Source of the DNA: Thalassotalea marina | GTDB taxonomy: Bacteria > Pseudomonadota > Gammaproteobacteria > Enterobacterales > Alteromonadaceae | Assembly (NCBI RefSeq): GCF_014656435.1 | Contig: NZ_BNCK01000017.1 | Coordinates: 1 to 35,017, forward strand | Reading direction: 5' to 3' | DNA: 35,017 nucleotides | Shown: positions 1 to 35,017 of the stretch, one piece after another | Numbering within the stretch: position 1 is the stretch's first letter | How the letters are laid out: every line of letters begins with the position of its first letter | Made by a program: the position numbers and the translations under genes | The notes under the pieces: generated by a model | Seen by the model: only the letters and a program-made list of their open reading frames with translations | Databases searched by the model: none | What the model was told of the DNA's origin: nothing

Positions 1-120
1 TTGAATTCTATATACGGCATGTGCCGAAAAGTTAACTTCCATCCCTATAGAATACAGGCAAAGGAGTCATTCATCCACGGGCATGCCCGTGGTGTTCTGG
101 TTGCTACGCAACCCCTAAGA
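1..120. mobile_element. Hairpin-rich stretch, possible insertion-sequence end (IS200/IS605-like)
   Basis: No ORF is visible here. The stretch holds a perfect 18-bp palindrome at 75-92 (CCACGGGCATGCCCGTGG), a 6-bp stem with a 3-nt loop at 99-113 (GGTTGC/GCAACC), and a short CGGCA/TGCCG hairpin near 15-26. Clustered subterminal hairpins without inverted terminal repeats are typical of IS200/IS605-type ends and of the 3' part of TnpB-associated RNAs. The assignment is inference, because the rest of any element would lie to the left of the window. Confidence 0.3.
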
Positions 121-124
121 TAAA

Positions 125-152
125 AAATAGCCAGCTTTTAAGCTGGCTATTT
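125..152 (-). terminator. Intrinsic terminator of the beta-propeller lipoprotein gene
   Basis: A 13-bp perfect stem (AAATAGCCAGCTT at 125-137 and AAGCTGGCTATTT at 140-152) with a 2-nt central loop lies 33 bp past the stop codon of the minus-strand gene. Read on the minus strand it is followed by a run of T residues, as expected for a Rho-independent terminator. Confidence 0.8.
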
Positions 153-184
153 ATATTTATCACCATGAAAATTAAGCGAGTTGT

Positions 185-1267
185 TTATTCAAACGTTACT
201 TTAACAACGCCATTATTATATAAACCGATATAAATCACCGTTTTTCCTGATTCTTCTACAGCAAGCATACTTCTAACGCCACCTTTAAACTCTTGTTTTT
301 CATAGGTGTAGGCTTCCCATGTTTGACCGTCATCTTTACTCATTTCTAATATTAACGGTTGAATATCAGCGCCTTTATCCCAGCCAGCGGTATAAATGAT
401 ATTTTGATCTTTAGGGTCAAAAACTGGCGAAAAATGAAAGCGATAGTTTTGCTCAGTTAAAAGCCCTTGCCAAGTGTCACCATAGTCTGTGGTATGAACA
501 ATTCCACCTTCACCAGCAGCAATAATGCGATCTGTGTTTTTGGGGTCGATTATAATTTGATAAATAACACTAGGGCTCGGTAAATGTTCACCAATGGCTT
601 GAGCATGTGTAGTCAGTGCATAGGTTTCGGTATTAAATTGGTCTAACACTGGGCTTTCAATACCGTTTTGACCACCGTACCAAACATCTTGTTTTTCTTG
701 GTGTAGTAAAATCGAGCCTAAACCCGTACCAAGTGAGCCCCATTGCCCTTCTTCTACTGTCCACGAACGCCCCATGTCGGTGGAACTGGCCAACACGAAT
801 AAGCCTGTGGCGTAGAGCTTTTGTTTTTCGCTGTCGTACACTAAGGTTCTTGCCACTTCATTTGAGGAATAGTCGCCGCCAAAGTTATCGTCAAACAGTT
901 GCCAAGTTGCGCCAGCATCATTCGTTTCAATAAAGAATGCGCTTTCATTTTGTTTAACGCTGGCAATCCAATGATTATCGCTCAGTGTTGCCATGGCAAG
1001 CACATGGTATCGTGTATCGGTTAACGCTTGCCAAGTGCTATCGCGTCGATAAAGCCCCTGATCTGTAAGTGCAATTATTTGATCATTTATCGATAACAGT
1101 TTTTCTACTTTGTGCCTTTCTAACCCAAGTTCAACAAACGTTGGTGTTAAAGGAGCAGATGGCTTTTCCGGCACGGAAATTCCTTTATTGCTAGAGCTTG
1201 AATTACAGCCAGCAATTGCCACTCCCAGAACAATAAGCGCTACATATGATCTACAAAGCTTAAACAT
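185..1267 (-). CDS. Lipoprotein with Asp-box (BNR/YCF48-like) beta-propeller repeats
   Basis: The 360-residue protein starts with a lipoprotein signal peptide; the lipobox AIAGC places the modified cysteine at residue 21, followed by a Ser/Asn-rich linker. Four Asp-box motifs of the form S/T-x-D-x-G-x-T-W are visible, with their Trp at about residues 122, 169, 266 and 317. Such motifs sit at turns of sialidase- or sortilin-like beta-propellers. No sialidase catalytic residues can be recognised, so an enzymatic role is not supported; ligand or protein binding in the envelope is the safer guess. A strong terminator follows. The gene is monocistronic and points away from the secDF unit. Confidence 0.75.
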   Translation of the reverse strand: MFKLCRSYVALIVLGVAIAGCNSSSSNKGISVPEKPSAPLTPTFVELGLERHKVEKLLSINDQIIALTDQGLYRRDSTWQALTDTRYHVLAMATLSDNHWIASVKQNESAFFIETNDAGATWQLFDDNFGGDYSSNEVARTLVYDSEKQKLYATGLFVLASSTDMGRSWTVEEGQWGSLGTGLGSILLHQEKQDVWYGGQNGIESPVLDQFNTETYALTTHAQAIGEHLPSPSVIYQIIIDPKNTDRIIAAGEGGIVHTTDYGDTWQGLLTEQNYRFHFSPVFDPKDQNIIYTAGWDKGADIQPLILEMSKDDGQTWEAYTYEKQEFKGGVRSMLAVEESGKTVIYIGLYNNGVVKVTFE

Positions 1268-1424
1268 AATCTACCCTGATTGTTATTAGTATGAATAATA
1301 ATCAAGGTTATCAAAGGTTAATTGTTGTATCTGTTACCGTATGTAATCAAAAAATAACAAAAGTATTGAAATTAAGTTTTGGTAGCCCAATATAGACTGT
1401 TAATCTTGAAATGCGTATTTGATC

Positions 1425-1838
1425 ATGTGGCATAAATTATTATTAGCACTGTTGTTTGTTTTGGCACTAGCGGCCGAAAAGCTAGTGTTATCAAGTGTAG
1501 CTACTGATATACCACCTTCTCCTGCATATTCATTATTTGTTGATCACACATCAAGTTCTGTGGCAACCGATGATATTCAAGATTCTCTTAGCGTACCCAA
1601 TTTATATCGTCTAAACGCTTCAATTTTCTCTACCGAAAATCAAACTTCACCTAATTATGTATTAGAGATAGAGTTTTTTGAGGTCAAACTCACCGCTGGG
1701 CTTTATAAACATTTAGCTAATCCACCGTCGACGGTCAATTGGTTTGAGTTAAACAGTTTTACGCCCCAATCTTCGCGTCTTTCCGGCTGGAAAGACGGCA
1801 ATTTTCTCTACGTTTCTCAAGATATCTCACTGAGTTAA
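1425..1838 (+). CDS. VemP-like secretion-monitoring arrest peptide, leader of secDF
   Basis: This 137-residue protein has an N-terminal signal peptide (hydrophobic core about residues 5-17) and no recognisable enzyme domain. I chose the ATG at 1425; a TTG at 1419 would add two residues. The C-terminus, residues 118-135, reads RLSGWKDGNFLYVSQDIS. As I recall it, this fits the pattern R-[IL]-S-G-W-K-[ED]-x-N-x-x-Y-V of the arrest sequence of Vibrio VemP, which stalls the ribosome at a Gln three residues from its end. Here Gln132 lies five residues from the end. VemP is known to stall when export is slow and thereby raise translation of secD2F2. The same order, secreted short ORF then secD and secF, is seen here. 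The body of the protein differs from what I remember of VemP, so homology rests on the tail, the signal peptide and the gene context. Confidence 0.7.
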   Translation: MWHKLLLALLFVLALAAEKLVLSSVATDIPPSPAYSLFVDHTSSSVATDDIQDSLSVPNLYRLNASIFSTENQTSPNYVLEIEFFEVKLTAGLYKHLANPPSTVNWFELNSFTPQSSRLSGWKDGNFLYVSQDISLS

Positions 1839-2004
1839 TCCTTCCTATCGCAACTCGGTTGCTTATTACTTTCTGGACGTTGCCACACGGCATTTAAAAG
1901 TTTCCAGATTAATCGTTACGAAAAATAAACATTGATGCACTTAGCTGATTTTGCCTTGCCACTAGAGTATTGCGCGAATTTGGCTTAGGTGCTGTGAGAT
2001 ATTT
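1820..2004 (+). promoter_or_regulatory. Long-range RNA stem hiding the secD translation start
   Basis: The last codons of the VemP-like ORF (1820-1830, AGATATCTCAC) can pair with the secD leader (1994-2004, GTGAGATATTT). This gives 11 bp with one G-U pair, of which nine Watson-Crick pairs are continuous. The 3' arm holds the only plausible Shine-Dalgarno bases (GAG at 1996-1998) before the secD ATG at 2008. A ribosome halted with codon 132 (1818-1820) in the P site would cover the 5' arm and so free the secD start. The pairing is seen in the sequence; the switch is inferred by analogy with VemP. Confidence 0.6.
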
Positions 2005-2007
2005 AAC

Positions 2008-3843
2008 ATGAATCAACCCATAAATAGACAACACCATCACCGACAAAACCGATGGAGAAATTTGATCATACTCGTCACTTTGACGTTTATGTTAATCAGT
2101 GCTTTACCTAATTTATATACTGACAAGGTAAAGCTTACTTTAACCAATAGCGGTGAACACCAACAGCAAACTACACCTAAATATTTTAAAGATATATTGG
2201 CTCAAGCTAACATTCCAACCGATGAAATTCGTGTATCTAATGATGAAATTGTTATTACTTTGCATGAAGCGGCAGATCAAAAATTTGCCACTGAGTCACT
2301 AAAACAACAATTGGCAGATGGCTATCAAGTGACCTCTAGCCTGACCAATGAAGCACCAGCTTGGCTTAATGCATTTGCTGCTAAGCCAATAAAACTTGGC
2401 TTAGATTTAAGTGGTGGTGTTTTGTTTGTTTTAGAAGTAGACACTGACCGAGCACAGGCCGACAGAATTAAAAATATTGGCCAGGAACTAAAAGCGATTG
2501 CACTGGAAAATAAAATACGCGCGGTGAATGTATCGCCACTAAACAATCATGCTTTAACGGTTGATTTAACCAGAGCATCTAACGAAGCAAAAGACACCTT
2601 GTTTCCGCAAATCACCAAAACTTACCCTGAACTTTCGATTAAAAAAGAACAAGAGCATAAATATTTGCTTAGTTATACCGACGAAGCACAACAAACGTTT
2701 CGCCAAGAAACCATGAAACAAACGCTAAAAACCATGCGTGGACGCATCGAAGAATTAGGCATTACTGAAGCTATCACGCAAAAGCAAGGTAAAAACCGCA
2801 TTCGCATAGAACTGCCAGGTGTTCATGATCCGGCCGAAGCAAAACGTATTATTGGCGCAACCGCCTCGTTAGAGTTTTATCAGTTAGCAAGCAATACTGC
2901 GGGTTTTGGTGTCATACATATTAAAGATGAAAACGGTCGACAGCTAGCGCTTAACGGTAAGGCAATTTTTTCTGGTAGCAACATCAAAAATGCCGTGGCA
3001 GGCAGAGACGACATGGGACAACCGCTGGTCAACCTGACGCTAGATGGTATAGGTGGTAAAAAAATGTCGAATTTTTCCAAAAAAAATATTGGTAAACCTA
3101 TGGCCACGGTATTTTCTGAGTTTTATCGAAATGCCGATAACCAAATGCTTAAAACTAACAAAATTATTAATGTTGCAACAATACAGCAGCACTTAGGCTC
3201 TCAATTTAGTATCACTAATTTATCAAGCCATCAAACGGCACAAGAACTTGCTTTGTTGCTACGTGCAGGCTCTTTAACCGCGCCAGTTACCATAGTGCAA
3301 CAGCGTAGTATCGAAGCGACACTAGGAGAAGCCAATATAGACAACGGCATTAAAGCCCTGACCGTTGGAGTAAGTATCACTTTGTTGTTTATGGCATTTT
3401 GGTACAGATCATTGGGCCTAGTTGCCAATGTAGCATTAGGACTTAATTTATTGAGCTTGCTGGGTTTAATGTCATTGCTACCTGGTGCTGTACTGACGTT
3501 ACCAGGCATCGCTGGCTTAGTGTTAACCGTTGGTATGGCGGTTGATACCAATGTTTTAATTTTTGAACGTATCAAAGAGGAGTTAAAAAGAGGTAGAAAA
3601 ACATTAGCAGCCATTGAAAGTGGCTACAACAATGCGTTCACCACCATTCTAGATGCCAACATCACGACCATGATCACCGGCGTTATTTTGTATGCGATTG
3701 GCTACGGCGCGGTAAAAGGCTTTGCCATTATTTTATGTTTAGGCATTTTAACCAGTATGTTTACCGGAGTATTTGTCTCAAAAGCGTTAACCGGTTTGTT
3801 AGTTAGAGAAAACAAAGCACAGCTACTAGGAGTAAAATCATGA
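2008..3843 (+). CDS. secD: Protein translocase subunit SecD (second, SecD2-type copy)
   Basis: The 611-residue protein is full length for SecD. It has a first membrane helix at about 17-36, the conserved GLDLSGG motif at 131-137, a large periplasmic P1 region, and the C-terminal RND-type membrane block with VGMAVDTNVLIFERIKEE; Asp513 matches the proton-path Asp of E. coli SecD (D519). SecDF uses the ion gradient to pull preproteins through SecYEG on the periplasmic side. Neither tgt nor yajC precedes it, which is the usual setting of the main secDF, so this is probably a second copy, as in vibrios. It overlaps secF by ATGA. Its start lies in the predicted RNA stem with the VemP-like ORF. Confidence 0.93.
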   Translation: MNQPINRQHHHRQNRWRNLIILVTLTFMLISALPNLYTDKVKLTLTNSGEHQQQTTPKYFKDILAQANIPTDEIRVSNDEIVITLHEAADQKFATESLKQQLADGYQVTSSLTNEAPAWLNAFAAKPIKLGLDLSGGVLFVLEVDTDRAQADRIKNIGQELKAIALENKIRAVNVSPLNNHALTVDLTRASNEAKDTLFPQITKTYPELSIKKEQEHKYLLSYTDEAQQTFRQETMKQTLKTMRGRIEELGITEAITQKQGKNRIRIELPGVHDPAEAKRIIGATASLEFYQLASNTAGFGVIHIKDENGRQLALNGKAIFSGSNIKNAVAGRDDMGQPLVNLTLDGIGGKKMSNFSKKNIGKPMATVFSEFYRNADNQMLKTNKIINVATIQQHLGSQFSITNLSSHQTAQELALLLRAGSLTAPVTIVQQRSIEATLGEANIDNGIKALTVGVSITLLFMAFWYRSLGLVANVALGLNLLSLLGLMSLLPGAVLTLPGIAGLVLTVGMAVDTNVLIFERIKEELKRGRKTLAAIESGYNNAFTTILDANITTMITGVILYAIGYGAVKGFAIILCLGILTSMFTGVFVSKALTGLLVRENKAQLLGVKS

Positions 3844-4763
3844 GCACATTATCAACTCAGTTTACAGAAGATTTAAGTAAAGTGCGTTTGTTTAGTTTAT
3901 ACGCCGCGGTTTTGTTTGTTTTTATCGCCCTACTGGGTTTGTTTACTCGCGGCTTAAACTTAGGCTTAGACTTTACCGGCGGGTATTTAACAGAGTTTTC
4001 AACAGAGCGTTCAATAGCCCAAAGTGATATGGACAAGATGTTAAGCGCTTATTTACCGGGTTCGTTTCAAGTGAGTTCAGCAGAAAATGGTACTTACTGG
4101 ACGCTCAGACAAGCCGATAACGTGCAAAATACTGATAGTAAGATTTGGCTAACTGAATTTGCTCAACAAAATCAGTTAAATATTACGCCACAAGATTCCA
4201 TGTACATTGGTAGCCAAATTGGCGAAGAGTTAATTAATCAAGGTGGTTTGGCCCTGTTAACGGCAACGGTTGCTATCTTGTTGTACCTTTCATTACGTTT
4301 TGAATGGCGTTTAGCGATGGGATGTTTGGTTGCTTTGTTTCATGATGTCATTGTTGTTTTGGGCGTGTTTTCTTGGTTTGGTCTTTCGTTTGACCTCACT
4401 ATATTGGCCAGCTTATTAGCCCTTATTGGTTATTCACTTAATGATTCCATTATTGTGGGTGACAAAATGAGAGAGTTAATGAGAGCCAATGATAAAAATC
4501 CATTAGAAAGCATCATTAATGCAGCGATAAAGTCGACCCTGGTCAGGACCATGATAACCTCTGGCACAACATTGGCCACGATATTGGCTATTTGGTTTTT
4601 TGCAGGTGAATCGCTGAAAGGTTTTGCCGTAGCACTATTTACAGGCATTATCGTTGGCACCTATTCGTCTATAGCACTATCTGCCACTATTCCACAATTA
4701 TTAGGACTAAAAGCCGATCATTATCAGCAAAAAGAAGAAGAGATACTTTGTGACTTGCCTTAA
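3840..4763 (+). CDS. secF: Protein translocase subunit SecF (second, SecF2-type copy)
   Basis: The 307-residue protein carries the SecF signature GLDFTGG at 42-48 and the membrane motif IGYSLNDSIIVGDKMRE, with Asn201-Asp202 in the fourth helix where E. coli SecF has its conserved Asp. The ATG overlaps the secD stop (ATGA at 3840-3843), so translation is coupled and a 1:1 complex with SecD is expected in the inner membrane. A bidirectional terminator follows 25 bp downstream. Membership of a VemP-controlled operon is inferred from context. Confidence 0.93.
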   Translation: MSTLSTQFTEDLSKVRLFSLYAAVLFVFIALLGLFTRGLNLGLDFTGGYLTEFSTERSIAQSDMDKMLSAYLPGSFQVSSAENGTYWTLRQADNVQNTDSKIWLTEFAQQNQLNITPQDSMYIGSQIGEELINQGGLALLTATVAILLYLSLRFEWRLAMGCLVALFHDVIVVLGVFSWFGLSFDLTILASLLALIGYSLNDSIIVGDKMRELMRANDKNPLESIINAAIKSTLVRTMITSGTTLATILAIWFFAGESLKGFAVALFTGIIVGTYSSIALSATIPQLLGLKADHYQQKEEEILCDLP

Positions 4764-4787
4764 CACACATAGTCACTAATAAAAACC

Positions 4788-4816
4788 TAGGGTATTTGCA
4801 ATAAACAAATACCCTA
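4788..4816. terminator. Bidirectional terminator between secF and the PD-(D/E)XK gene
   Basis: An 11-bp stem (TAGGGTATTTG at 4788-4798 and CAAATACCCTA at 4806-4816) with a 7-nt loop sits between two convergent genes. T-rich sequence follows on both strands, more clearly on the minus strand. Confidence 0.75.
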
Positions 4817-4830
4817 TTTCTAAGCAGAAA

Positions 4831-5817
4831 TTATATTGAAGGTTGAACCGAGTTTAACAGTTGTTCTGCTGAACGTAGCAGCTTGACTGTTTGAGCAAAA
4901 TCAATGGTGTTATCTTGGTTTATCACGCGATAATCTTTACTGTTGATGCAAACAGTCATGTAATGGCCATTGCCAAACCTATCAGGTTTTTTTACGTCAA
5001 GTTCAGTAAATGCCTTTGCTTCTTTGTTAATGATTTGATGCCAGTAAGAACGAAGTTCGGTTCTACTTTCCCCCTCAGCTACCCAAATTTTAAAACACAA
5101 CTTTTCTTCTTCAAGTTGCAGATACTGCTGACATTTATCATCGCCCAGCCAATGCCACCAAAAGCCAATAAAACCGCCTCTTGGATTCGCTATATAATCC
5201 CAATTTCCATCACGTAATTCGTTTTTCACGCAGGAATAAAATCCCTGCCAGCTGTGCCAACCCCATTCACTAATTGGTAAATGAAGGAAGCTTTTGACTT
5301 TAGCTGTTATCTGTATAAGGTAATCGCGGTAATTTAAAAGTATTTGATTTTGTCCCTCATACTGCTCCAATACTTCAATCATTTCATCTCGTAAAAACAC
5401 CTGATATCCATGTTCCAATACCGTTGAGTAGCAGCTTTGCTCTTCTGTTTTATAGTAAATAGGTAAAATGTCAGTGGCATTGAATTCTCTTTGTTCAATT
5501 TCTTTAACATAGCGTCGTAATTGATCAGAATGGTTTTCAGAGCCAGTTTTATCCTCGATAATGATGGGATATTTATTATTGATCACACATAAAACATCAA
5601 TGTGCCTGTCTTGTTTAGTTACTTTAATATCAGTGATCTTGCTGGGAACTGTTTTAGCGTGTTTTAAAAATATTTTAGTAATAAATTGTCTTGCACAATG
5701 ATGCAAGCTTAAATCATGGGCCGCATGCTCACTTTTAGCCCAAGTCAAAAACCAACAAATGAAAGCGTCTTGAGATAATTCACTGGTAGCAAAAGAAAAT
5801 AAGTTTGGTATTGTCAT
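4831..5817 (-). CDS. PD-(D/E)XK nuclease superfamily protein
   Basis: The 328-residue protein has an N-terminal PD-(D/E)XK-like fold: Asp74 in RHIDVL, then E88-D89-K90 in IIIEDK, and Gln99 after a short turn. This is the D...ExK pattern of the family that includes PF14281-type proteins. No methylase, restriction subunit or other defence gene is adjacent, so a role in restriction or phage defence is possible but not shown. The C-terminal half (from about residue 185) has a Trp-rich region, about 185-230, and no domain I recognise. A GGAC-type ribosome site precedes the ATG. Confidence 0.7.
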   Translation of the reverse strand: MTIPNLFSFATSELSQDAFICWFLTWAKSEHAAHDLSLHHCARQFITKIFLKHAKTVPSKITDIKVTKQDRHIDVLCVINNKYPIIIEDKTGSENHSDQLRRYVKEIEQREFNATDILPIYYKTEEQSCYSTVLEHGYQVFLRDEMIEVLEQYEGQNQILLNYRDYLIQITAKVKSFLHLPISEWGWHSWQGFYSCVKNELRDGNWDYIANPRGGFIGFWWHWLGDDKCQQYLQLEEEKLCFKIWVAEGESRTELRSYWHQIINKEAKAFTELDVKKPDRFGNGHYMTVCINSKDYRVINQDNTIDFAQTVKLLRSAEQLLNSVQPSI

Positions 5818-5843
5818 GTTGTCCTTAGAATGTTTTTTGTATT

Positions 5844-6692
5844 TTAGAAGTGCGTAACAACACCCACAAAAGCGCCTTTAAATTCAAGATCAGAATATAA
5901 GTTGTTTAAATCTTCAAGTTCCAAGTTTACGTTGCGATAGCCGATAGATAAGCTCACATCTACCGCCTTACTAATAACTAAATCATAATTAAAGCCCGCT
6001 TGATAATCGTAAATAGAGTGATCGCCCGTGAATGATAAATCCCCTTGGATAAACAAACTTAAACCCGGCATTGGAAATTGTACTTCGCTGGCAAGGTATA
6101 TCATCGGTTCAATATCCTTGGTTTTAAATTTTTTGGACGAGGAAGAATCAACAGTTTCGACAATGTTGTGGTAATCGTGATCGTCATGCTCAGGGCCATC
6201 CCATGTAAAATCTCGGGTTGTGGTAACGGTTGTTGATGTTGCTGAATTGGCAACATATCCACCAAAGTCTCTTGCCGTTAAACCTAGATCAAGTGACATT
6301 AAACCGTTATCAAGCAATTGATAATATAAGGTGTAATCGATGTAATTAACTTTAAAACTTGCTTTGATGGCTGAATCAACATGCACATCAACATGAGCGG
6401 TATCTGTATCTGCGCTGTATTCTTGTGTTAGTTGACTATTGCCTTGGGAGTCGAGCGCAGTTTTAGCTATCCGAATATTTGGCAATACCGGAAAAGGATG
6501 TTCAACCGCGACAAAGTAATGAAACTGCTGTTCGTTCTTTAACTTATTATCAGTTTGCGAGTTTTGCTCACCAAACTTACCGCTACTATTACTTTGCCAA
6601 AGTTGCCCACCGATATACAACCCAACACTATCTGCATGTGCACTAGCGAAAAAACATGTGGTAATAATTGCAGTAAAAACCTTTTTATTCAT
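5844..6692 (-). CDS. Outer-membrane beta-barrel protein, TIGR04219-like
   Basis: The 282-residue protein begins with a signal peptide ending at about ASAHA (residue 20). Its remainder alternates polar and aromatic residues and ends in a Phe, as outer-membrane barrels do. The opening of the mature part, DSVGLYIGGQLWQ, is like the TIGR04219 family of unknown-function outer-membrane proteins. A central His/Asp-rich loop (GPEHDDHDYH) could bind metal or face outside the cell; that is inference. It lies 26 bp upstream of the PD-(D/E)XK gene on the same strand, with no obvious functional link. Confidence 0.75.
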   Translation of the reverse strand: MNKKVFTAIITTCFFASAHADSVGLYIGGQLWQSNSSGKFGEQNSQTDNKLKNEQQFHYFVAVEHPFPVLPNIRIAKTALDSQGNSQLTQEYSADTDTAHVDVHVDSAIKASFKVNYIDYTLYYQLLDNGLMSLDLGLTARDFGGYVANSATSTTVTTTRDFTWDGPEHDDHDYHNIVETVDSSSSKKFKTKDIEPMIYLASEVQFPMPGLSLFIQGDLSFTGDHSIYDYQAGFNYDLVISKAVDVSLSIGYRNVNLELEDLNNLYSDLEFKGAFVGVVTHF

Positions 6693-6914
6693 CTAGTTAT
6701 CATTCCTTTTTAACCAACATCAATTTTATGTTTTTATAAACTAACTCGCACAATAAAAACAACTGCTAACGGCGTAAATACTCATAAATACAGTAAAGAA
6801 ATGTAACTTCACTTTTCGATAATAGCTTGGGCACGAAGGGGCAAGGTGAACTTTAAGTGCTTACTTGTTGATCTGTAACGTCGTTTAAACTTTTATCAAC
6901 AAGAAATGTAGCCA

Positions 6915-7775
6915 CTAAAGTTCCTTATTATTAGCGTTTACCACTCGCCTACCCCTCATGCTAACAATGTTGGCAGCTAGCATTAATAATCCACCAAAAA
7001 TTAGCCCTATTTCTATACTTTCCGAATAGAGTACAACGCCGACTAATGCAATTAATGGTAATCTTAAAAAGTCTAAAGTAACCACGGTAGTTGCTTCAGC
7101 ATATTGCATGGCTTTGGCAATACAAAAATGAGCTGAAAGCGCCGTAAGGCCAATAATGACAAGCCAAGACCATTGCATGCCTTCCGGCCATACCCAGCTT
7201 GACACAGACAAACATAAGCCTATTGGCATCTGAACCAAACACATATAAAACAAAATGGATAAAGGTGATTCAGTTGCACTAAGGGATTTAGTTGCGGTAT
7301 GCGAAATCGCGTAACAAACAGCAGAAGCAAGAACGAACAGTGAAGCACTGTTTACCATGGCAATGCCGGGTTTAAGAATAACAAACACACCTAAAAACCC
7401 TAAAGCGATAGAGACAAGTTTGCTCTGCGTAATTTTTTCACCCAAAAAAAGTGAAGCGATAATCAATGTCCAAATTGGCACTGTGAATTCCAGCGCAAAT
7501 ACTTCGGCTAAAGGCAACAAGCCTAAACCGATAAACCAACCATATTGGCCTAAAAAGTGAAAAATATTGCGCATCGTATGCAACTTCAAGCGCTTTGTTT
7601 GAAACTTGATACGTTTTTGAGACAAAAAAGAAATCAATAGCACACAAAACAAGCCGATAACACTGCGAATAAAAAGTGTTTGCTGTGTTGCAATGTCACC
7701 ACTTAATTCTCGTGCACCAACGGCCATCAAGGCAAAAGAAGCAAGTGTGCCCATCATCCAGAAAAAAGCTTGCAT
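6915..7775 (-). CDS. EamA/DMT-family transporter
   Basis: The 286-residue integral membrane protein shows two repeated halves of five hydrophobic segments each, the usual DMT (EamA) design. Typical pieces are the ALEFTVPIWTLIIASLFLGEKIT stretch in the first half, ending in a conserved GEK, and the matching SESIEIG region near the end of the second half. Substrates of this family cannot be predicted from sequence; amino-acid or metabolite export is common. It stands alone on the minus strand, between an intergenic gap of 222 bp and the alpha/beta hydrolase gene. Confidence 0.85.
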   Translation of the reverse strand: MQAFFWMMGTLASFALMAVGARELSGDIATQQTLFIRSVIGLFCVLLISFLSQKRIKFQTKRLKLHTMRNIFHFLGQYGWFIGLGLLPLAEVFALEFTVPIWTLIIASLFLGEKITQSKLVSIALGFLGVFVILKPGIAMVNSASLFVLASAVCYAISHTATKSLSATESPLSILFYMCLVQMPIGLCLSVSSWVWPEGMQWSWLVIIGLTALSAHFCIAKAMQYAEATTVVTLDFLRLPLIALVGVVLYSESIEIGLIFGGLLMLAANIVSMRGRRVVNANNKEL

Positions 7776-7842
7776 CAGTGGTTAATTTCTTATTGTGTTT
7801 TATAAATCAAAGTTAGCTTACCAATTTATTTGTAACGTATTA

Positions 7843-8844
7843 TCAATCAATAAAAAGACCGGCCTCTTTAGCATATCGTGTAATCGTTTGAACAACCTCG
7901 CTATCATTAGAATTCGGCTTAACGATACTAGTGTGATCCTCACCGTAAATTGGCACAGCTTCTGAATCACCACCTATAGCACTAGTATAACTGACCACCA
8001 TGTCATTTAACGCATACAAAGTTACAAGTGAACACGCGTGCGGAATATTGGCTTTGCACCAAAATGACCATCGTTCATTTAAATCGACGAGAAACCCGGA
8101 ATTAGGCCTGAGCTCTTCAATTTGGCTAGAATTAAAAAATGGTATATTAGAAGCTATCGATGCTAGATGAGCGCCATTTGTTGGCGACGCAGCTAAAGTC
8201 ACAAGTTTAATAGGTATAGGGATCCTACGGTGTTTTTGAATGACCGCTAGATAACGAGTCACCAAACCACCAAGACTATGCCCTAAGATTCCAACTTCAC
8301 AATTTTGGCAATTATTTCTAATCCAGTTATCTAAATTTCTAGCTATAAAAGCAACAGAGGGCGACCTTTTAAGCCAGCCGGAGGGATATGGATAAGTTTC
8401 GATATCAATGTTTAACTTTTCTTTTAAAAATTCTGACAGATTGCCAAATGTACTGTCCTTATCTCCTCCCCATCCGTGGACTAACACAATAACCTTCTTG
8501 TTTTGGTTCGCTGGTTCGAATTCACTTGTTTTATTAGAAGCAGGGTCATCTATCATTACTTCAACTTTAAAATAGTTAATAATTAACTGTAACTTTTTTA
8601 GTTCGTCGCTATCAGGCTGATTTGTTTTCAGATATTCAAAGAAGTCATGTAATCGTTCTATCGCCGCACGATTCATATAACCTTCTATAACTGTACACCC
8701 TTTTCGTATTTTCAATTCTGTAAACTCTTCCTCATAAACTCCTGCAAAATCAGCTAGTTCGTTGAGGAACCTGTTTACTAAAAAATGCTTTTGGGATATG
8801 TCGTTTTTGAGTCTAATTACAAACCGTGTTTTAGGGAATTCCAT
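7843..8844 (-). CDS. Alpha/beta hydrolase, lipase/PGAP1-like
   Basis: The 333-residue protein has a unique N-terminal part (about 1-115) and a C-terminal alpha/beta-hydrolase fold. The oxyanion region is HGWGG at 123-127, the nucleophile elbow is GHSLGG with Ser190, and Asp281 and His304 (GEDHTS) fit the rest of a catalytic triad. No signal peptide is seen, so it is probably cytoplasmic. Substrate is unknown; lipase, esterase or acyl-protein hydrolase are all possible. A good ribosome site (AGGAAG) precedes the ATG. It borders an area of decayed mobile DNA and may be accessory. Confidence 0.75.
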   Translation of the reverse strand: MEFPKTRFVIRLKNDISQKHFLVNRFLNELADFAGVYEEEFTELKIRKGCTVIEGYMNRAAIERLHDFFEYLKTNQPDSDELKKLQLIINYFKVEVMIDDPASNKTSEFEPANQNKKVIVLVHGWGGDKDSTFGNLSEFLKEKLNIDIETYPYPSGWLKRSPSVAFIARNLDNWIRNNCQNCEVGILGHSLGGLVTRYLAVIQKHRRIPIPIKLVTLAASPTNGAHLASIASNIPFFNSSQIEELRPNSGFLVDLNERWSFWCKANIPHACSLVTLYALNDMVVSYTSAIGGDSEAVPIYGEDHTSIVKPNSNDSEVVQTITRYAKEAGLFID

Positions 8845-9165
8845 TTTACTTCCTTAATTGAGTTTTCTTTTGGCGATTAACTGATAATTAGACTTCCTAT
8901 TTATAATTTACTAACAAATAGCAGATGTTCAGTTGATAATTTAGAGTTGTATATAGTGAGTTAAGATACTATAGGTTGTGTTGAATTAGCAAAAGACTTC
9001 CTATAACCATTCACATGTAATGGAACAAGTAGCTTCGCACGTTGTTACCCAATAAAACTAGGTAGGGAAATATAGGCATGACTTTTATTTGGGTTGCCAA
9101 GGAGCCCTTTCTCAACAAGGGCTTATAGCTCAAGTAGATGTAATTACCCCTTGATAACTGTATTA
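8845..9165. other. Intergenic stretch without a supported gene
   Basis: No credible ORF was found on either strand in these 321 bases. The only structure noted is a 7-bp stem (AGCCCTT at 9103-9109 and AAGGGCT at 9117-9123) with a 7-nt loop and no T run. It lies downstream of the pseudogene at 9166-9424 and might be its terminator. Confidence 0.5.
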
Positions 9166-9424
9166 CTATTTAGTTTGTTTATTACGTTTTGATTGAACAT
9201 AATCCCAGATCACATAGCAAGAAAACCACAAATTAAATAAAATCCCAGTAAAAAACAATATTGGATGGCTAACAACGGTGATATTCCCCCCAATATTTCA
9301 ATAACATTTCACCAGTTGAGACAGAGTCATAGACTAAAAACAAGCAAAATCCTGCGACAAAAGTAACAACAATAAAGTACCATGGTTCACTCAATGTTTT
9401 TGCTAAAGAATCGTCTGTTTTCAT
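9166..9424 (-). pseudogene. Frameshifted small membrane protein
   Basis: A strong ribosome site (GGAGG) leads to an ATG at 9424 and a reading frame of 51 residues that stops just after a run of six G (plus-strand C at 9286-9291). Removing one G joins this frame to a second one that continues to a TAG at 9166-9168, giving an 85-residue protein with two membrane segments: FIVVTFVAGFCLFLVYD and ILFFTGILFNLWFSCYVIWD. The joined length and the good start suggest a real gene broken by a single-base change in a homopolymer, or a sequencing error. The family is not recognised. Confidence 0.55.
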
Positions 9425-9465
9425 ATGCCTCCTTAACGAAACAACAATCTGATTAATTGACTTTT

Positions 9466-9852
9466 CTATGTACTAGATTCAACACATACACGCCACCATT
9501 TAGGCTTTTTAGAAACATAGGAATGTGATTGTGGACGAAGCTCTTTACGATTAGGTGAATCAAAAACCCCCAGCACCAATGCAATAACCGGCTCATCGTC
9601 TATGGCACCCAAGGTACTGCCACATTTTTCACAAAAGCTTCTCGACGAATAGTCAGATGAACGCCACATTTTTGGTGTGCCTCCTGGCCCATCCCATATA
9701 ACATTATCTCGTTCAAATTCTACCCAAATTTGAGTAAATGCCCCCGAATGTCGCTGACACATTTTGCATGAACAAGTATGAGGATTATTTGGTAACCCTT
9801 TGGCCGTAAAACGAATATTTCCACATAAGCAACCTCCTGTGTAACTTTTCAC
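9466..9852 (-). CDS. GFA/CENP-V-type zinc-binding protein
   Basis: The 128-residue protein begins at a GTG and has the Cys pattern of the GFA (glutathione-dependent formaldehyde-activating enzyme-like) family: C8-x-C10 in GGCLCG, C27-x-C29-xx-C32 in the CSCKMC block, and C74-xx-C77 in CEKCG. These bind zinc in the beta-rich Mss4-like fold. Few members have a proven reaction, so formaldehyde detoxification should not be assumed. It sits between a frameshifted gene and an MBOAT-like gene in a region of gene decay. A second, unrelated-looking copy of the family lies at 23224-23628. Confidence 0.85.
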   Translation of the reverse strand: MKSYTGGCLCGNIRFTAKGLPNNPHTCSCKMCQRHSGAFTQIWVEFERDNVIWDGPGGTPKMWRSSDYSSRSFCEKCGSTLGAIDDEPVIALVLGVFDSPNRKELRPQSHSYVSKKPKWWRVCVESST

Positions 9853-9925
9853 TAGGTTTTATCTCCGTATAATTATTTAGTGTTAACTGAACACCCACGT
9901 AAGTGTTTAATCATGCAACTTGTTG

Positions 9926-10375
9926 CTAAATATAAAATTTTTCTATGACATAGGTTGAATAAAGCGAGATACCAATAATAAAAGCATTAATAGTTGCTCG
10001 TGTAAGCCAACTATAATTCCCATAAGAAACTGCCAATTTACTAGATGCTAAAACTATTAATCCCATCAATCCAAACCACGGCGTGAAAAACACTGTAACT
10101 TGCCACTTCACGAGAGAAACTGCTAGATCATGCAATGCTCCACTAATAAGAAATGTTATCAATATAGCAAGCGAAGCTGGTAAAAATACTCTAAGTGGCC
10201 TCATAACATTACGAGACAAATAGTAGCTCCAAATTGGATTCCAATAGTGCCAAAACAATGGGAATGATTTTGCACCGAAAGAACGCCACAGCATATTCCT
10301 CATTGAATACTTTGCCCCTAAAGCTACTCCATTTCGCTTTTTAACATATTGAGAAAGTGATAATGAACTCTTCAT
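9926..10375 (-). CDS. Small MBOAT-like membrane protein
   Basis: The 149-residue protein holds a block FWHYWNPIWSYYLSRNV followed by LPASLAILITFLISGALHDL, which resembles the core of membrane-bound O-acyltransferases, where a conserved His (here in GALHDL) is catalytic. Three further hydrophobic segments follow. It is much shorter than normal MBOAT enzymes, so it is either a compact family or a relic. The neighbour at 10444 is the tail of a flavodoxin-fold oxidoreductase; the two may once have been an operon. Function is uncertain. Confidence 0.5.
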   Translation of the reverse strand: MKSSLSLSQYVKKRNGVALGAKYSMRNMLWRSFGAKSFPLFWHYWNPIWSYYLSRNVMRPLRVFLPASLAILITFLISGALHDLAVSLVKWQVTVFFTPWFGLMGLIVLASSKLAVSYGNYSWLTRATINAFIIGISLYSTYVIEKFYI

Positions 10376-10443
10376 AATATTTCAGTTGATTTGGCGCATT
10401 GTTTAAGCGTTTACAATGTCATGATTAACCCGCTATTAGTAAA

Positions 10444-10638
10444 TTAAAACTTAGCCTTAATTTTTTGTACAAAAGACTCTAACCTTGAAGTTGATGCCCT
10501 CTCACTCTTGTAAAATGAAAGCATCTTAAATTTACAACCTTTGGTGCAGGTACCTAATAACGCGATTTTTAACACCCTTTTTACTGGCTGCCAAAGAACA
10601 AACTTATCAACCCACCAAGGTGATCCTAAAGTTGTAAT
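10444..10638 (-). pseudogene. C-terminal remnant of a flavodoxin-fold NAD(P)H oxidoreductase
   Basis: The frame reads TTLGSPWWVDKFVL, then LLGTCTKGCKFKMLSFYKSE, then FVQKIKAKF. This matches the end of Flavodoxin_2-type NAD(P)H-dependent oxidoreductases, which commonly show V-TTYG-P-WW near the flavin and end in an F-L-x-K-V helix. Roughly the first two thirds of such a protein are missing. Upstream the frame runs without a stop into transposase sequence, so the 86-residue ORF is a chance fusion and probably not functional. Confidence 0.6.
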
Positions 10639-10812
10639 AACTTCAACTTCTTTAACGAGCTTACGCTCGCGAGAAATATCAATTAGGTAACCAAGAATGA
10701 GCATTTTAAATAGGCATACAAGGTCTAAAGGTGAGCGGCCATTTACTTTACAGTAAAGATGGACAACTTCATCACGGATGAATTCAAAATCTATAACGGC
10801 ATTTATTACACA
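10639..10812 (-). mobile_element. Fragment of an IS1182-family transposase
   Basis: Translating the minus strand gives IDFEFIRDEVVHLYCKVNGR, then a segment through FKMLILGYLIDISRERKLVKEVEV. This is the N-terminal region of IS1182/IS5-type DDE transposases (F-I-R-x-x-V...NGR-x-x-x-D-x-V-x-x-FK-M-L-L-I-G-Y-L...S-E-R-x-L-V-E-E). A stop precedes it and it ends abruptly at the oxidoreductase remnant. No DDE catalytic part and no terminal repeats are present, so only a relic of about 58 codons remains. Confidence 0.65.
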
Positions 10813-10967
10813 CTAAATGGTTTTTAGGTACAAGCTGTTCAATCTTGACCATTTCGAGTTCGTGTTAAATGAGAGATAGGTATTTAAGCTTAGAGAAATA
10901 CCTTAATTGTTATGTCTCTATAAGATCAAAGTCTCAGAGCTGCGTCTTGAACTTTGTCATCAATCTG

Positions 10968-10996
10968 AAGTAGCGCAATTTAACATTGCGCTACTT
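10968..10996 (-). terminator. Terminator-like hairpin after the aldehyde dehydrogenase gene
   Basis: A 12-bp perfect stem (AAGTAGCGCAAT at 10968-10979 and ATTGCGCTACTT at 10985-10996) with a 5-nt loop lies 36 bp past the stop codon. No clear T run follows on the minus strand, so termination strength is uncertain. Confidence 0.55.
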
Positions 10997-11031
10997 GCTC
11001 CTTTGCATTGTGATATCTAATAATTCTATCT

Positions 11032-12552
11032 TTAGAAAAATCCGAGTGGACTTTCACTATAGCTAACTAATAGATTTTTAGTTTGCTGGTAATGATCTAA
11101 CGCTTTTTTGTGCGTCTCTCTACCCACACCTGACTTTTTATAACCACCAAATGCCGCATGCGCTGGATACATGTGGTAGCAGTTTGTCCATACACGGCCT
11201 GCTTCAATCTTGCGACCAAAATGATAGGCGCGATTCATGTTTCGAGTCCAAACACCCGCGCCTAAGCCAAACTCAGAACTATTCGCCAGCTCTAATGCTT
11301 CGGCTTCATCTTTAAACGTACACAGTGAAATAACCGGGCCAAAAATCTCTTCTTGGAAAACACGCATTGAGTTATTGCCTTTGAGCAAGGTAGGTTGAAT
11401 GTAATAACCCGAATTAAACTCTTCAGATAACTGCTCAACTTCACCACCAAACAGTACTTCTGCGCCTTCTTGCTTACCAATTTCGATATAACTTAAAATT
11501 TTATCGAACTGCTGCTGAGAGGCTTGCGCGCCCACCATAGTTTCTGTATCGAGCGGATTCCCACGTTTAATTTGCGCAGTACGCGCTTTAACACGCTCAA
11601 TAAACTCGTCATAGATGTCTTCTTGAACAAATAAGCGCGAAGGACAAGTACACACTTCACCCTGGTTGAAATAAGCTAATACCGCGCCTTCAATACACTT
11701 ACTCAGATAATCATCGTCTTTTTCTAATACATCGCTGAAAAAGATATTCGGTGATTTACCACCAAGCTCAACAGTTGATGGAATGATATTGTCAGCGGCG
11801 CATTTCAAGATGTGTGAACCAACAGGTGTAGAGCCTGTAAAGGCAATTTTTGCAATACGTTTACTGGTCGCTAGCGCTTCACCTGCTTCTTTACCAAAAC
11901 CATTCACCACATTTAACACACCCGCAGGCAATAAATCACCGATCAGTTCAACTAATAACATGATTGAGGTAGGTGTTTGCTCCGCAGGTTTTAGTACGAC
12001 ACAGTTACCCGCAGCAAGGGCTGGTGCTAACTTCCAAGCGGCCATAAGTAGCGGGAAGTTCCAAGGAATAATTTGCCCTACCACACCTAGCGGCTCGTGA
12101 AAGTGATAGGCTACTGTATGCTCGTCAATTTCGCCGATACTGCCCTCTTGCGCACGAATACACCCAGCAAAGTATCTAAAATGATCTGCTGCTAGCGGGA
12201 TGTCAGCTGCAAGTGTTTCACGTACTGCCTTACCGTTATCCCAAGTTTCAGCAACGGCCAAATACTCTTTGTTATCTTCAATGATCTGTGCAATTTTAAG
12301 TAAAATATTGCTGCGTTCAGTAACACTAGTTGTACCCCACGCATCTTTTGCTTCATGTGCTTTGTCGAGTGCCAACTCGATATCTGCCGCTTTGGAGCGT
12401 GCCACTTGGCAAAACACTTTACCGTTTACTGGGCTTTTGTTTTCAAAATACTCACCATCTACGGGTGCAACCCACTCACCACCAATATAATTATCGTACT
12501 TGTCTTTAAAATTAACGACCGCGCCTTGGGTATTCGGGTTTGAATAAATCAT
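11032..12552 (-). CDS. NAD(P)-dependent aldehyde dehydrogenase (ExaC/AldB type)
   Basis: The 506-residue protein is full length for the aldehyde dehydrogenase superfamily. I chose the ATG at 12552, which follows an AGAGGAC ribosome site; a TTG upstream would add six residues. Key residues are Asn165 in IPWNFP, the cofactor motif FTGSTPVG, Glu262 in VELGGKSP and the nucleophile Cys301 in GEVCTCPSR. The sequence is closest to acetaldehyde/aliphatic aldehyde dehydrogenases used in alcohol oxidation. An AraC-type regulator is divergently placed 155 bp away and probably controls it, as is common for this pair. Confidence 0.9.
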
Positions 12553-12707
12553 AGTGTCCTCTTCTATCAACTTGTTGTCCGACTCGTGTAAGTAATTAGT
12601 TTAATATTTGAGCCGATTGAATTGACATTAAGCGAAAGGAAGCTTAAAAAATTAACTCTGGGTATTTTTTGCTTAACACTCAGTCTTGATCTTAACAGGG
12701 AGTAAGT

Positions 12708-13595
12708 ATGCGATTTGATTTACAAACTAGACACCAGCAAATAGATAAACTGGTTGAAAACAAGTTTAGCTTTAACTCAGATAATGCCCAATTGAGTATT
12801 TACGACACTTACGAGCGCGCATTTAACGTGCCTTTGTCGTCAAATAATGTGTTGTTTTGCGGTATGCTTCAGGGCAAAAAAGTGATGCACGTTGAAACCT
12901 GTGATTATCATCACGATTTTTTGCCTAATGAGAGTTTTGTGCTGGCACCAGAGCAAACCGTCCATATTGATTTTCCTGACGCATCAAAGCCTTCACCCAC
13001 AACCTGTTTAGCCATTGAAATTAATTCAGATAAACTTGCTGATATTGCCCAAAAGCTCAATATGCAAAATCAAACCAGTATCGAAGTGGCTTATCAAAAT
13101 GAACTCGTTCATGTCGAGCATAATTGGCAAACTCAGGCGTTACTCGATCGCATGGTACATTTATTTACCGAAAATGAAGATCAGCGTGGGTTTCTTATTG
13201 ATCTAGCGCTAAATGAATTGGTGACTCGATTACTCACTCAACAAACTCGTGAGCTCATTTTAAAATGCGCAAACTCACAACACCATCAAGACCCCATTAC
13301 CAAAGTGATTCAATATATTGAACATAATTTAAGTGAGCCTTTAGATATCAATACCTTGTGTAAAGTTGCTTGTATGAGTCGCAGTAAGTTTTTTAATTAC
13401 TTTAAGTCATGCTTAAACATGACCCCACAGCAATGGCTGCAAACAAGACGACTGTCAAAAGCCAAAGAGCTGCTTAAAAAAGGCAGAAGCATTACTCAAA
13501 TCGGCTTTGACTTAGGGTTTAATCACACCAGTCAATTTAGCCGCACATTTAAAAATGCCTTTGGTATTTCTCCAAAGGCATTTCAAAAGAATTAA
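12708..13595 (+). CDS. AraC-family regulator, divergent from aldehyde dehydrogenase
   Basis: The 295-residue protein has an N-terminal sensory region (about 1-190) of the AraC_binding_2 kind and a C-terminal double helix-turn-helix (about 200-295) with the family signature SITQIGFDLGFNHTSQFSRT and the end GISPKAF. A GGGAG ribosome site precedes the ATG. Position and orientation suggest that it regulates the neighbouring aldehyde dehydrogenase in response to an aldehyde, alcohol or related inducer; this is inferred from context. Confidence 0.88.
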   Translation: MRFDLQTRHQQIDKLVENKFSFNSDNAQLSIYDTYERAFNVPLSSNNVLFCGMLQGKKVMHVETCDYHHDFLPNESFVLAPEQTVHIDFPDASKPSPTTCLAIEINSDKLADIAQKLNMQNQTSIEVAYQNELVHVEHNWQTQALLDRMVHLFTENEDQRGFLIDLALNELVTRLLTQQTRELILKCANSQHHQDPITKVIQYIEHNLSEPLDINTLCKVACMSRSKFFNYFKSCLNMTPQQWLQTRRLSKAKELLKKGRSITQIGFDLGFNHTSQFSRTFKNAFGISPKAFQKN

Positions 13596-13747
13596 TTTAT
13601 GTCAGTAAATAAAAACAACTGATATCCAGCTAGTGGACCATTCCAATATTCATGCATTGTCCACCTTAAGGTGAATACTATTAGCCCTATAGTTGTTGAA
13701 GTTACGCCGCAATATATGGCAATAAAATCAGAGTTCGTCATTTTCAT
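13592..13747 (-). CDS. Possible 51-residue single-pass membrane protein
   Basis: This short minus-strand ORF begins MKMTNSDFIAIYCG, has one hydrophobic segment (about residues 8-26) and ends YQLFLFTDIN. Its stop overlaps the stop of the AraC gene on the other strand. A weak GAAG ribosome site lies 5 to 8 bases before the ATG. It lies downstream of, and in the same direction as, another membrane-anchored protein gene. The family is not recognised and coding is plausible but unproven. Confidence 0.35.
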   Translation of the reverse strand: MKMTNSDFIAIYCGVTSTTIGLIVFTLRWTMHEYWNGPLAGYQLFLFTDIN

Positions 13748-13826
13748 ATAACTTCATATTGCTAGCCATGACTGGAACGACACGATAACGACGCTTTCGA
13801 TTTTATGGCATTGCTATGCGAGAATA

Positions 13827-14339
13827 TCACGGTAAATGACGTTTCACTTCTTCGAAAACAGGTTTTAATTTAGGATGCTGATTGACAAGATCAGTAATAA
13901 TATTTTCGGAATTTCGAATTCTCATTTTGAAACGCTCTCGCAAATATTCAAGTCTTTCTTGGTTGATATCTTCTTTGTTTTTTTGGAGTTGATCTAACAA
14001 CAAATCGTCATTTCGTATTAACAGCGTTAGCTGTATTAGCGCCTTAATATTTGAAGCACTAAGAAACCCAAGTTTTCCGAGATCACCGGTCGAATTGACA
14101 TTCCCGTAAGCAGACCACCTGAGGCGTTTAAAAAGCTCGAATTGATCATCCATATCCAATGGTATTTCGTGAGCTGCGTATGTGTAGTGCTCGTATATAT
14201 TTGCAATTTCCGCAAACAAAGAATTTAGCAGCGTATCCCGCTGATGCTTTTGTTCCTGTATGTATCTGTAGTACGCAAAAATTGCTGCTGCCGCTGCAAC
14301 CACTACTGCGCCGAATAGCGCATACCAGTTAAAATTCAT
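13827..14339 (-). CDS. Hypothetical membrane-anchored protein
   Basis: The 170-residue protein starts with a single hydrophobic helix (about residues 4-24, ending in YYRYIQEQKHQRD), followed by a charged, probably helical cytoplasmic part. I chose the ATG at 14339, which is 8 bases after an AAGG ribosome site; a GTG three codons upstream lacks good spacing. No known domain or catalytic motif is visible. It lies between an AraC regulator and an IS110-type relic, so it may be accessory. Confidence 0.6.
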   Translation of the reverse strand: MNFNWYALFGAVVVAAAAAIFAYYRYIQEQKHQRDTLLNSLFAEIANIYEHYTYAAHEIPLDMDDQFELFKRLRWSAYGNVNSTGDLGKLGFLSASNIKALIQLTLLIRNDDLLLDQLQKNKEDINQERLEYLRERFKMRIRNSENIITDLVNQHPKLKPVFEEVKRHLP

Positions 14340-14462
14340 TCCACTCACCTTCTTTCACCATAGCATTATCATTAAAACGCATAACGAATGATATGGACTC
14401 CCCACTAGGCATCAATGTGCCATGGTGAAGTTGATAAAGAACTTCGATAGAGGAAAATCCAT

Positions 14463-14655
14463 ATGCCACTAATTAAAGCAATTGGCATGACTTAGCCAAA
14501 TCTATGCTCAGTATCCACGGTGTCGATGTTCATGACAAGTGTAAAATTCGTCGAATCATCAAGCGAAAAAATTGTTAGCTGAAATACAACATTGCCGCCA
14601 CGTATTATCAGTATGGAAGCCTGCTCTGGCGCACACTATTGGGCAAGAGAGTTTA
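14463..14655 (+). pseudogene. Decayed N-terminal fragment of an IS110-family transposase
   Basis: Reading across several frameshifts gives IGIDLAKSMLSIHGVDVHD, then RRIIKRKKLLAEIQH, then LPPRIISMEACSGAHYWARE. These are the N-terminal DEDD (RuvC-like) motifs of IS110 transposases, with the first catalytic Asp in IDLAK and the Glu in MEACSGAHYW. An early TAG and at least two frame changes break it, and the rest of the element is missing. A short open frame directly after it (to a TAA at 14740-14742, ending in a hydrophobic segment LTIGVLIMLLTAIVY) looks like the tail of another broken gene. Confidence 0.7.
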
Positions 14656-14742
14656 TATGACGTACGTAGCAATTTAACAATTGGTGTCCTGATTATGTTA
14701 CTGACCGCTATTGTTTATCAAAGTTATAGAATAACAAAGTAA

Positions 14743-14960
14743 TCTTCAGTGCCCTAGCTGACTATTTATGAAAAAAAGCTAAATAATTTCCACACAACAA
14801 TTATCAAACAAAAATACAATACGACATTATTTCAATATTATTATCAACTTATCCTGTATTTCTTCATTAATTCGTTTAACTAGCCTTGTATTCAAATTTA
14901 ACTGTTCTAGTTTTAAATTGCTCTTTTAAAGGAGTACTTTTAAACAATTAGGAGGTTTAC
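14743..14960. promoter_or_regulatory. AT-rich leader region upstream of the bacteriocin-like genes
   Basis: These 218 bases hold no ORF and are strikingly AT-rich. They must contain the promoter of the two small peptide genes, but no pair of -35 and -10 boxes stands out enough to be named. A strong Shine-Dalgarno site (AGGAGG at 14950-14955) lies 5 bases before the first ATG. Confidence 0.4.
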
Positions 14961-15113
14961 ATGAAACTTTTAAATGAAAAAGAGAAAGTAGTTGTATCAG
15001 GTGGCGTAGAAAGAATTTTAGGTAACAAATACCTAGGTATGTTTGGAAATGCAATATTTTTATTTCAAGTTGCGTATGGATTTGCAGCAGAATTAGAAGG
15101 AATTAAAGAATGA
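14961..15113 (+). CDS. Double-glycine-leader bacteriocin-like peptide 1
   Basis: The 50-residue peptide has a 15-residue leader, MKLLNEKEKVVVSGG, ending in the Gly-Gly site cut by C39-peptidase ABC exporters. The predicted mature peptide of 35 residues is hydrophobic and Gly-containing (VERILGNKYLGMFGNAIFLF then FQVAYGFAAELEGIKE), and could insert into membranes. A near-consensus ribosome site precedes it and its stop overlaps the start of peptide 2 (ATGA), so the two are co-translated. A CPBP protein follows. No exporter gene is present in the window, so export would need a transporter elsewhere. Assignment rests on leader, size and context. Confidence 0.7.
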   Translation: MKLLNEKEKVVVSGGVERILGNKYLGMFGNAIFLFQVAYGFAAELEGIKE

Positions 15114-15283
15114 GAGAATTAACTATTCAAGAATGCACTGAAGTTTCAGGTAATGGCGTGGCTTTAGGTCGAGCAATTGGACGAGCAGTACAAGAAGTAG
15201 GAGAAGCAATGTCTGACTGGGCTGAAAGTCTAATAGAGTCATGGCTTCCCATTGCAGAAAAAATTAACGAAGTAATACGATAA
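15110..15283 (+). CDS. Double-glycine-type bacteriocin-like peptide 2
   Basis: The 57-residue peptide begins MRELTIQECTEVSGNG, which fits the M-R-E-L-T-x-x-E-x-x-x-V-S-G-G leaders of Gram-negative class II microcins except that the second Gly of the usual GG is Asn. The mature part starts GVALGRAIGRA and so holds two overlapping GxxxG motifs (G16-G20, G20-G24), the helix-packing motif of two-peptide (class IIb) bacteriocins. An amphipathic C-terminal half follows. It overlaps peptide 1 by 4 nt and has its own AAGGA site. Pairing with peptide 1 is inferred. Confidence 0.68.
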   Translation: MRELTIQECTEVSGNGVALGRAIGRAVQEVGEAMSDWAESLIESWLPIAEKINEVIR

Positions 15284-15332
15284 AGTATAAATCTTCAGCT
15301 TTATCAAGACTTATTTGTATTAATCTAACTCT

Positions 15333-15366
15333 AACCAATAGCGACAATCTAATGTCACTATTGGTT
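15333..15366 (+). terminator. Hairpin between the peptide genes and the CPBP gene
   Basis: A stem of 9 bp plus 4 bp with one mismatch (AACCAATAG-C-GACA, 15333-15346, and TGTC-A-CTATTGGTT, 15353-15366) with a 6-nt loop lies 49 bp after peptide 2. Only a short T run follows. It could end most transcripts and let some read into the immunity gene, which would set a peptide:immunity ratio; this is inference. Confidence 0.55.
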
Positions 15367-15448
15367 ATTTCCTATCAAATAAGGATTATTTGTTTTTTTT
15401 GCAAATTCTCAACTAAGTAAACTACAACTTTATTTTTTAAAGGATTAT

Positions 15449-16051
15449 ATGAAGATTTCAATTGCCATAGCTACTTCAATTCTCATTTTGTTTCTGCCTG
15501 TTTTATTCGCCATTATTATAAGTAAGCAACTTTATGGCCAGTCTCAGTATGTTATGGAACTAGGTTACTATTTTTCGTTATTTGTCACAGCTTTATGTAT
15601 TTTTAAAAAAAATGACCATAACCCCATAATGTTTAGTTTAAAATTGAATCAAAATATCGTTTTATGTTTTGGTATCGTTTATCTAATTGACCAACTGGCA
15701 TTCTTTTTATCACCACTTAGTATTTCGCCAACTAACACCGTTGTTGGTGTAGAATTGATTTTGGAATTTGTTGGAACAGTATTGCTTGCGCCAATAGCAG
15801 AAGAGTTTGCTTTTAGAGTTGTTCTGTATAAAAAAATTGAACAGGCATTTAATAAAACTATCGCTTTGATACTAACTAACAGTTTATGGACCTCACTTCA
15901 CTTTTCTAATGAGCTATCAATCGTACATTATCTCGCTTATTTCTTAAGCGGTGTAGTATTTAGCCACTTCATGTCTAAAGCACATGGCTTCATAACAGTT
16001 GTAATTGCACACTCTCTATTAAACCTATTATTCTTTGTCAGTATTCATTAA
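15449..16051 (+). CDS. CPBP-family intramembrane protease, likely bacteriocin immunity protein
   Basis: The 200-residue protein has about six membrane segments and the three CPBP motifs: E118-E119-x-x-x-R123 (PIAEEFAFR), His151 in HFSNEL, and His188 in AHSLLN. CPBP proteins (formerly Abi/CAAX protease-like) are membrane metalloproteases; members beside class II bacteriocin genes act as immunity proteins. Here the gene lies 165 bp after two double-glycine-type peptides on the same strand, with an AAAGGA ribosome site. Immunity is therefore likely. An independent role cannot be ruled out. Confidence 0.8.
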   Translation: MKISIAIATSILILFLPVLFAIIISKQLYGQSQYVMELGYYFSLFVTALCIFKKNDHNPIMFSLKLNQNIVLCFGIVYLIDQLAFFLSPLSISPTNTVVGVELILEFVGTVLLAPIAEEFAFRVVLYKKIEQAFNKTIALILTNSLWTSLHFSNELSIVHYLAYFLSGVVFSHFMSKAHGFITVVIAHSLLNLLFFVSIH

Positions 16052-16149
16052 TTCAAAGAACTTTACATGTATTTTAATTTACCCCTTTAGAGCAAACAGT
16101 CTATTGAGTTATAATTGCGCCAATTTGATTATTTACTAAAGACTAAAGC

Positions 16150-17736
16150 ATGTTAATCGCAAACAATATCACTCAGCAGTTTGGTGCTAAGCCTCTGTTT
16201 GAAAACATTTCTCAAAAATTTGGTAACGGTAACCGCTATGGTTTAATCGGTGCTAATGGCTGTGGTAAATCTACTTTTATGAAAATATTAGGTAGTGACT
16301 TAGAGCCAACCAGTGGTAACGTTAACCTAGACCAAAACGATCGCATTGGTAAACTTCGTCAAGATCAATTTGCTTTTGAAGAATACAGTGTAATCGACAC
16401 GGTAATTATGGGGCACACAGAATTGTGGGCGGTAAAAGAAGAACGCGATCGCATTTATGCTTTACCAGAAATGAGTGAAGAAGATGGCATGCGTGTTGGT
16501 GATCTTGAGTCTGAATATGCTGAAATGGATGGCTACAGTGCAGAAAGTCGTGCAGGTGAGTTACTTATTGGTGTAGGTATTCCGGTAGAACAACATTACG
16601 GCAAAATGAGTGAAGTTGCTCCTGGTTGGAAACTTCGTGTCCTACTTGCTCAGGCGTTATTTTCAGATCCAGATATTCTGTTACTTGACGAACCAACCAA
16701 CAACTTAGATATTCACACCATTAAATGGTTAGAAGATACGTTAAATGAGCGTGACTCAACCATGATCATCATTTCGCATGACCGCCACTTCTTAAACTCA
16801 GTTTGTACTCACATGGCCGACTTAGACTATGGTGAACTACGCGTTTACCCAGGTAATTATGACGAATACATGTTAGCCGCTACACAAGCTCGTGCGCGTT
16901 TAATGGCCGACAATGCGAAGAAACAAGCACAAATTTCTGATTTAAAAGCCTTCGTTGCTCGCTTCTCTGCTAACGCTTCTAAAGCAAAACAAGCAACATC
17001 ACGTGCCAAACAAATTGATAAAATTCAATTGGAAGAAGTGAAAGCGTCAAGTCGTGTAAACCCATTTATTCGTTTTGACCAAGAGAAAAAACTATTTCGT
17101 AATGTGTTAGAAATTGAAGGTTTAAACAAAAGCTTTGACGATAACCACGTTCTAAAAAATATCAACTTAATTGCTGAAGTGGGTGAACGTATTGCGGTTA
17201 TCGGTGAAAACGGTGTAGGTAAAACAACGTTTTTAAGAACGCTAATGGGTGAACATCAGCCAGACTCCGGCGAAGTTAAGTGGTCTGAAAATCACAACAT
17301 AGGTTACTACGCACAAGACCACGCACATGAATTTGAAGAAGATATGAATTTGTTCGACTGGATGAGCCAATGGCGTCAAGAAGGTGATGACGAACAGTCT
17401 ATTCGTGGTGCATTAGGGCGTATGCTATTTTCAGCAGATGACATTAAAAAGTCAGTAAAAGTATTATCTGGTGGTGAACAAGGCCGCATGTTGTTTGGTA
17501 AATTAATGATGCAAAAACCAAACATTTTAGTGATGGACGAACCAACAAACCACTTAGATATGGAATCAATAGAATCACTCAATATGGCGTTAGAGCAATT
17601 TGAAGGTTCACTGGTGTTTGTTTCTCATGACCGTGAGTTTGTATCGAGCTTGGCTACCCGTATCATCGAGATCAAATCTGATGGCTATATTGATTTTGCA
17701 GGTACTTATGACGAGTATTTAGCAAGTCAAAGCTAA
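16150..17736 (+). CDS. ybiT: ABC-F family ATPase YbiT
   Basis: The 528-residue soluble protein has two ABC cassettes. The first has Walker [10 protein letters not shown], signature-region and [11 protein letters not shown]; the second has [18 protein letters not shown] and [10 protein letters not shown]. The linker contains the family stretch [19 protein letters not shown]. Its sequence follows E. coli YbiT almost end to end, and the length (528 versus about 530) agrees. ABC-F proteins bind the ribosomal E site and tune translation; they are not transporters, so this gene is not the missing bacteriocin exporter. Confidence 0.93.
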
Positions 17737-17751
17737 TACAGCGCGATAATT

Positions 17752-17790
17752 AAGCGGGTAAATAGCATTCTTATTGTTAATTACCCGCTT
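17752..17790 (+). terminator. Terminator-like hairpin after ybiT
   Basis: A 10-bp stem (AAGCGGGTAA at 17752-17761 and TTACCCGCTT at 17781-17790) encloses a 19-nt AT-rich loop that can pair further. It starts 15 bp after the stop codon. The following bases (CTAAAAG) lack a T run, so efficiency is uncertain. Confidence 0.55.
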
Positions 17791-17973
17791 CTAAAAGCTA
17801 TTTTCTTCTGCAAATAATTAATAAGGTTATAGCCAATCTCTTTGTTATTTACCTTTCACACTTCCCTTTTTAAGGTCTGTTTTTTTTGAGATTTGTTGCA
17901 ACTTTTTTCTTGGATTGTTATCCAAGCAGCTACGGACATAAGTTAGCAATAATAATCATAAAAAGGACAATCA

Positions 17974-18966
17974 ATGCAAAAGTCACTCATATTTAGCCTA
18001 CTATTTTCGGCTCAAGTGTTTGCCAATACTCCACAACAACCCTATGAGCAACTAGAGTTGCTGGCCAAAAAGAAGCAATATTCAAATTTACTTAAAGAAA
18101 TTGAAAATAACCCAAATCAAACCGATGCCAAGCTGCTGTATTTAAAAATTGGTGCATTGGCTAACTTACAAGATCAGTTAGAGCAAGCAGATGAGTTAGC
18201 TGAGAGTGCAATTAAGCAGTTCCCTAATGATGCGCAGCTCCATCGCATCGCTGCTAGCGTAAAATTTAGTTTAGCGCAGCAAGCCAGTATTTTTTCAGCG
18301 CCAGGACTTGCTAAAGACGGCTTAGCATTACTGGAGCAGTCATACAAACTCGATCCTAAAGACGACAAAACACTAACTACGTTAATTGGCTTTTATGGTA
18401 ACGCTCCTGGTATTGTCGGTGGCGACGAAGAAAAAGCGTTAGAAATAGCGGAAAAGTGGCAACAAGAAAACCCTGTCGCCGGCGGCTTGGCTAAAGTAAA
18501 TCTTTTACGCAAAGAAGAGCGTAACGAAGAAGCAGAGAAACTCTTACAGAAACTCGCTTCGGAAAACCCTGAACACGCTAGCATTAATGCAACTTTAGCG
18601 AACAAGGCAAGCAAAGACGAAGACTATCCTTTAGCATTAAGTTATTTAAATAAAGCGGTTGAACACAGTGAAGATGTTTCAACAAAATATGGCTATTTAT
18701 ATGAAATTGGCCGATTAACTGCTGAGCATAAGCAAGAAGCCAAGCAAGGTATTACGGCATTAAATGAGTATATTGCGTTTTACGAAGGTTCAGAAGATGC
18801 AAGGCTTGCTTGGGCTAAAGCTAGGCTGGCTAAAATATACCTAAATAACCAACAAAAAGAGTTAGCGAGTCAATTGCTACTTGCAGTAAAACCTGCGGCA
18901 GAAGAAGATAAAAACCTGAAAAAAGAACTTAAAAAATTAAACAAACTGCTAAAATCATTAGCCTAG
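17974..18966 (+). CDS. Exported TPR-repeat protein
   Basis: The 330-residue protein has a signal peptide (cleavage near QVFA-N, residue 18) and otherwise consists of helical repeats of the tetratricopeptide type, for example ADELAESAIKQFPNDAQLH, ALLEQSYKLDPKDDKTL and ALSYLNKAVEHSEDVS. It is thus probably a periplasmic protein-protein interaction scaffold. The middle part resembles proteins that follow the TRAP-like TPR arrangement, but no specific family is recognised. Monocistronic, with an AAAAGGA ribosome site and a strong hairpin after the stop. Confidence 0.78.
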   Translation: MQKSLIFSLLFSAQVFANTPQQPYEQLELLAKKKQYSNLLKEIENNPNQTDAKLLYLKIGALANLQDQLEQADELAESAIKQFPNDAQLHRIAASVKFSLAQQASIFSAPGLAKDGLALLEQSYKLDPKDDKTLTTLIGFYGNAPGIVGGDEEKALEIAEKWQQENPVAGGLAKVNLLRKEERNEEAEKLLQKLASENPEHASINATLANKASKDEDYPLALSYLNKAVEHSEDVSTKYGYLYEIGRLTAEHKQEAKQGITALNEYIAFYEGSEDARLAWAKARLAKIYLNNQQKELASQLLLAVKPAAEEDKNLKKELKKLNKLLKSLA

Positions 18967-18977
18967 TCGTTAGTTTT

Positions 18978-19006
18978 GATATTGCTCATCAAACATGAGC
19001 AATATC
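18978..19006. terminator. Terminator between the TPR gene and lspA
   Basis: A 12-bp perfect stem (GATATTGCTCAT at 18978-18989 and ATGAGCAATATC at 18995-19006) with a 5-nt loop separates two convergent genes. A T-rich stretch (CTCTTTT) follows on the plus strand after a few bases. Confidence 0.7.
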
Positions 19007-19042
19007 GTACTCTTTTAGCAAGACAACGCTGTGTGTTTGCCA

Positions 19043-19540
19043 TTATGCATTGCTAGTGTGTTCATTAATTTTGGTAAGGTACAGCACTAAACATACACCA
19101 ATTAAAATAGCCACGTCTGCTACATTAAAAATTCCTGTTCTTAATGTCGAAATGCCCACATTGATAAAGTCAATTACTGCACCGTGATGAACTGCCCTAT
19201 CGATTAAATTACTCAGGCCGCCAGAAAATATTAAACTGTAACCAATTACTGAAAGGTAATGTTGCCCCTCTTTCATCAGTAAATATGCAAGCAACCCAGC
19301 TAGAAACAAACTCACTAAAACAACAAAACACAAAAAGCGCATTTCTTCTGTTAATTGGTTACCTAATCCAAGAAAAACACCAGAATTTTCTACGTAAACA
19401 ATGCGTATTACATCATAAAAATAGTGATAAACCTGATCCTTGGGCAAGTTATTACTGATTAATGCTTTTGATAATTGATCACAGCCCAAACAAAGCAGTG
19501 AAACGATAAATATGGTAAAAATCCGATTGACCCTACCCAT
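19043..19540 (-). CDS. lspA: Lipoprotein signal peptidase (stand-alone LspA)
   Basis: The 165-residue protein has four membrane segments and the catalytic aspartates of signal peptidase II: Asp124 in AVIDFINVG and Asp142 in FNVADVAI, with Asn111 and Asp114 in SNLIDRA. The enzyme removes signal peptides from diacylglyceryl-modified prolipoproteins. It is not in the usual ileS-lspA-fkpB setting, so it is probably a second copy. It lies 17 bp downstream of a 39-residue prolipoprotein gene with which it forms an operon. Confidence 0.9.
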   Translation of the reverse strand: MGRVNRIFTIFIVSLLCLGCDQLSKALISNNLPKDQVYHYFYDVIRIVYVENSGVFLGLGNQLTEEMRFLCFVVLVSLFLAGLLAYLLMKEGQHYLSVIGYSLIFSGGLSNLIDRAVHHGAVIDFINVGISTLRTGIFNVADVAILIGVCLVLYLTKINEHTSNA

Positions 19541-19557
19541 TTACCTTTCTCCTTTCT

Positions 19558-19677
19558 TTATTGAGTTTTTACCATGTTGCTATCTGCACCTGGACTACTG
19601 GTAGCACTAAAGGTGGTTTGGCAGCCAGAAACAGCAATAAAGGTCAGTAAAAGTGTGATAAGTTTAATTTTTTTCAT
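19558..19677 (-). CDS. Tiny prolipoprotein (39 residues), upstream of lspA
   Basis: The ORF encodes MKKIKLITLLLTFIAVSGC followed by 20 residues ending in VKTQ. It is a complete lipoprotein signal with lipobox AVSGC (Cys19) and a very short Ser/Thr-rich mature part of 21 residues. The stop lies 17 bp before the lspA start, so one transcript should carry both. Small lipoproteins of this size in other bacteria include entericidin-like and lysis-like peptides, but no clear similarity to either is seen. Function is unknown. Confidence 0.65.
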   Translation of the reverse strand: MKKIKLITLLLTFIAVSGCQTTFSATSSPGADSNMVKTQ

Positions 19678-19803
19678 GTTAATCCTATTGTTATTATTTG
19701 GTCATTATCAAAGTATATTATCTTTAAAAACTTCCTTATGATGATGTTTGTTATCGGACATTCAAATTGTTAATCAGTTCAGTTGTTTATTAAATTTTTT
19801 AAC

Positions 19804-20256
19804 CTATTTATTTGCCCTTGAAAAAGCGACCTTCTCTATGCCGTGATCGGGTATCCATTTTTTGTATTGAATAAAGCCATGCTTTTGATAAAGCTTGATC
19901 GCAGGCGCATTGGCAGTGGCAGTTTCCACTTTGGCAGTTTGATGTGAGAATGCGGACAAGACATAAACAATAAGTTTACCTGCGACACCTTGTCGAAAAA
20001 AATCAGGGTTTACAGTCAAACTCTCTATTTCTAAAACTTGTGCCGTTAATGTTATTTCAACAACGCCAGCCAGTTGGCCTTCTATCAAGTATCCATAAAA
20101 AGATGAATGACTGGCTAATATATCGGTAACTTGCCTTTTCAGTGGCGGAAATTCACTTACGCCAATCAAATTAGCTTCAATTGCATAAGATGATTGAAAG
20201 ACGTTAAAAATTTGCTGTGCAACATTTAATTGCTGGTGGTTTAATAGCGTTATCAT
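19804..20256 (-). CDS. GNAT-family N-acetyltransferase
   Basis: The 150-residue protein has the GNAT fold pattern: the core strand LEIESLTVNPDFFRQGVAGKLI contains the acetyl-CoA-binding motif Q/R-x-x-G-x-G/A (here RQGVAG at about 87-92), and the C-terminal KLYQKHGFIQYKKW is the usual end of the fold. Substrate is unknown. It lies 11 bp downstream of the LytTR regulator gene on the same strand, so the two are probably co-transcribed. Confidence 0.82.
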   Translation of the reverse strand: MITLLNHQQLNVAQQIFNVFQSSYAIEANLIGVSEFPPLKRQVTDILASHSSFYGYLIEGQLAGVVEITLTAQVLEIESLTVNPDFFRQGVAGKLIVYVLSAFSHQTAKVETATANAPAIKLYQKHGFIQYKKWIPDHGIEKVAFSRANK

Positions 20257-20267
20257 GTATTGCCCAT

Positions 20268-21107
20268 TTAGCTATGTGCTTTTACATTTTCTTCGTAGGT
20301 TTTTGAAACAGGCACTTCAAGTCCATTAACTAGGCTTAAATTAATTTTTCTACCGTCTTTTTTAGTCGCTAATATCGCCTCATGTGCAACCCACCAAGAC
20401 CGATGTACTTGACTTCCTGGATAGCCCTTTAGCAAATCAATAGCGTCTTTTAATCGCATTAAAATAAGATGATTACCTTTGTCAGTGTGTACTTTTAAAT
20501 AATGATCATCCATTTCTAAACAATACAAAACACCACGTTTTTCAATCGGCAATTTATTTATTAACGGCTGTGCAATAGCGCTTGGCGAAATGTCACTTTC
20601 AGGCTGGTTTTCAAGCGCCTGCTGCTGTTCTTGAATTAGGTGCTTTTGCTGTTTTAAGTGAGATTTTGTCGCTGCAGCTATCGTTAATATCCCACCGATG
20701 AGTAAACTAGTAAAAAATGAAGGAACAATAAAATGCCAAAATCTATCAAAAGCATCAAAGAAAAGGCCAATAATGATTTGAGCGACAAATGCCATTATAA
20801 AACTGGCAATTAATGTAGAAATTGTCAATATAAACCACTGCTTGTTTCTTAATGTCATTGGTAGCTGCTTGCTCAGTTGTACTTCTACAAATTTGATCAC
20901 CACGGTAAAAATACAATAACCACTTAAACAGATACAAAGCCAAAAACTCCATGCATACAGCCAAGGCGTTTCTACCATGCCAAATGGCTGTAAAAAAGTA
21001 ATAAAACTCGCAAAAACAGCCACTAGTATAGAATCTGATACAAAGTCCTTTTCAAGCAACTTTTTTATTAATGGTTGATTTTGTTGTGTAATTTCACGAT
21101 TCGTCAA
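20268..21107 (-). CDS. Membrane-bound LytTR-family transcription regulator
   Basis: The 279-residue protein has four membrane segments in its first half (about 27-46, 49-73, 89-116, 122-145), a short helical linker, and a C-terminal LytTR DNA-binding domain (about 185-279) with LEMDDHYLKVHTDKG, RLKDAIDLL and HRSWWVAH. Such membrane LytTR proteins may sense envelope or membrane signals. The start codon appears to be TTG at 21105-21107. The GNAT gene follows closely; the DUF2141/carotenoid oxygenase pair lies divergently upstream and might be a target, which is speculation. Confidence 0.82.
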   Translation of the reverse strand: MTNREITQQNQPLIKKLLEKDFVSDSILVAVFASFITFLQPFGMVETPWLYAWSFWLCICLSGYCIFTVVIKFVEVQLSKQLPMTLRNKQWFILTISTLIASFIMAFVAQIIIGLFFDAFDRFWHFIVPSFFTSLLIGGILTIAAATKSHLKQQKHLIQEQQQALENQPESDISPSAIAQPLINKLPIEKRGVLYCLEMDDHYLKVHTDKGNHLILMRLKDAIDLLKGYPGSQVHRSWWVAHEAILATKKDGRKINLSLVNGLEVPVSKTYEENVKAHS

Positions 21108-21254
21108 AATAACATGACCTATATTTGTTTAATTCACGAATTTTTCGCTAGGGTTGGCGAAAACTCACTGGTTTGATTTATCTGCTCATTTTATCGTGTC
21201 GTGCAAATCTCGCAATCAACAAATTTAACACACCGTTAACTTTAGGAGTTCAAC

Positions 21255-21677
21255 ATGAAAAGAATGACATTACTGACTACTTTATCTTTAGCTTTTGCAT
21301 CAAACATAGCGTTAGCAAATAGCGTGACCTTTACTATCGAACAAGTAAAAAATGATAAGGGCACAATTTTAGCGCAACTATTTAAAGGGGCGACTAATTA
21401 CAAAGCAGGCAAGGCAGTTTCTGCACAACAGGTTAAGGCTAAGCAAGGTTCTATTAGTATTACCTTCAATAACTTAGAGCCTGGTGAATATGCGATTCGA
21501 TATTTTCACGATGAAAACAATAACGGTAAATTAGAAACCAATATGTTTGGCATGCCTACAGAGGGCTATGGCTATTCAAACAATGCTAAAGGCAATTTTG
21601 GCCCAGCAGATTACAATGACATGAAGTTTACCGTGTCAACCACTCCTATTACCACTCAGTCAACTGTTAGTTATTAG
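21255..21677 (+). CDS. Exported DUF2141-family protein
   Basis: The 140-residue protein has a signal peptide (cleavage near ALA-N, residue 22) followed by the DUF2141 pattern: VKNDKGTILAQLF, then LEPGEYAIRYFHDENNNGKL and GMPTEGYGYSNNA. The family is of unknown function and is often found near envelope or carotenoid-related genes. The gene is 9 bp upstream of the carotenoid-oxygenase gene (ATG at 21687) and shares its direction, so the two are probably one operon. Confidence 0.85.
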   Translation: MKRMTLLTTLSLAFASNIALANSVTFTIEQVKNDKGTILAQLFKGATNYKAGKAVSAQQVKAKQGSISITFNNLEPGEYAIRYFHDENNNGKLETNMFGMPTEGYGYSNNAKGNFGPADYNDMKFTVSTTPITTQSTVSY

Positions 21678-21686
21678 GAGGCCGTG

Positions 21687-23213
21687 ATGGAGCGCAGACA
21701 ATTATTAAAAACCTTAGCGGCAGGAACTGCACTTACTGCGGTTCCATTAAAAGGCTTTGCAGGCCAAGCGATAACATCATCTAAAGATTCATTAGCGGTA
21801 ACTAAGCAGTTGTTTGACAAAGCGTTAAGCTCTGCACCGGAATTAATCGGTTTTAAGGGCGCAACCAAGCCGTTTAACAAAACAGCATTGACTATTGAAG
21901 GAAACATCCCAAAAGATATCCAAGGGTGTTTTTATCGAAATGGTGCCGCGCGCCATGAACGAGCACAGCAGCGTTATAACCACCTTTTTGAAGGTGATGG
22001 CATGATCCAAGCTTTTCATTTTGAAGAGGGTAATATTTATCATCAAGGCCAGTTTGTTCAAACATCAAAATTTAAAAAAGAAGAACAAGCCGGCAAGTTT
22101 TTATATTCCGGCCCCGATAGCCAAATCCAAGGTGCACTTCCAGTCTCTAGCCCTGACGATATCAACACTGCCAATACAAATATTATTTCGGTTGACGGCA
22201 AACTTTGGGCGTTATGGGAAGCTGGCTCTCCCGTTGCCCTTTCAGCCGATACTTTGCAAACACATGGCGTGGTGAATCTTGGGGAAAATAGCCGATTTGG
22301 CAACAAGCTTAAAGGTCTTGCATTTTCTGCTCATCCCAAAATTGATCCTAAAGGTGATATATGGAATTTTGGCTTTTCTCCTTCGGGCCACATTGTGTTG
22401 TTTCATCTTAACGCTAAGGGTGTCACACAAAATGTAAACATGATTAAAACCAATTATAAAGGGGCCATGTTGCACGACTTTTTAATTACTCATCGACACA
22501 TTTTGATCATTTTGCCCTCTTTAGTATTGGATAGAACTAAATCAGGATTTTTTGGTGCCATAAATTACGATGCAAATTTGCCAATGGACGTACTCGTCAT
22601 TGACAAAGATACACTGACATTAAAACGACAATACAAGGTTGCCCCGGGATTTGCCTTTCATTATGGCAATGCATGGGAAGAGCCAAACGGAACCATTCAT
22701 TTTGACGCCTGTTTGTATCGCGATGCAAACGCCTTGCACTTTATGAAAAACATTATGCAAGGCGATCAAATGGCTGGCGTTGCGCCGGCAAAAACGACAC
22801 TTTACAGCCTATTCCCTGATGGGAAATATAAAGAAGAGCAATTAGAGGGAAGCGCTGACTTTCCACGAATTCATCCGTCTAAAGTCGGGATTAGGAATCA
22901 ATATTTGTATAGTACAGGTTCAACAGAGGTAGAGTTTTGGTTCGATTCTGTGTCACGTACTAATATGGGAAGTGGAAAAGTCGATAAATACGTTTATGGC
23001 AAAGACTTTGTCGTAGAAGAGCATATTCCTATTGCTACAGACGAAAATGAAGATAACGGCTATTTAATGGGCACTGCTTTGCACATTCCAACTAAACGCA
23101 CCTGTTTAAATATTTTTCATGCTAACGATATGTCCCAAGGGCCGATTTGCCGAGCATGGCTGCCCTATCATATTCCATTGGGCTTTCATGGTAACTTTGT
23201 TGCTAAAAGTTAA
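21687..23213 (+). CDS. Carotenoid oxygenase-family protein with Tat signal
   Basis: The 508-residue protein starts MERRQLLKTLAAGTALTA, a twin-arginine signal, so it is probably folded with its metal and exported. I chose the ATG at 21687, six bases after AGGAG; a GTG one codon earlier is possible. The four iron-binding histidines of the RPE65/CCD beta-propeller are recognisable: His206 (FSAHPK), His253 (LHDF), His315 (FHYGN) and His501 (GFHGNF). These enzymes cut double bonds of carotenoids, stilbenes or lignin-type compounds. Substrate is unknown. The DUF2141 gene precedes it. Confidence 0.88.
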   Translation: MERRQLLKTLAAGTALTAVPLKGFAGQAITSSKDSLAVTKQLFDKALSSAPELIGFKGATKPFNKTALTIEGNIPKDIQGCFYRNGAARHERAQQRYNHLFEGDGMIQAFHFEEGNIYHQGQFVQTSKFKKEEQAGKFLYSGPDSQIQGALPVSSPDDINTANTNIISVDGKLWALWEAGSPVALSADTLQTHGVVNLGENSRFGNKLKGLAFSAHPKIDPKGDIWNFGFSPSGHIVLFHLNAKGVTQNVNMIKTNYKGAMLHDFLITHRHILIILPSLVLDRTKSGFFGAINYDANLPMDVLVIDKDTLTLKRQYKVAPGFAFHYGNAWEEPNGTIHFDACLYRDANALHFMKNIMQGDQMAGVAPAKTTLYSLFPDGKYKEEQLEGSADFPRIHPSKVGIRNQYLYSTGSTEVEFWFDSVSRTNMGSGKVDKYVYGKDFVVEEHIPIATDENEDNGYLMGTALHIPTKRTCLNIFHANDMSQGPICRAWLPYHIPLGFHGNFVAKS

Positions 23214-23223
23214 GAGTTACCTT

Positions 23224-23628
23224 CTACTCCCTAAAGTCTTTGAATTTAGGGAGTTCATCATTTGGCTCAAACCAATCGACTTTAGAAGATAAATAAATAT
23301 GTGCATTTGGCGCTACATGTTCGATAACATCAAATGCTGCAAGCGCAATTTCAATCGTTTTATCTTGTCGATTATAGCGAGATTCAAAAATCAGACTTGA
23401 CCCACAACACTTGCAGAATTTTCTTACAGTGCCATTGGCTGCTTGGTAACTTTGTAACAGCTGTTCGCCAGCTGTAACAGTAAAATCTTCTAGTGATACT
23501 TCTGCGTAGGTTGAAAACGCTGCACCATGAAATTTACGGCACATAGAGCAATGGCAATGGGCAACTGCCGGCAGAAACTTAGTTACTTTAAATTGAACTT
23601 TTCCACATAAACAGCTGCCTTGGTTCAC
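23224..23628 (-). CDS. GFA/CENP-V-type zinc-binding protein (second copy)
   Basis: I place the start at the GTG at 23628, preceded by a CAGGA ribosome site, giving 134 residues; an upstream frame extension of 19 residues overlaps the previous gene. The GFA-family cysteines are present: C6-x-C8 (GSCLCG), C25-x-C27-xx-C30 (CHCSMC) and C72-x-C74-C75 (FCKCCG). The last group has one extra Cys. The gene starts 4 bp after the stop of the preceding small ORF, so the two are co-transcribed. Substrate is unknown. Confidence 0.8.
   Translation of the reverse strand: MNQGSCLCGKVQFKVTKFLPAVAHCHCSMCRKFHGAAFSTYAEVSLEDFTVTAGEQLLQSYQAANGTVRKFCKCCGSSLIFESRYNRQDKTIEIALAAFDVIEHVAPNAHIYLSSKVDWFEPNDELPKFKDFRE
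23226..23254. terminator. Hairpin after the carotenoid-oxygenase gene
   Basis: A 10-bp stem (ACTCCCTAAA at 23226-23235 and TTTAGGGAGT at 23245-23254) with a 9-nt loop lies 12 bp past the stop codon. It overlaps the last codons of the convergent GFA-like gene. No long T run follows, so it is a candidate only. Confidence 0.4.
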
Positions 23629-23632
23629 GGTG

Positions 23633-23923
23633 TTATCCTGCGTGTTTTGTAGAAAGTGAATCAGAGCCAAACTGAAAACCTTCAACGACAGTTACTGCGA
23701 CTTCCATACCGTCAACGGTCCACTTATTACTTAACTCGTTAAATAATACTCTGGCAATTAATGTTTTTAATGAACCGTCATCATAACTGACAATCATGTT
23801 GCAAATATGATTGTGTATTGGTTGATAATCAGGAATGGCAACATGTACTGGCTTAATTTGCCTACCAATAAGCGTCCGTCGTTTATACCAATCCTTATGA
23901 ATTATATCGAATTTCCTTGCCAT
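23633..23923 (-). CDS. Hypothetical 96-residue protein
   Basis: The start chosen is the ATG at 23923 after an AAAGGAC ribosome site; an upstream ATG would add 11 residues without a better site. The protein begins MARKFDIIHKDWYKRRT and is rich in basic residues in the first third. No domain is recognised. Its stop is 4 bp before the GFA-like gene, so it shares that transcript and may work with it. Confidence 0.6.
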   Translation of the reverse strand: MARKFDIIHKDWYKRRTLIGRQIKPVHVAIPDYQPIHNHICNMIVSYDDGSLKTLIARVLFNELSNKWTVDGMEVAVTVVEGFQFGSDSLSTKHAG

Positions 23924-23983
23924 ACTACTGTCCTTTTTGTTACTACGATTAGGCAATGTTTAATATAAATTACATTGCAGGGT

Positions 23984-25327
23984 TTAACTACCCTGCTCTG
24001 AGTCATCTATTTCTGAAATGGGTTTAGCTTGCTTCCTTTTTAATACCGGTAATTCTCCAGCATCTTGTGTAAAGTTAATTTTCTTTACCTTTTTGTTTTG
24101 AGTTTTAGTTGGCTCAGATTTCTTTTTAACTTTTTCATTTTCTTTAGTTTTATCCGAAGCTGCCTTTTTAGGCTTTAAGCCTTTAAATGATACTTTGATG
24201 CTAGGGATGTCAGAAAAAGTAAATGATTGTTGTAAGAAATCTTCTATATTTTTATAGCTCCACCAATCTTTCGGCCCAACTAATGAAATAGCGTCCCCTT
24301 TGTTACCTGCACGACCAGTGCGTCCAATGCGGTGCACAAATTCTTCACAGTGCTTTGGTAGGTCAAAATTTATTACGTGCGACACTTGGTTTAAATCGAG
24401 TCCACGCGATGCAAGATCTGTGGTAACCAATATTTTGTATTGGCCTTTGGCAAAACTTTCCATGATTTGGTTACGTTTGGCCTGAGATAATTCACCACTT
24501 AACGCTAAGGTACTTTGCCCTTTAGCTGCTAAAGCTTGGGCTAGCCTGTCGGTATCACTGCGCGTTGCAGTGAATATAATCATCTGCTGAAATGATTCAT
24601 GTTCAATAATATGCTCAAGTAACGCTTCTTTTTGCACTAAATCGTCGGCGAGATAAAAACGCTTGCTAATGTCTTTATGCTCTGTGTGTGCTGCGCCTAC
24701 CGCTACTCTTTTAGGGTTTTTTAACAGCTTTTTACCAAACTCGTTAACTTGCGCATGATCTAACGTTGCCGAAAACATCAAAGTTTGACGTTTACGATGA
24801 TCAGCTCGCTCGTTAATTAAATTGAGCTCTTTAGCAAAACCAAGATCTAACATGCGATCGGCTTCGTCTAAAATTAACATCTCTAAACCTTGAAGGTATA
24901 GATGCCCTTTAGTGAGATGATCAGCCAAGCGCCCAGGGGTGGCCACAACAAAATGAGGATCTTTTTCAAGCGCTTTTACTTGGTCATTAAAGTTTTCGCC
25001 ACCAAGAATCAGCACAGCCTTAAAACTGCTACCACTGGTAAACATTTTTAACTGACCAAACACTTGTTTAGCCAACTCTCGTGTTGGCGTTAAAATAAGT
25101 ACGCGAGGGTCTTTTTTAGACAATGCTTTATTGCGACTGACGCGCTGCATTGCTGGAAGAATAAAAGCTAGAGTTTTACCCGAGCCAGTTTTACTCGACG
25201 CGATTAAATCATGCCCTTGCATGGCAAGTGGGATCGCTTCGTATTGAATTTGGGTTGCCTGTTCAAAGCCTAAGTGCTCAACGGCTGACATTAATCGTTT
25301 GTCTAAGCCAAAGTCGGTAAATTGCAA
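23984..25327 (-). CDS. DEAD-box RNA helicase
   Basis: The 447-residue protein has all main motifs of the family: Q motif (FEQATQIQ), motif I SSKTGSGKT, Ia PTRELAKQ, TPGRL, motif II DEAD, motif III SAT, and motif VI HRIGRTGRAG. The helicase core occupies about residues 1-365; the C-terminal tail (about 385-447) is Lys-rich and low complexity and probably binds RNA. It is a member of the RhlE/SrmB-like group by general design, but the exact type is not clear. Role in ribosome assembly or RNA turnover is likely. Confidence 0.9.
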   Translation of the reverse strand: MQFTDFGLDKRLMSAVEHLGFEQATQIQYEAIPLAMQGHDLIASSKTGSGKTLAFILPAMQRVSRNKALSKKDPRVLILTPTRELAKQVFGQLKMFTSGSSFKAVLILGGENFNDQVKALEKDPHFVVATPGRLADHLTKGHLYLQGLEMLILDEADRMLDLGFAKELNLINERADHRKRQTLMFSATLDHAQVNEFGKKLLKNPKRVAVGAAHTEHKDISKRFYLADDLVQKEALLEHIIEHESFQQMIIFTATRSDTDRLAQALAAKGQSTLALSGELSQAKRNQIMESFAKGQYKILVTTDLASRGLDLNQVSHVINFDLPKHCEEFVHRIGRTGRAGNKGDAISLVGPKDWWSYKNIEDFLQQSFTFSDIPSIKVSFKGLKPKKAASDKTKENEKVKKKSEPTKTQNKKVKKINFTQDAGELPVLKRKQAKPISEIDDSEQGS

Positions 25328-25450
25328 AATGTTTCCTTTGATATTGCTAAACTGGCGCTATTATAACTCGTTACAAAAACAGATGCCTTTGCTATTTACC
25401 TTTTTCATGAAAAAGCTACTATCAAGTAACCTAAAAAAGAGAGAATAATA

Positions 25451-25936
25451 ATGATAAAACTTAAATCTTTTGTTGCCACCACAGCTTTTCTTGTACTAAG
25501 TCAGTATACGTCAACTGCCATCGCCAATGATGCATCACCTGCAATGACACCGATTAATAATATGTTTGATGCCATGCGAGAACATGACGGTGAAAAACTT
25601 TTAGCTCAGTTTGTTGAGGGTGCAATGCTAGAGCGAGCCCATAAAGATAATTCGATAAAACAAACAGAGTTAGCAAAATTTGCGGCTTTTGTTAGTCAAA
25701 CAGACAAACATTTGGATGAACATTTGTTTAATGTCACCATTAAAACCAGTGATAATTTGGCCAGTGCATGGACACCTTATGCTTTTTATTTAGATGGCAA
25801 ATTAAGCCATTGCGGTGTAAATAGCTTTCAGATGATTAAACAAAACAACCAATGGAAGATTCGTTATCTGATTGATAATCAACATTTAGGCGACTGTACT
25901 ACTTTCATTGAAAACCATAAAAAAACGAGCAACTAG
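25451..25936 (+). CDS. Exported NTF2/SnoaL-like protein
   Basis: The 161-residue protein has a signal peptide (cleavage near AIA-N, residue 25) and a compact domain with the NTF2-like pattern: a long first helix (INNMFDAMREHDGEKLLAQF) and strands ending in the motif NNQWKIRYLIDN. Fold members serve as enzymes or ligand-binding modules, so the function is open. A strong terminator overlaps its stop codon. Confidence 0.72.
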   Translation: MIKLKSFVATTAFLVLSQYTSTAIANDASPAMTPINNMFDAMREHDGEKLLAQFVEGAMLERAHKDNSIKQTELAKFAAFVSQTDKHLDEHLFNVTIKTSDNLASAWTPYAFYLDGKLSHCGVNSFQMIKQNNQWKIRYLIDNQHLGDCTTFIENHKKTSN

Positions 25937-25947
25937 TGCTCGTTTTT
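25921..25947 (+). terminator. Strong intrinsic terminator at the NTF2-like gene stop
   Basis: A 10-bp stem (AAAAACGAGC at 25921-25930 and GCTCGTTTTT at 25938-25947) has a 7-nt loop that contains the TAG stop codon (25934-25936). A run of seven T in all covers the end of the stem and beyond. It can also serve the convergent acylase gene ending at 25965. Confidence 0.85.
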
Positions 25948-25964
25948 TTATGGCTGTTGCTTTG

Positions 25965-28472
25965 TTATTCGTTACTGGAAATGGTCATTTCAGCAATTTT
26001 ATTGGCTTCTATATCGGCCTCTTTAAAATGCAGAGGTCGCAACTGAGGCTGCATTGAATACAATAGTGATTGATCAGTATTGTGCTCTTCCCCATATGCT
26101 CTGTTTTGCGAATAGCTCAATAAGCCACGAGCTACAGGTCCTTCATCGGTAAAGTTAACAACACTCATCCAGCTACTACCATAACCGATATGATAACCTT
26201 GCGCAGCGGTACTTAAAATTGAACTAGCGTCTTGCGCTGGGTATACGTGTCTCGGATTTAACGTACCATCGTTGCCTGTACGCGAAGTAAAGACGTTAAA
26301 ACCACCTTCTATGTTATGAGCTCCTGCCCATGGAATTTTGTCACCAGAAGGCTGACCATTTGGCAGACTGCGTTCAACAAATTGCACTTGGCTTAATTTC
26401 GCATCAAGCGCAATACCAGCTGCTTCTACTTTAGTGATCGCGGTAGCAAATTGCGCTAATACTGTATCATTTTTAATTAAAGTATTAGGCGTAGTTAACG
26501 GGCTTTCAGCGTCAAATGGCACATTCCACTGTGGATCAGTGGCAAACTGGAAGGCAAACTCTCTAAACAGATGAGCTGCTACGCTGTCGTTATTCATAGT
26601 GCCGTCCCACATGGCTAATGCAGAGCACCCCTCACTAATATCTACGCCATTTACCGGCGTACTACCTTTAGCACTACAAGCCGCTAATAAATCGGTTAAA
26701 ACCGCTTCCCCTAAATAATTTCGGTTGCCGACCAATGCCGATTCAACTTCCATCGGTGAAAATAGCCCATCGTCACCTGCCGCGTCTGCTAGTAACTTGT
26801 GTGCCATACGTGAGCGCAATGTTTGTTGATTACCTACTTTACCGTACAAAGGTGATACGCCAGTGATTGGCATGCCAGCATTAGTTAACCAAAAGCTATC
26901 ATTAGAGTTTTGTACATAATCACTACCCTCATATTTTGGTGCTTGCTCATAAGGCACTGCCCCTTCAAAAACGAAGTTAGAAATATGGCCAGGCAAAATA
27001 GTAAATCCTGCTGCTTGTTTGGCACCAATTAACAATGGGTTGGTCGTTAATTCGTGAATTGCTGTTGGCGTTAAGTGTGGCACGGTAGAGTCGTCAATAT
27101 AAAACACGTCACCATTTTTATCTGCTGACATGGTGTTATTAAAGATAACGCCGTCGTAATCTTTAAATGCTTGTTTAAACTCATCTAAGTTTTCAGATAC
27201 GTTCATTGCTAACCAGTGATCGATAATATCGAAGTTTTTTGCATTAGCATCTTTGACGGCAAACGCACCTGTATCAGTCCATTCAAAATTACCAGGAACG
27301 ACAATCATTGGTCCTTGTACGGTCGAATAAGTCATTTTGGCTAACTTAATGGTTTGCCCCGGAGCAACAGCAACATCGATCACCAATTCACGTTTATCAA
27401 TTGGTCTGCGTGTACCATCAATAAGTTGATTATTACCTGGTAAGGTATTATCCATAGCAAGTTGATACACCACAAAGTGCTCAGCGGTTGAGAATGTATG
27501 TGTCCATGCAACATTTTCATTAAAACCAATATTTACCACGCCAGGCATACCAGAGAGTGAACCGCCCATGACATTCATATGGCCAGGGATTGTGCTATGA
27601 AATTGCCAAAACCTTAGATTACCAGTATGTGGAAAGTGTGGATTGGCTAATACCATGCCTTTGCCATTTTCAGTTTTGTCTTTACCCAAACCCCAACCAT
27701 TTGAACCTAAATCCATTGGGTTCTTCTCGGGCAAACTAACTTTGGGTTTGACTGACAAAGGTGCAGAAGAGGCACTGGCGACTTTAGGATACGGTAAATA
27801 GCTTTCCCCAGGAGGCGCAGCTAAGAACATAGGACCTAAAAAGTTAGCAGCTCCCGGCAGTAAGGCAATACCTAATGAATACGTTAAAATGTCGATATGG
27901 TCAATCGGCTGCACCCAAGGTTGTCCTGCACAGGTGGCATCAATTTGAGCACCGGTATCTGCAAGGTATTTGTTATAACCTGCGGCATAACCCATCAACA
28001 ATGCTCGGCTGTTGTCTGACATGCTGTTGAAATGGGTTTGTGCTTGATGGCGAATATCTAATGTCAAATAACCAAAGTCATTAATCAAATGCTCCGAATC
28101 TCCTGAGCCCGGCACCATGTCGGGTCCGAAGTATTTAGATCGTTGCGAATTATATTTAACGATTTGGTCGGCTAATACGCAGATATTGTCTTTAGCAAAA
28201 GCATAGCCAACGCCATACGCTAAACTTTCAAGGTTGTCTGCCGTTACGTGTGGAACACCATAATCTGTCCAGCGAATGTTAGCAGTAAGATTACCGTCTG
28301 GAGCAAAACTCGGTATAGGTGAAGGTGTCTCAGGTGTTACTACAGGTGGTGGTTCAGGAGGTTGGTATGTACTGCTACTTTCATATTTATGGTCGTTTCC
28401 ACATCCATATAAAATGCTAGAGATAGAAATCAAGGTTATCGATTTCGCAATTTTGGTTTTGGTAAAATTCAC
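25965..28472 (-). CDS. Lipid-anchored penicillin acylase-family (Ntn-hydrolase) protein
   Basis: The 835-residue protein begins at a GTG (28472) 7 bases after a GGGGAG ribosome site. It has a lipobox (LYGC, Cys24), then a Pro-rich linker (about 36-56) and an acylase alpha chain. The self-cleavage site and nucleophile are in DLG-SNGWGLG, with Ser257 becoming the new N-terminus of the beta chain, as in penicillin G, cephalosporin and AHL acylases (PvdQ, QuiP type). Later landmarks include HTFSTAEHFVVYQL. The reaction is probably hydrolysis of an amide bond in an N-acyl compound outside the inner membrane; AHL is one candidate. Confidence 0.85.
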   Translation of the reverse strand: MNFTKTKIAKSITLISISSILYGCGNDHKYESSSTYQPPEPPPVVTPETPSPIPSFAPDGNLTANIRWTDYGVPHVTADNLESLAYGVGYAFAKDNICVLADQIVKYNSQRSKYFGPDMVPGSGDSEHLINDFGYLTLDIRHQAQTHFNSMSDNSRALLMGYAAGYNKYLADTGAQIDATCAGQPWVQPIDHIDILTYSLGIALLPGAANFLGPMFLAAPPGESYLPYPKVASASSAPLSVKPKVSLPEKNPMDLGSNGWGLGKDKTENGKGMVLANPHFPHTGNLRFWQFHSTIPGHMNVMGGSLSGMPGVVNIGFNENVAWTHTFSTAEHFVVYQLAMDNTLPGNNQLIDGTRRPIDKRELVIDVAVAPGQTIKLAKMTYSTVQGPMIVVPGNFEWTDTGAFAVKDANAKNFDIIDHWLAMNVSENLDEFKQAFKDYDGVIFNNTMSADKNGDVFYIDDSTVPHLTPTAIHELTTNPLLIGAKQAAGFTILPGHISNFVFEGAVPYEQAPKYEGSDYVQNSNDSFWLTNAGMPITGVSPLYGKVGNQQTLRSRMAHKLLADAAGDDGLFSPMEVESALVGNRNYLGEAVLTDLLAACSAKGSTPVNGVDISEGCSALAMWDGTMNNDSVAAHLFREFAFQFATDPQWNVPFDAESPLTTPNTLIKNDTVLAQFATAITKVEAAGIALDAKLSQVQFVERSLPNGQPSGDKIPWAGAHNIEGGFNVFTSRTGNDGTLNPRHVYPAQDASSILSTAAQGYHIGYGSSWMSVVNFTDEGPVARGLLSYSQNRAYGEEHNTDQSLLYSMQPQLRPLHFKEADIEANKIAEMTISSNE

Positions 28473-28703
28473 GTGCTAGCTCCCCATTTCTGCTTATTTT
28501 TATCGGTATTATTTTTATCTGATCGTACCAGTATGTAGCATAGAAAAAGCTATTTCACAATGGAATCAAGTTAACCAAATGAGCATTTTTTATGCATTTA
28601 CTGATGTATTATTGCTCTACAGAACATTTAATTTAAGCTATTGTTCTGGTTAACCAGTTTTTTAAAAAATTTAAAATATTCGCTTAAATTTTTCGAAAAA
28701 AAA

Positions 28704-28720
28704 GGCTCCTTAAAGGAGCC
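28704..28720 (-). terminator. Intrinsic terminator of gltX
   Basis: A GC-rich stem (GGCTCCTT at 28704-28711 and AAGGAGCC at 28713-28720; the real loop is about 5 nt) lies 24 bp after the gltX stop. On the minus strand it is followed by a run of eight or more T. This is a textbook Rho-independent terminator. Confidence 0.88.
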
Positions 28721-28743
28721 CTATCTACAAAGACAAACTTTTA

Positions 28744-30156
28744 TTAGCTATTGGCTTTTCTTTCTTCAATTACCGCCAATGCCATATCAATGCGAGCTAA
28801 CACTTTTTCTTTTGGTAAAAGCTCTAAAGTAATATCAAGTGATGGCGAGTTGCCTGCACCCGTTGCCGCAACTCGAAGTGGCATTCCTACTTTACCCATA
28901 CCAAGCTCTAATTCTTCAGCTGTTGCGTTAATCGCTGCATGGATAGGCTCAGCTTTCCATTCTGCTAGAGCACTGAGCTTTTCTTTAACTAATTGCAATG
29001 GTGCTTCTGCTACAGGGCGTAAGTGCTTTTTAGCTGCAGTAGCATCAAACTCAGTGAAGTCTTCAAAGAAATAACGTGAAATTTCTGCCATTTCTTTTAA
29101 TGTTTTAACGCGATCAGCTTGCACTGTTACTACATCAGCTAATGCTGGGCCATTTGCTGTATCAATGTTTTGATCTTTCATGTGCCATTCAAGATGTTCA
29201 GCTACATAGCTTGGCGCTAGTGTTTTCATATAATGCTGATTTACCCAAATTAGCTTATCAGTATTAAACGCTGACGGTGCACGGTTACATCCTGTTAAAT
29301 CAAAGAGCTCAATCATTTCTTCGCGAGAGAATATTTCTTGATCACCGTGTGACCAACCTAAGCGCACTAAATAGTTAAGCAATGCTTCCGGCAAGTAACC
29401 TTCATCACGATATTGCATCACAGATACGGCACCATGGCGCTTAGACAAACGTTTACCATCGTCACCCAGAATCATTGGAATATGAGCATATTCTGGTAAT
29501 GGAGCGCCTAATGCAGCAAGAATATTAATTTGACGTGGCGTATTATTAACATGGTCGTCACCACGAATGACATGTGTAACACCCATGTCCCAGTCATCAA
29601 CAACTACGGTTAAGTTATAAGTTGGTGAGCCGTCTGAGCGAGCAATGATTAAGTCGTCTAGTTCTTGGTTTGAAATAACAATTTCACCCTTAACTAAATC
29701 TTTAATGACCACATTGCCATCAAGTGGATTTTTAAAACGAATCACGTAAGGCTTATCTTCTGGATAATCAGTGCGTTCACGCCACATGCCATTGTACTTT
29801 TCTTTTTCGCCTTTTGCGCGAGCTTCTTCACGCATTGCTTCAACTTCTTCTTGTGTACAGTAACAACGGTACGCATTACCTGACTCTACAAGTTGTGCGA
29901 TAACTTCTTTATAACGGTCAAATCGGTGAGTTTGGAAAAATGGACCTTGAGTCCAAGGAAGATTTAGCCAATTCATGCCGTCCATAATTGCGTCAACAGA
30001 TTCTTGAGTTGAACGCTCTAAATCTGTATCCTCAATACGTAAAATAAAATCGCCACCGTTCTTTTGTGCATATAACCAGCTATATAAAGCGGTTCTCGCA
30101 CCACCAACGTGTAAATACCCTGTAGGGCTTGGAGCAAATCGCGTAGTCAAGCTCAT
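28744..30156 (-). CDS. gltX: Glutamate--tRNA ligase
   Basis: The 470-residue class I synthetase has the HIGH motif [10 protein letters not shown] at 9-18, IEDTD at 41-45 and the KMSKS motif KRLSKRHGA starting at Lys235. It charges tRNA-Glu with glutamate. The zinc knuckle of E. coli GltX has a C-x-C and a later C-x-H; here C98-x-C100 is present, but the region after it ([15 protein letters not shown]) lacks the second pair, so the zinc site is probably reduced or absent. The gene is divergent from the tRNA-Val cluster, the same order as in E. coli. Confidence 0.95.
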
Positions 30157-30355
30157 GAAAATCTCACTAAATCTGATAAAGGCTTTATTGTTAAAACCGA
30201 CTGTAATTGTGGCGCTATTTTAGCAGGCAAACAGCGTGTGTACACCTTGAAAGTATTTTGCTTTACAAAAAAGATCGTTAATCGAGCAATGTGTTGATTA
30301 ATTCGGCATTCAGTTCAAATTCATGAAAAAATATAAGATTTTTACAGATATTGTA

Positions 30356-30383
30356 TTGACAGCTTTTTGGATCAACCTATAAT
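30356..30383 (+). promoter_or_regulatory. Promoter of the tRNA-Val cluster
   Basis: The -35 box TTGACA (30356-30361) and -10 box TATAAT (30378-30383) are both consensus with a 16-bp spacer. The C/G-rich bases after the -10 box are typical of stringently controlled stable-RNA promoters. Transcription should start near 30390, ten bases before the first tRNA. Confidence 0.88.
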
Positions 30384-30399
30384 ACGCCACCACAGAGAC

Positions 30400-30475
30400 G
30401 GACGGTTAGCTCAGTTGGGAGAGCACCGCCCTTACAAGGCGGGGGTCACTGGTTCAAGCCCAGTACCGTCCACCA
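30400..30475 (+). tRNA. tRNA-Val(UAC), copy 1
   Basis: The 76-nt gene has a 7-bp acceptor stem (GGACGGT/ACCGTCC), a TTCAAGC T loop, an encoded CCA and the anticodon TAC in loop CTTACAA, so it reads GUA codons and by wobble other valine codons. All five copies are identical. The neighbourhood gltX / tRNA-Val(UAC) matches the valU cluster of E. coli. The 7 bases before it (CAGAGAC) pair with GTTTCTG just after it (30477-30483). Confidence 0.97.
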
Positions 30476-30497
30476 CGTTTCTGTTTCAGTATATTCT

Positions 30498-30573
30498 GGA
30501 CGGTTAGCTCAGTTGGGAGAGCACCGCCCTTACAAGGCGGGGGTCACTGGTTCAAGCCCAGTACCGTCCACCA
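30498..30573 (+). tRNA. tRNA-Val(UAC), copy 2
   Basis: Identical to copy 1 over all 76 nt, 22 nt downstream of it. GTATATTCT at 30489-30497 pairs perfectly with AGAATATAC at 30580-30588, so the flanks can form a 9-bp clamp around the precursor. Confidence 0.97.
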
Positions 30574-30601
30574 ATTTTCAGAATATACGCCCATTTGATT
30601 T

Positions 30602-30677
30602 GGACGGTTAGCTCAGTTGGGAGAGCACCGCCCTTACAAGGCGGGGGTCACTGGTTCAAGCCCAGTACCGTCCACCA
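30602..30677 (+). tRNA. tRNA-Val(UAC), copy 3
   Basis: Identical to copy 1 over all 76 nt. ATTTGATT at 30593-30600 pairs with AATCAAAT at 30678-30685, directly adjoining the encoded CCA. A 69-codon reading frame on the plus strand across copies 3 and 4 is a by-product of the repeated tRNA sequence and is not a gene. Confidence 0.97.
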
Positions 30678-30697
30678 AATCAAATACTTTATGACCC

Positions 30698-30773
30698 GGA
30701 CGGTTAGCTCAGTTGGGAGAGCACCGCCCTTACAAGGCGGGGGTCACTGGTTCAAGCCCAGTACCGTCCACCA
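30698..30773 (+). tRNA. tRNA-Val(UAC), copy 4
   Basis: Identical to copy 1 over all 76 nt, 20 nt after copy 3. TTTATGAC at 30688-30695 pairs with GTCATAAA at 30775-30782 (8 bp). Confidence 0.97.
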
Positions 30774-30794
30774 AGTCATAAACCATCACGACCC

Positions 30795-30870
30795 GGACGG
30801 TTAGCTCAGTTGGGAGAGCACCGCCCTTACAAGGCGGGGGTCACTGGTTCAAGCCCAGTACCGTCCACCA
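30795..30870 (+). tRNA. tRNA-Val(UAC), copy 5
   Basis: Identical to copy 1 over all 76 nt and the last complete copy. Its flanks pair only weakly (ACGA before, TCGT after). The tRNA-tail repeat array begins right after its CCA. Confidence 0.97.
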
Positions 30871-31534
30871 AATATTTCGTATAAAAATCTTTAAATAATA
30901 TACTTGTAAGTCCGGTGCAAGCACCTTCTACTCTTAACAACCCGTGCCAATCACTGGTTCAAGCCCAGTACCGTCCACCAAAAATCATTCTAAATGATTT
31001 CGAACCAAGCTTTAATTTAATATATTTTCTCAAATGTCGCGTGCGTAAGTTCGGTGCAAGCACCTTCTACTCTTAACAATCCGCGCCAATCACTGGTTCA
31101 AGCCCAGTACCGTCCACCAAAAATCATTCTAAATGATTTCGAACCAAGCTTTAATTTAATATATTTTCTCAAATGTCGCGTGCGTAAGTTCGGTGCAAGC
31201 ACCTTCTACTCTTAACAATCCGCGCCAATCACTGGTTCAAGCCCAGTACCGTCCACCAAAAATCTTCTGAATGATTTCGAACCAAGCTTTAATTTAAAAT
31301 ATTTTCTCAAATGTCGCGTACGTAAGTTCGGTGCAAGCACCTTCTACTCTTAACAACCCGCGCCGATCAATGGTTCAAGCCCAGTACCGTCCACCAAAAA
31401 TCTTCTGAATGATTTCGAACCAAGCTTTAATTTAAAATATTTTCTCAAATGTCGCGTACGTAAGTTCGGTGCAAGCACCTTCTACTCTTAACAACCCGCA
31501 CCAATCAATGGTTCAAGTCCTTTACCCTACGCCG
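30871..31534 (+). repeat. Tandem array of five tRNA-Val-tail repeats (rtT-like)
   Basis: Five head-to-tail units follow the last tRNA: 30871-30980 (110 bp), 30981-31119 (139), 31120-31258 (139), 31259-31396 (138) and 31397-31534 (138). Units 1-3 end in an exact copy of the last 30 nt of the tRNA gene (T arm, acceptor 3' strand and CCA); unit 4 has one change and unit 5 is degraded there. The rest of each unit is not tRNA: it has AT-rich sequence, a small hairpin (AATCATT/AATGATT, units 2 and 3) and the shared core CGGTGCAAGCACC (self-pairing GGTGC/GCACC). Units 2 and 3 are identical; 4 and 5 differ slightly from them in the same places, which points to stepwise duplication. The design is that of the rtT repeats of E. 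coli tyrT, which are 178 bp and start with the tRNA-Tyr 3' end. No ORF runs through it. Confidence 0.9.
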
Positions 31535-31540
31535 TACAAT

Positions 31541-31568
31541 CCTTAGTTTTATGTTGAGGTGCTTTTTT
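31541..31568 (+). terminator. Candidate terminator of the tRNA-Val/repeat transcript
   Basis: A weak 5-bp stem (CCTTA at 31541-31545 and TGAGG at 31555-31559, one G-T pair) is followed by a run of six T at 31563-31568. It sits just after the last repeat unit, the expected place for the end of the operon. Confidence 0.4.
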
Positions 31569-31752
31569 CGTAAAACCATATTTAATATTTCTTTCATCTT
31601 ATTGAAATACGTATTTTTTTGTAAAAATAAAAATTAAGCTTTTTTACAAATGGAATACTTTTTTTCACAACTTACACATGATTTCGTACTTATAATGCCT
31701 GCAGATTAAAAACTAAGTGTGCAATTTAATTTATTTTTGAAAGGATTTTCTA

Positions 31753-32421
31753 ATGACAAAATTTGCTTATCTTATAGTGCTATTGATAGCGCTAACTGCT
31801 TGTGGGGGAAGTTCATCAGACGACTTCAAGGACGTGACTGAATCGGAAGTTGATTTTAGTTTTATCAACAGTACAGATCTTATGATGGATTTTCACATAA
31901 GACGAGATGACCTATTCGATGATGATGACGAGAACAAACTTTTTAGAAGTTCATACAATGTAGCAGATAACATCCCTACTGCTAGTGTGAGTACAACTTA
32001 TGACTATGAATACAAAAACATAAATAATGCTATTCATATTGGTGCCATTGATAGTAATAGTTTGCATTACAATGCAAAAAGTAAAACAACCCTTTCTGCA
32101 GGTAAAAAATACTGGGGGGTTATATGGAAGGACTACAATGAACTACAGTTTGATACTTTTCGACAAAAGCGCAAAGAACAAGCAAATGTTTATAACGTTC
32201 GTATATTTTCCAATGTAAATGCCCACGTCTATACAAATGGAACGAATAATATTGCTACGACGCTGGAAAAAGGGAAAGTATCAGATTTCATGCAGATAAA
32301 CCAGTGTGCAAATAGTTTAATCGTTGACGATACCGAAATAGACCTATGTAGCGTTAATGAGGGGTATTCTTATTTAGTTGTTTACAATAACCATGGCGAA
32401 ACTATTATCACACGAGAATAA
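31753..32421 (+). CDS. Acidic lipoprotein of unknown function
   Basis: The 222-residue protein has a lipoprotein signal with lipobox LTAC (Cys17), then a Gly/Ser/Asp-rich linker. It contains an unusually acidic stretch (DDLFDDDDENKLF, about 52-64). The C-terminal half looks beta-rich, and a Cys pair (CANSLIVDDTEIDLC, about 191-205) could form a disulfide. An AAAGGA ribosome site precedes the ATG. No family is recognised. It is the first gene after the tRNA-repeat array and is monocistronic. Confidence 0.6.
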   Translation: MTKFAYLIVLLIALTACGGSSSDDFKDVTESEVDFSFINSTDLMMDFHIRRDDLFDDDDENKLFRSSYNVADNIPTASVSTTYDYEYKNINNAIHIGAIDSNSLHYNAKSKTTLSAGKKYWGVIWKDYNELQFDTFRQKRKEQANVYNVRIFSNVNAHVYTNGTNNIATTLEKGKVSDFMQINQCANSLIVDDTEIDLCSVNEGYSYLVVYNNHGETIITRE

Positions 32422-32481
32422 CTTAGCGGGCCAATGTAGCTAGCTGTTTTCTTTCCAACAGCTAGCAATTCACGTATTTAT

Positions 32482-33579
32482 TTAAGCTTGGCATTCATCA
32501 TTTAAATTTTGATTTGCTTTTCGAAATTCACTTGGAGATTGGCCGACAAATTTTTTAAAGGCGTTATAGAATGTGGATTTAGCATTAAAGCCTGAATCCA
32601 TCGCTACATCAATCACCGAACGACTTCTATGTTTGATTAACAAACGTTTAGCTTCTTCTATCCTATGTGTATTAACATAATCGTAAAAGCATTGCTTTCC
32701 TACATGATTGATCGCATTTGATACTAACACCTCAGGTAACTGACAAAGTTTAGAAAGCTCAGCTAACGTTAGCTCATTATTGAGATAACTCTTTTGCTCG
32801 ATAAAAAGTTGTTCAATATGCTTAAACGCAGCGGTTAGCTCCTGACCTGGTAAATCTTGTATTTGTTTTTCTAAAGGTTTGTCTTCAATGGATTTTTGTT
32901 TACTGATGTCTGGCATTAATAAAAAGACAACGGAGGCAATAATCAACAAATAATGTACGTCAGGCATTAATTGGCTAAGCAGTTTAAATTGCTCAGCAAC
33001 AGGTGAAAGACAGATAATAATTGCCATAATGACCATAAACCCTGCCCACAACTTTAACCAGCTTAAGTCATGATTTAAGAAGCTTGAAAAGTGTTGTTTC
33101 ACACCTTGTTGATATGTTGACAAGTCAGCTAACACTTTAAAAACATATGGTAACAAAGTCGCCAAAAACAAAAGACTGAACGTCACTTTTACACTGCTAT
33201 TATTGTTAAACATTTCAGAACTGATAAACAACGAGACTATAAAGAACGTAAACGCAGGCAAAAAATGTAGGTAGAAGTATCCTCGCCTATTTTCCGAATT
33301 GGAAGTCATCGCTTGTGCGTAAAAATAGGTTAAAGGACCTATTGTTAAATTCAATGATGTAATCAACTTTTCCCACAGAGCGCTGTTATTAAAGATAAGA
33401 GCATTTAAAAATAAAAATTCATCAAATAACAAAAGGGCTAATACTAAAAAAAGTGACGCTAGCCATTTATTAGTATTAGTGTTTTTATTCAATTCAATTG
33501 TTAATAAAGTACGTGTCGCCAAGATCAGAAACAAACAACTAGCGATAAGGTGAGGAATACTCTGTAATTCAATTTTCAT
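32482..33579 (-). CDS. Membrane-bound AraC-family regulator
   Basis: I chose the ATG at 33579, giving 365 residues; an upstream TTG at 33618, which touches the stop of the preceding gene, would add 13 residues. The N-terminal part has about seven or eight membrane segments (from residue about 6 to 235). The C-terminal part (about 270-365) is an AraC double helix-turn-helix with SVIDVAMDSGFNAKSTFYNA and the end GQSPSEFRK. Such proteins sense a membrane or periplasmic signal directly. It follows a CPBP gene at short distance and is probably its operon partner. Confidence 0.82.
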   Translation of the reverse strand: MKIELQSIPHLIASCLFLILATRTLLTIELNKNTNTNKWLASLFLVLALLLFDEFLFLNALIFNNSALWEKLITSLNLTIGPLTYFYAQAMTSNSENRRGYFYLHFLPAFTFFIVSLFISSEMFNNNSSVKVTFSLLFLATLLPYVFKVLADLSTYQQGVKQHFSSFLNHDLSWLKLWAGFMVIMAIIICLSPVAEQFKLLSQLMPDVHYLLIIASVVFLLMPDISKQKSIEDKPLEKQIQDLPGQELTAAFKHIEQLFIEQKSYLNNELTLAELSKLCQLPEVLVSNAINHVGKQCFYDYVNTHRIEEAKRLLIKHRSRSVIDVAMDSGFNAKSTFYNAFKKFVGQSPSEFRKANQNLNDECQA

Positions 33580-33618
33580 ATTTTTAATATAGGGAGACCA
33601 TGCTCCCTCTACTTCCAA

Positions 33619-34416
33619 TTATCTGCTAAATTCTATAGAGTTAGACTTATCACCAGATAATATAACGATGCCATAAATCATTAAAGGGAAACAGATGATT
33701 ATTGCTGGTAACGTGTCAATAAAAGATGCAGCTGCCGGTTCGTTAGGAGCAGATGTTAAAAAACCCATAATATTGATTGCAGCATGAATTATCATCAAAG
33801 GTACTAATGAACGAGTGCGCAAGTAACAAGCAGCAAAGCCCATCCCTATAAAGGTTGCATAAATTACTTGTCCCGTAATCACGCCTATTGTTTCTGGCTT
33901 TTCAAATACATTGACAAAATGTACTAACCCAAACAGCAAAGATGACAATAAGGCAGCCTTTAACGGGATATTTTTGTGTTCACGCTTTATGAGATAATCA
34001 AACAAGATAACTATCACTATCCCCCGACATAGTATTTCTTCCAAAGAGCCGGTAAACATATTTGATAATAGCCCAACAACTAAATCTTGATTCGAATGCG
34101 GATAAAGCTCACCGATATTTATCAAGATATAGGCACATGGTAACAAAAACAGATACCAGCGCTTAAAAGACAAATGACTAAACCAATATATTCTGCTCCA
34201 TAAATTAAGCTTTACAACAACATATAAAACAAATACTAAACCAACAAAGTTTTCAAAAAAATTTTGCGTTACAGTATTAATTGTATATAGCGAAGTTAAC
34301 TCACTACCTACACGCTGAACGATTACAGCAATTAGATATAAAATAATAATTTGAATAATCGGAGACACATTTAATTTGGACACCGATGTTTTCATTTCAC
34401 TGCTTACTTTTGTCAT
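33619..34416 (-). CDS. CPBP-family intramembrane protease
   Basis: The 265-residue protein has about seven or eight membrane segments and the CPBP motifs: E-E-x-x-x-R in GSLEEILCRGIV, the His of FGLVHFVN and the His of IHAAINI. These residues form the metal site of the Rce1/CPBP membrane proteases. A GAGGAAAAG ribosome site precedes the ATG. Its stop adjoins the frame of the membrane-bound AraC regulator, so the two share a transcript. Unlike the CPBP protein at 15449, no bacteriocin-like peptide is visible beside it; a role in signalling with the regulator is one possibility. Confidence 0.82.
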   Translation of the reverse strand: MTKVSSEMKTSVSKLNVSPIIQIIILYLIAVIVQRVGSELTSLYTINTVTQNFFENFVGLVFVLYVVVKLNLWSRIYWFSHLSFKRWYLFLLPCAYILINIGELYPHSNQDLVVGLLSNMFTGSLEEILCRGIVIVILFDYLIKREHKNIPLKAALLSSLLFGLVHFVNVFEKPETIGVITGQVIYATFIGMGFAACYLRTRSLVPLMIIHAAINIMGFLTSAPNEPAAASFIDTLPAIIICFPLMIYGIVILSGDKSNSIEFSR

Positions 34417-34472
34417 ACGCTTTTCCTCTTATTAAAATTGACACTAAGCAAGCCGCTATCATTCATGGTGTA

Positions 34473-34497
34473 AGGTTAGTTGTCGTCCAACTAACCT
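34473..34497. other. Inverted repeat upstream of the CPBP gene
   Basis: A perfect 10-bp stem (AGGTTAGTTG at 34473-34482 and CAACTAACCT at 34488-34497) with a 5-nt loop. It lies 56 bp before the CPBP start. It may be an operator or a terminator; a T run (CTTTTTAGG) follows on the plus strand about 10 bases later. Confidence 0.4.
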
Positions 34498-34718
34498 AGA
34501 TGGACGTCTTTTTAGGCTATCAGAAAAGTAGGATGGGTTATTTAAGGCTGTTAAATCGTTAAGGCTAAATGAAACCTCTTTTTAATGACCAGGGGGTTAC
34601 CAGAGCTCATTCGGTTAAAGAGGGCCAACAAGAAATTGTTCATCTTGGCTCTTTTTAACCCTACTGACGTGAATGGATTCACTAATGTCGTGGTGCCATG
34701 GATGGCAAGGAACGACCA
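34498..34718. other. Intergenic stretch downstream of the rRNA operon
   Basis: No ORF is supported. One terminator-like hairpin is visible: AAAGAG (34617-34622) with CTCTTT (34649-34654) and inner CCAA/TTGG pairs, followed by T residues on the plus strand. Together with the duplicated block that follows, it looks like eroded rRNA-operon flank. Confidence 0.35.
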
Positions 34719-34797
34719 AGTGAGAGTACTCTATAAATTTTGTCGATAAAAAAAGGCCGTCTGTGAAGACGGCCTTTTCTTTGGAATAAAAGCTTAG
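34719..34797 (-). repeat. First copy of an rRNA-tail repeat with terminator
   Basis: This 79-bp block (starting GTGAGAGTACTC and ending AAAAGCTTAGC) recurs at 34889-34965 with only a few changes. It carries a 12-bp terminator stem (34751-34762/34767-34778, AAAAGGCCGTCT with loop GTGA). Its right end matches the last bases of the 5S gene (complement of AGCTTAGC) but the 5S body is missing next to it. Confidence 0.75.
34751..34778 (-). terminator. Second rRNA-operon terminator
   Basis: Stem AAAAGGCCGTCT/AGACGGCCTTTT, loop GTGA; symmetrical A/T runs let it work on both strands. It duplicates the terminator at 34919-34946. Confidence 0.85.
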
Positions 34798-34918
34798 CTC
34801 AGATCCGGGATTTCGCAGAGCTCAATCCGCTCATCAGGGATTGAATAAAACTATTTATTCAATCTTATCCTGCTTCGCCCTACTCTCGTGAGAGTACTCC
34901 ATAAATTTTGCCCATTAA

Positions 34919-34946
34919 AAAAGGCCGTCTGTGAAGACGGCCTTTT
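34919..34946 (-). terminator. Primary terminator after the 5S sequence
   Basis: Stem AAAAGGCCGTCT (34919-34930), loop GTGA and AGACGGCCTTTT (34935-34946), 12 nt downstream of the 5S 3' end on the minus strand, followed by a T run of that strand. A typical rRNA-operon terminator. Confidence 0.88.
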
Positions 34947-34958
34947 CTTGGAATAAAA

Positions 34959-35017
34959 GCTTAGCGATGTCCTACTCTCACATGGGAACTTTCTACAACG
35001 CTATTGTCGCTAAGCAT
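34959..35017 (-). rRNA. rrf: 5S rRNA gene with its middle half missing
   Basis: Read on the minus strand, the first 27-28 nt (ATGCTTAGCGACAATAGCG onward) match the 5' end of a gammaproteobacterial 5S rRNA and the last 31-32 nt (GTTCCCATGTGAGAGTAGG, then ACATCGCTAAGC) match its 3' end. Helix I can still form (GCTTAGCGA with TCGCTAAGC). About 57 of the usual 115-120 nt between GTAGAA and GTTCCC are gone, including the region that normally holds CGAACTCAGAAGTGAAA. The window ends exactly at the 5' boundary. It may be a true pseudogene beside intact copies or an assembly error in a repeat. Confidence 0.75.

Follow-up and report, generated by a model that had tools for sequence, protein, structure and literature searches.

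VemP of Vibrio alginolyticus serves as a model arrest peptide; its sequence is the one used in the arrest experiments on VemP described in the available portions of PMC5449182, PMC10987492 and PMC11470409. As far as those portions go, 17 of the 19 residues of its stalling window matter and both L153A and Q156stop lower stalling (PMC5449182). The sections of the three papers that deal with VemP describe arrest for Vibrio alone, and PMC11470409 presents the operon, in the part available, as specifically conserved among Vibrio species. PMC10987492 describes a cluster of VemP-like peptides from 339 genomes that share an RxxxWKxxNxxY-like motif; judged by the accessible part of that paper, the cluster probably includes non-Vibrio members. 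The paper's main text, in the same part, contains no discussion of tail classes or of non-Vibrio VemP. The accessible part also demonstrates arrest-dependent induction for a second system, uDF_RQH_Enterobacterales. Among the best-ranked literature matches, supplements and subscription papers aside, we found no report of VemP in Colwelliaceae, Pseudoalteromonas or Shewanella. Here we analysed a vemP-like locus in a 35,017-nucleotide stretch of Thalassotalea marina DNA, referred to below as the window.

The vemP-like gene and its secD2F2 neighbours

The initial annotation had pointed to a short ORF with a VemP-type motif in front of secDF. The gene is indeed there (Table 1), the arrest core is present, and secD and secF lie downstream on the same strand, the 3' end of secD overlapping the start of secF. 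A small uORF placed immediately 5' of secDF on the same strand is the gene order of the VemP family. The earlier likening of the pair to Vibrio secD2F2 was borne out too, SecD scoring above the PRK12933.1 cut-off and being of the expected type. The C-terminus of the ORF product is SRLSGWKDGNFLYVSQDISLS, followed by the stop codon, and the automated ORF list had set the start at a TTG two codons 5' of the ATG. Read by eye, the hydrophobic N-terminus is MWHKLLLALLFVLALAA; about 116 residues separate the probable signal sequence from Ser135, compared with a median of 133 for VemP in the available part of PMC10987492. Searches with the protein found nothing in Pfam at E ≤ 0.001 or in NCBIfam at E ≤ 1.

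As expected of a housekeeping copy, a second secD (secD1) is found elsewhere in the genome, on contig C9, where it adjoins YajC. Its match scored 651.6 bits, below the PRK12933.1 cut-off, with an open frame of 618 aa and two stops counted within the match. A SurA_N_3 protein (641-aa frame) and a TPR_21 protein (215-aa frame) of the same genome were read as PpiD-like and YfgM-like; PpiD and YfgM are described as helpers of VemP release in the accessible sections of PMC11470409. Four other genomes of the genus (G001-G004) gave no VemP-like match at E ≤ 0.1 and one SecD match each, scoring under the PRK12933.1 cut-off. Of the five genomes of the genus examined (G000 compared with G001-G004), one carries the vemP-secD2 cassette, which was thus either gained in the window genome or lost in the others. 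The window also holds, nearby, a PD-(D/E)XK protein (4831-5817) and a penicillin-amidase-family protein (25965-28472), as well as an RPE65-family (carotenoid-oxygenase-type) protein (21684-23213) with a possible TAT signal just below the cut-off.

Table 1. Features of the vemP-like locus (window coordinates).
Feature	Position	Strand	Remarks
vemP-like ORF	1425..1838	+	137 aa, ATG to TAA; homologues found
Probable signal sequence MWHKLLLALLFVLALAAEK	1425..1481	+	judged by eye
Arrest core R118-LSG-W122-K-DG-N126-FL-Y129 (VemP R139...Y150)	1776..1811	+	alignment, profile, codon comparison
Divergent 8-residue tail VSQDISLS	1812..1835	+	SecD2 clade usually xxxTTYHS-like
5' arm AGATATCTCAC	1820..1830	+	within tail codons, last base of Gln132 to first base of Leu136
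P-site codon (Ser135) if the stall is at Tyr+6, as V. alginolyticus Q156	1827..1829	+	inferred from register, PMC5449182
vemP-secD leader	1839..2007	+	169 nt
3' arm GTGAGATATTT	1994..2004	+	secD Shine-Dalgarno region
secD2	2008..3843	+	NF009545 PRK12933.1, 755.7 bits, cut-off 728
secF2	3840..4763	+	TIGR00966, 261.1 bits, cut-off 160

Relatives, arrest core and tail

A search with the whole window protein gave matches at E < 1e-3 in 9 of 59 genomes, one of them its own, and the resemblance therefore exceeds chance. A profile of 13 rows (A1), in which four weak matches were retained for their motif (L010, L012, L013, L014), was then searched at E ≤ 0.1 against samples of the family (83 of 295 genomes, 60 of these at E ≤ 1e-9) and of the order (97 of 394 genomes over ten families, 64 at E ≤ 1e-9); the two samples overlap, and secD was checked for part of the matches. 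Scanning named genomes yielded 70 loci matching R[LI][SA]GWKD[GA]N, which by their record titles belong to Colwellia and its relatives, Thalassotalea, Thalassomonas, Pseudoalteromonas and Paraglaciecola, and further to Shewanella, Aliikangiella, Kangiellaceae, Pseudohongiella and Vibrio. Homology to VemP was found with a second profile built from 28 relatives (A2): its single match at E ≤ 10 among PDB sequences was the VemP nascent chain 5nwy (E 0.0036), over 38 chain residues confined to the C-terminal part. This link between the family and the VemP nascent chain supports the earlier suggestion of a diverged VemP-type export sensor outside Vibrio. In a SecD2 tree of 90 rows, four of them SecD1, the window sequence fell on a long branch (0.41) within a 34-row clade composed mostly of Colwelliaceae (SH-aLRT 99); the nearest SecD2, from Thalassotalea sp. 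ND16A (L109), is 69% identical.

Some of the matches showed peculiarities of their own. VemP-like ORFs with secD downstream and a stop seven codons past Tyr were seen in Aliikangiella (L126) and Kangiellaceae (L154), and another in Pseudohongiella (L134), with no secD on the sequence piece examined; these three belong to lineages distant from Vibrio and Colwellia. Possibly decayed vemP copies are a Thalassotalea locus whose stop falls five codons past Tyr (L116) and a match with an internal TAG (G317:C3:24051-24383). A second VemP-like stretch, in three pieces, lies at G221:C1:1137705-1138086, distant from the intact copy at C1:3357368. The match in the record named Endozoicomonas sp. G2_1 (L091) is identical to that of G005:C10. 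G005 belongs to the same family as the window, and the record name therefore looks wrong.

The window protein carries RxxxWKxxNxxY near its C-terminus. The initial annotation had fitted this region to R-x-S-G-W-K-x-x-N-x-x-Y-V and had set conservation of GWK..N..Y in related genomes as a test beforehand. The core was found to be kept in relatives; conservation did not extend to the V of YV or to what follows it. R, W and Y occur in all nine unfiltered matches, K in eight (Q in L005) and N in eight (R in L007), and in the A1 rows R, W and Y are invariant, with G, K and N at 90% or more. In a set of 119 non-redundant rows (residues in VemP numbering), every row has R139, W143 and Y150, K144 and N147 are each found in 118 and G142 in 116. 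That R, W, K and Y hardly vary is partly by construction, because rows were chosen by motif (R/K, W, Y/F/H, with K/Q/R/N also required for a set of 102 rows). Only rows with secD downstream were counted in the 102-row set, and six motif rows without secD on the piece examined (L081, L134, L149, L156, L159, L160) were dropped from the 119-row comparison. We also compared the 12 core codons of the window with those of eight relatives. Six of them differ by 5-6 synonymous and no non-synonymous changes, L099 by five synonymous and one non-synonymous, and L109, nearest by SecD2, by one synonymous and two non-synonymous. This mostly synonymous change points to selection on the peptide.

Past the Tyr, the usual tail in Colwelliaceae, Pseudoalteromonas and Paraglaciecola is (T/I)TY(H/L)S-stop. 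Tails like SHHHIRFS-stop or SHQHARFS-stop are found in Shewanella and two named Vibrio rows, the rows of family f21 (probably Vibrio) end in SHFRELLS-stop, RFISQADA-stop or VALNSQFSA-stop, and the tail of family f2 is SHRQYPAVITSV-stop. In these alignments only the mid-tunnel core is common to the family, and the final residues vary by clade, a pattern that goes beyond the published accounts consulted. At Tyr+3, +4 and +6 the window has Q, D and S; L153, N154 and Q156 are absent. Eleven of the 119 rows have both L153 and N154, and these came without exception from a targeted search with the V. alginolyticus tail as query; all three residues are found in seven of the 119. Since the window has neither these residues nor the TTYHS-like tail of its clade, its arrest could be weak or lost. 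Gln132, earlier proposed as the stall-site residue, was ruled out by the ungapped register with VemP HRISGWKETNAMYVALNSQFSA (available part of PMC5449182): it aligns with L153, and the residue aligned with Q156 (Tyr+6) is Ser135.

Tail length and the last codon are more regular. The stop lies exactly eight codons past Tyr in 85 of the 102 rows with secD; 76 of these 85 tails end in Ser, encoded by AGY in 72, and the window keeps both the eight-codon tail and the terminal AGT-TAA (1833-1838). Elsewhere in the same frames, 587 of the 1501 remaining Ser codons are AGY (39%, counted from the preceding stop codon, so that a few codons 5' of the true starts are included); the share is 50% in secD2 and 4 of 14 at the terminal Ser of other long ORFs. 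The bias relative to the same frames has a Fisher p of 9e-24, shared ancestry being ignored. In the V. alginolyticus-like loci L161-L163 the Ser at that place is TCT or TCC. RNA pairing, the identity of the tRNA or the context of termination could account for the AGY bias.

RNA pairing at the secD start

The two arms listed in Table 1 are complementary without a break over 11 nt, with a single G-U pair (contiguous-helix test with 200 shuffles, p 0.015). The same contiguous-helix test was applied to 97 mutually related loci, i.e. the 102 rows minus five with badly set secD starts. It gave p ≤ 0.05 in 32 and p ≤ 0.01 in 19, and the mean best helix was -12.0 kcal/mol for matched compared with -9.4 kcal/mol for mismatched pairs. 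RNAduplex, which allows bulges, gave p ≤ 0.05 in 15 of the 97 loci and p 0.105 for the window. The contiguous-helix test was adopted because the RNAduplex test is weak; it was chosen after the RNAduplex result was known and covers shorter stretches (to stop+25 as against stop+35, and start -20..+9 as against -25..+12). In 27 of the 32 loci the arm begins at the vemP stop or immediately after it, 9-14 nt beyond the first base of the Tyr+6 codon. The window, L086 and L087 have the start of the arm 7 nt ahead of that base, inside the tail codons. The one further clade row that lacks a TY tail, L004, has a 13-nt arm that begins 4 nt beyond the base and thus reaches into the coding tail. Complementarity between the secD Shine-Dalgarno region and the tail codons of the putative arrest peptide, as in the window, likewise goes beyond the published accounts consulted.

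Covariation was assessed on an alignment of 23 leaders (A3). Besides the window leader it holds 22 from the 27 loci L091-L117 of the same SecD2 clade; L093, L111 and L116 were omitted for badly set starts, L097 and L098 for their long leaders (about 520 nt). In helix 29-38/324-332 of A3, the end of the vemP stop codon and TTCATCA pair with the secD start. Paired cells amount to 88.4%, a value as high being reached in 1 of 500 shuffles, and to at most 51.2% when the helix is slid. Nine cells show two-sided change (0 of 500 shuffles), with TAA/TAG of the vemP stop set against T/C in secD, and none of 500 shuffles equalled the covariation score; for two of the five measures, the number of pairs with two-sided change and that of further pair types, 64 of 500 shuffles reached the observed value. 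The window row forms four of the nine pairs and carries a shifted helix instead, a shift that would explain its odd tail. RNAalifold run on the A3 leader alignment returned no pairs and no consensus structure. A second candidate helix, between the TYH codons and a stretch about 20 nt 5' of the secD start, found no support (60.2% of cells paired, covariation matched by 97 of 500 shuffles).

A stall at Ser135 was modelled by making nucleotides through 15 past the first base of this codon unavailable. The cost of opening the secD start region of the window then fell from 15.0 to 9.6 kcal/mol (ddG -5.4 kcal/mol), a gain reached in 1 of 200 tail-region shuffles and the seventh of the 88 loci scored (seven were dropped for their starts and seven were over the length limit). 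The ddG was -2 kcal/mol or lower in 43 of the 88 loci, compared with 3 of 88 for a control mask ending upstream and 27 nt shorter than the stall mask, and the modelled stall hindered opening by at least 1 kcal/mol in nine of 88. Masks closer to secD in the window leader also lowered the opening cost, by up to 9.9 kcal/mol. As computed, the leader would thus contain an RNA element that hides the secD2 start and is opened by the stall.

A proposed secretion monitor and its relation to known systems

At the level of sequence, the locus has an intact ORF with a conserved core, an operon-like arrangement with secD2F2 and tail codons complementary to the Shine-Dalgarno region. We consider it probable that this ORF encodes a secretion monitor of the VemP family and that its stalling controls secD2F2. 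Targeting, stall, stall site and release are inferred by analogy with VemP. The N-terminus would target the protein to SecYEG, and the R-W-K-N-Y core would anchor in the ribosome tunnel, with a stall near codons 135-137. Under slow or failed export the ribosome would stall at the tail and cover 1820-1830, so that this arm could not pair with 1994-2004 and secD2F2 would be translated. Under working export, the pull on the chain would cancel the stall, the ribosome would leave, the helix would re-form and secD2F2 would be shut.

It is unlikely, in our estimation, that the ORF is a VemP relative whose arrest has decayed, with a core owed to recent descent, a drifted tail, and secD2F2 either constitutive or controlled by nothing but passing ribosomes. 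Decay would agree with the departure of VSQDISLS from the clade consensus, with the long SecD2 branch and with the absence of the cassette from the four other genomes of the genus, but the exclusively synonymous core differences from six of eight relatives, the high rank of the window's opening gain and the retained tail length and AGT-TAA end all argue against it. We give much less credit to a purely RNA-based translational coupling, in which any ORF translated through 1820-1830 would open secD2 and no peptide-specific arrest would be involved: the occlusion model does require merely a ribosome on the arm, but such coupling leaves unexplained both the homology to a known arrest peptide and a core whose amino acids are maintained across several genera as its codons change synonymously. 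That an ordinary secreted protein should resemble VemP by chance is scarcely credible, for just 38 VemP residues align but the same core stands 5' of secD in 102 non-redundant rows (filtered by motif and secD), with R, W and Y also in all nine unfiltered matches.

For the secretion monitor that we favour, we tentatively suggest a broader picture, which may well prove wrong: in the VemP family the mid-tunnel anchor (R-W-K-N-Y) would be fixed and the segment beside the peptidyl-transferase centre exchangeable, and outside the V. alginolyticus type most lineages would stall at the stop codon, with Ser-AGY last, eight codons past Tyr. The window tail would then be free to change, leaving room for the anti-Shine-Dalgarno arm to shift into the coding sequence. 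Natural variants that keep the tunnel anchor and swap the segment at the peptidyl-transferase centre let one ask which part arrests the ribosome. The same few codons can serve both RNA pairing and the coding of an arrest peptide, and the distribution of the family points to export sensing by a VemP-type peptide in several marine lineages beyond Vibrio.

Among known systems, uDF_RQH_Enterobacterales of Alteromonas naphthalenivorans resembles the window, according to the available part of PMC10987492, in being an alteromonad arrest uORF that precedes secDF2, with the Shine-Dalgarno sequence covered by a stem-loop. It has an RGPP motif, whereas the RAPP-like motif of RQH arrest peptides was not found near the C-terminus of the window protein. 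VemP of V. alginolyticus (PDB 5nwy) is, like the predicted window product, a secreted protein encoded by a uORF before secD2F2 (PMC5449182 and PMC11470409, in the sections available). The core R139-W143-K144-N147-Y150 is common to both and the profile matches the VemP nascent chain; the published model, in the accessible part of PMC5449182, includes a stem-loop over the secD2 ribosome-binding site to which the window is comparable. Unlike V. alginolyticus VemP, the window protein is devoid of L153, N154 and Q156 and does not have HRIxGWKETNAMYVxLNxx, the arrest sequence that places Q156 in the P site. Its stop comes eight codons past Tyr as opposed to nine in the V. alginolyticus-like L161-L163, and its pairing arm lies inside the coding tail. 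The window has the motif and gene order of the VemP-like cluster, as that cluster appears in the available part of PMC10987492, and the two are probably the same family. By its sequence we would file the window ORF in the VemP family in the wide sense, as distinct from the V. alginolyticus-type arrest sequence.
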